Assembly: GCA_019685555.1 (NCBI GenBank)
Contig: JABFQN010000013.1
Span: forward strand, 1 to 45,040
Length of the DNA: 45,040 bases
Origin: Candidatus Bathyarchaeota archaeon A05DMB-3
GTDB taxonomy: Archaea; Thermoproteota; Bathyarchaeia; Bathyarchaeales; Bathycorpusculaceae
Reading direction: 5' to 3'
Part shown: one piece after another, positions 1 to 45,040 of the stretch
Layout of the letters: each line of letters begins with the position of its first letter
Numbering within the stretch: the first letter of the stretch is position 1
Program-made: the position numbers and the translations under genes
The notes under the pieces: generated by a model
The model's input: only the letters and a program-made list of their open reading frames with translations
What the model was told of the DNA's origin: nothing
Database searches by the model: none

Positions 1-1
1 C

Positions 2-91
2 GCTAAATACAAGCAACTGCTTATTGAGGATTTTAGGCTGCTTAAGGCGAAAATTGTGGAGCTGGGTTTATACAAAGATAACCCGAGGTAA
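2..91 (+). CDS. C-terminal end of a gene cut by the window edge
   Basis: An open frame runs from base 2 to a TAA at 89-91 and encodes the last 29 residues of a protein whose start lies outside the window. The fragment is lysine- and leucine-rich (ending KDNPR) and looks helical. It is too short to assign a family. Coding is inferred only from the uninterrupted frame up to the left edge and from the codon use. Confidence 0.4.
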   Translation, partial: AKYKQLLIEDFRLLKAKIVELGLYKDNPR

Positions 92-125
92 AGATAATTA
101 AGAACCATAAGCTGAATATTTTCGG

Positions 126-689
126 ATGCGCATGTTGAACAGAATTGAAAGGGAAAAGTTTCCAGCAATTATGTTCTTACTATTAGCCTTAACATTTGCA
201 GCCGTTATCGAAGGAATTGGGGCTGAGGAACTTTTCGTAATTGGAGATGGAACTTTAGGGCGCAGTGTGAACTACACCATAAAAGTACCTAAAGAGAGTA
301 AAATAGGCGATACCATACCAGTAGTCTTCGAGTTCCACATGGATAGAACTGAGAAGATTAGCTATTTCCATTTCTATGGCACCATTTGTTATGACGATTT
401 CGACAAAGAATATTTTAACATAAGCGATACAGCGTTATTGACAGAATCGTTTGAACATAAATTGGATGAAACTGAGTTTTGGATAGAACTAAAATATGAT
501 TTTTATACCGATGATGGACAAAGATTTGCCGGGTGGCATACACATTATTATGATTTCTCCAGTGCCCAAATAAGCGCATTACAATCACAACTTAACATTC
601 TCAAAGTTATAGTAGTAATTCTCATAATTGCAATAGGCATCCTAGCAATTATCACAGTCAACCTTGCAAAAAGTCATGGAAGTTTCTGA
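126..689 (+). CDS. Membrane-anchored surface protein of unknown function
   Basis: A protein of 187 residues with a hydrophobic segment at about residues 13-32 that could be a signal peptide or anchor, and a strong C-terminal transmembrane helix at about 158-180 followed by a short basic tail. The part between is polar, rich in aromatic and acidic residues and looks beta-rich, so most of the protein should be outside the cell. I do not recognise a family. ATG at 126 is used; ATG at 135 is an equally possible start. The next gene converges on it, so it is probably transcribed alone or with the cut gene upstream. Confidence 0.6.
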   Translation: MRMLNRIEREKFPAIMFLLLALTFAAVIEGIGAEELFVIGDGTLGRSVNYTIKVPKESKIGDTIPVVFEFHMDRTEKISYFHFYGTICYDDFDKEYFNISDTALLTESFEHKLDETEFWIELKYDFYTDDGQRFAGWHTHYYDFSSAQISALQSQLNILKVIVVILIIAIGILAIITVNLAKSHGSF

Positions 690-767
690 CCACATCTTCA
701 AAACCCCAAGAACCCATTAAACAAGCCTCATTTGAGCCTCTTTCAAAATAAGTTCAATCTTTCCGAG

Positions 768-1682
768 TCAGTTCAGCTTTTTGGCAGCCTTCAACTCTTT
801 TAGGATTTCGTCTGCACTTTTGTAGGTTTTCGATGGCAACTCAGCCAGTAAGTCTGCAAGTCTAACTTGTTTGCCTTCTTCGATTTCCACAAGCCTCCAG
901 CCAACCTTCTTGACAAGCATGCTCTTTGGCGCTGGATAACGTGTTTTCGCTATAATGCTTTTCACGGATTCCAAACCCACCGCACCCGTTATTTTTGGGA
1001 ATTTTCCACTTGAAAGGTACTGCATGAACCGCAGTCCATCCTCATACATGGAGAGGTTATTGAAGAACACGTAAACCGTCTTGTCTTCAGCCTCGAATTT
1101 TCTGGCTATTTCGCCAAGCCGCCGCAGTTCCTCATCCGTGTACTGATAGTAGTAGAGTTCTTTGCCTAAGCCGTGCAATCGGAAATAGGCGATTTGGCTT
1201 GTGTAGGCTGGCAAAACTCGGAGCGGGTCAGTTACGTGTACAACGTTTAGGCTGCTTAAAACTTGCTTGAGTTTTTCTACGACTTCTGGTTTTTCCCATT
1301 CTGGTCCGCGGTTTTCCCAGACAAGGGTTAAGTCTTCTCGGTTTACGTTTGCGAAGAATTTTTTCGCTTCGTTGAGTTTGTCTGGGCGGAAGGAACCCGG
1401 CGTCTGTATTAGCAGTATTTTTGCGTTTAAGGTTTTGCATATTTGTTTCATGGTTTCGAAGGCTTTCTGACTTGTTTCGTCCAGACGCATTTTTGATTTA
1501 TGGCTTATATCTTGGTGGGCTTTTACTGTGAACTCGAAGTTTTGCGGTGCTTTTTCCCGCCATCCCTCGACGGTTTCTAGGCGAGGATACTGATAAAATG
1601 TGGTGTTCAATTCCACAAGGCTGTAGTTTTCGAAGTAACGCTTCATCGAAGTTGGGAAACCGCAGCATCCAACCTTTATCAA
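768..1682 (-). CDS. DUF72 family protein (YecE-like TIM barrel)
   Basis: A protein of 304 residues with the usual DUF72 landmarks: a GCCGF strand near residue 5, ELNTTFYQYP near 24-33, TVKAHQDISH near 52-61 and FNNLSMYEDGL in the C-terminal half. The family folds as a TIM barrel and is widespread, but its reaction is not established; the conserved acidic and histidine residues suggest an enzyme. The start is a TTG at 1682, 12 bases after the stop of the regulator gene upstream, so the two are probably one operon. Length fits the family (about 240-300) with a slightly long C-terminus. Confidence 0.85.
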   Translation of the reverse strand: MIKVGCCGFPTSMKRYFENYSLVELNTTFYQYPRLETVEGWREKAPQNFEFTVKAHQDISHKSKMRLDETSQKAFETMKQICKTLNAKILLIQTPGSFRPDKLNEAKKFFANVNREDLTLVWENRGPEWEKPEVVEKLKQVLSSLNVVHVTDPLRVLPAYTSQIAYFRLHGLGKELYYYQYTDEELRRLGEIARKFEAEDKTVYVFFNNLSMYEDGLRFMQYLSSGKFPKITGAVGLESVKSIIAKTRYPAPKSMLVKKVGWRLVEIEEGKQVRLADLLAELPSKTYKSADEILKELKAAKKLN

Positions 1683-1694
1683 AGTGTTTCACGT

Positions 1695-2462
1695 TTAAGT
1701 GCTTACTTTTGGCGGCGGACGAACGGCTTTTCCAAGTTTTCTGTGCAGCGCAATACGGTAAAGTTTCCGCAGAGACTTTACAAGCTGCTCAACGGTTGGC
1801 AACGCCGAATAGATTAGGGGTATGCGGTCATATTCCGCTAATTGAATCGAGTATTGGTCTGGTTTGACGCCGTGGAAAACAACCACTCTTGGTTTTAGAC
1901 TACTCATTCGCACCAGCATCATAGGCGTATTTTCGTTTCCAATGTTTGTGAATATGAGGGCTCTTTCAGTTGTGGCGCCGAAAAGCTGCGAATACTCAAA
2001 ACCCGAAAGCGTTTCAACTGTTTTTTTGCTGTCGACAACAGTGTAGCCGTAAACCTCCTTAACGTTTAGGCTTGAACACGCCGCAATTTCGCCTTTAATG
2101 GCTTTACACAAATATTCAACACGAACTGGAATTGGAAACTCCCGCAAATCCACAACAGCCATGCTAGGCGAACTGGTGAGTTTGGCAAATTCGCGGATAA
2201 AACGGCTTCCCCTCTCCTCATCAATCTTCAACAAAGCCCAAACAAATCGCCGCACAAATTTTGTGCCCGGGCTTTTTCTTCGTCCACTTTCATAGTCGCT
2301 TATTACAGAAGGCGAAAGCGTCATCTTATCTGAAAGGGTTGTCTGCGAAACAGCGAAAAGTTCCCGCCACTTTCGCATGGTGGCTCCAGGCTTGCTCGAA
2401 AGGATAATTTCGCCGGCGATTCTTCTTGCCAGAACTTCGCGAATGCTGGGAGACACAGACAT
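1695..2462 (-). CDS. Archaeal HTH (Cro/CI-type) transcriptional regulator, COG1709-like
   Basis: A protein of 255 residues. Residues about 31-80 form a Cro/CI-type helix-turn-helix, with the typical VSQTTLSDK first helix and SPSVISDYESGRR recognition helix. The remaining 170 residues form a C-terminal domain seen in a conserved archaeal regulator family; its ligand is unknown. A purine-rich GGAAGGTAA lies upstream of the ATG at 2462. It is the first gene of a probable two-gene operon with the DUF72 gene, 12 bases downstream. Family assignment rests on the HTH plus the domain order and length; the regulated genes cannot be read from the sequence. Confidence 0.8.
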   Translation of the reverse strand: MSVSPSIREVLARRIAGEIILSSKPGATMRKWRELFAVSQTTLSDKMTLSPSVISDYESGRRKSPGTKFVRRFVWALLKIDEERGSRFIREFAKLTSSPSMAVVDLREFPIPVRVEYLCKAIKGEIAACSSLNVKEVYGYTVVDSKKTVETLSGFEYSQLFGATTERALIFTNIGNENTPMMLVRMSSLKPRVVVFHGVKPDQYSIQLAEYDRIPLIYSALPTVEQLVKSLRKLYRIALHRKLGKAVRPPPKVST

Positions 2463-2635
2463 GTAAGCGTTACCTTCCAGTCCGCCATTTTCTCCCTAAG
2501 CATGCAAGTATAAAACTGTACCGCTTTTAACTACACTTCATTTTCAGTCTTCTCGCTTGAATACTATTCGAGCATAAGTTCTAAAAATGGAAAAAGCGTA
2601 AATGGATGTGACGAAAGCGCGTAGAGGATGCTGGA

Positions 2636-2713
2636 ATGAAACTGGAAGATTACATAGTTATAGCTGGTCTACTGATTTTTATACTTGACAATATTGCTTC
2701 ATGGCCAATCTAA
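2636..2713 (+). CDS. Very small hydrophobic ORF, possibly the first half of a split small membrane protein
   Basis: ATG at 2636 follows a good GAGG ribosome binding site at 2624-2627. It opens 25 residues (MKLEDYIVIAGLL...) containing one hydrophobic helix and ends just inside the next small ORF. The good ribosome binding site and the helix are the only support. It may be one transmembrane helix of a two-helix hairpin protein whose frame is broken at about 2700. The 388-base gap between the regulator at 2462 and the gene ending at 2851 holds only these two small frames. Confidence 0.3.
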   Translation: MKLEDYIVIAGLLIFILDNIASWPI

Positions 2714-2829
2714 ATCTTGATACAACTATTGTGGGGCTTGTTCTTATCGTAGTGGGTTTGATGGCTGGCGGTGAGACTCTCAAGAAAAGTAAGCCAGAGT
2801 CTTTGTCCCAAAGTGCAGAAAAGAAATAA
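2701..2829 (+). CDS. Small single-helix membrane protein, 42 residues
   Basis: ATG at 2701 opens 42 residues: a short polar start, one hydrophobic helix (IVGLVLIVVGLMAGG, about residues 10-24) and a charged, serine/lysine-rich tail. It overlaps the preceding 25-residue ORF by 13 bases in another frame and has no ribosome binding site of its own, so it would depend on translational coupling or on a frameshift from the first ORF. No family is recognised. It could be a decayed or frameshifted two-helix protein. Confidence 0.35.
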   Translation: MANLNLDTTIVGLVLIVVGLMAGGETLKKSKPESLSQSAEKK

Positions 2830-2850
2830 TGGAAAAAGAAAGGGAATGGG

Positions 2851-4002
2851 TTAGATGATGGATTCTCTGTTGAGTGGAAAAGCTGTCGTAGCCCTAATAT
2901 CTTCAGCGCCCAAGACGAACTGGGTGACTCTGTTTAAGCCTATGCCGCAACCCGAATGCAGAACATTGTGCGTCTTGTAGAAGTCAAGGTACCAGTCAAA
3001 GTCTTCTATGCTTCCGCCTTTTTCGACAAGCTGCTTAAACATTGTTGAGTTCACAAGCCTTTCATAAAGCCTTTCATATCGGTATTCCCTTTCAGCTGCG
3101 CCAACCGCCTCTCCGCTCATTGGTAAAAGCAGGTCTGCGCTGTTTACAATCTCTGGGTTTTCGTCGTTTTCCCGCATGTTAAAGAATTTTATGGCTTTTG
3201 GGAAGTGGGTGATAAACAGTGGTTTGTTTCCGTTCATTTGGATAAGGGATTTTTCATGGTGGCTTTTCAAGTCGTCGCCCCATTTGACGCCGTAATCTGC
3301 TAATAGTCCAACTGCCTCTGTGTACGTTATCTTTTCAAACGGTTTTTTAACTCTCTTAAGCCTTTCAACGTCCACGTTTAAAAGCTGAAGCTCCCTTTCT
3401 CTTTCGCTGAGGACGCAGCCAATCATGGAGCAAATGACGCCTTCAATGTGTTCCAGCAACTCTTTGAAGTTTCCCGCAAACTCCAACTCTACGAGGGTGA
3501 ACTCTGTCAAGTGGCGCTCATCAACTGCGTTTTCAGCCCTAAAACTTGGTCCAATACACCAGACCTTGCCGAGGAAAGGTGTGAGAACTTCAAGATAAAG
3601 TTGGGCTGTTTGGCTTAAGTATCGCCTATGTCCAAAATAGTCCACTTCAAACATTGTTGCAATGTTTTCGCATGCCCCCGTCGCCTTTGTCAAGTGGGGA
3701 ACAACAACCTCGACGAAACCATGTTCTTCAAAGTATTTTCTGGCTCCTTTTAGAAGGCTTGACTCGATTTTGACGGCGGCGTTCAACTCTGCTGTTGGAA
3801 GCAGTTTATGTCGGTTTTTCGTGTCTTTTAGAAGGTTTAAAGCTTTTCCACTGGTTTTTTCAGAAGTTTTTCTAATCTCACTAAGTTGGGTCTCCACGAC
3901 CCACACCGAGCATTCAAGGTTCAACCATATAAGCCTTTTCGACAAGCCTATGCAAAAAGCGAGAACATCATGGTCCGCGTTGGAAGCGTTCACGATTTTC
4001 AA
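2851..4002 (-). CDS. AsnRS-like class II synthetase catalytic core without anticodon-binding domain
   Basis: A protein of 383 residues that aligns by eye with the catalytic domain of archaeal asparaginyl/aspartyl-tRNA synthetases: the core starts near residue 78, motif 2 is GPSFRAE...RHLTEF at about 151-168, and motif 3 is GCGIGLNR at about 351-358. The N-terminal OB-fold that reads the anticodon is absent; about 75 unrelated residues stand in its place. Relatives lacking that domain include the archaeal asparagine synthetase AS-AR, so it may make asparagine or act on another substrate rather than charge tRNA. Candidate starts are TTG 4002 or GTG 3993; a shared TATA-like TAAATATT at 4020-4028 fits a near-leaderless message. 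Confidence 0.8.
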   Translation of the reverse strand: MKIVNASNADHDVLAFCIGLSKRLIWLNLECSVWVVETQLSEIRKTSEKTSGKALNLLKDTKNRHKLLPTAELNAAVKIESSLLKGARKYFEEHGFVEVVVPHLTKATGACENIATMFEVDYFGHRRYLSQTAQLYLEVLTPFLGKVWCIGPSFRAENAVDERHLTEFTLVELEFAGNFKELLEHIEGVICSMIGCVLSERERELQLLNVDVERLKRVKKPFEKITYTEAVGLLADYGVKWGDDLKSHHEKSLIQMNGNKPLFITHFPKAIKFFNMRENDENPEIVNSADLLLPMSGEAVGAAEREYRYERLYERLVNSTMFKQLVEKGGSIEDFDWYLDFYKTHNVLHSGCGIGLNRVTQFVLGAEDIRATTAFPLNRESII

Positions 4003-4051
4003 AGAAGCTGTTAAAGATGTAAATATTTAACCCTTTTACAAAATACTATGG

Positions 4052-4756
4052 TTGACCGAAATGCAGTTCACGGTTTATTGGTGTGCCGAAGTCGCTGCAA
4101 AGTTCCCAGAACTAGCCGTAAGCATAGGCACAATAAACAACGTGTCTGTGAAAAGGGAAAACGTGGAGATTCGGGAGCTAAGAAGAGCTTTATATCTGGA
4201 GGTAAAGGCGAAACACGACGTTGAAAAGCTTAAGGAAAACCCGGTTGTCCGAGCCTACAGAGACTTCTACTGGAAACTAGGCATAGACCCCACAAAAACA
4301 AGACCGTCAGGCGAAGCACTGCTGAGACGTGTTTTACACGGCTATGAGCTGCCCACAATTTCAACAGCCGTGGACGCCTACAATTTGGCTTCGATGAAAA
4401 CCATAATTCCCATAAGCGGCTTCGACAAGAATAGGCTTTCCCCACCTTTCAACGTACGGTTTGCAGAAGACAACGAGCCTTTCACCGGAATCGGAACCGA
4501 AAAGCCTACAGCATTAAAAAGTAATATGCTGGTTTTGGCTGACACAAAAAGGGTTTTGTGCATTTACCCCCACAGAGACGCAGACCAGACAAAAATCACA
4601 GAGAAAACAAAAAACATACTGCTTGTGGGATATGGCGCGCCTGGAATAACCGAACAGCAGCTGGAAGAGGCGGTCGGAACAGCTTTAAATTATATTAGAG
4701 CAACTTGCGGCGGTGAGATTGAGACAATAAAGGTTTTTAAGCCTATATCCAAATAG
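4052..4756 (+). CDS. B3/B4 tRNA-binding domain protein (PheRS-beta editing-domain relative)
   Basis: A protein of 234 residues matching stand-alone B3/B4 proteins, homologous to the editing domain of the phenylalanyl-tRNA synthetase beta subunit. Recognisable parts are YRDFYWKLGIDPTKTRPS (about 69-86), the RRVLHGYELPTISTAVDAYN stretch after it, and GYGAPGIT near 197-204. Stand-alone members are thought to hydrolyse mischarged aminoacyl-tRNA, but this is not proven for most. It is divergent from the AsnRS-like gene across about 50 bases and 2 bases upstream of pyrF. TTG 4052 or ATG 4061 could be the start; there is no ribosome binding site and the TATA-like box at 4020-4028 suggests a leaderless message. 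Confidence 0.85.
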   Translation: MTEMQFTVYWCAEVAAKFPELAVSIGTINNVSVKRENVEIRELRRALYLEVKAKHDVEKLKENPVVRAYRDFYWKLGIDPTKTRPSGEALLRRVLHGYELPTISTAVDAYNLASMKTIIPISGFDKNRLSPPFNVRFAEDNEPFTGIGTEKPTALKSNMLVLADTKRVLCIYPHRDADQTKITEKTKNILLVGYGAPGITEQQLEEAVGTALNYIRATCGGEIETIKVFKPISK

Positions 4757-4758
4757 GT

Positions 4759-5559
4759 GTGGGGTGCCTTCGGGTCTTGTCTTTCCGCGATAGAATAGAG
4801 ACGATAGCAAAAAACAAGAAGACAAACATTGTTTTAGCTTTGGATTTCCCCTATGAAAAGCCGGAAAACCGTCATACTCTCTATGAAAAAGCTGAACGTG
4901 TTTTGGAAGCGGTGCATCCATATATTTGCGCGGTGAAAATTAATTACCACCTCATTCTGCCATTAGGCATTTTTGATGGTTTGCAGAAACTTTTGGAAAA
5001 AGTGCACGAAAAGGAGCTTATGGCAATCGTGGATTCAAAGATAAACGATATAGGCGCCACAAATCATGTTATCGCCCAATACTATTTTGCTGCGGGCTTC
5101 GACGCGTTAATAGCGAACCCCTTCGTCGGGTGGGAGGAAGGATTAAAACCCACATTTGAGGTTGCAAGAAAACTGCAGAAGGGCGTAATCCTTCTCATTT
5201 ACATGAGCCATAAGGGGGCGAGCGAAGGCTACGGACAAACAGTTGTCGACACAGAAACAGGATGGAAAACACCACAATACCTTATATTCGCGAAGAAAGC
5301 ATCCAAATGGGGCGCTGACGGCGTTGTTGTCGGCGCTACATACCCTGAAAAGATAAAGGAAGTCCACCAAGTACTCGACGGAAAAATCCCAATCTACTCG
5401 CCGGGCATCGGGCCCCAAGGCGGAATAATTGAATCAGCGTTGCGGGCGGGTACACGCTTTCTCATCGTGGGGCGGGCGATAACCCTTGCAGAAAACCCAG
5501 CGGATTCCGCCGAAAAAATTAGGAATCTTGCTTGGCAGTGCCTAACAACTCGTTACTAG
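4759..5559 (+). CDS. pyrF: Orotidine 5'-phosphate decarboxylase
   Basis: A protein of 266 residues for the last step of UMP synthesis, decarboxylation of OMP. Landmarks: LALDFP near 27-31, CAVKIN near 58-62, and the catalytic D-x-K-x-x-D-I motif as D92, K94, D97; later SPGIGPQGG and the phosphate-binding IVGRAI near the C-terminus. The length is nearer the longer subgroup of the family than the short archaeal enzymes of about 215 residues. A GTG start at 4759 lies 2 bases after the B3/B4 stop, so the two are co-transcribed. The other pyrimidine gene here, pyrC, is 7 kb away. Confidence 0.93.
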   Translation: MGCLRVLSFRDRIETIAKNKKTNIVLALDFPYEKPENRHTLYEKAERVLEAVHPYICAVKINYHLILPLGIFDGLQKLLEKVHEKELMAIVDSKINDIGATNHVIAQYYFAAGFDALIANPFVGWEEGLKPTFEVARKLQKGVILLIYMSHKGASEGYGQTVVDTETGWKTPQYLIFAKKASKWGADGVVVGATYPEKIKEVHQVLDGKIPIYSPGIGPQGGIIESALRAGTRFLIVGRAITLAENPADSAEKIRNLAWQCLTTRY

Positions 5560-5641
5560 GTTTATTTTCTAATTTGATACAATGGACTACATGTTAAAAA
5601 TTAACCATTAGCATTTGACATCGGAATTGTAAGCTTCCCTA

Positions 5642-5794
5642 TTAGCGTTCTTTTCTTTCCCATAACTCTTTTTTGAGCAAGTCTCTGACCGCTGACCTTA
5701 TGGCGGCGCTTCTGCTGGGATACATGTTTGCCCTAACAAGTTCATCTAATCCCTCAAGATAAGCTTCTGGCAACAGTACTGTTACAAGTTTCAC
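5642..5794 (-). CDS. Small ribbon-helix-helix (CopG-like) DNA-binding protein, 50 residues
   Basis: A 50-residue gene with a GTG start at 5792-5794 and a GGTGA ribosome binding site just upstream. The protein begins with a short beta strand (KLVTVLLPE), then helix A (AYLEGLDELVRANMYPS), then a second helix opened by SRSAAIRSAVRDLL. This is the complete ribbon-helix-helix plan with the usual strand-S/T-R-S-x-A-I-R pattern, ending in a charged tail. RHH proteins bind palindromic DNA as dimers. A perfect palindrome lies 16 bases upstream of its start, so self-repression is likely. Confidence 0.8.
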   Translation of the reverse strand: MKLVTVLLPEAYLEGLDELVRANMYPSRSAAIRSAVRDLLKKELWERKER

Positions 5795-5809
5795 AGCTTC
5801 TCACCCCAA

Positions 5810-5831
5810 ACATGTTATGCTTATAACATGT
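5810..5831. promoter_or_regulatory. Perfect 9-bp inverted repeat, probable operator of the RHH gene
   Basis: Arms ACATGTTAT (5810-5818) and ATAACATGT (5823-5831) are exact reverse complements separated by GCTT. On the minus strand a TATA box (CTTATATTTG, 5844-5835) lies just upstream, which puts the predicted transcription start inside or beside the palindrome. The site is between the stop of the gene upstream (5847) and the RHH start (5794). Position and symmetry fit a repressor site bound by the RHH protein itself. Confidence 0.7.
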
Positions 5832-5846
5832 GGCAAATATAAGACT

Positions 5847-6194
5847 TTAACCAAGTTTTCCTGTTAAGCTTTCCTCTGCCGTCTGCAGTTCCTTCATAAC
5901 ATTCTTAAACGTTTTAGGTATATCCTCTATGTGGAGTGCGCGGCGTCGGACGCCTTCTTGAACAGTTCCAGCCGCTATTAGGAGACTGCCAACCACATCG
6001 CTTATGACTGGTTCTGGAAAAACTATCAGCGCCAAGCCCAGCTTGATAAGCCATGGTTTTTCACCGTTTTTCCAGAGCTTTTTCGTAGTCTTCACTTCTT
6101 TCACCGCGTCCGCCATAGAATGCAGAAAGTCAATATAGTCTTCGTTTAGCTCTTTTAAAGCTTCAGTTAAAGTTTTTATCTCGTTGGTTTTCAT
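5847..6194 (-). CDS. Hypothetical protein, 115 residues, with one hydrophobic helix
   Basis: The protein has a helical, charged N-terminal half with a possible coiled-coil (residues about 8-35), then a hydrophobic stretch at about 50-75 (LIKLGLALIVFPEP...LLIAAGTV) and a charged C-terminal helix. It may be a peripheral or single-pass membrane protein. No family is recognised. The ATG at 6194 is preceded by GGGAG, part of the 10-base palindrome GGGAGCTCCC (6197-6206). The RHH gene follows downstream but has its own promoter signals. Confidence 0.6.
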   Translation of the reverse strand: MKTNEIKTLTEALKELNEDYIDFLHSMADAVKEVKTTKKLWKNGEKPWLIKLGLALIVFPEPVISDVVGSLLIAAGTVQEGVRRRALHIEDIPKTFKNVMKELQTAEESLTGKLG

Positions 6195-6460
6195 ATGGGA
6201 GCTCCCTACACGCTTAAAGACTATAAAGGGTGTGGTTCTTAGAAAAACTTTAACCCCTCAAGACTGGTTTCTGCATGGGTTTTTAGACGGGAAAAGACGG
6301 CAGTTTTTAAAAATCCCACTCAAACCATGATGGTTTTGCCGCTGGTCTTTATATTTGATGCGTGAAAATTTTGCAAGTGGGAGAAATGGTTTTCCACCGA
6401 AAGTATTATTTTTGGAACTTATAACTGAAGTATGCTTAATAAGGCGTTGAGGTTTGCTGT

Positions 6461-6907
6461 TTGCCAACGGAAGAACGTTACGGTTTCATTTTACTTTCCG
6501 ACGAGAAATGGTGGAATAGGCTTTGTGAAAGAAACAGAAGCGGCAGCAAAACCAACGCTTTCGTGCGGCGAAACCTTGTCGGACCCCTCGAAGCCCAAAA
6601 ACTTCTGTTTTATGTTAAGCGTCCGTCCATGCAAATTAAGGGAGTTGCAGACTTCATTGAACGTGTTGCTGGAGACTACAAAGAGCTTTGGGAAAAATAC
6701 GGCAGCGAAACATGCATAAACTCCTTCGACGAATATTTGGTTTTTCTAAGGGGAAGACGAAAAGCCACTTTCATTAGGTTTTCCAACTTCTGCGAATTCG
6801 AAGTTCCCATTTCAATAGAAGCTCTCAAAAAAGTTTTAGGTATTTTAAAAATTCCGCGAGGCGGCAAATACATAAGTCATGAGGCATTAAACAAATTAAT
6901 CAAGTAA
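6461..6907 (+). CDS. Conserved hypothetical protein, possibly PUA-like (DUF365-type)
   Basis: A protein of 148 residues. Its strand-rich centre (AQKLLFYVKRPSMQIKGVADF..., about 44-65) followed by a helical stretch with DYKELWEKYG and a late strand RKATFIRFSNF resembles small PUA-like/DUF365 archaeal proteins that contact modified RNA or DNA, but I could not confirm this by eye. The start is TTG 6461 with GAGG about 8 bases upstream. It ends 23 bases before guaA and is probably in the same transcript. About 265 bases separate it from the divergent gene at 6194; they hold only promoter-like AT-rich sequence. Confidence 0.7.
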   Translation: MPTEERYGFILLSDEKWWNRLCERNRSGSKTNAFVRRNLVGPLEAQKLLFYVKRPSMQIKGVADFIERVAGDYKELWEKYGSETCINSFDEYLVFLRGRRKATFIRFSNFCEFEVPISIEALKKVLGILKIPRGGKYISHEALNKLIK

Positions 6908-6930
6908 CAGTTAGAATGGAGTGGGTTTAA

Positions 6931-8133
6931 ATGGAAAGCTTTAACCCGAAAAAGTTTGTTGAAACGCAGATTGGAGAAATACGGAAAGCCATCGGCAATG
7001 AAAAAGCCCTAGTAGCTGTTTCCGGCGGCGTCGACAGCACCACATGCGCTGTTTTGACACGGAAAGCCATAGGAGAAAACCTAATCTGCATAATCTTAGA
7101 CGACGCTTTCATGCGGGAGGGCGAACCTGAAAAAGTGGCTGAAATCCTTTCAAAAGAACCTTTTAATGTGTCCGTTAAAATAGTTGATGTTCGGGAACGC
7201 TTTCTAAATGCCATGAAAGGATTAAGGGACGCTGAGGAAAAAAGGAAGAGGTTCCGTGAAACCTTCTACAACGTTTTAAGCGAAACTGCCAAAAAAGAAA
7301 ACTGCCGCGTTTTGGTGCAAGGCACAATCCGCGCTGATGTGGTGGAAACAGTTGGCGGCGTGAAAACACAGCACAATGTTCTCGAGCAGATAGGCATAAA
7401 CCCCATGGAAAAGTTCGGCTTCAAAGTTGTTGAACCATTGTTAACGCTTTACAAAGAGCAAGTGCGCATGGTCGCCAGACATTTAGGCTTACCCCCAGAA
7501 GTTTCTGAAAGGCAACCTTTCCCAGGTCCAGGACTGTCGGTACGAGTTGTCGGCGAAATCCGCCTTGACAAGCTAGACGCTTTAAAAAAGGCGACAACAA
7601 TAGTTGAAAATGCCCTTGTGGAGCACAAGCCAAACCAGTATTTCGCCGCAATAATCGACAACGAAGAATTACCAGCAGAACCTTCAATGTCGCATGTGCA
7701 GGAGACTGCGGCGCGCCTTCTTAATGTGCCCTCAAGAAATGTTTACGTGAAAGTTTTCAGAGACAAAGCAACAGGGGTAAAGGGCGGCGAAAGGCGCTAC
7801 GGCAAAATAATAGGTATAAAAGTTGAAACTGTAAACGGGAAAGCTTACCAAGCATCCATTCAGAAACTTGTCTCTTTACAGGCGAAAATAACCACTGAGA
7901 GTCCCTCTATCTCAAGGATTCTCTACGCTGTTCAAGACACGTTTGAAAAGAAGCCCTATGTTGTTAGTATAAGAGCTGTTCAGACAAAGGATTTCTTAAC
8001 AGCACAAGTTTCAGAAATACCTTGGAAAACCCTTGAAAAGGCTGCCTCTGAAATTCTTGAAAAATGCAAAAATGTTTCAACAGTATATTATGATGTTACC
8101 CCCAAACCGCCGGCAACCATCGAAATGGAGTAA
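6931..8133 (+). CDS. guaA: GMP synthetase ATP-pyrophosphatase subunit with doubled dimerisation region
   Basis: A protein of 400 residues that adenylates XMP and aminates it to GMP with ammonia from a separate glutaminase subunit, which is not in this window. The PP-loop SGGVDS is at 31-36; QGTIRADVVE and PFPGPGLSVRV are the XMP-binding landmarks; the C-terminus ends with the family's KPPATIE-x-E. Archaeal stand-alone subunits are usually about 310 residues. The surplus of about 90 lies before the final domain and contains a second G-G-E-R-R-Y...ISRILY unit resembling the terminal dimerisation domain. Eukaryotic GMP synthetases also carry two such domains. The ATG at 6931 is preceded by GGAGTGG. 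Confidence 0.92.
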   Translation: MESFNPKKFVETQIGEIRKAIGNEKALVAVSGGVDSTTCAVLTRKAIGENLICIILDDAFMREGEPEKVAEILSKEPFNVSVKIVDVRERFLNAMKGLRDAEEKRKRFRETFYNVLSETAKKENCRVLVQGTIRADVVETVGGVKTQHNVLEQIGINPMEKFGFKVVEPLLTLYKEQVRMVARHLGLPPEVSERQPFPGPGLSVRVVGEIRLDKLDALKKATTIVENALVEHKPNQYFAAIIDNEELPAEPSMSHVQETAARLLNVPSRNVYVKVFRDKATGVKGGERRYGKIIGIKVETVNGKAYQASIQKLVSLQAKITTESPSISRILYAVQDTFEKKPYVVSIRAVQTKDFLTAQVSEIPWKTLEKAASEILEKCKNVSTVYYDVTPKPPATIEME

Positions 8134-8206
8134 ACGTTCCATTTTCTTATTAATTGAAGGCGAAACTATAAAACTCTAAATAGCCGAGCACACTTTTCTT
8201 TGTCAG

Positions 8207-8539
8207 ATGCGTATGTTCCGCGTTAGAGTAAACAAGATAGAGTCTATTCGCGATATTGACGGTAATCTTGGAAAACGTATTGAACTTGTTGAGGAACGCC
8301 AAATCCCCCAGTTCGCCATCAGACCCCAAAGTGAAGAGGCAAAGGTTGTGCAAGAAGTCTTTCAGACTTTGCAGCAGCAACTGCCCATCTTTCCAGCTAG
8401 AACGCAGTTCGCAGTTCCAAAGATAATATTGTTTTTAACTGAGCAGGAATATGAAAGCCTAGGCATAGACTTTGACGTTAATCAGGTTTATGAGATAACC
8501 CTTGAAAATCAAACCATAAAGTTTAGGAAAACTGTATAA
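8207..8539 (+). CDS. Conserved archaeal protein, possibly arcadin-1-like
   Basis: A protein of 110 residues, beta-rich and without membrane segments. It begins with a strand of the form FRVRVNKIESIRD, a glycine turn DGNLGKRIELVEERQ, a helix around 43-60, and ends with a strand DVNQVYEITLENQTIKF. Plan and size recall arcadin-1, a small protein of the crenactin cytoskeleton cluster, but no actin-like gene is near, so this is only a suggestion. ATG 8207 or ATG 8213 may be the start. It converges with the next gene, overlapping by 17 bases at the 3' end. Confidence 0.65.
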   Translation: MRMFRVRVNKIESIRDIDGNLGKRIELVEERQIPQFAIRPQSEEAKVVQEVFQTLQQQLPIFPARTQFAVPKIILFLTEQEYESLGIDFDVNQVYEITLENQTIKFRKTV

Positions 8540-8858
8540 TCTTCCTTCTGATTTTCCTTAAAGCTGAATATTTGGGGTGAAAGGATAAAACGAATATCAT
8601 GCTTCGCAGTGCTCTGCACACTTGTTCTGTGTCGTGTTCTTTGTTTTTATCGCAGTAAAGTGGGACAGGTTCTTCATCTCCATCCTTGTAATAAACGTAT
8701 ATGGGGGCTCTTTTACTTTTTAACGTTAGAACTTCCACGTCCAGTTTAAGTGTTCTAGCTGTTTTTTCAACAGCTGTGCTTACCGTCTTCAGCCTTCTTC
8801 TGCAAGACGTTTGATTTGAGGCGTAAACCAAAAGTTTTCCGCGGTTGATTCCCAACAC
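8523..8858 (-). CDS. Hypothetical protein, about 111 residues
   Basis: A basic protein with alternating strands and helices: GKLLVYASNQ near the start, a helix with RRRLKTVSTAVEKTARTL, strands LDVEVLTL and APIYVYYKDGDEEPVPLYC, then a basic C-terminal helix. The start is chosen as GTG 8858 because GGAGG precedes it by 7 bases; an in-frame TTG at 8885 lacks a ribosome binding site. No family is recognised. It overlaps the 3' end of the gene on the other strand by 17 bases, which is common for convergent archaeal genes. Confidence 0.55.
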   Translation of the reverse strand: MLGINRGKLLVYASNQTSCRRRLKTVSTAVEKTARTLKLDVEVLTLKSKRAPIYVYYKDGDEEPVPLYCDKNKEHDTEQVCRALRSMIFVLSFHPKYSALRKIRRKIIQFS

Positions 8859-9013
8859 GTCTAATCCTCCAAAATTCGAATTCAAAAGTTCTACTTTTAA
8901 AGCCGCCGATGCATCGACAAAACTGCCCCCTAGAGAGTTAAGTTAAAGTGAAAATTTCGTAAATTGATTAAAGTGAAAAATTCAATGCGCTCTTTAGAAG
9001 GCGGTGTGGTTTG

Positions 9014-9289
9014 ATGAAGGTTAGAGCGCGCGTGTTTGTCAGCGGGCGTGTTCAAGGAGTCTTCTTTAGGTCTGAAACTAAGCACGAAGCCAGACTGCGA
9101 GGCGTAATGGGGTGGGTTCGCAACCTTCCAGACGGCAGAGTTGAAGCAGTTTTTGAAGGAGAAGAGGGAGCCGTTAAAGAATTAATAGAATTTTGTAGGC
9201 GTGGTCCGCCGGGTGCAAGAGTTGTAAAGGTGGATGTTAAATGGGAGAATTACACGGGTGAGTTTAGAAGCTTCGAAATAAGATACTAA
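9014..9289 (+). CDS. acyP: Acylphosphatase
   Basis: A protein of 91 residues that hydrolyses acyl phosphates such as acetyl phosphate and 1,3-bisphosphoglycerate. The phosphate-binding loop GRVQGVFFR (11-19) provides the catalytic Arg19; Asn37 in VRNLPDG is the second catalytic residue. GYPP-type C-terminal sequence is present as RGPPGARV, and the protein ends in the family's F-x-I-R-Y. Full length. ATG 9014 is chosen over the immediately preceding in-frame TTG, with GGTGTGG as ribosome binding site. Convergent with, and overlapping by 4 bases, the next gene. Confidence 0.93.
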   Translation: MKVRARVFVSGRVQGVFFRSETKHEARLRGVMGWVRNLPDGRVEAVFEGEEGAVKELIEFCRRGPPGARVVKVDVKWENYTGEFRSFEIRY

Positions 9290-9690
9290 GCCTTCTTTTT
9301 TGGAACTCGGAAGTGGGATTCTTTTCCAGCGCTTATGTAGTCGCCTCCGGCTCCACGCACTATCTGGGCTATTTTTGCAAAGTTTTCAGAGCCTAAAAAC
9401 TGGCGGGGCTTAATCATAATATATTCTTCCCTTTCTTCAAAGTTTAGAAGTCCCTCTAAATCTTCTGGGAACATCATTTTAACGTCGTCTACGCCCAAAG
9501 CCCTTTCAGTTTCGGGTGCCTCTGGCATGGGGGTTGGCGCTGGCTGGGCTGGTTGGGTGAGTTTTGAAACTGCGAGGGATTTCAGCGATGTGGATACCAT
9601 TCTGAGGTCTTCGGCGATGTTGTTTAAAACCACTAGCAGTTCGTCCACTTTTTCCGCGAGTTTTTCAATTTTCTCCTTTTCTCCACTCAT
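9286..9690 (-). CDS. Coiled-coil plus compact C-terminal domain protein, unknown; possible ssDNA-binding type
   Basis: A protein of 134 residues in three parts: an N-terminal coiled coil (about 3-43, heptads of I/L/V with KVDELLVVLNNIAEDL), a proline/alanine linker (about 47-60) and a C-terminal domain of about 60 residues with strand YIMIKPRQFLG, helix ENFAKIAQIVRGAGG and strand SAGKESHFRVP. The coiled coil suggests an oligomer. The small basic/aromatic domain plus leucine-zipper layout recalls ThermoDBP-related single-stranded DNA-binding proteins of TACK archaea, but I cannot confirm homology. ATG at 9690 is used. Confidence 0.65.
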   Translation of the reverse strand: MSGEKEKIEKLAEKVDELLVVLNNIAEDLRMVSTSLKSLAVSKLTQPAQPAPTPMPEAPETERALGVDDVKMMFPEDLEGLLNFEEREEYIMIKPRQFLGSENFAKIAQIVRGAGGDYISAGKESHFRVPKKKA

Positions 9691-9790
9691 GTTATTCGCA
9701 CTCTCTCAAACCCTTAATACCCTAAAGCCATATTTATTAATTGCCCGCTAAACCCTTTAGCTTTAACAGCCAGCGAGGAGCCCGCTGCAA

Positions 9791-10828
9791 TTGATTGAAA
9801 TCGATGGAAGCCGAAAAAGTGGAAGCGGCACAATTCTTAGGCTTTCAGTAGCCCTATCCTCGATACTGGGGCAACCGCTACACATATACAACATTAGACA
9901 GAACAGACCACAGCCAGGCTTAAGACCCCAACATTTGGAGGCTGTTTTAACAGCAGCGAAACTCTGCGAAGCCAAAGTGGAAGGTGCAGTTTTAAACTCA
10001 CGGGAACTCTGGTTTAAGCCGAAAAGGGTTATAGGCGGAAAGTTCGAGGCTGAAATTGGCACTGCTGGAAGCATTCCTATGTTGATAATGACGGTTTTGC
10101 CCATATGCATATTCGCCGAGAACACTGTTCAACTTCATGTTTTAAAGGGCGGAACAGATGTTTCCCACTCACCCACAATAAACTACATGCGACAAGTGTT
10201 CCTTCCAGTTCTGAAGCGAATGGGCATAAACGCCAACATCACCGTCCACAAGTATGGTTATTATCCTAAAGGCATGGGAGAAGCGACACTAACCGTTGAG
10301 CCTTGCAAAGAGCTTAAACCACTACATATGGAAGAGTTCGGCACATTAAAAGCCATTAAAGGAATTTCGGTGTGCACTTTTCTAGCAGACAGAAGGGTTG
10401 CTGAACGCCAAGCAACAGCGGCAAACAACTATCTTAGAGAGCGCGGATTAGCCGCGCAAATCCAAACCCTAAATGATCGGTCAAATCCGCTGCAGAAGGG
10501 CAGTTCCATAGTTTTGTGGGCTGAAACCGAAAAAGGCGCACTGTTAGGCGCAGACGCTATAGGAGAACTTCGGAAAACAAGCGAAACTGTCGGGGTGGAG
10601 GCAGCTGAAAAGCTTTACGCGGAGATTTCTTCTAGAGCTACTGTTGACGTGCATTTAGCTGACATGCTTATCCCATATGTGGCGTTGGCAAGAGGCAGAT
10701 CAGCATATCTAGCAAGGGCTTTATCTGACCATTTGGAAACAAACATTTGGCTTGCCGAAACCCTTCTAGGGGTTAAGTTCAAAGTTGAAAAGGTTAATGG
10801 GCTTTACAAAATTGAAAAGGTCGATTAG
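9791..10828 (+). CDS. rtcA: RNA 3'-terminal phosphate cyclase
   Basis: A protein of 345 residues that converts RNA 3'-phosphate ends to 2',3'-cyclic phosphates through an AMP-enzyme intermediate. The N-terminus IEIDGSRKSGSGTILR, the RPQPGLRPQH loop (about 37-46), the KGGTDVSHSP stretch (about 119-128) and the PKGMGEA turn are characteristic. The AMP-accepting histidine is His314 in SDHLETN. Length is normal. A TTG start at 9791 is used. FAU-1 begins 2 bases after its stop, so two RNA-processing genes form an operon, probably continued by pyrC and the Mut7-C gene. Confidence 0.94.
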   Translation: MIEIDGSRKSGSGTILRLSVALSSILGQPLHIYNIRQNRPQPGLRPQHLEAVLTAAKLCEAKVEGAVLNSRELWFKPKRVIGGKFEAEIGTAGSIPMLIMTVLPICIFAENTVQLHVLKGGTDVSHSPTINYMRQVFLPVLKRMGINANITVHKYGYYPKGMGEATLTVEPCKELKPLHMEEFGTLKAIKGISVCTFLADRRVAERQATAANNYLRERGLAAQIQTLNDRSNPLQKGSSIVLWAETEKGALLGADAIGELRKTSETVGVEAAEKLYAEISSRATVDVHLADMLIPYVALARGRSAYLARALSDHLETNIWLAETLLGVKFKVEKVNGLYKIEKVD

Positions 10829-10830
10829 CC

Positions 10831-12243
10831 TTGAGGGCTAAGGTTAGGGGAATATACACAACAGCCTTAACACGGCTGCTTCTGGAAAACGGCTTCCAAA
10901 TAGTTCAGCCTTCCCAAGCCATAAAAAACCGCTTCGGCATTCCAGACTGCAACGAGCCTCCAGACATCAAAATAAAGGACAGATACGACCTCCAAGGAGT
11001 TAAAGCGATAGGCACTGCTGAAGCAATAGCCAAATTCCAGTCTACTGTGCATGCAGCGCTTGAAGATGCCGTAACTAGAAAATGGAACATAAGCGTCGAC
11101 GGCATATACAAAGGCAACATCGTAGGCGAAAATGAAAACGCTGTTTACGTTCAAATAGAAAACGGAATCGTTGGGGCGCTTCCAAAACACGAAGCACCAA
11201 ACCGAGACAAAGACAAAATTATTGTTCAAATTCAACGGAAGCGAATGGGCAGAAAAACCCCAGTTTTAACAACACAGCTTAAAATTGTTGGAAACTACGC
11301 CATACTAGTGCAGAAAAGCAACGTTGGCGTGAGCCTACAAATCCGTGACATAAAAAAACGAGCAGAACTTTACGCTTTAGGAAAGCAGTTGTCGCCGGAG
11401 GATTGGGGAATTATTTGGCGAGAACCAGCCGCCCACAAGTCAAAAGATGTTTTAGAAAACGAAATAACAGCCCTTGTCAGAAAAGTCAAAACTTTAAACG
11501 AGAAGGCATCATCCGCGAGCGCTTCATCCCTTCTTGTTGAAGGTTCATATTTTATGGATGTCGAGTTTCCCTATGCCTCAAAGAGGAAAATGGACATGTT
11601 AAGGGCTTCTGTTACGCCAACCATCGATGGGCATCATTTTTACAAAAGTTGCGGAGGCAAAGTTTCAGCTGCCTTGGAATCGGCGGAAAAACTTTTGGAG
11701 AAAGGACAAAGCCTAGGCGAAGTTGAGGAGCTTTTTAAAAGGCAAATTCAGCTAGAGTTTCCAGAAGAAGGTTCGATTGTGAACGTGGAGCATGTGAAGC
11801 TGAGCGGTGCAGTTTTCCACCTTGGACAAGCAGTCCTAGAAGCCATAAACAGGGGAGAAATCCGATATAGCAGAACCATTAAAGCGGATGGCTTTTACGA
11901 CGGGTTAGGCGTAGCAAAAGAGGCTGGCGACAAAGCAGCAAGCGAAACAAAACCTGGCAAATGGTACATCACAACAAACTATTACTCGAAGGATGGAGAA
12001 TGGAAGGGAACATACATAAACATAAACACACCTGTGGAAATTTATCCAAATACGATACGCTACATAGACTTAGAAGTTGATGTGTGCGTTCGCACAAACA
12101 GCGAAACCAAAATCTTAGACATGGAAAAACTTGAAAAAGCCATGGAAAAAGGTATTATCAGCCGCACATTATTTGAAAAGATTAAAGCAAACGCTGAGGA
12201 AATCGCCAAAAGTAAGTCCTACGGCAACCTAGCCAACTTTTAA
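10831..12243 (+). CDS. FAU-1 family RNA-binding protein / probable ribonuclease with DUF402 domain
   Basis: A protein of 470 residues. The N-terminal third resembles the S1-like RNA-binding part of RNase E/G (about 85-160, with IYKGNIVGENENAVYVQI and GIVGALP). The C-terminal part is a DUF402 domain (about 345-425) with YSRTIKADGFYDGLGVAKE, the TNYYSKDGEWKGTYIN strand pair and RYIDLEVDV. The archaeal FAU-1/AU-1 family has been linked to binding of AU-rich RNA and 5S rRNA processing; here that role is by family only. TTG start at 10831, 2 bases after rtcA. Confidence 0.9.
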   Translation: MRAKVRGIYTTALTRLLLENGFQIVQPSQAIKNRFGIPDCNEPPDIKIKDRYDLQGVKAIGTAEAIAKFQSTVHAALEDAVTRKWNISVDGIYKGNIVGENENAVYVQIENGIVGALPKHEAPNRDKDKIIVQIQRKRMGRKTPVLTTQLKIVGNYAILVQKSNVGVSLQIRDIKKRAELYALGKQLSPEDWGIIWREPAAHKSKDVLENEITALVRKVKTLNEKASSASASSLLVEGSYFMDVEFPYASKRKMDMLRASVTPTIDGHHFYKSCGGKVSAALESAEKLLEKGQSLGEVEELFKRQIQLEFPEEGSIVNVEHVKLSGAVFHLGQAVLEAINRGEIRYSRTIKADGFYDGLGVAKEAGDKAASETKPGKWYITTNYYSKDGEWKGTYININTPVEIYPNTIRYIDLEVDVCVRTNSETKILDMEKLEKAMEKGIISRTLFEKIKANAEEIAKSKSYGNLANF

Positions 12244-12291
12244 GTTTTATCTAGTTCCAAACGCTTTCTATTAGGCAACAGAGAAAACGCG

Positions 12292-13650
12292 GTGAACACG
12301 GTGAACGTTGACCTAATCCTGAAAGACTTGAAAGCCTACGTAAATGGCGCAGTGGTGAAATGCTGTATAGCAGTTGAAAACGGAAAAGTTTTCAAAATCG
12401 CAAAGGAAACCCACATGCCGAAGGCTGATACTAAAATAAGCCTTAACGGGCTTTTGGTTTTGCCAGGTTTAATTGATGTTCACGTGCATTTGAGGGACGA
12501 GGGTAAAGCCTGCAAGGAAGACTTTTGCACAGGAACGGCTGCCGCAGCCGCTGGCGGTTTTACAACAGTTTTGGACATGCCCAACAACAATCCAGTAACA
12601 ATGAGCGCCGAAACTTTGAGAAACAGAATGGAGCTTGCCGAAGGAAAGGTTTTGGTCAATGTCGGTTTTTACTCGGAATTTCCCAAAAATTTGAAGGAAA
12701 TAGATGAAATAATCGGGGAAGGTGCCGTAGCCTTCAAGCTTTTCCTAAGCGAACAAGTAGGCGGACTAAACATAGACTATGATTACGCCTTAACAGAAGC
12801 CTTCAAAACAGTAGCCTCAAGATTGCCGATTGCAGTCCACGCCGAAGACAAAAACATGTTTAAGAACGCAGAGAATAGGCTTAAGCAGAGGGGTTGCAAC
12901 GACGTTAAAGCTTTTCTCGAGGCGCATTCTGAAACTGCTGAAGTTAAAGCTGTAAAACGCATAATAGAAATTGTCAAAAAAACTGGCGCCCGAGTGCATT
13001 TCTGCCACATAAGCACTAAAAAAGGCTTGAAAGCAGTAGCTGAGGCTAAAAAGTCCGGGTTGCCACTGACATGCGAGGCGACACCGCATCATCTCTTCTT
13101 GTCGGCTGATGACTTAAAGCATGCAGGAACGTTGGCTTTAACCATGCCGCCCCTAAGAGACAGAAGCCATGTGGATTTTCTCTGGGAAGGCGTTAAAAAC
13201 GAATTGATTGACGTTGCGGCTTCAGACCATGCTCCCCATACGATTGCAGAGAAAAAGGCAGACAAAGTTTGGGATGTTAAAGTTGGCATACCGGGACTTG
13301 AAACTTCGCTTCCGCTACTGCTTACAGAAATAAATGCTGGAAGACTAGGCATATCCGATCTGCTTAGATTGATGGCTGAAAATCCTGCAAAAATCTTCAA
13401 ACTGAAGGATAGGGGAAGCCTCAAAGAGGGATATAAAGCCGACTTTGTGGCCGTAGACTTGAAGAGGGAACACCGAATAGAAGCTGCAAGGTTTTATTCT
13501 AAGGCTAAATATTCCCCCTTCGACGGTAGAGTGGTTAAAGGCAAACCAGTTAAAACTTTTGTAGGTGGACAACTAGTCATGGATGAAGGCGAGATAATCG
13601 CGAAGGCTGGTTGTGGCGAAATAATTAGAAGCGGTGGTTTAAAACCTTGA
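12292..13650 (+). CDS. pyrC: Dihydroorotase
   Basis: A protein of 452 residues of the amidohydrolase superfamily, catalysing the third step of pyrimidine synthesis. Zinc ligands His64 and His66 lie in DVHVHLRDEG; K149 in AFKLF is the likely carboxylated lysine; HAEDK, HFCHIST and SDHAPHT carry further metal ligands and the catalytic Asp. Length and spacing fit the long, PyrC type I-like group. The start is GTG 12292; GTG 12301 is an alternative. The final TGA overlaps the TTG start of the Mut7-C gene by 4 bases, so they are translationally coupled. Confidence 0.93.
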   Translation: MNTVNVDLILKDLKAYVNGAVVKCCIAVENGKVFKIAKETHMPKADTKISLNGLLVLPGLIDVHVHLRDEGKACKEDFCTGTAAAAAGGFTTVLDMPNNNPVTMSAETLRNRMELAEGKVLVNVGFYSEFPKNLKEIDEIIGEGAVAFKLFLSEQVGGLNIDYDYALTEAFKTVASRLPIAVHAEDKNMFKNAENRLKQRGCNDVKAFLEAHSETAEVKAVKRIIEIVKKTGARVHFCHISTKKGLKAVAEAKKSGLPLTCEATPHHLFLSADDLKHAGTLALTMPPLRDRSHVDFLWEGVKNELIDVAASDHAPHTIAEKKADKVWDVKVGIPGLETSLPLLLTEINAGRLGISDLLRLMAENPAKIFKLKDRGSLKEGYKADFVAVDLKREHRIEAARFYSKAKYSPFDGRVVKGKPVKTFVGGQLVMDEGEIIAKAGCGEIIRSGGLKP

Positions 13651-14117
13651 AGTTCATAGCTGACGGAATGCTTGGAAAACTAACCCGATGGCTTCGCATG
13701 TTGGGATACAACGTGAAATACTCGAATAGGCTTGATGACTCGCAGCTTATGGCAATAGCCAAAAAGGAACGAAGAATTCTCCTCACAAGAGACTTGGAGC
13801 TTTACCAGCAAGCCATAGCAAAAGGCGTCCAAGCCTTCTTCGTAAACGGACAGACGGAAGCCGAAAAACTAGCGAAAATTGCCCAAAAGTTTGGCATAAA
13901 CCTAGAAATAAACATGGCAACCTCAAGATGCCCAAAATGCAACGCAAAGGTAAAACCAATACCTAAGGAAAATGTGAAGGGCAAGGTTGAAGATAGCACC
14001 TTCAATTTCTACAACGAATTTTGGGAATGCCCAAAATGCAGCCAAATCTATTGGCAAGGAGCCCACTGGAAAAGGATTAGAAAAACCCTTGAAACAGCTC
14101 AAGAATTAAAGAAATAA
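13647..14117 (+). CDS. Mut7-C family PIN-fold RNase with zinc ribbon
   Basis: A protein of 156 residues. The N-terminal half (about 1-85) is the Mut7-C/DUF82 PIN-like fold: KFIADGMLGKLTRWLRMLG with Asp6 and RILLTRDLEL with Asp49 supply the acidic residues expected in a nuclease site. The C-terminal half is a zinc ribbon with Cys95/Cys98 (CPKC) and Cys128/Cys131 (CPKC). The family is a predicted RNase; its substrate is unknown. TTG start at 13647 overlaps the pyrC stop by 4 bases, placing it last in the rtcA / FAU-1 / pyrC run. Confidence 0.92.
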   Translation: MKFIADGMLGKLTRWLRMLGYNVKYSNRLDDSQLMAIAKKERRILLTRDLELYQQAIAKGVQAFFVNGQTEAEKLAKIAQKFGINLEINMATSRCPKCNAKVKPIPKENVKGKVEDSTFNFYNEFWECPKCSQIYWQGAHWKRIRKTLETAQELKK

Positions 14118-14128
14118 TGTAAAAAGGG

Positions 14129-14368
14129 TTACTTTTCTTCTTCTAGCAGCCACTTCAACGGTATATCTTGGTAAGTGCCGTCTGGCAGTGTCCGCCTAAT
14201 TGTTATTGGAAGCATCTCTGCTTCCAACTCTTTTAGGGCTATATCTATTGGGCTTGAAAACCCTTTAGGAGGCTCAATGAGGATGGGGGCGCCCATGGCG
14301 ATTTGGAGGGCTCTAGCCCCAACTACCCTCGCCTTCTCGAAACGGGTGAGTTTTGGCGGTCCTATCAA
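14129..14368 (-). CDS. rpoK: DNA-directed RNA polymerase subunit K (Rpo6, omega homologue)
   Basis: A protein of 79 residues with the signature [24 protein letters not shown] that pins the polymerase large subunit, homologous to eukaryotic RPB6 and bacterial omega. Length is normal for a slightly extended archaeal subunit. The start is a TTG at 14368 (MIGPPKL). The thermosome gene ends 27 bases upstream on the same strand and in the same frame, separated only by its TAG and nine codons without an ATG, GTG or TTG. The two genes are therefore almost certainly co-transcribed, and rpoK translation is probably coupled. Confidence 0.93.
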
Positions 14369-14395
14369 AATTTTCTTCTCTTTTTTAGACGTCTT

Positions 14396-16048
14396 CTAAT
14401 ACTCCCCAGCGCCTGGATATTCGCCCCCAGGGGGCCCTCTGGGCGGCATTGGGGGAGTTTTAGCCTTTCCGGCGGCTATTACGTCGTCTATTTTCAGTAT
14501 CATTGAAGCGGCTTCTGTTGCAGACTTTATCACTTGTTTTTTGACGGAGATGGGTTCGAAGACGCCGGCTTCCCTCATGTCTTGAACTTTTCCAGAGTGA
14601 ACTTCGATTCCAGCCCATGTTTCGCCTTTTTCATGTTTTGCTCTTAATTCGGAAAGTATGTCGATTGGGTCTAAGCCAGCATTTTCAGTAAGGGTTGTTG
14701 GGATGGCTTCTAGGGCTTCTGCGAAGCTTTTTACGGCTAATTGTTCTCTTCCTGGAAGGGTTTCCGCGTATTTTTTGAGGGTGCGGGCAATTTCAAGTTC
14801 TGGGGCTCCGCCGCCTGCTAGAACTTTTGGTTCTTCAACTATGTCTCGGACAACGCATAAGGCGTCATGCACTGAGCGTTCAGCTTCGTCCACTATGCGT
14901 TCTGTTCCACCTCTTATGAGAATTGTCACTGCGCGAGGATGTTTGCATCCTTCCACAAAGCTCATTTTGTCTTCCCCGATTTTACGTTCTTCCACGACGC
15001 TTGCGTAGCCCAAATCCGCCGAGCTTACGTCGTCCAAGTTCGTTATTATTTTTCCGCCGGTGGCCTTTGAAAGTTTCTCCATGTCCGATTTTTTGATTCT
15101 CCGCACTGCAAGTATGCCTTTTCTGGCTAAGAAGTGTTGTGCCATGTCGTCTATGCCTTTCTGGCATAGGACAACGTTTGCGCCTATGGCGGCGAGTTTT
15201 TCCACCATGTCTTTTAGCATGGCTTCCTCTTGCTTTAGGAAGGCGTCCATCTGTTCTGGGCTTTCAATGTTGATTTTTGCGTCAAACTCCGTCTTTTCAA
15301 TCTCTAATGGTGCGTCCAGTAAGGCTATTTTGGCGTTTTCAACACGTTTCGGCATGCCGGAATGGACAACTTCCTTGTCTAAGACTATGCCGTTTATGAG
15401 CATAGTGTCCCTTACAGATTCGCCTGGTTTTTTCTCGACTTTAACGTCGTCAACATCCACTTTGTATTTGTGGTCTTCTTTTTCGGCGACTTGGAGAATC
15501 GCTTTTACGGCTAATTCCGCCAAATACTCTCTGTGTTCGGCTACAAGTTTGCTTGCCATAGAAGTCATTGCAGCCTTCTTCAAATATTCCGTTGAGTTTA
15601 AGTCAACGGGTATGGCTATTTTCTCAAGAATTTCCAGCGCCTTTTCCAAGGCTTTCTTGTAACCGTCAATTATTATCGTCGGATGGATGTTTTTGCCTAT
15701 GAGCTCTTCAGCCTTACCCAAAAGCTCGCCGGATAGTATTACAGCGGTTGTGGTTCCGTCTCCAGCTTCGTTATCCTGGGTTTTAGCTACTTCAACCATC
15801 ATTTTGGCTGCCGGATGCTGAACATCCATTTCGTCCAAGATTGTGCGGCCGTCGCTGGTTATTGTGACGTCGCCAAAGCTGTCTACAAGCATTTTATCCA
15901 TGCCCTTCGGGCCGAGGGAGCTTTTTACGGTTTCTGCTATTATGCGGGCTGCCATTATGTTTGTGTGTTGGGCTTCTTTTCCCCTCGAGCGGCTTGAGCC
16001 TTCCTTTAACACTAGAACTGGGATTCCACCTGATGGGGGTGATGACAA
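14396..16048 (-). CDS. Thermosome subunit (group II chaperonin)
   Basis: A protein of 550 residues forming the ATP-driven folding chamber in the cytosol. ATP-site motifs are clear: [13 protein letters not shown] near the N-terminus, [11 protein letters not shown] with GDGTTT at 96-101, and the GGGAPELE stretch in the C-terminal equatorial part. The C-terminus ends in a Gly/Pro/Tyr-rich tail ([13 protein letters not shown]). I place the start at TTG 16048 because AGGAGGT (16063-16057) precedes it by 8 bases and gives the usual family N-terminus; an in-frame TTG at 16075 would add nine residues upstream of the ribosome binding site. rpoK follows in the same frame. Confidence 0.96.
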
Positions 16049-16383
16049 TTCAAACAACCTCCTAATGCGTCTCAATGAGAAACAGCATTACAATATAAAT
16101 TTTTCCTTAAACGCGCATAATTAAGCATGTTTTCGAACAATCTCCCGCATCAAATTTTCTGCAAACACATTCAAAACCCTCTTTTCCGTCAATGTTTCTT
16201 AACCGAACTGAATTATTAGGTTCTCGTAAAATTTTCTTGCGCAGGTTAACTTTTAATGTTAGAATGGGTTTGAAGTTTAGTTGGGATTTTGATGGTTTTT
16301 TAGTATTTGTTGTATGGAGTTGTGTTGCGTAAGTCTTTTGAAGTATGCTTTCGTAATAAACGTGACAATCTTGAGGTGAAAAA
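16049..16383. promoter_or_regulatory. Gene-free divergent promoter region between thermosome and surface-protein gene
   Basis: About 335 bases without a supported gene. On the minus strand the thermosome promoter is visible: a TATA box (TTTATATT, 16099-16092) about 45 bases before the TTG start, followed by the AGGAGGT ribosome binding site at 16063-16057. Toward the plus-strand gene the sequence is AT-rich and ends with GAGGTGA (16373-16379), a good ribosome binding site for the ATG at 16384. The middle is AT-rich with no clear hairpin or repeat. Short open frames across it have no coding character. Confidence 0.6.
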
Positions 16384-16439
16384 ATGTCGAAAAAAAGCCA
16401 TTAACCATTGCTACAATAGCCATAATCATAGCCTCAACC
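16373..16439 (+). other. Ribosome binding site, ATG and A7 tract: out-of-frame 5' end of the next gene
   Basis: GAGGTGA (16373-16379) is followed by ATG at 16384, then TCG and a run of seven A (16390-16396). As written, the frame stops at a TAA after six codons. If one A were added, the reading would be MSKKKPLTIATIAIIIAST and run straight into the 592-residue frame at 16440, giving a textbook signal peptide. Without it the large frame lacks any upstream start codon back to a TGA at about 16378. The true start is therefore probably here, with an indel or slippage at the A7 tract. Confidence 0.65.
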
Positions 16440-18218
16440 ATGCTTGGATTTTACAATGTTTCCCGTTCAAGTGCGTTTGCACCTACTGAAACTGCTAATC
16501 CAAGGCTTATATACTGGCCACCCACACAAGTTGGAAAAATCTACGACCATGTTGTTGTTACCAGCGGCTGGCTTAACATTAGGAGCATGACTTGGTCGCC
16601 TTCTGGAAGGTATCTGCTGATTTTTGGAGATATCCACGAGGGGTCTGTAGAACCAGGAATGACACAAAGCTTTAACACGCTAATAATAGACATGGAGAAC
16701 GGCACACTGGCTTACAAATTCAACCTTGATGTAGGGTCAGTAGGAGCCTTCATTCAGTTCGCTTTCTCATCAGACGAGACAAAGATTTTTTATGTGAATG
16801 CTCCGTATACGGGATATATTCCGATGGTGTATTCTGTAAATTTGGACGGCACTAATTCAACCCTTATAACTTACATGAACAGCACAGCAGCAAACAGTAT
16901 GAGGACGCCCTACCTTATCGATGTTACTAGCGACGGATATTTGATTTACACTTCCTGCGAAACCACATATAACTGGACTACTGGACAATATAACTACACG
17001 AATTACATTTGGAAATACGCCTTAGACACTGGTGAAAAATCGCTAATCGTAAAGCTTGAGGGAATAGAAAATCTGATAACAAGTTTGAGCGCTTCTCCAT
17101 CCAGCGACAAAATAGCCTATGCTAATGGAAGCGACATCTGGGTTGTTGACATAAATGGTGCTAATTCGCCTGTGAAAGTTGCATCGGCTTATGGTGGAAA
17201 AATTGTAACATTTATTGACTGGACAAATAACGGAACAATGCTAACCTATTCGGAGGTCAACGCTACCATAGAGGCATCTGGACTTTACATGAAATGGGAG
17301 GCTTCCCTTAGGGGGAACGTAACAGCAGTAAACGTGGACGGAAGCAATCATCGCATCATTCTAAACGATGCGTATGGGCTTGTATGGTCGCCAGTTAACG
17401 ACTCGCTTGCTGCATACATTATGTTTCAACAGCCAGACTATTGGTATGGGTATCCCTACCTAATAGACTTTAATATGCCAATAACGCCGTATCCGGACAG
17501 CGATGGAGATGGCTTACCAGACCCCGCTGAAATCCAATTCCACCTTAATCCTCTGGACCCAACAGATTTAGAGAAAGATTACGACGATGACGGGCTAACC
17601 AACCGAGAAGAGTACATTTACGGGGCAGGGATAGACAATCCAGACTGCGACAATGATGGACTCAGCGACGGCGTTGAAGTCAAAGTTTTCAAGACAAATC
17701 CAAGAAAAACAGATACTGATGGTGACGGTGTAGCCGATGGTTTGGAGGCTGCGGCAACAGGATTGAACGCCTTTGTTTCTGTCTTGCCGGAAGGGTGGAT
17801 TCGCATGACCCTCGAGTGGAAGGGCAATAGAATGTATGTCTCAACAAACTCTTCGGTGCTCGGCGTGGTTTTCAACTCAACCAGCATGGCTTTAAGCATT
17901 TCCGTCGGCGGGCCAGATGGCTCAACGGGCATAGCCAACATAAGTATACCGGTGAGTATGATAAGCGCTCTTTCAAACGTTAAAGTCACATTGGATGATC
18001 AGCCAATAGACTTTCAGATAAGCCAAGTTGGCAACTACGCCCAAATCTACGTGCAGTACCACCACAGCTACCACGATTTGACAGCACATTTAAGTGGCGG
18101 CGGAGGCATCGGCGGCGTAGACTTAACGGGAATCTTAAGCTACTGGTGGCTGATACTGTCGGTTGGCATTGTGGCAGTGGCATCGATAATAGCGGCAATA
18201 ATTGTCAAGCGCGGATAA
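16440..18218 (+). CDS. Secreted TolB-like beta-propeller protein with calcium-binding repeats and C-terminal anchor
   Basis: An open frame of 592 residues. The N-terminal two thirds contain repeated WD40/TolB-like blades such as MTWSPSGRYLLIFG, FAFSSDETKIFYV, LSASPSSDKIAYANG and LVWSPVNDSLAAY. Next come three Asp-rich thrombospondin-type-3-like repeats (DSDGDGLPD, DYDDDGLTN, DNDGLSDG, DTDGDGVADG, roughly 350-435), a beta-rich domain, and a transmembrane helix at about 567-588 ending in KRG. It is a surface-anchored calcium-binding protein of unknown ligand. The signal peptide is encoded upstream in another frame across an A7 tract, so ATG 16440 is likely not the real start. The next gene begins 16 bases downstream and may be co-expressed. 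Confidence 0.8.
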   Translation: MLGFYNVSRSSAFAPTETANPRLIYWPPTQVGKIYDHVVVTSGWLNIRSMTWSPSGRYLLIFGDIHEGSVEPGMTQSFNTLIIDMENGTLAYKFNLDVGSVGAFIQFAFSSDETKIFYVNAPYTGYIPMVYSVNLDGTNSTLITYMNSTAANSMRTPYLIDVTSDGYLIYTSCETTYNWTTGQYNYTNYIWKYALDTGEKSLIVKLEGIENLITSLSASPSSDKIAYANGSDIWVVDINGANSPVKVASAYGGKIVTFIDWTNNGTMLTYSEVNATIEASGLYMKWEASLRGNVTAVNVDGSNHRIILNDAYGLVWSPVNDSLAAYIMFQQPDYWYGYPYLIDFNMPITPYPDSDGDGLPDPAEIQFHLNPLDPTDLEKDYDDDGLTNREEYIYGAGIDNPDCDNDGLSDGVEVKVFKTNPRKTDTDGDGVADGLEAAATGLNAFVSVLPEGWIRMTLEWKGNRMYVSTNSSVLGVVFNSTSMALSISVGGPDGSTGIANISIPVSMISALSNVKVTLDDQPIDFQISQVGNYAQIYVQYHHSYHDLTAHLSGGGGIGGVDLTGILSYWWLILSVGIVAVASIIAAIIVKRG

Positions 18219-18234
18219 TGGTGGAAGACATGGC

Positions 18235-18909
18235 ATGAACAAAGTTGTGGGTTTAGTAACCGTTGCAATAGTGTTTCTGCTTAGCCTAAACTTGGCTTAT
18301 GCCGAAGCGCAGGTGGGCATAAAATTGGGCGATTGGATAAAGTATGAACTCGCATTTAGCGGCACCTCCCCACCACCGGACATGCCCACATGGGTTAGAG
18401 GGGAATGCACATCCATAGCTGGCACAACAGTAACTCTAACAATGACCATGCACATGGGAGATGGAACAGAACACGTGGAAACTTGGACCATTGACATTGC
18501 AACCGGTTCGGGAAACGTAACATTCCAAGTAATTATTCCCGCAAACTCAAAAACCGGAGACACTGTCAAGTTGATGGATTTCGGCGATGTAACAATTGCC
18601 GGTGAAACAACTGGTACATATGCTGGAGCAAGCAGAACCTTTGTCTATGCAAGCTTTACAGGAGAAAATGAACAGTATAATTATCGCTGGGACAAACAAA
18701 CCGGCGTCCTACTAGAAATAAGCTTAACACAAGGCTCAGCCTCAATTGCCTACAAGGCGACCGCCACAAATATTTGGCAATCATCATCTTCAAACCCTCT
18801 AACGCTGCCAAACCTACCAATAGAAATGCTCTCCATAGGCATATCAACGGCAGCGGCAATAGCCATAGTAGCAACGGCAGTAATCTACACCAAACACAAA
18901 AGTAGCTAA
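18235..18909 (+). CDS. Secreted membrane-anchored protein of unknown function
   Basis: A protein of 224 residues. ATG 18235 gives a clean signal peptide (MNKVVGLVTVAIVFLLSLNLAYAEA, cleavage near 25). The mature part is Thr/Gly-rich and beta-stranded, beginning VGIKLGDWIKYELAFSG, a pattern common in archaeal surface proteins of unknown role. A C-terminal transmembrane helix spans about 199-219, ending with a basic tail KHKSS. It lies 16 bases after the propeller protein and probably forms an operon and perhaps a surface complex with it. Confidence 0.75.
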   Translation: MNKVVGLVTVAIVFLLSLNLAYAEAQVGIKLGDWIKYELAFSGTSPPPDMPTWVRGECTSIAGTTVTLTMTMHMGDGTEHVETWTIDIATGSGNVTFQVIIPANSKTGDTVKLMDFGDVTIAGETTGTYAGASRTFVYASFTGENEQYNYRWDKQTGVLLEISLTQGSASIAYKATATNIWQSSSSNPLTLPNLPIEMLSIGISTAAAIAIVATAVIYTKHKSS

Positions 18910-19055
18910 ACTCAATGAACGTAAAACCTCAAATCCTATCACCATCATTTTTGCCATTTCCCAGCAGAAAACGCAAAATTCCTGAAAGAGACTTCTGTTT
19001 GTCACCGTTAACGGAAGTTGTTTAACTCATTGAAAATAAGGATTAATTCGTCATT

Positions 19056-20165
19056 TCAGTTTGGTTTTATGGATGTTTTCAGCCCATTTCCAGTCAATAC
19101 CACTACGGTTTTCTCTTTTTTTGCTGTTGCACCTTTTTGTAACTGTTTTTGGTAGGCTGCGTAAGCCACAGCAGAGCTGGGCTCGACGAAAAAGCCTTTT
19201 CCAACAAGTTCTTTGAAGGCTTGGAGAATTTCATCCTCCTTAATAATTTCTGCGTCGCCTTCGGCATCTTTTAACTCTTTTGTCATGAGCTCTAAAAGCG
19301 GCGGATTTGTGCTGACAAGGGCATCGGCAATAGATGTTATCTTTTCTGGGGGATGATACGATAAGCCTTTGAAACGGTGATAAAGTGGCGAGACTTGTAT
19401 TGTTTGGCAAGCCACGATTTTCGGCATCTTAGCGATTGCGCTCCAAGCTGCCAAATGCTTAAACCCGTTGATAACGCCTAAAAGCAGTGTTCCTGCCGAA
19501 ACTGGAAGATAAACGCGTTCTGGAGCTTTCCAATTTAGCTGTTCAGCTATTTCATACGCCAAGCTTCTTATTCCATCGCGAAAAATGGGGTGAAGTATAT
19601 GGCCCACATAGATTTTCCCCTTCTCCTGTTTTTGTGCTTCCTCAGTCACGTGGCTTCTAGTGCCTGAAACCTTGACAACTTCCGCGCCATAAAACATTAT
19701 TTGATTCAGTTTTGGTCCAGAAACACCTTCTGGAACGTAAATTTTCGCATTTATTCCCACGCGGGCTGCGTAGGCGGCTATGGATGCGCCAGCGTTTCCC
19801 GAAGAATCCTCTGAGATAAAGCCTCCAAAAGCCTTGATTTGCTTGTGCAAGGCGGAAATCAGCACTGTTGAGCCTCTATCCTTAAAGGAGCCTGTTGGAT
19901 TAAGGTTTTCAAGCTTGAAGTAGACATTTCCAGTAAACTTAACCAGCGGCGTCCAGCCTTCGCTAAGCGTCACAATTTCCTCAGCATTTACATAGGGAAA
20001 AAATTGGGCGTAGCGCCAAACACTGTATTCTTTTTTGCGGATTTCTTTTTTGCTGAAGGCTTTTTCAATTTTGACGTCTAATGGGTTTCCACAACTGGCG
20101 CACTTATAGTCAAGGAGGTTTTTTGCGGATTTTCCGCAGACTGTGCATGTGATTTCATAACTCAT
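19056..20165 (-). CDS. thrC: Threonine synthase
   Basis: A protein of 369 residues, PLP-dependent, converting O-phosphohomoserine to threonine. An N-terminal zinc ribbon has Cys7/Cys10 and Cys22/Cys25; the PLP lysine is K95 in NPTGSFKDRG; SEDSSGNAGAS binds the cofactor phosphate or substrate and the late GNGLK closes the PLP site. Length fits the archaeal class. It is 21 bases downstream of the acyl-CoA dehydrogenase gene on the same strand, so co-transcription is likely. A related fold-type II enzyme (TrpB2) lies 4 kb away but differs clearly. Confidence 0.92.
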   Translation of the reverse strand: MSYEITCTVCGKSAKNLLDYKCASCGNPLDVKIEKAFSKKEIRKKEYSVWRYAQFFPYVNAEEIVTLSEGWTPLVKFTGNVYFKLENLNPTGSFKDRGSTVLISALHKQIKAFGGFISEDSSGNAGASIAAYAARVGINAKIYVPEGVSGPKLNQIMFYGAEVVKVSGTRSHVTEEAQKQEKGKIYVGHILHPIFRDGIRSLAYEIAEQLNWKAPERVYLPVSAGTLLLGVINGFKHLAAWSAIAKMPKIVACQTIQVSPLYHRFKGLSYHPPEKITSIADALVSTNPPLLELMTKELKDAEGDAEIIKEDEILQAFKELVGKGFFVEPSSAVAYAAYQKQLQKGATAKKEKTVVVLTGNGLKTSIKPN

Positions 20166-20186
20166 TGGTTGGACGCTGCCATGTGC

Positions 20187-21404
20187 CTATTTGTAGGGTA
20201 TGTAGTCTCTTCCCAGCAGTTCACGCGCAATAATTATCCTTTGGATGTTCATGGCGCCTTCTGCCCCAATGTAGTAGGACATTATGCCCCGCAGTCCCAT
20301 TTCCAGTGGGCAGTCTTTTGTGTAGCCCCATGCTCCCATCCAGAGGAGCACATGTTCAAACGCTTTGAAGGCAAAAGGCGGAACCTTCAATTTGACGGCT
20401 GAAACGTATTTCGTAACCTCCAATGGCGTAAAGCGTTTCCGCTTATATTTTTCGTCATTCATCCATGCTGTGCGGTAAACAAGCGACCTTAAGGCTTCAA
20501 GTTCAGCCCACATATCCGCCAAATCAAACTGAATGCCTTCATACTTGCCAATGGGGTTTCCGAAGGCTTGCCGTTCCTTAATATACTCCATTCCAAGCTC
20601 TAAGGCTCTTTGAGCCGCGCCTAAGCAAGTGGCGCCTATCAGCAGCCTTGCGTTGTCAAAACCCTCCATAGTCAGGTAGAAACCTCTCCCCTCCTCGCCC
20701 ACACGGTAAGCATCCGAAAGCCGAACATTGTCCATGACTATGCTACCCGTGGAAATCGCCATCCGCCCCATCTCCTCAAATCTTTTACCCACATCCACAC
20801 CTAGAGCGTTTATTGGCAGATAGAAGGCTGTAATCCCTTTATGGGATGCTCCCGGCGGCGGTGGCGAAGTCCTAACCAATGTGAAGTGACCTCCGCCCAA
20901 TTTTTTTGCTTCCTCTGTGCCGCTTATGTAGGTTTTCTCTCCATTCAAAACCCACTCGTCTCCATTCTTAACGCCCATAGACTTAATGGCCGCCACATCA
21001 GAGCCTCCTCCGGCTTCTGTAGAGGCTATTCCTATGAAGGCTTCTCCCCGGGCGGCTTTTCGTATCGCCTCTTCTCTAACATGCTCAGTGCAATACTTAT
21101 CCGTCACGAAACCCCATGAAGCTTCCACCAGAAAAAGCACTGGAACAGCTATGCTTATGTCCGCATAACCCAATTCTTCAGCTGCTATACACGCTGTGGT
21201 CCAATCTGCGCCTGCCCCGCCGTGCTCCTCCGGCACTGTCATTAGCAGAAGTCCCAAATCGGCTAAACCTTTGATGATTTCTTTTGGAATTTCGCCTCTG
21301 CTGTCCATTTCCCTAACCTTTTCCAGTGTAAGCTCTTTGCTGCACCATTCGCGGACTGCCCTGCGGAAAAGTTCTTGTTCTTCTGTGAAGGCAAAATCCA
21401 CCAT
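20187..21404 (-). CDS. Acyl-CoA dehydrogenase
   Basis: A protein of 405 residues of the FAD acyl-CoA dehydrogenase family, oxidising an acyl-CoA at the alpha-beta bond. Landmarks are MTVPEEHGGAGADW, IGIASTEAGGGSDVAAI (FAD/substrate loop), RQAFGNPIGKYEGIQFDLADM and the C-terminal GAEGAMNIQRIIIARELLG, in which the Glu corresponds to the catalytic base position of the short-chain family. The start ATG 21404 follows GGTGA by 5 bases; the in-frame GTG 21413 overlaps that site and is less likely. No electron-transfer flavoprotein or other beta-oxidation gene is nearby. Confidence 0.92.
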   Translation of the reverse strand: MVDFAFTEEQELFRRAVREWCSKELTLEKVREMDSRGEIPKEIIKGLADLGLLLMTVPEEHGGAGADWTTACIAAEELGYADISIAVPVLFLVEASWGFVTDKYCTEHVREEAIRKAARGEAFIGIASTEAGGGSDVAAIKSMGVKNGDEWVLNGEKTYISGTEEAKKLGGGHFTLVRTSPPPPGASHKGITAFYLPINALGVDVGKRFEEMGRMAISTGSIVMDNVRLSDAYRVGEEGRGFYLTMEGFDNARLLIGATCLGAAQRALELGMEYIKERQAFGNPIGKYEGIQFDLADMWAELEALRSLVYRTAWMNDEKYKRKRFTPLEVTKYVSAVKLKVPPFAFKAFEHVLLWMGAWGYTKDCPLEMGLRGIMSYYIGAEGAMNIQRIIIARELLGRDYIPYK

Positions 21405-21500
21405 ACATTTCACCTTTTAACGCTAACTACAAGCCTAAACGAATATAAAACTTGTTCAATTTGTATAGCAAAACCTTTCTTAACAAGCAACAAATAAATA

Positions 21501-23312
21501 ATGAGGCGGCGGAAAATGAACTTCTTCATATTCCTTCTCATCTGGGCGCTGATATGGTATGTTCCAATACCTCCACGGAAAACTGGATGGAAAAAACCTG
21601 CGCGGATAATTTCACTTCTTTTAGGCTTATTCCTCTTCTTCCTAATCCAGTTTTCCAAGCCTCCCCTCAGCATTTTCATTTATGCGCTTGTTTTCCTTAG
21701 GCTTTTTGTCGCTTTTGTGGAATCCGCCTTTTCCATAAAACCAGCAAGTCTGGAAAACTCGGAAAAAGGCTATTATTCCTATTATGGTAGACGTGTTCCA
21801 TGGAAAGTTTCAGCGAAGATGAAGGCGAAGCTGGTGGGCTTGCTTTTTCTCGTTTATTTGCTTGCTTTTTCCAGTATGGTTGTTTTTTGGCAAGTTCAAA
21901 GGGTGGCAAACGCTGCGTACTTTAACAATTTTATCCATAACATGGGTTTAAGTTTGCCCTTCACCGAAGAAATCCAAGATGACATGGTGCGTCTCGTTAC
22001 TGAGGAACTTGCCATTTCCATAGCGAGACGACACATGTCTGAATTTGGAAGCAACACTCAAGTTTTAGGCTGCCACATAACGAAAACCTTGGAAGGCGAA
22101 CTTGTCTGGGTTGCTGTAATAGGCTCCACCAATGTCATAGCAGAAAACTATGTTAAAGGATTTGTGATAATAGACGCCACAGACCCGCTTGCTCCGCCAA
22201 AAATTTTGAAGCAAGAATTCGCAGTTGGAGAAGCCTTATGGTTCGACCACAACATTCATTTTCTCTCTTACATGAACGACATGTCCAAAAGCTACGGCAT
22301 AGCCTACATAACATGGGATTCCACAGCAAACAAAACCGCCTACGTTGTAACCCGCTACAATGTGGGCTTTGATTTGATTAGGAGATATGAAACTCCAATG
22401 GTTTACGATGCTGAGGGCAAACTTTACCCCAAAGCGGAGACGCTTTCCCAAATCCCCCAATGGGTTACACAAGTTTATGATGAAAACTGGCTTGAGGAAA
22501 TGATAAACGAGATGGGAAACTTTAGACGAGGCGAAGGCTTTGACTACTGGGCTGGAGGCTTCTTATGGTTTATTCCACCAAGCCGTGAACGCTTCGAAAT
22601 GACAGAAGATACCCGCTACATAATAGACCCAGACACACGCGACGTTGTCGCCCTAGTGTGCGTAAACCCGGTGGGCAACAAGCGAACCCTTTCCGGAGTC
22701 TTCAAAGCCACGAGAAGCAGCATATACTATTACGATTTTAGACAAGCTAATTATATTTCAGGGATGACGGCCGAAGACCTTGTGGAAGGCCGTCTTCCCA
22801 AACCCGCCGCCGGCATATATGACGCTGAAATGCCGCTTCTCTACCCCGTTGAAATATCGCCAAGCAACTATAGACTCGCATGGTATGTGCCCATCTATTG
22901 GCGGGAAGGCACCGGCGAAAAAGACGAAACCATTTATTTGGCAGGATTCGCCATTGTCGATGCGGAAGAAACAAGCAAAATAGCCATAACAATGCGCACA
23001 GAGGGTTTAACAAGCGAACAACTCGTGCGCAATACAAGGCTAGAGTTCCTAAAACTTTTTGGCGTAATAACTGAAATAGAGGTCAGCGCTAAAGTATTTG
23101 GTAAATACGAGTACGTGGAAGACGGGACAACCCACATAGTTCTCCATTTGGACCACGCAACCTACCCCTGGGTGGAAGCCACGCCGAAAGACCTTCCAGC
23201 GCTCCAATGGAACAAGCTTATGGCAACGGAAAAAGACGACGTAGTAACCGTGCGCCTTGAAAAGCGGGGAGAAAAATGGATAATAACCGCCTTCGAAAAT
23301 CCAAACGTCTAA
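21501..23312 (+). CDS. Large membrane protein with three N-terminal helices and an external domain
   Basis: A protein of 603 residues. Three hydrophobic helices lie at about 6-22, 34-75 (possibly two) and 111-133; the remaining 470 residues are soluble and likely external. That part includes two similar-looking strand blocks, VWVAVIGSTN...GFVIIDATDP and DVVALVCVNPVGNKR, and may contain a repeated domain. No family is recognised. ATG 21501 has no ribosome binding site, whereas ATG 21516 is preceded by GAGGCGG and could be the true start. Its 3' end overlaps the ACT-regulator gene by 4 bases. Confidence 0.7.
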   Translation: MRRRKMNFFIFLLIWALIWYVPIPPRKTGWKKPARIISLLLGLFLFFLIQFSKPPLSIFIYALVFLRLFVAFVESAFSIKPASLENSEKGYYSYYGRRVPWKVSAKMKAKLVGLLFLVYLLAFSSMVVFWQVQRVANAAYFNNFIHNMGLSLPFTEEIQDDMVRLVTEELAISIARRHMSEFGSNTQVLGCHITKTLEGELVWVAVIGSTNVIAENYVKGFVIIDATDPLAPPKILKQEFAVGEALWFDHNIHFLSYMNDMSKSYGIAYITWDSTANKTAYVVTRYNVGFDLIRRYETPMVYDAEGKLYPKAETLSQIPQWVTQVYDENWLEEMINEMGNFRRGEGFDYWAGGFLWFIPPSRERFEMTEDTRYIIDPDTRDVVALVCVNPVGNKRTLSGVFKATRSSIYYYDFRQANYISGMTAEDLVEGRLPKPAAGIYDAEMPLLYPVEISPSNYRLAWYVPIYWREGTGEKDETIYLAGFAIVDAEETSKIAITMRTEGLTSEQLVRNTRLEFLKLFGVITEIEVSAKVFGKYEYVEDGTTHIVLHLDHATYPWVEATPKDLPALQWNKLMATEKDDVVTVRLEKRGEKWIITAFENPNV

Positions 23313-23812
23313 TAGACGGAAACTTTGGCAACACCTTTAACCTTCAAAAATTCTGGAATCAACTCTCCGGGAATTTTCTTTTCCACAATAAGTGTCAGCT
23401 TGGGTTCTGGAGATAACTCTGGGTCATCAACTATCGCTTGCCTAATGCTTAAGCCGTTTTTTGCGAGAATCATAGCTGAGTTTGCCAGAATGCCTGGTAT
23501 TCTGGCGTCTACTGGGGTTATTTCGACAACTCCCAGTTCCAAGTGTTTGGCAATTTCCTTTAAAGAGTGTCCAGCAGATCTTAAACCTTCAAAGATTTGG
23601 CGGAGCTCACGGTTTGCCTTTATGGTTTTTATTGTTTCGTTTACGGTTCTCTTGTCAACGCCGGCGACCCTTGCAATGCGTATCACTGGGATTTCAATTT
23701 CGTTTAGGTAGATTTTGCTGTTTTTTATGCTTAAACCGTTTTCCACGAGGATGCGTGCCACTTTTAGTCTTTCTGGATAGTTTTCTAAATGTTTTTTTAT
23801 GGTGTTCCACAT
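23309..23812 (-). CDS. ACT-domain transcriptional regulator of amino-acid metabolism (COG2150-like)
   Basis: A protein of 167 residues: an N-terminal DNA-binding half (about 10-75) with helix-turn-helix pattern IPVIRIARVAGVDKRTVNETIKTI, and a C-terminal ACT domain (about 93-167, VVEITPVDARIPGILANSAMILAKNGLSIRQAI), which usually binds an amino acid. Matches the archaeal family described as regulators of amino-acid metabolism. It is divergent from trpB2 across about 100 bases that contain two similar inverted sites, so tryptophan or serine control of trpB2-serK is the natural prediction. ATG at 23812 follows GGAAGCGGAAAC. Confidence 0.85.
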   Translation of the reverse strand: MWNTIKKHLENYPERLKVARILVENGLSIKNSKIYLNEIEIPVIRIARVAGVDKRTVNETIKTIKANRELRQIFEGLRSAGHSLKEIAKHLELGVVEITPVDARIPGILANSAMILAKNGLSIRQAIVDDPELSPEPKLTLIVEKKIPGELIPEFLKVKGVAKVSVY

Positions 23813-23829
23813 GTTTCCGCTTCCCTAAT

Positions 23830-23899
23830 GTACTTTTTTGTGCAATAAAGTATAAATATGTTCAGTGATTTTTATGTGCTTACACGTGCAAAAAAGTGC
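23830..23899. promoter_or_regulatory. Divergent promoter with paired A6-centred sites between regulator and trpB2
   Basis: A TATA box TATAAATA lies at 23851-23858, with trpB2's predicted start of transcription near 23880 and its ATG at 23914 after GGTGA (23903-23907). Two related sites flank it: GTGCAAAAAAGTGC at 23886-23899 and, in inverted orientation, GCACAAAAAAGTAC (minus strand of 23830-23843). They agree at 11 of 14 positions. One overlaps the trpB2 transcription start and the other lies close to the regulator's own start. They are good candidate operators for the ACT-domain regulator. Confidence 0.6.
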
Positions 23900-23913
23900 A
23901 TAGGTGAAATTAA

Positions 23914-25281
23914 ATGGGCGTAAAAGTTCAAAAAAACGAGTACTTCACGACGCTAGACGCGGATGAAATACCGACATCGTGGTATAACATCCAAGCAGAC
24001 TTCCCAGAACTGCTTCCGCCGCCCCTAGATCCAACAACGCTGAAGCCCATAGACCCAAAACTTTTGGAAAGGATATTTGCAAAAGAGCTTATAAGGCAAG
24101 AGGTTTCCACGGAACGTTACATAAAGATTCCAGATGAGGTTTTAGAAGCTTATCTGCGGCTGCCCCGTCCAACACCTCTTTACAGAGCGCGGAGACTTGA
24201 AAAGTTCCTAAAAACTCCGGCAAAGATTTACTTTAAATGTGAAAACTTCAGCCCCACCGGAAGCCACAAAACCAACACCGCCATAGCCCAAGCCTACTAC
24301 AACAAAGAGCAGGGGATAAAACGGCTTGTCACTGAAACTGGTGCTGGACAGTGGGGCACCGCTTTGGCTTTTGCCTGCACAATTTTTGGCTTGAAGTGCC
24401 GCATCTACATGGTTCGTGTCAGCTATCAACAGAAGCCCGGCAGAAAAACCATAGCGCAGCTTTACGGTGCGGAAATGTTTCCTTCACCCAGCGACCAGAC
24501 AAACTTTGGCAGAAAACTTTTGAAGGAGAACCCTAACCATTCTGGGACACTGGGCATAGCCATAAGCGAAGCCATAGAGGACACTGTTACCCACGAGGAT
24601 ACACGTTATTCTTTGGGTTCAGTGCTAAACCATGTGCTGCTTCATCAGACGATTATAGGGTTAGAAGCCAAAAAACAGTTTGAAATTATAGGCGAGTATC
24701 CGGATGTTGTCTGCGGATGCATAGGCGGGGGCTCCAATTATGCTGGTTTCTGCTATCCTTTCATGATGGACAAGCTTAAGGGCAAAACAGACGCAGAATT
24801 TATCGCCTGCGAGTCTAAGGCTGTTCCCCACACCACGAAGGGCGTTTATACCTACGACTTTGGAGACACGGCGGAGATGACGCCGCTGCTTAAAATGCTG
24901 ACAATAGGGCATGGCTACGCGTGTCCACCTATCCACGCTGGAGGACTGCGGTACCATGGAATGGCGCCTTCCATATCGTACCTCATAACGAAGGGGTATA
25001 TGCGTTCAGTCGCCTACCATCAAACAGAAGTTTTCCAGGCCGCCCAAATACTAGCCCAAGCAGAAGGCTTAATAATTGCGCCGGAAACAGCCCACAGCCT
25101 AAAATTCGTTATAGACGAAGCGTTGCAGTGTAGGAAGACTGGCGAAAAAAGGGTGATTGCAATGAACTACAGTGGGCATGGCTTATTAGACATAGGTGCG
25201 TACGAACAGTATCTTGCAGGCAGGCTTATGGACTATGAGCCGGAAAAAATAGAGGTTCCAGCGGTCAATCCAAAATTTTAG
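23914..25281 (+). CDS. trpB: Tryptophan synthase beta subunit, TrpB2 type
   Basis: A protein of 455 residues, PLP-dependent, joining indole with a serine-derived aminoacrylate. The PLP lysine is K119 in NFSPTGSHKTNTA; ETGAGQWG (141-148) carries the catalytic Glu; CGCIGGGSNYAGF binds PLP phosphate. The long N-terminus (about 75 residues before the fold) and HKTNTA (rather than the TrpB1 pattern) identify TrpB2. Several TrpB2 enzymes use O-phosphoserine rather than serine, and a SerK-like kinase gene starts 7 bases downstream. No trpA is nearby. Confidence 0.94.
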   Translation: MGVKVQKNEYFTTLDADEIPTSWYNIQADFPELLPPPLDPTTLKPIDPKLLERIFAKELIRQEVSTERYIKIPDEVLEAYLRLPRPTPLYRARRLEKFLKTPAKIYFKCENFSPTGSHKTNTAIAQAYYNKEQGIKRLVTETGAGQWGTALAFACTIFGLKCRIYMVRVSYQQKPGRKTIAQLYGAEMFPSPSDQTNFGRKLLKENPNHSGTLGIAISEAIEDTVTHEDTRYSLGSVLNHVLLHQTIIGLEAKKQFEIIGEYPDVVCGCIGGGSNYAGFCYPFMMDKLKGKTDAEFIACESKAVPHTTKGVYTYDFGDTAEMTPLLKMLTIGHGYACPPIHAGGLRYHGMAPSISYLITKGYMRSVAYHQTEVFQAAQILAQAEGLIIAPETAHSLKFVIDEALQCRKTGEKRVIAMNYSGHGLLDIGAYEQYLAGRLMDYEPEKIEVPAVNPKF

Positions 25282-25288
25282 GAAGGCA

Positions 25289-25933
25289 ATGCAAGTGACG
25301 GTTGCGGTTAAAACTGAAAATTCAAGTTTTAAAATAGTGGTTTTGCCGATTGACAAGCTAAAACCCCATGAAAAAGGTTCCCCGCTTTACTTGGAACTGC
25401 TGAAACAGGAAATCCTCAGAGATGGGTTTCTGAAATATCCAATAATAGCGGATGAAAGGACAAATGTAATATTGGATGGGATGCACCGTTGGCTTGCCCT
25501 TCAAAGTCTCGGCTACACGCATATACCCGTACTATTTATTGATGTTTTGCAAAACCCCAAAATCCGCATTGGAAGCCGCCGCATCCACCGCTACATAAAC
25601 GATTCAAACGCGCACATAACCTCCAAAGAAGTAATATCGGCTGGCCTCAGTGGGCAACTCATGGAGCCCCGCACCACCCGCCACTTTTTACCCTTCCTGA
25701 AACCTCCAAGAATTGATTGTCCGCTAGATTCCTTGGGAAAAAGTGTTCCACAAGACGTTTCAAAATACTTGGCGGACATGACTCTAGAGGAGTGTAGAAA
25801 AGCCATAAGAAGCTGGCTCGAAGAAATATCTGAAGAACTGGAGTTCCTAAAAAATAGGGTTAGGGAAGTGGAAAAGGAGAAGGAGGAGTTCTTAACCAGA
25901 ATTAAAAATCTAAACAACAATCACCTTTTCTAG
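25289..25933 (+). CDS. serK: SerK-like free-serine kinase, ParB/sulfiredoxin fold
   Basis: A protein of 214 residues. PIDKLKPHEKG (residues 20-30) contains Glu28, aligned by eye with the catalytic Glu30 of Thermococcus ADP-dependent serine kinase SerK; VILDGMHRWLALQSLG matches SerK's D-G-x-H-R-W block; PRTTRHFLPF...DCPLDSL matches SerK's C-terminal TTRH-x-LPF motif. The last 50 residues form a coiled coil not in SerK. SerK turns serine into O-phosphoserine. ParB-like DNA-binding annotation would be the default but is less likely because the SerK-specific C-terminal motif is present. It is 7 bases after trpB, sharing one transcript. Confidence 0.82.
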   Translation: MQVTVAVKTENSSFKIVVLPIDKLKPHEKGSPLYLELLKQEILRDGFLKYPIIADERTNVILDGMHRWLALQSLGYTHIPVLFIDVLQNPKIRIGSRRIHRYINDSNAHITSKEVISAGLSGQLMEPRTTRHFLPFLKPPRIDCPLDSLGKSVPQDVSKYLADMTLEECRKAIRSWLEEISEELEFLKNRVREVEKEKEEFLTRIKNLNNNHLF

Positions 25934-26001
25934 CCTTGCTTCTCACAACGAAGGCAAGTTTAATAACCTTTTATAGGGCAGCATACTACAGAGGCTAAGC
26001 T

Positions 26002-27102
26002 ATGATTCCGATAAACGCTCCACAAATTGGGGAAGAAGAAATTGAGGCTGTTGTAAAAGTTTTGAAAAGCGGTGTGCTCACCAACGCGCTAGGCGCGGGC
26101 CCTATGGTTGAAAAGTTTGAGGGAGATTTTGCAAAGTTTGTTAAGGCAAAACATGCGTTGGCTGTAAACAGTGGAACCGCTGCTTTGCATATGGCCGTTG
26201 TTAGCGCTGGCATAAGACGAGACGACGAGGTGATTCTTCCAAGCTTCACTTTTGTTGCGACGGCGGAAACTGTTGTCTTAGCTGGAGCCAAACCAGTTTT
26301 TGTGGACATAAACCCAGAAACCTACACTATTTCTCCAGAAGAAATCGAGAAAGCCATAACCAGTAAGACAAAGGCTGTAATCGCCGTAGACCTTTACGGT
26401 GCGCCAGCCGACATGAAACCTATACGGGAAATAGCCGACAAGCATGAATTGAAGATTATTGAGGATGCAGCTCAAGCCCACGGAGCAATATATAGTGGTA
26501 AGCCTGTAGGCGCTTACGCAGATATTACCTGCTGGAGCTTCTATGCCAGCAAAAACATGACTACCGGTGAGGGGGGCATGATAACCACAAACGATGATGA
26601 ATTGGCTGAAACTTTGAGGCTTATAAGGTGTCATGGCGAGAAACAAAAATACATGTCTACTATTATTGGCCACAATTATAGAATGCCGGAAATCGAAGCT
26701 GCCATAGGCATTGTTCAACTCAGAAGGCTGCCAGGTTTTTTGGCTAAGAGGAGAGAAAACGCCGAAAGGCTTACGGCCAAACTTTGCAAAGCGGAAAATC
26801 TGCAGCTGCCAAGGGAGCAGCCAAACTGCAGAAACAGCTGGTACCTTTACACTGTTAGGCTTAAAGGAGCTAGCAGAGCGAAAAGAGACGCTGTTGTTGA
26901 ACAACTGAAAAGCAAGGGTATCGGCGCCGAAGTATACTATCCATGGCCTATTCATTTGATGCCCGCATACCGCAGATTTAGAAGGCTTAGGCTTACGGAA
27001 ACGGAAAAGGCAGCAGAGCAGGTGTTTTCTCTGCCGATTCATCCAAGCGTTTCAGCCCAGCAGGCCGACTTTATAGGGGAAACGCTGTTAAGCTTTCTGT
27101 AA
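26002..27102 (+). CDS. DegT/DnrJ/EryC1/StrS aminotransferase (sugar aminotransferase)
   Basis: A protein of 366 residues of the PLP aspartate-aminotransferase fold that aminates keto-sugars for nucleotide-sugar or glycan synthesis. PLP lysine K184 is in SFYASKNMTTGEGG; AVNSGTAALHMA binds the cofactor phosphate; EDAAQAHGA holds the PLP-ring Asp; NYRMPEIEAAIG and the late YPWPIHLM are also diagnostic. Full length. A TATA-like TTTTATAGG is at about 25970 and GAGG precedes the ATG by about 9 bases. No other sugar-nucleotide genes are adjacent, so the substrate is unknown. Confidence 0.92.
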   Translation: MIPINAPQIGEEEIEAVVKVLKSGVLTNALGAGPMVEKFEGDFAKFVKAKHALAVNSGTAALHMAVVSAGIRRDDEVILPSFTFVATAETVVLAGAKPVFVDINPETYTISPEEIEKAITSKTKAVIAVDLYGAPADMKPIREIADKHELKIIEDAAQAHGAIYSGKPVGAYADITCWSFYASKNMTTGEGGMITTNDDELAETLRLIRCHGEKQKYMSTIIGHNYRMPEIEAAIGIVQLRRLPGFLAKRRENAERLTAKLCKAENLQLPREQPNCRNSWYLYTVRLKGASRAKRDAVVEQLKSKGIGAEVYYPWPIHLMPAYRRFRRLRLTETEKAAEQVFSLPIHPSVSAQQADFIGETLLSFL

Positions 27103-27193
27103 ATCTTACTTTCAATTCATATTTCTAGTTCATAACCGATATATCACAATTGGGAAACGTTATTTTTCACGTTTCACTTTGAGAGGGCTATAA

Positions 27194-29164
27194 ATGAGGA
27201 AAAAGGCACTTGTTTTTCTAGCAGTTCTTCTAGCAGCTGCCATTTCACCATCCAGTCTAATAGTGCGTTTTTCTCCGGCGATGGCGCAGGAAGGCGTTGT
27301 ACTTTCAGCGTGGACTTGTAAACCGCCAAAAATCGACGGAGTCATCGACGAAGAAGAGTGGAGCACCGCAGCCAAGATTGATTTTAACATAACCAACTAC
27401 AACGGCACTATATACGTTATGAACGACGGGGGCAACCTATACTTAGCTGCAAAGATAACCGACGACGATTTTGGAACAGACTTCAACACATATGACGTTT
27501 TCATGTTCCTTTTCGATAACGACAATGACGGTTCTCCCGAGAAAGGAGATGACGGACTCTTTTGTTTTAGCATTTCTGGTCCACCCTACGACATGTTTTA
27601 TAACGTAACCGAACCTAACGCGTGGCCCGGCGACACTCTAGATGGCGGGACAGCGGATGGAAGTCATGATGAAACAGGCGACAATGTCTATAATTATTTT
27701 GAATGTGTTCATCCACTTGATTCTTCAGATGACGCCCACGACTTTAGCTTGAAAATTGGTGACATTGTTGGATTTCAAGTACGCTACCTAGATAACAAGA
27801 CGCTTATTGGTTTTTGGCCGTCCAGCAGTTGGTGTCACATTAAAATTGCTTCCGGAGATTTGGTGCTTTCGGACAACGACGTTTACACCGTTACTGGCAA
27901 TTATTACATGAATGGAAGCATAATTGTAACGGATAACGCCACATTAATGATAGAGAATGCGCACTTGACATTTATGCAAACGACTTCCTTCCAATTTAAC
28001 ATTACATTAAGGGATGCCGCTGGCGGAAACCCACGCTTAATAGTGGATAACGCCCTCATCGACACATATGCCAGCCATTTCAGAATAGAGCTCTATGAAA
28101 ATAGCACAGCGCAAATGAAGGGCACGCAACCAGCCCCGAACTGTCCAATCTATCTGCTGCTGCATGATTCTTCTTCCGCTGAGGTTTCCGAATCCACTTT
28201 TTCAGAAATATCGCTCTATAACCGCGCATTGCTCTACCTAGTCTCTTCTTCTGTTGGCTTGCTAAGAGTCGTCGATGAATCTTACGCTGATGTGGATGGC
28301 GCTGCAATCTATTATTTGTATGCGGCGAATGGCGCGGAAGTTCAAGCATCAGATTCCACAATCACTTACGCTTTGGAGGTTCAATCCTCAAAAACACAGT
28401 GCTATATTCAAGGAATTACGCCGGGCTTTGTTGCCTATTGGAACTTTCTAGAGAACTGTTCAGTTATTATAGGGGCAGGCGGTTTTGCTCCCAACGTTAC
28501 ATTAAGCAACGTTCAAGTTAACGGCTGGAGTTTTAGCTTTGCAGACGCTGTAAACGCCATAATTTCCGATTCGCGTTTGTGCTCGTTGGGCGTGTCAGGT
28601 TCTTCAGTGGTTTGTGTGTACCGTGTATACGCTGAATCGGTAAGCATCTCTGGCTATTCCAGAATGAACGCAACAGATTCAAGGGCTGGCAACGTCCAAT
28701 TATACGGGTTTTCAGCGCTTTGGGCGGAGAACTTAACAGCCACAACAACATACATCCAAGGTCAATCTATCCTCTATGTTAACTGGTACCTCGACGTCCA
28801 CGTAGTCGATTCTCTTGAACAGGATGTTCCAGATGCAAACGTAACGGTTGTGAGCTCTGATGGAACAGAAACCGCGAAAGGAAAAACAAACATGGCTGGA
28901 TGGGTTAAGTTAACGGTGCTTTCCCGCATTATCAACGCTACAGGCGAGTATCCGCAAGGTCCTTATAATGTTACGGCAACCTATGGAATCTATAGCAACA
29001 CAACCACGGTTAATGTGAACGGAAACAATCAAACAAAAGTTGTGCTGTCAGAGTTTGTCATTCCAGAATTTCCCGCTCTACCTTTGACGATAATCGTGTT
29101 TGTTGTCGCATCATCTGCATCATTGCTGCTTTGCAGGGGCAAAAAAGCTGGGAAAAAGCGTTAA
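27194..29164 (+). CDS. Surface protein: CBM9/DOMON-like domain, beta-helix-like region, PEF-CTERM-like end
   Basis: A protein of 656 residues. Signal peptide about 1-32 (ending SPAMAQ). Residues about 40-225 resemble a CBM9/DOMON-like carbohydrate- or ligand-binding sandwich (PPKIDGVIDEEEWSTA, then NLYLAAKITDDDFG and FLFDNDNDGS). The middle (about 235-520) has many short repeated strands and turns like a right-handed beta-helix. An Ig-like domain (DVPDANVTVVSSDGTE) follows. The C-terminus has VIPEFPALP, a transmembrane helix and a basic tail KKAGKKR, matching the PEF-CTERM layout recognised by archaeosortases. GAGGG precedes ATG 27194 by about 6 bases. Confidence 0.82.
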   Translation: MRKKALVFLAVLLAAAISPSSLIVRFSPAMAQEGVVLSAWTCKPPKIDGVIDEEEWSTAAKIDFNITNYNGTIYVMNDGGNLYLAAKITDDDFGTDFNTYDVFMFLFDNDNDGSPEKGDDGLFCFSISGPPYDMFYNVTEPNAWPGDTLDGGTADGSHDETGDNVYNYFECVHPLDSSDDAHDFSLKIGDIVGFQVRYLDNKTLIGFWPSSSWCHIKIASGDLVLSDNDVYTVTGNYYMNGSIIVTDNATLMIENAHLTFMQTTSFQFNITLRDAAGGNPRLIVDNALIDTYASHFRIELYENSTAQMKGTQPAPNCPIYLLLHDSSSAEVSESTFSEISLYNRALLYLVSSSVGLLRVVDESYADVDGAAIYYLYAANGAEVQASDSTITYALEVQSSKTQCYIQGITPGFVAYWNFLENCSVIIGAGGFAPNVTLSNVQVNGWSFSFADAVNAIISDSRLCSLGVSGSSVVCVYRVYAESVSISGYSRMNATDSRAGNVQLYGFSALWAENLTATTTYIQGQSILYVNWYLDVHVVDSLEQDVPDANVTVVSSDGTETAKGKTNMAGWVKLTVLSRIINATGEYPQGPYNVTATYGIYSNTTTVNVNGNNQTKVVLSEFVIPEFPALPLTIIVFVVASSASLLLCRGKKAGKKR

Positions 29165-29189
29165 ACCCGTCTCCTTTCCCCATCTATTT

Positions 29190-29840
29190 TTATTCCTTTG
29201 TTAAGTATCCGCCGAAGGCTATAGCCCACAGTAGCACCGGGTAGGCTATCATGCGTTCTAAACCGCCTTTGCCCAAGCCAAGGTAAAACTCTGCTGTATG
29301 TGCGCCGCCCAAGTTCACAAAGGTTTCGCTGTACGCAAAAATAACAAGCGCCACCAGCGATATTAAACCTAAAATCACTGCGAAATAGGATATGGGCGGC
29401 TTCTGAATTTTATAGGATGCTATGGCTGACAAAGCACCGAACAGAAAGGCGATTAAAGAGAAAACCGTATGCAACATATACGGCGAATTTTCTGGGAAAA
29501 TTCCAACACCCATGGCCCCAATTCCACACAAAGCCAAGAAACCCAAAAGTATTTTGTTTTGAACTTTTTGCTTCAGGAAATGGACGCTAGCCGCAACTGT
29601 TGCGCCAAGCAAGAAGACTGAAATGTTAAAGATTGGGGCGGTTGCGCCAACACCCAAGTCGCTTATGTAGTTGCCGGAAACACTGTATCCGGGGTAAAGG
29701 CATTCAGCCACTAACATGCCGAGAACGAACTGAACCGCACCAACAAATATTAGGACTCCAGCCACTTTACCGTTTGTTCGCTTCATGTTGACTGAAATTG
29801 GCGGTCTGCCCTCATAAGCTTTAACATTGGAAGGCTTCAC
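29190..29840 (-). CDS. DUF998 family integral membrane protein
   Basis: A protein of 216 residues with about six transmembrane helices spread from residue 25 to 212. The signatures YPGYSVSGNYISDLG after the first helix, GIFPENSPYMLHTVFS and GGLERMIAYPVLLWAIAFGGYL near the end are typical of DUF998. Function unknown. Its GTG start at 29840 overlaps the stop of the deacetylase-fold gene by 4 bases (GTGA), so the two are coupled; an internal ATG at 29786 would remove 18 polar residues. Confidence 0.88.
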   Translation of the reverse strand: MKPSNVKAYEGRPPISVNMKRTNGKVAGVLIFVGAVQFVLGMLVAECLYPGYSVSGNYISDLGVGATAPIFNISVFLLGATVAASVHFLKQKVQNKILLGFLALCGIGAMGVGIFPENSPYMLHTVFSLIAFLFGALSAIASYKIQKPPISYFAVILGLISLVALVIFAYSETFVNLGGAHTAEFYLGLGKGGLERMIAYPVLLWAIAFGGYLTKE

Positions 29841-30676
29841 TGGAAGCTTTTGAGAAGGGCATCTATACCCTTTCCAACGTTCTCGCCTATATATCCTCCT
29901 TCAAGGACGAAGAAGGTTGGTTTGTCCAACGCCGCCAAAAGCTTTCCAATCTTCTCGTAGCTTTCTTCCCTCAAACTAAGCGAAGCCAAGTCTCCTGCAT
30001 AAGCGTCAAAACCAGTTGAAACAGCTACAACCTCAACCTTCTCCAAGTCTATTTTCCGCAATGCTTCTTCAAGGGTTTTTAGATAAACAGCCTCCCCACA
30101 GTCCGCTGATAATGGAAAGTTCAGACAGTTAGCCTCTGAATATGCACCAGTTCCGGGATAATAGGGATACCTATGCAAAGAAATGAAGACAACGTTTGGG
30201 TCTCCTAAAAAAATTTCTTGTGTGCCGTTTCCATGGTGTCCATCAATGTCCAAAATCAGCGTAGGCTTACCCAGATGCTTAACGGCTACGGCGATATTGT
30301 TTATGTAGCAGAAACCCTTCGTGTAAGCGCCTAAGGCCGCGCCATACTTGCCAACATGATGCCCCGGCGGTCTCATCAACGAAAAACCGTTTATTTTTGC
30401 AGCCAATATTGCAGCTCCAGCTGAAAGCCTCGCATATTCATATATGTTTTCATAAGCCGGAGTATCCGGGTCTTCTATGGCTCCCTTTTTAAGCAGTTGA
30501 ATGTAATTCGCATCGTGAACCTTAAACAAGTCCTCTTCGCTTGCCGGCTCCGGCTCAACAAACTCGTAGCCCATCTCTTTTAATATCTTGTAGGCTATCT
30601 GCAACCGTTTCGGGCTTTCAATATGCCAAGACCCGTACTCCAAACATTTTTCAGAAAAAACTATCTTTGGCTTCAA
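29837..30676 (-). CDS. Histone deacetylase-fold zinc amidohydrolase (AcuC/HDAC family)
   Basis: A protein of 279 residues. The active site is intact: RPPGHHVGK with His106/His107, zinc ligands Asp145 and His147 in DIDGHHGNG, Asp224 in STGFDAYAGD, and the EGGY loop near the C-terminus. Archaeal and bacterial relatives deacetylate acetyl-lysine, acetoin-pathway proteins or polyamines; the substrate here is unknown. A histone gene exists at 41633, so protein deacetylation is possible, though archaeal histones are not generally known to be regulated this way. The start is TTG 30676. The DUF998 gene is coupled downstream. Confidence 0.93.
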   Translation of the reverse strand: MKPKIVFSEKCLEYGSWHIESPKRLQIAYKILKEMGYEFVEPEPASEEDLFKVHDANYIQLLKKGAIEDPDTPAYENIYEYARLSAGAAILAAKINGFSLMRPPGHHVGKYGAALGAYTKGFCYINNIAVAVKHLGKPTLILDIDGHHGNGTQEIFLGDPNVVFISLHRYPYYPGTGAYSEANCLNFPLSADCGEAVYLKTLEEALRKIDLEKVEVVAVSTGFDAYAGDLASLSLREESYEKIGKLLAALDKPTFFVLEGGYIGENVGKGIDALLKSFQ

Positions 30677-30788
30677 CTCTTTTGCCCAACTCCTTTTGCT
30701 TTATCTTATTCTTGTCAAGTTTCACTTTATATAAACATCGAGCAGATTCGGCGGAATCTGAAGATAAAAATGAGGATGTTTGCTCTCT

Positions 30789-31136
30789 TTAAAATCCAAG
30801 CGCCAAGATTCCAATGCCGATTAGGGCAAGTATCGCCACGATTATTATGAAGATTATCACCGCAACCACGGCTATTATGAAGGCTTTCAGCCATCCGCAG
30901 TCGAAGAAATGTTTAATCAACGCCAGCCAAATTATGAACATCACTATCGCCGCAATTAAGCCGCTTAGGAAAAAGTTTACAACTGCTCCTATAACCACGC
31001 CTAAGACAACTATCCAAGCAGCATCTGTGAATTTCGCCTTATCCTTGCCCACCAAAGTTCTGCCAGAAATCCACAACGCTGGAGCAAGCACTATGACGTT
31101 CACCACAACTTGTATCAACAACGCTACTAAATCCAT
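30789..31136 (-). CDS. Small integral membrane protein with three or four helices
   Basis: A protein of 115 residues, almost entirely hydrophobic: helices at about 4-22, 38-58, 58-77 and 84-115. The only polar stretch is SGRTLVGKDKAKFTD (24-38), a likely cytoplasmic loop. The start is ATG 31136 preceded by AGGAGACTGGAGT; a longer frame from 31466 on this strand runs antisense through argS and is not real. Divergent from argS with about 100 bases between. Related small proteins occur widely in archaea without known function. Confidence 0.7.
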   Translation of the reverse strand: MDLVALLIQVVVNVIVLAPALWISGRTLVGKDKAKFTDAAWIVVLGVVIGAVVNFFLSGLIAAIVMFIIWLALIKHFFDCGWLKAFIIAVVAVIIFIIIVAILALIGIGILALGF

Positions 31137-31236
31137 ACTCCAGTCTCCTTTTGCACTCGGAGTCTGTTTCTCTATCTTTATAAGCTTATACGTTAGGTGT
31201 TCACATTTACTGTTAGGCCGTGTAAAGGCGAAACTA

Positions 31237-33189
31237 ATGATTTCAGAAAATCCTCTAGCCGAATTGAAAAAAGAATGCGAAATCCTACTAAGAGAAGCTT
31301 TGAAAAAACTCCAAATAGAAAAATCGTTAATAAAACAGTTCACTTTCGAAAAACCTCCAGTCTGGGATTTTGGGCAACTTGCTACTTCCATCTGTTTTGA
31401 GCTGACAAAGCAAACAGCCGAAAAACCTTTGACGCTGGCGCAGCGCCTTGTCCAAGCCATGGACAAGTCAAAGTTTTCAATTGTTAAGGAGGCAACAGCG
31501 GCTGGCGCGGGCTACATAAACTTTCACGCCAACTTTGAACAGTTCTCAGCCTTAACAATAGAATCTGTTAGGCAGCTGGATGCCGACTACGGGCTTGTTA
31601 AAGCTGAAAAACCATTGAAGGTAATCGTTGAACATACAAGTGTGAATCCGCTTCATCCCATCCACGTTGGGCAAGCGAGGAACCCCATTCTCGGCGACGC
31701 TGTTGCCCGCATGCTATCCGCAAGAGGACACACGGTATTCCGCCACTATTACGTGGATGATGTTGGAAGGCAAACAGCCGTAATCGCCTATGGATACGAA
31801 AAACTCGGCAAGCCAAAACCCACGGAAAAGCCGGATCACTTCATAGGGAAAATCTACACTATAACAAGCTGCCTAGTCGAAATAAACAGACTTAAACGAG
31901 AGCTTGAAAGAGCGAAAATGGTTTCAGCCGAAGAAGAAATCCTAAAAATCAACCGAGAACTGGACGACTGGATGTCCATAGCCTTCGAACTAAAACAAAA
32001 ACATCCAGAACTCTTCGAAACGCTCCTCCAAAAAATAGGCGAGGACTTAGATCCAGAAAAAAGGATAAACGAGCTGAACAAGGCGTATGAGGCTGGAGAG
32101 GAAAACGCCAAGAAACTCATACGTGAAGTAAGCCAATTTTGCCTCGAAGGGTTTAAAGAAACACTGAGCCGCGCTGGGGTTTTATATGACTCTTGGGACT
32201 GGGAAAGCGACCTCGTATGGAGTGGACTGGTGGCGGAGGTCCTCCAAAAACTCAAACAAACACCTTACGTCTCTGTTCTTGGTGGTGTGCTCGAATTCGA
32301 GGCTGAAAAAGTTGTGGGAGCCTTTGATCTGCGCGAGAAACTTGGCTTAAGAAAGGATTATGCTGTGCCAAGTTTGACGCTTGTTCGGGCTGACGGCACA
32401 ACCCTCTACACCACTAGGGACATAGCCTACACCGTATGGAAGTTTGGAAAAGCTGAAAAGTGCATAAACGTTATTGGAATGGAGCAGTCTCTGGCACAGC
32501 TCCAACTAAAAATAGCCTTATACGCTTTGGGATACGGAAGACACGCCGAAAACCTAACCCACTTCGCCTACAACTTAGTAACTTTGCCAGGCTATAAAAT
32601 GTCAAGCCGCCGTGGACGTTACATAACTCTAGATGAAGTTTTAGACGAAGCAGTAAAGAGAGCCTACGAGGAGGTTTACAAACGCTCGCCGCAGCTGCCA
32701 GAACATGAGAAACAGAAGGTTGCTGAGATTGTTGGTATAGGCGCGGTTCGCTATGCACTTGTGGAAGTTGACCCAGCCAAACCAGTCGAGTTCAGCTGGG
32801 ACCGTGTTTTAAATTTCGAAAAGAACAGCGCACCCTACATCCAATACTCACACGCGCGAGCTTGTAGCATATTATTGAAGGCTGCAAGAAAACCAGAAAA
32901 GCCAGCATACAATCTTTTGAAAGAAAAGCTTGAACAAGAGCTTGTCTTTGCCTTAGCTGAATTCCCAAACACCTTTATTGAGGCGACTGAAACACTTAAG
33001 CCCAACCTTATAGCCGAATACGCTAACACTTTAGCCGACAAATTTAACACTTTCTACAACGCTTTTTCAGTGATTAAGGCTGAACCGCCAGAACTCAGCG
33101 ACGCAAGACTTGCGCTGGTTGACGCTATCCGAATAGTTTTGAAAAACGCCCTAAACCTTATTGGAATAACAGCTCCGGAAAGAATGTAG
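31237..33189 (+). CDS. argS: Arginyl-tRNA synthetase
   Basis: A protein of 650 residues that charges tRNA-Arg. The N-terminal tRNA-binding Add-1 domain covers about 1-115; HPIHVGQARN (140-149) is the class I HIGH motif; KMSSRRG (454-460) is the KMSKS equivalent; DTRDIAYT-like sequence TTRDIAYT lies between them; the helical anticodon domain (DALR) occupies the last 140 residues with YIQYSHARA. The start is ATG 31237 with weak AAGGCGA; upstream in-frame sequence lies in the divergent membrane-protein gene and was rejected. The tRNA-Arg(UCG) it would charge is at 38096. Confidence 0.95.
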   Translation: MISENPLAELKKECEILLREALKKLQIEKSLIKQFTFEKPPVWDFGQLATSICFELTKQTAEKPLTLAQRLVQAMDKSKFSIVKEATAAGAGYINFHANFEQFSALTIESVRQLDADYGLVKAEKPLKVIVEHTSVNPLHPIHVGQARNPILGDAVARMLSARGHTVFRHYYVDDVGRQTAVIAYGYEKLGKPKPTEKPDHFIGKIYTITSCLVEINRLKRELERAKMVSAEEEILKINRELDDWMSIAFELKQKHPELFETLLQKIGEDLDPEKRINELNKAYEAGEENAKKLIREVSQFCLEGFKETLSRAGVLYDSWDWESDLVWSGLVAEVLQKLKQTPYVSVLGGVLEFEAEKVVGAFDLREKLGLRKDYAVPSLTLVRADGTTLYTTRDIAYTVWKFGKAEKCINVIGMEQSLAQLQLKIALYALGYGRHAENLTHFAYNLVTLPGYKMSSRRGRYITLDEVLDEAVKRAYEEVYKRSPQLPEHEKQKVAEIVGIGAVRYALVEVDPAKPVEFSWDRVLNFEKNSAPYIQYSHARACSILLKAARKPEKPAYNLLKEKLEQELVFALAEFPNTFIEATETLKPNLIAEYANTLADKFNTFYNAFSVIKAEPPELSDARLALVDAIRIVLKNALNLIGITAPERM

Positions 33190-33198
33190 CCTTCTTCC

Positions 33199-33870
33199 TT
33201 ATGGTGCAGCTTGGATTATTGCGGTTGCGGTGCTTGTTCCTATGCGGTTTGCGCCTGCTTCAATCATGGCCGCTGCGTCCGCATAGGTTCTTATGCCTCC
33301 AGCAGCTTTAACTCCGAAGTCTTTTCCAACCACTTGTCGCATAAGTCGCACATCCTCCACTGTAGCACCTCCGCTAAACAAGCCTGTTGAAGTCTTGACA
33401 AAGTCTGCTTCCGCTTCTTTGACAAGCTTGCATGCAGTTATCTTCTCTTGGGCGGTTAGCAGCGGCGTCTCAATAATCACTTTTACAACAACGTCGTTTG
33501 ATAATCGCTTGACATCAACAACAGCCTTTACATCTCGCTTAACCAGCTCGTAGTCGCCGGATTTTAAGGCACCTAAATTTAACACCATGTCTAATTCGTT
33601 TGCTCCATCATCAACAGCCTTAACCGCTTCAAAGGCTTTAACTTCTGGCAGTGCAACACCGAAAGGAAAACCAATAGTAGAGCCCACTTTCACCCCTGTG
33701 CCTTTAAGAAGGGTTGCAGCCAACTTTACATATGTTGGGTTTACAACAACACATCCAAACCCGTATTGCAAAGCGTCTTCGCACAACTTTTCAATTTCAT
33801 TTTTGGTTGCCGTGGCCTTAACAAGAGTGGAGTCTATAATTTTAGCCAGCTGTTCCCTTGAAATAGCCAA
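33199..33870 (-). CDS. deoC: Deoxyribose-phosphate aldolase
   Basis: A protein of 223 residues that cleaves 2-deoxyribose-5-phosphate to glyceraldehyde-3-phosphate and acetaldehyde. The Schiff-base lysine is K159 in DFVKTSTG; NELDMVLN holds Asp94; GVKAAGGIRT supplies the second active-site lysine. Start TTG 33870 is set by AAGGTGAT 7 bases upstream. It converges with argS (9 bases between stops) and is divergent from the truncated aldehyde dehydrogenase gene, which may once have handled its acetaldehyde product. Confidence 0.94.
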   Translation of the reverse strand: MAISREQLAKIIDSTLVKATATKNEIEKLCEDALQYGFGCVVVNPTYVKLAATLLKGTGVKVGSTIGFPFGVALPEVKAFEAVKAVDDGANELDMVLNLGALKSGDYELVKRDVKAVVDVKRLSNDVVVKVIIETPLLTAQEKITACKLVKEAEADFVKTSTGLFSGGATVEDVRLMRQVVGKDFGVKAAGGIRTYADAAAMIEAGANRIGTSTATAIIQAAP

Positions 33871-34127
33871 TAATTATCACCTTATTTTTAAAAGGTAAAC
33901 CGTTCATTTATCAATTTCTACACATAGCCAAGTCTCTAACATAATTTGTTGGAATGCCTTGCAAAATACCTATGAAGGTTTCTAATATCCGCTACATGTA
34001 TGCAAAACCAATAGTCTCCAAAGAATCTAATTTTTTTATGGTTTATTAAAAAATCTTCTAAATTATCTTGTTTTATATAGAAAATTTTTTAAACACTGTT
34101 TCTGATTAAAAATTCGAGGCTGCAAAA

Positions 34128-35057
34128 ATGGTTGAAAGACTAAAGATGTTTATAAACGGTGAGTGGGTTGACGCGGAAAGCGGCGAAACATTTGAGGTTA
34201 GGAGTCCTGCAACGGGCGAAGTTTTGGCGGTTCTTCCAAAGGCTGGCCGTGAAGATGTCACAAAGGCTGTCGATGCTGCAAAAGAAGCCCAAAATAAAAT
34301 TGCAAACCTTTCATTGCCTGAAAGAGTGAAGCTCATGTATAAGGTAGCTGATGTTGTAAAGCCCAAAATTGCAGAATACGCAAAAGAGCTTTCTTTGGAG
34401 CAAGGGAAACCCATTCGAGAATCAAGAGTTGAAGTTGAAGACGTCGGTCCAAACGTAACGTGGCAAGCTGAAGATATAAAAAGATTAGAAACGCCAATTT
34501 TAAGGGGATTTGCAAATCCTGATATGCTATATTTGGTTGTTCGCGAACCGTTAGGCGTTGTCGGCATCATTACTCCTTGGAATTACCCTTGGCTAATGCC
34601 ATCTGAATTCGTTGCCCAAGCGGTTCTATGCGGCAACGCCGTAGTATTCAAACCCTCAAGCTACACTCCCATAAGCGCCGTAAAGTTTGTTGAATGCATG
34701 GAAAAAGCTGGAGTGCCTAAAGGTGTCGTAAACCTCGTAACCGGGCCAGGCGCAGTTGTAGGCAGCGAAATAGCCGAGAACAAAAATGTTGATGGAGTGC
34801 TTCTTGTCGGAGAAGTTAACACTGGCGAAAGTGTTGCCCAGAAAGCTGGGGTTAAAAAAATAACTTTAGAACTTGGTGGAAACGGCCCATTAATAGTGAT
34901 GGAAGACGCCGAACTTGAAAAGGCGGTGGACGACACTGTTTTCGGATGCTACAACAACGCTGGACAAGTTTGCTGCGCAAACGAGCGAATCTTAGTGCAT
35001 GAAAAAATACACGAAAAATTTGTGAAGCGAAAATCAGGGCTGCCGAGAGAGGCATAA
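34128..35057 (+). pseudogene. Aldehyde dehydrogenase, truncated after about 300 residues
   Basis: The 309-residue frame begins as a full NAD(P)-dependent aldehyde dehydrogenase: GIITPWNYPW (147-156), FKPSSYTP, catalytic Glu248 in LELGGNGP and the catalytic Cys282 in NAGQVCCA. Family members are about 480 residues; here similarity stops near residue 299 (EKFV) and about 170 residues of C-terminal NAD-binding and oligomerisation sequence are missing. The last ten residues are unrelated and come from another gene's sequence read in the wrong frame. The FTGS-type strand motif is also changed (VLLVGEVNTG). GAGGCT precedes the ATG. It is probably inactive. Confidence 0.8.
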
Positions 35058-35280
35058 CAAAGAACATGATTTTGGAGGCAATATCACACCTTCCCAAACA
35101 TATTACGATCTAAGCACTGGAACGACTATTGTTTTCAAGAAGCTGAATAAGAAGCATCTTTTGGTGGCGTACTCTAAAGAAGACAGTGAAATCAAAATCG
35201 TAACAACATTTATAACATCAGATGCTCAAGAAATAATTAGCAGAAAACTGGAAGGCAAAACATGGGTGAAACTTAGGTGA
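35026..35280 (+). pseudogene. 5'-truncated DUF4258-like (toxin-type) gene fragment
   Basis: From 35026 an open frame without any ATG, GTG or TTG near its beginning runs to a TGA at 35278-35280. It encodes about 84 residues including RERHNKEHDFGGNI, QTYYDLSTGTTIVFKKL, HLLVAYSKEDSEIKIVTTFITS and a C-terminal KTWVKLR. This is the pattern of DUF4258-like proteins, often paired with DUF2283. Its N-terminus is missing, apparently at the same junction that truncates the aldehyde dehydrogenase. The TGA overlaps the GTG start of the DUF2283 gene by 4 bases, as in an intact pair. Confidence 0.6.
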
Positions 35281-35498
35281 AAGTCGAATATGACAGAGAA
35301 TCAGATATACTCTACATAAAATTCAAAGACGCTGAAATAGTAGACACCCAAATGTTAAGTGAAGACGCCTACATAGATCTCGACAAAGATGGAAACCTCG
35401 TTGGTATAGAAATATGGAAAGCATCCCAAAACGCCATACTCCCAATATCAAAGGACATAGCCGAAAAACTAAAGCTAATTTTAGAAAACCCAGCCTAA
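35277..35498 (+). CDS. DUF2283 family protein (partner of DUF4258 toxin-like genes)
   Basis: A protein of 73 residues with the family's MKVEYDRESDILYIKF strand pair and the DLDKDGNLVGIEIWKAS turn and strand. DUF2283 proteins are small and often encoded beside DUF4258 genes, probably as toxin-antitoxin-like pairs, though a mechanism is not established. The GTG start at 35277 overlaps the DUF4258-like remnant's stop. The partner is truncated, so this gene may be an orphan antitoxin. About 285 bases follow before the UPF0175 gene. Confidence 0.85.
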   Translation: MKVEYDRESDILYIKFKDAEIVDTQMLSEDAYIDLDKDGNLVGIEIWKASQNAILPISKDIAEKLKLILENPA

Positions 35499-35730
35499 AG
35501 TCGATATTCTTTCATTCACTTTTTAATAGAATTTTTCATTTGATTGAAGCACTTATATAGTATTTCAATTTTATGAACCGTCTGAAAACTAAAATTATGT
35601 TATCCATCAAGCGTAAATATGTTCTTTGGGGCAAACCATCAAATGTTAGGGTTCATTGTGTCAATATGATATTCTGAATTTCTAAAATTTGCTCTTGTTT
35701 AGTCGATTACTTTTTTAACGTTGGGTTGTT

Positions 35731-35773
35731 TTATGCATAAGCCTTATGTATTACATTGTATTCTCTGTATTCT
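35731..35773 (+). promoter_or_regulatory. Palindrome and helically phased TGTATT repeats ahead of the antitoxin gene
   Basis: The 10-base palindrome TTATGCATAA is at 35731-35740. It is followed by TGTATT at 35747, 35757 and 35766, spaced 10 and 9 bases, the last two extended to TGTATTCT. They lie directly before the UPF0175 start at 35784. Spacing of about one helical turn suggests a protein-binding array on one face of the DNA, such as an autoregulatory site for the toxin-antitoxin operon. A TATA-like CTTTTTTAAC is at 35709-35719. Confidence 0.45.
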
Positions 35774-35783
35774 GGGGATAAGC

Positions 35784-36086
35784 ATGACTGAGAAAAGCGC
35801 TGTGGTTACTGTTCGCCTGTCCAAGCGTGATTTGGAAAGGGTTGAAGCCTTAAGGGTTATTGAGGATGTTGACCGTTCCACGCTAATCAAGGAGTTTATT
35901 GAAGATGGATTGCGCAGAAGAGTTGTTGACCTTTATAGGAAGGAAAAAGTGACGGCTGGGCGCGCGGCTGAAATTTTGGGGGTTTCCTTGCGGGAGTTTC
36001 TTGAGATTTTGGAGCGGGAAGGAGTTCCGGTCAACTGGGATGCGGAAAGTATACGGGAATATTTGAAGGCGAAGTATGGAGATTAA
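35784..36086 (+). CDS. UPF0175 family antitoxin
   Basis: A protein of 100 residues. The N-terminal third has an RHH-like strand and helix (AVVTVRLSKRDLERVEAL... STLIKEFIEDGLRRR) and the C-terminal part has the UPF0175 helix-turn-helix pattern KVTAGRAAEILGVSLREFLEILEREGVPVNW. UPF0175 proteins are the usual antitoxin partners of DUF3368-type PIN toxins, such as the one 5 bases downstream. The start is ATG 35784 after GGGGA; an in-frame ATG at 35721 would add 21 cysteine-rich residues that do not fit the family. Confidence 0.88.
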   Translation: MTEKSAVVTVRLSKRDLERVEALRVIEDVDRSTLIKEFIEDGLRRRVVDLYRKEKVTAGRAAEILGVSLREFLEILEREGVPVNWDAESIREYLKAKYGD

Positions 36087-36091
36087 GCCCT

Positions 36092-36619
36092 TTGCCCACG
36101 GTGGTTTCTGACGCTGGTCCACTTATCCATTTAGCCCAAATAAAAAAGCTACATCTTCTCAAAAAACTGTTCAAACAAGTAATAATTACCCCAAACGTGA
36201 AGCGGGAAGCCGTTGACGAAGGCATCAAACTCAGTCACCCCGACGCTCAAATCATTGGAAAAGCCATAGAAGAAGGGTGGATTAAGGTTGAGGAATTTCC
36301 AGAACGTTTGACTTCGGCTTCTAAAAGGCTGGCTGAAGATGAAAACATATCGCTAACGGATGCGGAGACGCTCATGTTGGCAAGAGAGAGAAAAGCCGAA
36401 ATTTTAGTTGACGAGAAGACTCTTTCAAATCTTGCACGAATGTTTGGTCTTAAAACATGGAACACTTGGACTGTGCTGCTGGAAAGCCTAAAAACGGGCT
36501 ATATTGAAGTTTCTGACATAGAATCAGCCATAAAAGAGTTAGGCGAAAAAAGGCATAAACTAAAGAAAGAACAAGCTGTGGAAATCCTTGACGCTGCAAG
36601 AAAAATAGTTTGCAAATGA
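36092..36619 (+). CDS. PIN-domain ribonuclease toxin (DUF3368)
   Basis: A protein of 175 residues beginning VVSDAGPLIHLAQI, the first PIN acidic motif. NVKREAVDEG, SLTDAETLMLARE and ILVDEKTLSNLAR provide the remaining acidic residues of a PIN nuclease, and the DUF3368 C-terminal helix follows. It is the toxin of the UPF0175 pair, expected to cleave RNA when free of antitoxin. Start TTG 36092 or GTG 36101; the antitoxin stop is 5 bases upstream. The extra 30-residue basic C-terminal helix (ELGEKRHKLKKEQAVEI) is longer than in many members. Confidence 0.88.
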   Translation: MPTVVSDAGPLIHLAQIKKLHLLKKLFKQVIITPNVKREAVDEGIKLSHPDAQIIGKAIEEGWIKVEEFPERLTSASKRLAEDENISLTDAETLMLARERKAEILVDEKTLSNLARMFGLKTWNTWTVLLESLKTGYIEVSDIESAIKELGEKRHKLKKEQAVEILDAARKIVCK

Positions 36620-36659
36620 GAAATTCCGAAAGGTTGACCTTTATTCCGAACCCAAAAGG

Positions 36660-36670
36660 TGGCGGGCCCG
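36660..36670 (+). repeat. 11-bp direct copy of the tRNA-Arg 3' end (candidate attachment site)
   Basis: TGGCGGGCCCG at 36660-36670 is identical and in the same orientation as 38093-38103, which is the complement of the tRNA-Arg 3' acceptor strand plus discriminator and CCA. Bases beyond the 11-mer on the tRNA-interior side still loosely resemble the T-arm (about 9 of 15 with one gap), then similarity fades. The copy lies where a site-specific element inserted at the tRNA 3' end would leave its distal att site. It is GC-rich in an AT-rich neighbourhood. Confidence 0.5.
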
Positions 36671-36753
36671 CGTAGGTCTAAATCCCCGTTTAAATTCCCC
36701 ATATTTAAATTATTTAATAAATCGTCATGAACGATCAATTCCAAATGCCTTGA

Positions 36754-37998
36754 TTAAGGAAAACTGAATTTGGCTACCCACGCTATGTATCGGGCTTCTT
36801 CTGCTCTTTTCTTGGGTGGGTCGTACAAGAATCCTTTTTCTGCAAGAATTTTGTTAGTTTGAGCGAAAATCCAGTGCCATGCTTCATTTAGAACCTCGTT
36901 CAATGCAACCTTGTTTCTTACAGGAGTTGTGTTACTAAGAGCTCTCTTGAGGATCGAATAATTTTGACGAATTGTCTGCGTAACTAAAGGAAGTATAATG
37001 TCCGCTATTTGTTCAACAATTTTCTTGTCGTCGTCAGCAAATATTGGGTAATTAAGCTTGAGCCTGCCTTTTTCCCGGAAGATGTAATTCATATCTTCAA
37101 GAAGGTGAACCAGATTTCGTACCCATATCTCAACATTATTTTTGGTAAGCTCCTTGGCCGAAATTGTCCCCTCAGCATTAAGCCGGAAAAGCAAAAACGC
37201 GGTATCTCGCAACATCTTTTTTGAGCATAACTGGGTAATGGTGGATAATTTTTCGGTCATCCATGATGGTGACTTAAAGAATGTCTGAACTGCTTTTGGG
37301 GAAGCTTGAAGGGTCCATAGGACATCTGGAAATGCGTATCGCATACCATGATGGTCGCCAAAACTAGTAAAAGTATACGCGTCTGATGTATCGCTGTGAC
37401 TGCCCCAATACATTTTGTCATAGAGTCGTAAGGCTGTTTTTCGGTTCACTTCTTCACGCGCAAAGAGCAGATAATTTCTGTTGCCCGGCTGAGGTTTATT
37501 TCTTACGAGTAACTTCTCTCCTTCAAGAGTTTTCAAGCCTAGCCAATCTAATATAAAACACCCTAATGCAGCAAAAAGTAGTTTCTCTATCTGTACCTGC
37601 TTAGCTGCGGAGAAATCCTTCGCCAAAGAAGTAATTCTCTTAGCGTGATTACCGATGCGACCAGCTAACTCGCGTGCTATCGGTTCACTCACTCGAGCTA
37701 AAATCATCAAGTCTTCTTTCGTGAAAATCGCGAAATTTACACGATAGACATCAGATGATTCTTCCCTAATAGCATTTATTCTAGCCCAACTATTCAAAAG
37801 CTTCATAGCCTGTTTTCGACTGATTTTCAATGTAGAACACACTTTATTCATGTTCATTGGGTGTTTGTTAAGTACGTATAACAATTCAAGCCCCAACTTC
37901 TGTCTAGCGACAAAAGAGGGGTTGAATTCATCAAAGGGTCCGCTGTCACCGCACACATACATCATGAGTCTCTTCAAATGCCGTGAAGATGCTACCAT
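36754..37998 (-). CDS. Orphan 414-residue protein with N-terminal winged helix, next to tRNA-Arg
   Basis: Residues about 30-100 look like a winged helix (RQKLGLELLYVLNKHPMNMNKVCSTLKISRKQAMKLL...VYRVNFAIFTKEDLMIL). The remainder is mixed alpha-helical with aromatic clusters and conserved-looking islands such as YDKMYWGSHSDTSDAYTFTSFGDHHG, and DMNYIFREKGRLKLNYPIF. No tyrosine or serine recombinase motif and no helicase motif is visible. I do not recognise a family. It lies alone between the tRNA-Arg 3' end and a partial copy of that end. Codon use does not look strikingly foreign. The start is ATG 37998. Confidence 0.65.
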   Translation of the reverse strand: MVASSRHLKRLMMYVCGDSGPFDEFNPSFVARQKLGLELLYVLNKHPMNMNKVCSTLKISRKQAMKLLNSWARINAIREESSDVYRVNFAIFTKEDLMILARVSEPIARELAGRIGNHAKRITSLAKDFSAAKQVQIEKLLFAALGCFILDWLGLKTLEGEKLLVRNKPQPGNRNYLLFAREEVNRKTALRLYDKMYWGSHSDTSDAYTFTSFGDHHGMRYAFPDVLWTLQASPKAVQTFFKSPSWMTEKLSTITQLCSKKMLRDTAFLLFRLNAEGTISAKELTKNNVEIWVRNLVHLLEDMNYIFREKGRLKLNYPIFADDDKKIVEQIADIILPLVTQTIRQNYSILKRALSNTTPVRNKVALNEVLNEAWHWIFAQTNKILAEKGFLYDPPKKRAEEARYIAWVAKFSFP

Positions 37999-38092
37999 TA
38001 AGCCACCCTGTTAGGAATATGAATTTTCGAATGTATAACTTTTAAGAGCTCTTGATAAACCAAATAACCGAATTTTAAGCCCAATTTACTTT

Positions 38093-38103
38093 TGGCGGGC
38101 CCG
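38093..38103 (+). repeat. tRNA-Arg copy of the 11-bp direct repeat
   Basis: The same 11 bases, TGGCGGGCCCG, as at 36660-36670, here forming the complement of the encoded CCA, discriminator G and seven-base 3' acceptor strand of tRNA-Arg(UCG). With the distal copy it frames a 1.43-kb segment containing one orphan gene. Confidence 0.5.
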
Positions 38104-38171
38104 GTGGGATTTGAACCCACGTTCTCCGGCTCCGAAGGCCGGCGCCTTAATCCACACTGGGCTACGGGCCC
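38096..38171 (-). tRNA. tRNA-Arg (UCG anticodon)
   Basis: On the minus strand a 76-base cloverleaf starts GGGCCCG at 38171 and ends CGGGCCC plus discriminator G at 38096, followed by an encoded CCA (38095-38093). The anticodon arm is CCGGC-CTTCGGA-GCCGG, giving anticodon UCG (arginine, codon CGA). The T-arm is GTGGG-TTCAAAT-CCCAC. The D-stem has three clear pairs plus a C-A mismatch. No intron. A TTAACTTATC box upstream may be its promoter. Confidence 0.96.
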
Positions 38172-38223
38172 ATGATAAGTTAAGCCATAGCCAGAATTAA
38201 TCATTATTGTTGTTTTGCTTTAC

Positions 38224-38724
38224 CTAAATTTCTATGAGTTCTTCGTTTATCCACCATGCTTTTTTCTTGCCAGCTTTTTCTCCTGCATAGTATTTTATTA
38301 TTGGTTTGCCTAGTTGTTTTCTGGAAGCCTTTTCTATTCTTCTTAGCCTATTTAGTATTAACCATCTGTTGGTTTTTAGGTATTCAGCTAGTTCTGGGGT
38401 TGTTGCGCCTTTGTAGTGCATTAGGTAGTCCATTATTTTGTGGTCTAGTTCATCTAGACAGAAAGTGTGAGGGTTTGTTTGTCCCCTTTCGTATGTGAGG
38501 AGTTCCAAGTCTGCAAGGTATTTCCTTATCTGGGAGAATTCTGCTTCAAGTTTTCCAAGTCTGCGCTCCAGTTCAAGAATTTTATCCGGTTTGGGTGTTT
38601 TTTGGAGTTTTTCTATTATGGCGTCTCTTATGAAGTTGCTTCTCTCGCCTTCCGGAACCCGCAGAACCATTTCTTTGTAGACCTCTTCTGGAATTTTTAC
38701 TGAGACCACCCTTAACTCACTCAT
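38224..38724 (-). CDS. RHH plus winged-helix transcriptional regulator
   Basis: A protein of 166 residues with three parts: a ribbon-helix-helix N-terminus (RVVSVKIPEEVYKEMVLRVPEGERSNFIRDAIIEKL, about 4-40), a coiled coil (about 48-75, LELERRLGKLEAEF), and a C-terminal winged helix (about 90-165, ATTPELAEYLKTNRWLILNRLRRI, with wing IKYYAGEKAGKKKAWW). It should bind DNA at two places and oligomerise. The start is ATG 38724, preceded by GGTGA; upstream in-frame ATG/GTG codons overlap that site. The divergent fbp gene is 105 bases away and its promoter contains a 17-bp palindrome. Confidence 0.82.
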   Translation of the reverse strand: MSELRVVSVKIPEEVYKEMVLRVPEGERSNFIRDAIIEKLQKTPKPDKILELERRLGKLEAEFSQIRKYLADLELLTYERGQTNPHTFCLDELDHKIMDYLMHYKGATTPELAEYLKTNRWLILNRLRRIEKASRKQLGKPIIKYYAGEKAGKKKAWWINEELIEI

Positions 38725-38789
38725 TGACATCACCGCATATTCTCATGTTTACTGTTTCCTATTTCTTTCGGAAATCTTTTAAAAGCTAA

Positions 38790-38806
38790 GGTCTAACCTT
38801 TAGACC
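38790..38806. promoter_or_regulatory. 17-bp palindrome in the fbp promoter, candidate operator
   Basis: Arms GGTCTAA (38790-38796) and TTAGACC (38800-38806) are exact reverse complements around CCT. A TATA-like TTTTAAAAG lies at 38777-38785, so the palindrome occupies the space between TATA box and expected transcription start of fbp (ATG 38830), the classical position for repression in archaea. The adjacent RHH/winged-helix regulator is the obvious candidate binder. Confidence 0.6.
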
Positions 38807-38829
38807 AAGCGGATTAAAAGTGGTATGCC

Positions 38830-39951
38830 ATGCCTAAAAAAACTACAATCTCCCTCATAAAATGTGACGTGGGCTCCCTAGCGGGGCACCACGTGGTTCC
38901 TAAACCCCTACTCAGCATAGGAGAGAAAAACCTTAGGAAGGCTAAGGAAAACGGTTTGATAAACAGTTATTACGTCTTTAACGTGGGCGACGACTTGCAG
39001 CTTCTCATGGTTCATGAAAAAGGTGAATCAAACCCTGAAATCCATCAGCTTGCATGGAACACTTTCCAAGAAGCCGCCAACAAAGCCTTACAGCTCAAGC
39101 TTTACGGAGCTGGACAAGACTTGCTGAAAAACGCCTTCAGCGGAACAGTCCGCGGACTTGGACCTGGAGTAGCTGGAATGGAAATTGAAGAAAGGAAATC
39201 AGACCCCATAATCGTTTTTGCTGCCGACAAAACCTCAGCTGGAAGCTTTAACCTGCCCCTTTTCCGCATATTCGCAGACCCCATGAGCACTGCTGGTCTC
39301 GTAATAGACCCTAACATGGCTGGAGGCTTCAAGTTTGAGATTGTAGACGCAAAAGAAGGAAAGAAAGTTGTCGTAAAATGCCCAGAGGAAATGTACGAGC
39401 TTATCGCTTTAATTGGCACTGTTGAACGCTACATAATCTCAAGGGTTTGGCGCGCCCGAGACGACTTAATATGCGCTTCTGGAAGCGTGACGCGGCTATC
39501 TTTAATTGCTGGAAAATACGTTGGAAAAGACGACCCCGTCATGATTGTTCGTGCACAGCATGGTTTGCCAGCTGTTGGAGAAGTTCTCGCACCTTTCATG
39601 CACAGTTATCTTGTGGCTGGGTGGATGCGGGGAAGCCACTGGGGCCCGGTGATGCCTGTTGGGTTAAAAGACGCCAGATGCACGCTTTTCGATGGACCTC
39701 CTAGAATGGTTGCGTTAGGGTTTCAAGTCTCCAACGGAGCAATAGCAAGCGACGATGATGGGAAACCAATGATAGCAGACTTATTTGCAGATCCAGCTTT
39801 CGAGCTGGCGAGGAAGGAAGCTTCGCAGTATGCTGCCATGCTTAGGCGTATGGGCGAGTTTGAACCCGCCCGCTTAAGTGTTGAGTCTATGGAATATACG
39901 ACGTTGCCGCAGGTTATCGAGAAGCTTAAGGAAAGGTTTAAGCCTATTTAA
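38830..39951 (+). CDS. fbp: Fructose-1,6-bisphosphate aldolase/phosphatase (bifunctional)
   Basis: A protein of 373 residues of the archaeal bifunctional enzyme that condenses triose phosphates and dephosphorylates the product, committing carbon to gluconeogenesis. Landmarks: TISLIKCDVGSLAGHH (6-21), NVGDDLQLLMVHEKG with the metal-binding Asp pair, the AFSGTVRGLGPGVAGMEIEER region, FAADKTSAG, and EVLAPFMHSYLVAGWMRGSHWGP late. Full length. A TATA box and a 17-bp palindrome precede it. Its 3' end overlaps the convergent DUF5752 gene by 8 bases. Confidence 0.96.
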   Translation: MPKKTTISLIKCDVGSLAGHHVVPKPLLSIGEKNLRKAKENGLINSYYVFNVGDDLQLLMVHEKGESNPEIHQLAWNTFQEAANKALQLKLYGAGQDLLKNAFSGTVRGLGPGVAGMEIEERKSDPIIVFAADKTSAGSFNLPLFRIFADPMSTAGLVIDPNMAGGFKFEIVDAKEGKKVVVKCPEEMYELIALIGTVERYIISRVWRARDDLICASGSVTRLSLIAGKYVGKDDPVMIVRAQHGLPAVGEVLAPFMHSYLVAGWMRGSHWGPVMPVGLKDARCTLFDGPPRMVALGFQVSNGAIASDDDGKPMIADLFADPAFELARKEASQYAAMLRRMGEFEPARLSVESMEYTTLPQVIEKLKERFKPI

Positions 39952-40516
39952 GCGACGGCGACTGTTGCTTTATCTTCGCTAACTCTTCGCAGCGGCTTTT
40001 CACGGTTTCATAGAGTTTTTTCCGAAGTTCCTCTCCAGACATTTTTCGCTCTTTAATTAGTGCAGTTTTTCTTGCCAACTCGACATCGCCAAGTCCAGTG
40101 AACCATGCTTCAAAGTCTCCCCTGTATAGGTGGAACTCTATGGAGGCAATTTCGATTTTCTGGATTTTGTCACAGAAGTCTCCCAAACTTGCGGCATAAA
40201 CATTCAAAGGCTTCCCGACATCTGCGTAGAAGTGGAAGGATTTTTCCGCTGGCACATACGCCAAAATCTGTTTAGCCTTGGCGCTGTCGATTGTTGGCAA
40301 ACCTAGCACCTCTTTTCCCTTATCGGTTATGACGTAACATCCTTTTTCAACAGCCTTAACATAACCCATCTTAGCAAGACCAACAACATGCATCATAACA
40401 GTTGGAAAGCTAAGCCTAACCTCAGCAGCCACTTCCACTGGTTTCACGGGCTTGCTAAGCGTCCAAATGGTTTCAAGAACAAGCCTCTTTACAGGCGACA
40501 AACTCACTCCCAACAT
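39944..40516 (-). CDS. Winged-helix regulator with DUF5752 domain
   Basis: From ATG 40516 about 190 residues: a winged-helix DNA-binding domain (VKRLVLETIWTLSKPVKPVEVAAEVRLSFPTVMMHVVGLAKMGYVKAVEKG, then YVITDKGKEVL) and a C-terminal DUF5752 domain (FHFYADVGKPLNVYAASLGDF...IEFHLYRGDFEAWF). DUF5752 is often found in regulators and glycan-related proteins; its ligand is unknown. The frame is open to 40630 and the start is uncertain: ATG 40516 or GTG 40507, with a TATA-like AATATATG just upstream. Convergent with fbp, overlapping by 8 bases. Confidence 0.78.
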   Translation of the reverse strand: MLGVSLSPVKRLVLETIWTLSKPVKPVEVAAEVRLSFPTVMMHVVGLAKMGYVKAVEKGCYVITDKGKEVLGLPTIDSAKAKQILAYVPAEKSFHFYADVGKPLNVYAASLGDFCDKIQKIEIASIEFHLYRGDFEAWFTGLGDVELARKTALIKERKMSGEELRKKLYETVKSRCEELAKIKQQSPSLK

Positions 40517-40698
40517 CCTCAAACATATATTGTATAGGCTGTGCTTTTCAGACTTTCGCTTCATCAAGTTGCAGTAAACGTTAAAGCATACTGTCAACTT
40601 TAATTTTAACCTTAAAAACGGACAGCGCAAACCATAACTAATGAAAAACCCAGCTTCTTACGATTCTGCAGCTACCAAAAGCAATACCATTTGAGAAA

Positions 40699-41478
40699 TT
40701 ATTTTCCGAAAAACTCCTCAAAATTTTTCATTATTTGCTCTGACACCTCCGCAATGTCTATTCGTTTAACTTCAGCTATCGCCTTAACAACCATTGGAAT
40801 GAAAGCGGGGGTTGTCATCTTACCATGAAAAGGACTTTTAAAGTAGCGCACTGGTCCATCGGTTTCTGTTAAAAGGTTTGTTATCGGCACTCGCCTCACA
40901 ACCTCACGTATGCCATTGGAATAGACGGTTGGTGGTCCCTCACTAATGTAGTATCCCTTTTCAACAGCCTTGGCTAATGAGCTTATTGGATTGCTGAACC
41001 AGTGAAGAAGAACCCTTTTCAGGTTATAAGAGGGCAGCATTTCCACAATTTGGGCGGTTGTTCCGCGGGAATGAACTATGACTGGCAAATCCAGCTTTTC
41101 TGCCAAATGTAGCATTTCATCAAAAACTTTTAGCTGTTTATCCCATATCTTTTCATACTTGTAGTCTAAGCCAACCTCTCCAATGGCTATCACCGCTTTG
41201 TTTCCCCGCTGTTTAAGAATAAACTCGGAAGTGTTCTGCAGTTCATCTTCTGCTAAATTGTTCACGCTCCACGGGTGGATTCCCAACGCAGCATAGACTA
41301 CTCCAGCGTAGTTTTCCGCCAGTTCTAAACTCTTCATGCTAGTCTTAAGGTCCATGGAGTTAGAGACAAGCGCCACTACATCGGATTTTTTCGATTCAGA
41401 AACAATTTCATCCACTTTTCCAGCATATTCCGCGTCGGAAAGGTGTATGTGGGCGTCAACATATTTCAAAGGGTTCAT
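40699..41478 (-). CDS. TatD family metal-dependent hydrolase
   Basis: A protein of 259 residues of the amidohydrolase superfamily. Metal ligands are visible: DAHIHLSD (Asp8, His10, His12), IGEVGLDYKY with Glu near 100, IVHSRG, LLHWFS and ETDGP. TatD proteins are metal-dependent nucleases, and some act as deoxyribonucleases; the archaeal member's substrate is not established. Full length. About 180 bases separate it from the DUF5752 gene and it is divergent from the histone gene. Confidence 0.9.
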   Translation of the reverse strand: MNPLKYVDAHIHLSDAEYAGKVDEIVSESKKSDVVALVSNSMDLKTSMKSLELAENYAGVVYAALGIHPWSVNNLAEDELQNTSEFILKQRGNKAVIAIGEVGLDYKYEKIWDKQLKVFDEMLHLAEKLDLPVIVHSRGTTAQIVEMLPSYNLKRVLLHWFSNPISSLAKAVEKGYYISEGPPTVYSNGIREVVRRVPITNLLTETDGPVRYFKSPFHGKMTTPAFIPMVVKAIAEVKRIDIAEVSEQIMKNFEEFFGK

Positions 41479-41632
41479 TGGCTTTCACTTTGAGCATAAA
41501 ACTAAAGTCTAGAAGCTTTTATAATTTCCTATATAAACTAAATATTGGTTTAGGCGTCGAATTTTGGAAGATAAAATGCAATAAACGTTAAATATTGCTT
41601 CAAATACAAAAAGAAGCTACGGAGGAGTCTTT

Positions 41633-41854
41633 ATGGCAGATTTAGAGTTAGCAATTGCTCCCATGCATAGGCTCTGTAAAAAGGCTGGAGCTGACAGAGT
41701 AAGCGAGGCAGCTGCTAAGGAGTTAGCAAAAGCCCTAGAGGAAATCGGGATAAAAATAGCGAAGGAAGCCCTAGACTTCGCGATGCACACTGGAAGGAAA
41801 ACAATAAAGGCTGAAGACATCGAGATTGCCGCGAGAAAAGTGATGGGTAGGTAA
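41633..41854 (+). CDS. Archaeal histone (HMf-like)
   Basis: A protein of 73 residues consisting of a single histone fold without tails: LAIAPMHRLCKKAGADRVSEAAAKELAKAL, then the long central helix, and the C-terminal RKTIKAEDIEIAARKVMGR. It dimerises and wraps DNA. The Arg and Thr/Lys residues that grip DNA in HMf are represented by RVS and RKTIK. The ribosome binding site GGAGGAG is strong, in keeping with abundant expression. S25e follows about 110 bases downstream. Confidence 0.96.
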   Translation: MADLELAIAPMHRLCKKAGADRVSEAAAKELAKALEEIGIKIAKEALDFAMHTGRKTIKAEDIEIAARKVMGR

Positions 41855-41962
41855 CAGCTCCCACATCCTCTTCTTTCTTTTAACCCTCTTTTTAGGACTC
41901 GCAATGCATATAAGGTGCGAAGCGAAAGAATACCAGCAATAAAACTCTTAAAGGGAACGCTT

Positions 41963-42286
41963 ATGGGTGGGAAAAAGAAACTAAGCCTAAAACAAATGGA
42001 ACGCATGCAGACGCGGAAAGATGAAGAGGAGAGAAAGAAGAAAGAAAAGGAGAAAGCGTCAATCCGAGAGAAAAAGCTAGCGGGAATATTAATTCCCGAT
42101 GTTAAGGGCGAAAAAATGTTGGATGAACTGAAGAAAATGCGTGTTTTAACTCCGTATGCTGTGGCGTCCCGCTTCAACATAAGGATAAGCGCAGCCAAGG
42201 ATTTGCTGGAACAACTTGAAGATGATGGGCTTGTTCAACTGGTTTCTGGAAACCACGACATTAAAATTTACAGGACTGTAGGCTAA
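41963..42286 (+). CDS. 30S ribosomal protein S25e
   Basis: A protein of 107 residues with a very basic Lys/Glu-rich N-terminal helix (about 3-45) and a winged-helix C-terminal domain (about 47-105) with LDELKKMRVLTPYAVASRFNIRISAAKDLLEQLEDDGLVQLV and the final KIYRTVG. This is the eS25 family. ATG 41963 is preceded by AAGGGA; an in-frame GTG at 41915 would add 16 residues that do not belong to the family. S25e occurs in TACK archaea and eukaryotes, which supports the lineage call. Confidence 0.95.
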   Translation: MGGKKKLSLKQMERMQTRKDEEERKKKEKEKASIREKKLAGILIPDVKGEKMLDELKKMRVLTPYAVASRFNIRISAAKDLLEQLEDDGLVQLVSGNHDIKIYRTVG

Positions 42287-42299
42287 ACTTAGTTTTCAC

Positions 42300-42812
42300 A
42301 TGAAATCTCCTTTCACGTTTGAGGCTGAAACTCTGTTGTCATATCCGAAAAGAGTTTACACAAAAGAGGAAGTTAAAGAAGCAAAGGAGCTTGTTAAAAA
42401 GGGTTACAAACATCGCTTAAGGGTTAAGGGAAGCCCAGATTTTAAGCAGAAGGCGAAAGCCGCCCTAAAACTTGTCAAAACAGCTGGTTACTACGATTTT
42501 CTTAGGAAATATATAAAAGGCGTGGTGGAGATTGACGGCTTTACACAGCTCCGTGAATCCGAAGCCTCCATATGGGCAAACAAATACGCGGTTGCAAATC
42601 CCGTGGATGCGGCAAGCCTTTTCGTCCAAAAGGCAAACCATATGAAGGAATATCTTGAAGGTAAACTCTATTATGGTGGGGAAGCTGAAAGGCGGTCTGT
42701 GGAGAAACGGATAGAATTTCTCGAAGCCTTGAAGAGGAAAAGCCGAAAAAGGGAAGTTAAGGAAGAATGTGAGAGGCTTTTGAAAAGCTGGAGTGAAAGC
42801 GTTTTCCTATAG
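42300..42812 (+). CDS. Conserved archaeal protein of unknown function, 170 residues
   Basis: A soluble, Lys/Glu-rich, mostly helical protein. A basic N-terminal half (VKEAKELVKKGYKHRLRVKGSPDFKQKAKAALKLV) is followed by YDFLRKYIKGVVEIDGFTQLRESEASIWANKY and a charged coiled C-terminal helix. The basic surface would suit RNA or ribosome binding, which its position 13 bases after S25e also suggests, but no family is recognised. ATG 42300 lacks a clear ribosome binding site. It converges with the next gene, overlapping by 6 bases. Confidence 0.75.
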   Translation: MKSPFTFEAETLLSYPKRVYTKEEVKEAKELVKKGYKHRLRVKGSPDFKQKAKAALKLVKTAGYYDFLRKYIKGVVEIDGFTQLRESEASIWANKYAVANPVDAASLFVQKANHMKEYLEGKLYYGGEAERRSVEKRIEFLEALKRKSRKREVKEECERLLKSWSESVFL

Positions 42813-43190
42813 CCTCTCCACCCTAATTATTGTTCCACTTTTCACTTTGCTGAAAAGCTCAAGATTCTTGTTTATCTTACCCAAAACGTTTACTGGACTG
42901 TAGGGTTGGGATTCGCCATAAAATATGCATAGGGCGCTTCCCATGGGCCAGAAGGCTACTGTGCCCTTTTCCACAGTGCTTTTTGCTTTTTCCTCGCCCA
43001 TTTTGACGGGTATTTCAAAGTAGATTTCTTCTTTCCAGAGGGCTGCCCTCCCTTCGAAGGGAAGTTTCCGTACAACCATGTCCACTGTTCTTGGGGCTAA
43101 GTGACGGATAAGCTCGCCTTCAGCTTCGCCTAAACCTTCTACTGTAAATTTTATCTTTACCCTTGAGATTCCAGCTTCCTCATTTTCCAT
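42807..43190 (-). CDS. Cyclophilin-like fold protein (archaeal PF04126-type)
   Basis: A protein of 127 residues, beta-rich: KIKFTVEGLGEAEGELIRHLAPRTVDMVVRKLPFEGRAALWKEEIYFEIPV, then VEKGTVAFWPMGSALCIFYG, PVNVLGKI and a final strand GTIIRVERL. This is the cyclophilin-like superfamily domain found alone in archaea; peptidyl-prolyl isomerase activity is not established and the key active-site Arg context of true cyclophilins is not obvious. It overlaps the end of the GTPase gene by 11 bases, so the two form a tightly coupled operon. Confidence 0.88.
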   Translation of the reverse strand: MENEEAGISRVKIKFTVEGLGEAEGELIRHLAPRTVDMVVRKLPFEGRAALWKEEIYFEIPVKMGEEKAKSTVEKGTVAFWPMGSALCIFYGESQPYSPVNVLGKINKNLELFSKVKSGTIIRVERL

Positions 43191-44547
43191 GTTTCCACAC
43201 CTTTCCGAGGAAATCGTCTAAAACCTGCTCAAGAGACATGGGTCCTAACACTTTAAGTTCATACTTCACCCTTACAGTAGGCTTGTTTATAGTCATAACT
43301 CTTCTCAGGTCTACTGGGGTTCCTATTACAACGACGTCGCATGGCGTGCGGGCGATGGTTTCCTTCAGCTCTGATATTTGCCTTTCACCATAGCCTAAGG
43401 CTGGAAGCACAGCCCCCAAATGGGGGTACTTTTCGTAGGCTTCCTTTATGGAGCCTACGGCAAACGGTCTTGGATCTGCTAATTCGTTTGCGTCGAGCTG
43501 TTTAGCCACTATTGTTGCGGCTCCATAAGGCATGTTGCCATGAGTTAAGGTTGGTCCGTCCTCAATTACAAGCACACATTTTCCCCTGATAAGCTCTGGC
43601 TTGTCAGCGGTTATCGGCGATGCAGCCTCCAGAATTATAGCGTTCGGATTCACAGCTCTAATGTTTTCCTTAATACGGTTAACGTTTTCCAAGCTTGCAG
43701 TGTCCACCTTGTTTATTATAACAACGTTTGCCATACGCAGGTTAGCCTCTCCGGGATGATATCTGACTTCGTGTCCAGCTCTGTGGGGGTCAGCCACTAC
43801 GATGTGTAAGTCTGGTTTGTAGAAGGGTAAATCGTTGTTTCCGCCGTCCCAGACGATTACGTCAGCCTCTTTTTCCGCTTCCCTCAAAATTTTCTCATAG
43901 TCCACTCCAGCGTAGACGACCACTCCGTTGTCTATGTGTGGCTCATATTCCTCTCGTTCCTCAATTGTGCACTCGTACATGTCAAGGTCTTCATATGTAG
44001 CGAAACGTTGACAAATCTGCCTTCGCAAGTCGCCGTAGGGCATTGGATGCCTAATAACCACAACATTTAAGCCTTTACTCTTCAAGATTTTTGCAACTTG
44101 CCTTGAAGTTTGGCTTTTCCCAGAGCCTGTTCTAACGGCGCCCACTGAAACCACTGGAACCCTAGCTTTCAGCATTGTTGTTTTTGTTCCCATAAGCCTA
44201 AAATCTGCGCCGTTCGCCAATGCTATTGAGGCTTTATGCATGACGTATTCATGGGAAACATCGCTGTAGGCGAAAACCACTTGGTCAATGTCATTTTCCC
44301 TTATCAGCCTCGCCAATTCCTCTTCCGGATAAATTGGAATGCCTTCCGGATAGTTTTTGCCCGTAAGCTCCGGCGGATAAATTCTTCCTTCAATGCCTGG
44401 AATCTGCGTTGCGGTGAAAGCCACAACCTCATAGACGTCATTATCTCGGAAATAAACATTAAAGTTGTGGAAATCCCTACCAGCAGCACCTATTATGATT
44501 ACGCGAGTTTTAGCCCTTCTACAACCCGACAAATTGTTGGACGACAT
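43180..44547 (-). CDS. Predicted GTPase, COG2403-like (related to cyclic 2,3-diphosphoglycerate synthetase)
   Basis: From ATG 44547 a protein of about 455 residues. An N-terminal Rossmann-like part (TRVIIIGAAGRDFHNFN, then PPELTGKNYPEGIPIYPEEEL and VVFAYSDVSHEYVM) precedes a P-loop GAVRTGSGKS (about 136-145), HPMPYGDLRRQICQRF, VWDGGNNDLPFYKPDL and NKVD (GTPase G4). The domain order matches COG2403 proteins, some related to cyclic 2,3-diphosphoglycerate synthetase; that product is only a possibility here. An in-frame start at 44622 adds 25 unlikely residues. The cyclophilin-like gene overlaps its 3' end by 11 bases. Confidence 0.85.
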   Translation of the reverse strand: MSSNNLSGCRRAKTRVIIIGAAGRDFHNFNVYFRDNDVYEVVAFTATQIPGIEGRIYPPELTGKNYPEGIPIYPEEELARLIRENDIDQVVFAYSDVSHEYVMHKASIALANGADFRLMGTKTTMLKARVPVVSVGAVRTGSGKSQTSRQVAKILKSKGLNVVVIRHPMPYGDLRRQICQRFATYEDLDMYECTIEEREEYEPHIDNGVVVYAGVDYEKILREAEKEADVIVWDGGNNDLPFYKPDLHIVVADPHRAGHEVRYHPGEANLRMANVVIINKVDTASLENVNRIKENIRAVNPNAIILEAASPITADKPELIRGKCVLVIEDGPTLTHGNMPYGAATIVAKQLDANELADPRPFAVGSIKEAYEKYPHLGAVLPALGYGERQISELKETIARTPCDVVVIGTPVDLRRVMTINKPTVRVKYELKVLGPMSLEQVLDDFLGKVWKHGK

Positions 44548-44937
44548 AACACTGAACTTCCGTTTAGACTTAAGGTTTTCTAATAATGCGTTAACGCTAT
44601 AAAACCATTTTGGGCTTAACAACGATTCGAATCCATTCTACCAGAAAAGTTGACATCCATGTAAAAAACTAGAGGGCCTATCCCGTATTGGCTAATTTTC
44701 CAACCAAAAACTAGAGGAGAGGGTATCCAATTTAACAGCTCCACACAGCCTAAAATTGACAAACCGCGCAGAAAACTGGAAAATGAAATGGAGAAAAATA
44801 AAGCCGACAACAACCACCATCTTTAATTTAACTTTATCCGATCTAGCCAACCTCCAAAAAGACGACATCTACTCTTCCGCAAACACAAACAACGCAGCTG
44901 TCGCAGGTCGAGTAAAAATCAAAACTAGGGGTATGAG
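44548..44937. other. Gene-free stretch with a short direct repeat before tRNA-Phe
   Basis: About 390 bases with no supported gene. It holds the promoter of the COG2403-like gene (minus strand) and the downstream flank of tRNA-Phe. AAAAACTAGAGG is repeated exactly at 44664-44675 and 44706-44717, and a partial copy AAAACTAG recurs at 44921-44928 next to the tRNA. A 66-codon open frame on the plus strand runs into the tRNA and is not coding. No convincing hairpin or C/D box was seen. Confidence 0.5.
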
Positions 44938-45011
44938 TGCCGAGGGCCGGGTTTGAACCGGCGACAACCCGGTCTTCAGCCGGGCGCTCTCCCAGGCTGA
45001 GCTACCTCGGC
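44938..45011 (-). tRNA. tRNA-Phe (GAA anticodon)
   Basis: A 74-base cloverleaf on the minus strand: acceptor GCCGAGG (45011-45005) pairs with CCTCGGC (44945-44939), discriminator A at 44938. The anticodon arm CCCGG-CTGAAGA-CCGGG gives anticodon GAA (phenylalanine). The D-arm AGCTCAGCCTGGGAGAGC and T-arm GCCGG-TTCAAAC-CCGGC are regular. CCA is not encoded, unlike in the tRNA-Arg of this window. No intron. Confidence 0.96.
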
Positions 45012-45040
45012 TAATTTTGGAATAACCTCGGAGATTCTTT

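Follow-up and report, generated by a model that had tools for sequence, protein, structure and literature searches.

The archaeal gene at positions 6931 to 8133 of the window (the whole 45,040-nucleotide stretch analyzed here) encodes a GMP synthetase ATP-pyrophosphatase (ATPPase) subunit whose translated sequence carries two GMP_synt_C dimerization domains in tandem. Probably, the first copy (D1) pairs with the second (D2) within one chain, making the protein a pseudo-dimer with one site. The protein is ordinary as a GMP synthetase and notable for contradicting recent statements on where this duplication occurs. The gene sits on contig 17 of the window genome (G000; 96% complete), which belongs to the Bathyarchaeia, a class of the Thermoproteota in GTDB. 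The features discussed below, all on the plus strand, are as follows.

6931-8133, +: gene for the GMP synthetase ATPPase subunit, long form with D1 and D2, 400 amino acids (open reading frame, homology)
6931-7545, +: PP-loop ATPPase core, residues 1 to 205 (SGGVDS at 31 to 36, PFPGPGL at 196 to 202)
7360-7377, +: lid-loop motif VKTQHN, residues 144 to 149 (Gln147 replaces the first His of IK(T/S)HHN)
7564-7626, +: linker helix from core to D1, residues 212 to 232 (AlphaFold model)
7636-7938, +: D1, first dimerization domain, residues ~236 to 336, without the C-terminal XMP loop (PF00958, profile-profile comparison, AlphaFold secondary structure)
7792-7794, +: Arg288 codon in D1, equivalent to Methanocaldococcus jannaschii Arg249 (Arg in 74 of 74 long forms)
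7915-7917, +: Arg329 codon in D1, equivalent to M. jannaschii Arg294 (56 Arg and 18 His among 74)
7957-8130, +: D2, second dimerization domain, residues 343 to 400, without the leading hairpin (PF00958, AlphaFold, profile-profile comparison)
8080-8082, +: Thr384 codon in D2, the trans-acting arginine position of single-domain enzymes (Arg in 4 of 74 long forms)
8104-8130, +: XMP-binding C-terminal loop KPPATIEME, residues 392 to 400, in D2 only (K392, E398 and E400 in 74 of 74)

A preliminary description had proposed a 400-residue subunit with an added segment at this place, and the open reading frame was found as claimed. It begins at the ATPPase core, leaving no place for a glutaminase in the same chain. 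The protein scores 85.2 bits against PF00958 (cut-off, 27) and 298.4 bits, in three stretches, against NCBIfam TIGR00884 (curated cut-off, 338.75). Its top solved relatives by sequence are the ATPPase subunits of M. jannaschii (6JP9) and Pyrococcus horikoshii (2DPL), and named relatives with 66 to 86% identity are found on seven contigs, six of them titled Bathyarchaeota.

Seventy-three bases downstream of the gene, at 8207 to 8539 (+), lies an open reading frame for a 110-residue Arcadin_1 protein (PF18653; E = 2e-25), a family that we take to be a partner of the archaeal actin crenactin. A search of the window genome with the Actin model (PF00022, at 0.001), which matched only 6 of 14 control genomes, gave no match. 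Further along, a gene at 10831 to 12243 (+) encodes a 470-residue protein with RNase E/G-like and DUF402 domains, and it adjoins an RNA 3'-phosphate cyclase gene at 9791 to 10828.

The added segment resembles the terminal domain that follows it, as had been proposed. PF00958 matches the protein twice, at nucleotides 7744 to 7935 (profile positions 16 to 83; 23 bits, or 27.3 with neighbors, against the cut-off of 27) and at 7954 to 8127 (profile positions 35 to 92; 68 bits). In profile-profile alignments (hhalign) built from 74 long forms and 56 single-domain rows, one of which (L137) is a long form truncated by its contig, D1 matched the ordinary single C domain with E = 2.6e-18, D2 matched it with E = 8.7e-31, and the two copies matched each other with E = 2e-5. 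All 18 control comparisons with a segment of the ATPPase core gave E values of 0.029 or worse, so the repeat exceeds what chance would produce. The same values rule out the segment being an unrelated insertion. The two copies are incomplete in complementary ways: D1 is without the C-terminal XMP loop, and D2 is without the TGVKGD-R-YG hairpin.

An AlphaFold model built from a 24-row alignment (A1) had a mean pLDDT of 91.1 and a pTM of 0.89. In this model, D1 runs strand-helix-strand-strand-helix-strand and D2 consists of strands and one helix. The proposed likeness to human D1 and D2 was recovered from this confident model: it aligned with the human structure (2VXO) over 348 residues at 2.9 Å (VIA-align), whereas the 14 other GMP synthetase rows covered 272 to 299 residues. 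Likewise, query-normalized Foldseek TM scores were 0.71 to 0.72 for the two human chains, and the remaining GMP synthetase chains in the 50 matches listed scored 0.53 to 0.66. The human enzyme is, among the matches listed, the sole solved GMP synthetase that aligns with most of the extra segment. Its VIA-align Z score (27.6) is nonetheless below those of 12 of the 14 other GMP synthetase rows (range, 25.7 to 32.6), so the likeness consists of extra coverage and not of a closer overall fold. A search of the PDB with the D1 profile gave no special link to human D1: the human enzyme came twelfth with 21.9 bits, and M. jannaschii scored 47.1 bits as a whole sequence and 34.6 bits for its C domain.

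We then considered which residues each copy has kept, using a 2023 review (PMC10526850) and a 2022 study (PMC9312489), both cited throughout from excerpts. In M. jannaschii, where the enzyme is a dimer, XMP bound to one chain has its phosphate contacted by Arg249 of the other, whose Arg294 forms a salt bridge with Glu308 of the first; in Plasmodium falciparum, mutating the equivalent of Arg294, of Lys302 or of Glu308 abolished activity (PMC10526850). Residues were tallied over 74 distinct long forms from fetched loci, which represent 27 coded families and one uncoded locus and over-represent Bathyarchaeota-type genomes (21 are in family f1); matches weaker than 1e-30, pieces without SGGVDS (e.g., L029 and L040) and L137 were left out. 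Arg288 in D1 is Arg in all 74, and at the Arg329 position 56 have Arg and 18 have His. The D2 counterpart of Arg329 (the T384 column) is Arg in only 4 of 74 long forms versus 48 of 55 single-domain enzymes. The XMP-site equivalents of M. jannaschii Arg102, Lys302, Glu308 and Glu310 (R105 and, in the D2 loop, K392, E398 and E400) are each present in all 74. Across the 28 groups, R288 and the loop residues are constant; at the R329 position, 19 groups have Arg, 7 have His and 2 are mixed, and the T384 column is Arg throughout in 3.

Either copy thus retains residues that are missing from the other, which fits D1-D2 pairing. Ordinary subunits pair as two chains through the C-terminal domain, with arginines from the partner completing each XMP site. 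In the long form, superposition on the human structure suggests a contact between D1 and D2 of the same chain, where D1 probably packs on D2 as a partner's domain would. D1 would provide Arg288 and Arg329, and D2 would provide the C-terminal loop that grips XMP, so that one chain would make one complete site and dimerization would be unneeded, as in human GMP synthetase. The long form is presumably a monomer and an active enzyme. It is improbable that the subunit is still a homodimer, with D1 serving stability, regulation or glutaminase docking and not self-pairing. The human enzyme, a monomer in solution, does crystallize as a dimer (PMC9312489), so extra interfaces exist in the fold, and a variant in which D1 is swapped onto the D2 of a neighboring chain would fit the residue pattern too. 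Yet the arginine of a D2-D2 contact is mostly gone (Arg in 4 of 74) and the hairpin arginine is missing from D2, while D1 keeps Arg in 74 of 74 at one position and Arg or His at the other.

The core of the long form also departs from the published motif. In place of two consecutive lid-loop histidines the window protein has VKTQHN. All 74 long forms have Gln147, as do 17 of 21 stand-alone single-domain subunits but none of 34 fused single-domain enzymes; Arg109 is distributed similarly (74 of 74, 15 of 21 and 0 of 34). The IK(T/S)HHN lid motif is called invariant in GMP synthetases in the excerpted review (PMC10526850), a statement that the long-form glutamine, as read from translated genes, contradicts. 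Replacement of the lid-loop His by Ala greatly impaired the P. falciparum enzyme (PMC10526850), and since this is the position occupied by Gln in the long forms, their catalysis may differ.

The preliminary description had taken archaeal subunits to be about 310 residues long with one dimerization domain, which is true for M. jannaschii and P. horikoshii but not for this phylum. Among 397 genomes of the one phylum, each at least 90% complete, the long form was found with profile A3 in at least 99, spread over 28 of 66 coded families (matches of 1.7e-130 or better running to the profile end). It occurs in 26 of 26 genomes of family f32. One of the 99 (G033) has its start cut by a contig end, and partial pieces in three further genomes (G104, G135 and G309) lie outside the count. 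Next below the 99, among the matches listed, come two contig-cut pieces and then mostly single-domain matches together with two fused D1-D2 proteins. This spread and the seven named contigs rule out a form limited to the lineage of the window or an assembly error. For orientation, Sulfolobus subunit B database entries are near 370 residues, so the length as such is on public view.

The two fused proteins, from genomes G233 and G263, carry GATase, ATPPase, D1 and D2 in one chain of 586 and 580 residues, respectively.

L119, 2416-4176, +: fused GATase-ATPPase-D1-D2 (genome G233), human domain order
L120, 852-2594, -: fused GATase-ATPPase-D1-D2 (genome G263), human domain order

They are the only ones among the long proteins collected with a glutaminase in the same chain. 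Their best matches are fused single-domain enzymes, with the human enzyme eleventh, and a model of L119 (pLDDT, 80.5) aligned with the human enzyme over 482 residues at 8.6 Å versus 433 to 477 residues for 12 other fused rows, which does not set the human enzyme apart. Two open reading frames directly upstream of L120 may be PurP-like.

These distributions bear on the published record. According to the excerpts, D1 is absent from archaeal GMP synthetases (PMC10526850), and the extra domain, surveyed in 42 proteomes, has a single origin, in the ancestor of certain eukaryotes, and is systematically missing from ensemble B, archaea included (PMC9312489). The stated absence of D1 from archaea is contradicted by the long form, which at least 99 of 397 genomes carry. 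The excerpted 2022 study also appears, from its wording, to have found no species with both enzyme types (PMC9312489); the window genome holds a D1-D2 enzyme and a single-domain enzyme together. Judged by titles and the starts of abstracts, the archaeal long form was not described in the literature searched. It is not touched on in the available passages on guaA and guaB of PMC3261824, and a literature search for GMP synthetase with Asgard returned only a Chlamydia paper.

We next asked what supplies the long form with nitrogen. In many relatives, a glutaminase open reading frame lies inside the fetched flanks of the long form (12 families), and in genomes such as G096, G150, G221, G232 and G126 a glutaminase frame of 189 to 219 residues adjoins the gene. 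In family f32, a glutaminase was found in 10 of 11 genomes checked, and in the four whose positions were compared it lies far from the long-form gene. Because a glutaminase gene adjoins the subunit in many relatives, GMP synthesis is likely to be the ancestral job of the long subunit. The window genome has another arrangement. Its sole TIGR00888 match lies in a fused 522-residue open frame on contig C10, which is 41% identical to the window protein over residues 7 to 245, and no stand-alone GuaA-type glutaminase was found with TIGR00888 in this 96% complete genome; two other GATase-family matches are one in a 555-residue open reading frame and a weak one. The long form of the window genome is thus an orphan beside a second, fused GMP synthetase. 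With no partner found there and a separate fused enzyme present, the long form may use free ammonia or a borrowed glutaminase; isolated ATPPase subunits accept ammonia in vitro (PMC10526850, excerpts).

At most 18 of 78 long-form genomes have no TIGR00888 match at 1e-30, an upper bound given that G271 has an adjoining 185-residue glutaminase-like open reading frame and G398 has a frame-split one. G058 has a 216-residue frame scoring 86 bits against a cut-off of 172, a kind that also occurs alongside an intact fused enzyme, and G237, G373 and G418 have frames of about 200 residues with weak partial likeness to glutaminase. In five genomes, a full-length long form stands beside a relic of the fused enzyme: the last 52 residues in G020, residues 9 to 41 followed by 427 to 518 in G042, residues 2 to 63 and 400 to 511 in G324, residues 1 to 40 in G376, and, in G312, a copy that several frame changes interrupt. 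Two further cases are read with caution, as the fused gene of G260 is cut by a contig end and the one frame change in that of G026 could be a sequencing error. Fused GuaA relics with large deletions, each with a full-length long form in the same genome, were located as follows.

L144, 2998-3153: relic of fused GuaA
L150, 986-1339: relic of fused GuaA

As these relics accompany full-length long forms, it seems that the long subunit, supplied with ammonia, can sustain GMP synthesis with no need of the fused enzyme. Four Gln-type single-domain subunits from the family and order of the window (L129, L132, L133 and L134) also have no glutaminase open reading frame in their fetched flanks, which speaks against tying the orphan state to the duplication. 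Three genomes of the window's family encode stand-alone His-His single-domain subunits (L128, L130 and L131) with an adjoining glutaminase frame of 203 to 211 residues, and G022 has such a His-His subunit/glutaminase pair plus a long form.

Where a fused GMP synthetase co-occurs, the long form might act on another substrate and not be a GMP synthetase at all. The replacement of the first lid-loop His by Gln, seen in all 74 long forms, would suit this, as would the window genome, in which neither a stand-alone GuaA-type glutaminase nor a full-length IMP dehydrogenase was found (PF00478 gave a 42-position match in a 380-residue open reading frame). Full-length IMP dehydrogenase was found with PF00478 in 4 of 20 genomes searched; this model found 14 of 14 control genomes, of which TIGR01302 at 1e-40 missed 3. 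We consider another substrate unlikely: the XMP-site residues checked are all retained, the same clade has an adjoining glutaminase gene in many lineages, and in several relatives that keep the long form, the fused enzyme has decayed to a relic.

The preliminary description had pointed to the two dimerization domains of human GMP synthetase, which both excerpted sources bear out (PMC9312489 and PMC10526850), and had raised the choice between shared ancestry and independent duplication. We lean, from sequence comparisons, toward a duplication independent of the eukaryotic one, and for the core an independent history is likewise somewhat favored. In a core tree of 86 rows, two clades were resolved (100/99), one with all long forms and the Gln-type single-domain subunits, the other with the fused, bacterial, M. 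jannaschii, P. horikoshii, human and L119/L120 rows. The human enzyme, which was the sole ensemble A sequence in the trees (the genomes searched all lying within one phylum), grouped with bacterial enzymes (96/79), although the positions of the human and L119/L120 rows are not firm. All three have His and Gly at the positions of Gln147 and Arg109 of the long forms. AU tests did not reject the long forms as one clade (P = 0.365), the human enzyme with L119/L120 (P = 0.058), the human enzyme with all Gln-type rows (P = 0.40) or L119/L120 with all Gln-type rows (P = 0.526; 1.49 log units better than the free tree).

Somewhat less probable is shared ancestry, with a single origin of the D1-D2 tandem: archaea of this phylum and the ancestor of ensemble A eukaryotes would then have it by inheritance or by transfer of a C-terminal cassette from one to the other. 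The domains themselves lend it support. Human D1 scored 21.6 bits on the archaeal D1 profile versus 12.3 on the single-domain profile (a difference of 9.3 bits), and human D2 scored 46.4 on the archaeal D2 profile versus 39.3 (7.1 bits); together with the four L119/L120 domains, they favor the archaeal D1/D2 profiles by 7 to 24 bits, while 10 of 10 single-domain rows scored favored their own profile, three of the ten being in its training set. The free domain tree placed the D2 of the human enzyme and of L119/L120 within archaeal D2 (99/90), and one branch (100/99) had all 35 D1 rows on the same side, in trees that rest on 72 columns, too few to decide. Against this, placing human D2 with bacterial and eukaryotic single domains improved slightly on the fit of the free tree (by 1.24 log units; P = 0.531), and a sister pairing of human D1 and D2 was not rejected (P = 0.354). 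The His and Gly of the human core also stand against Gln and Arg in 74 of 74 long forms, and human D2, by our reading of the sequence, appears to retain a leading helix and strand that are missing from archaeal D2. A tree constrained to unite the human enzyme with the long forms is 30.4 log units worse but not rejected (P = 0.138), and the long forms plus L119/L120 as one clade are rejected (P = 0.029).

More tentatively still, and building on the independent origin that we prefer, the one-chain pseudo-dimer could have arisen at least twice, in this phylum and in eukaryotes, with the fused archaeal enzymes as a possible third case. The pseudo-dimeric subunit would then have become glutaminase-free and ammonia-fed in several Bathyarchaeota-type lineages, displacing the fused enzyme whose relics remain. 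The archaeal long form is another natural experiment in turning a homodimer into a single chain, with a readable trace of complementary loss, and the long form and fused-enzyme relics in the same genomes make the loss of glutaminase in GMP synthesis directly testable.

The stand-alone subunits of M. jannaschii (6JP9) and P. horikoshii (2DPL/3A4I) share the core and XMP loop with the window protein and are its top sequence matches and among its top fold matches. They differ in having one dimerization domain in 308 to 310 residues and forming a dimer (PMC10526850, excerpts), in a His-His lid motif, where the window protein has Gln-His, and in belonging to the other core clade. The fused single-domain GuaA on contig C10 has a homologous core and C domain and belongs to the same reaction family, but unlike the long form it carries a fused glutaminase and one C domain and falls in the other core clade. 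L119 and L120 share the D1-D2 tandem, with Arg at both trans positions of D1 and the own arginine of D2 lost (Phe); unlike the long forms, they have a fused glutaminase, a His-His lid motif and a C-terminal Ile instead of Glu. The human enzyme (ensemble A; 2VXO) resembles the window protein in carrying D1 and D2 after the core on a single chain, with the XMP-contacting Arg524 in D1 and the C-terminal loop in D2. It differs in its fused glutaminase, its His-His lid motif, an insert of 128 residues (PMC10526850, excerpts) versus ~50 to 85 in long forms, and a D2 that retains its own arginine in ISRIMY, which long-form D2 has mostly lost.
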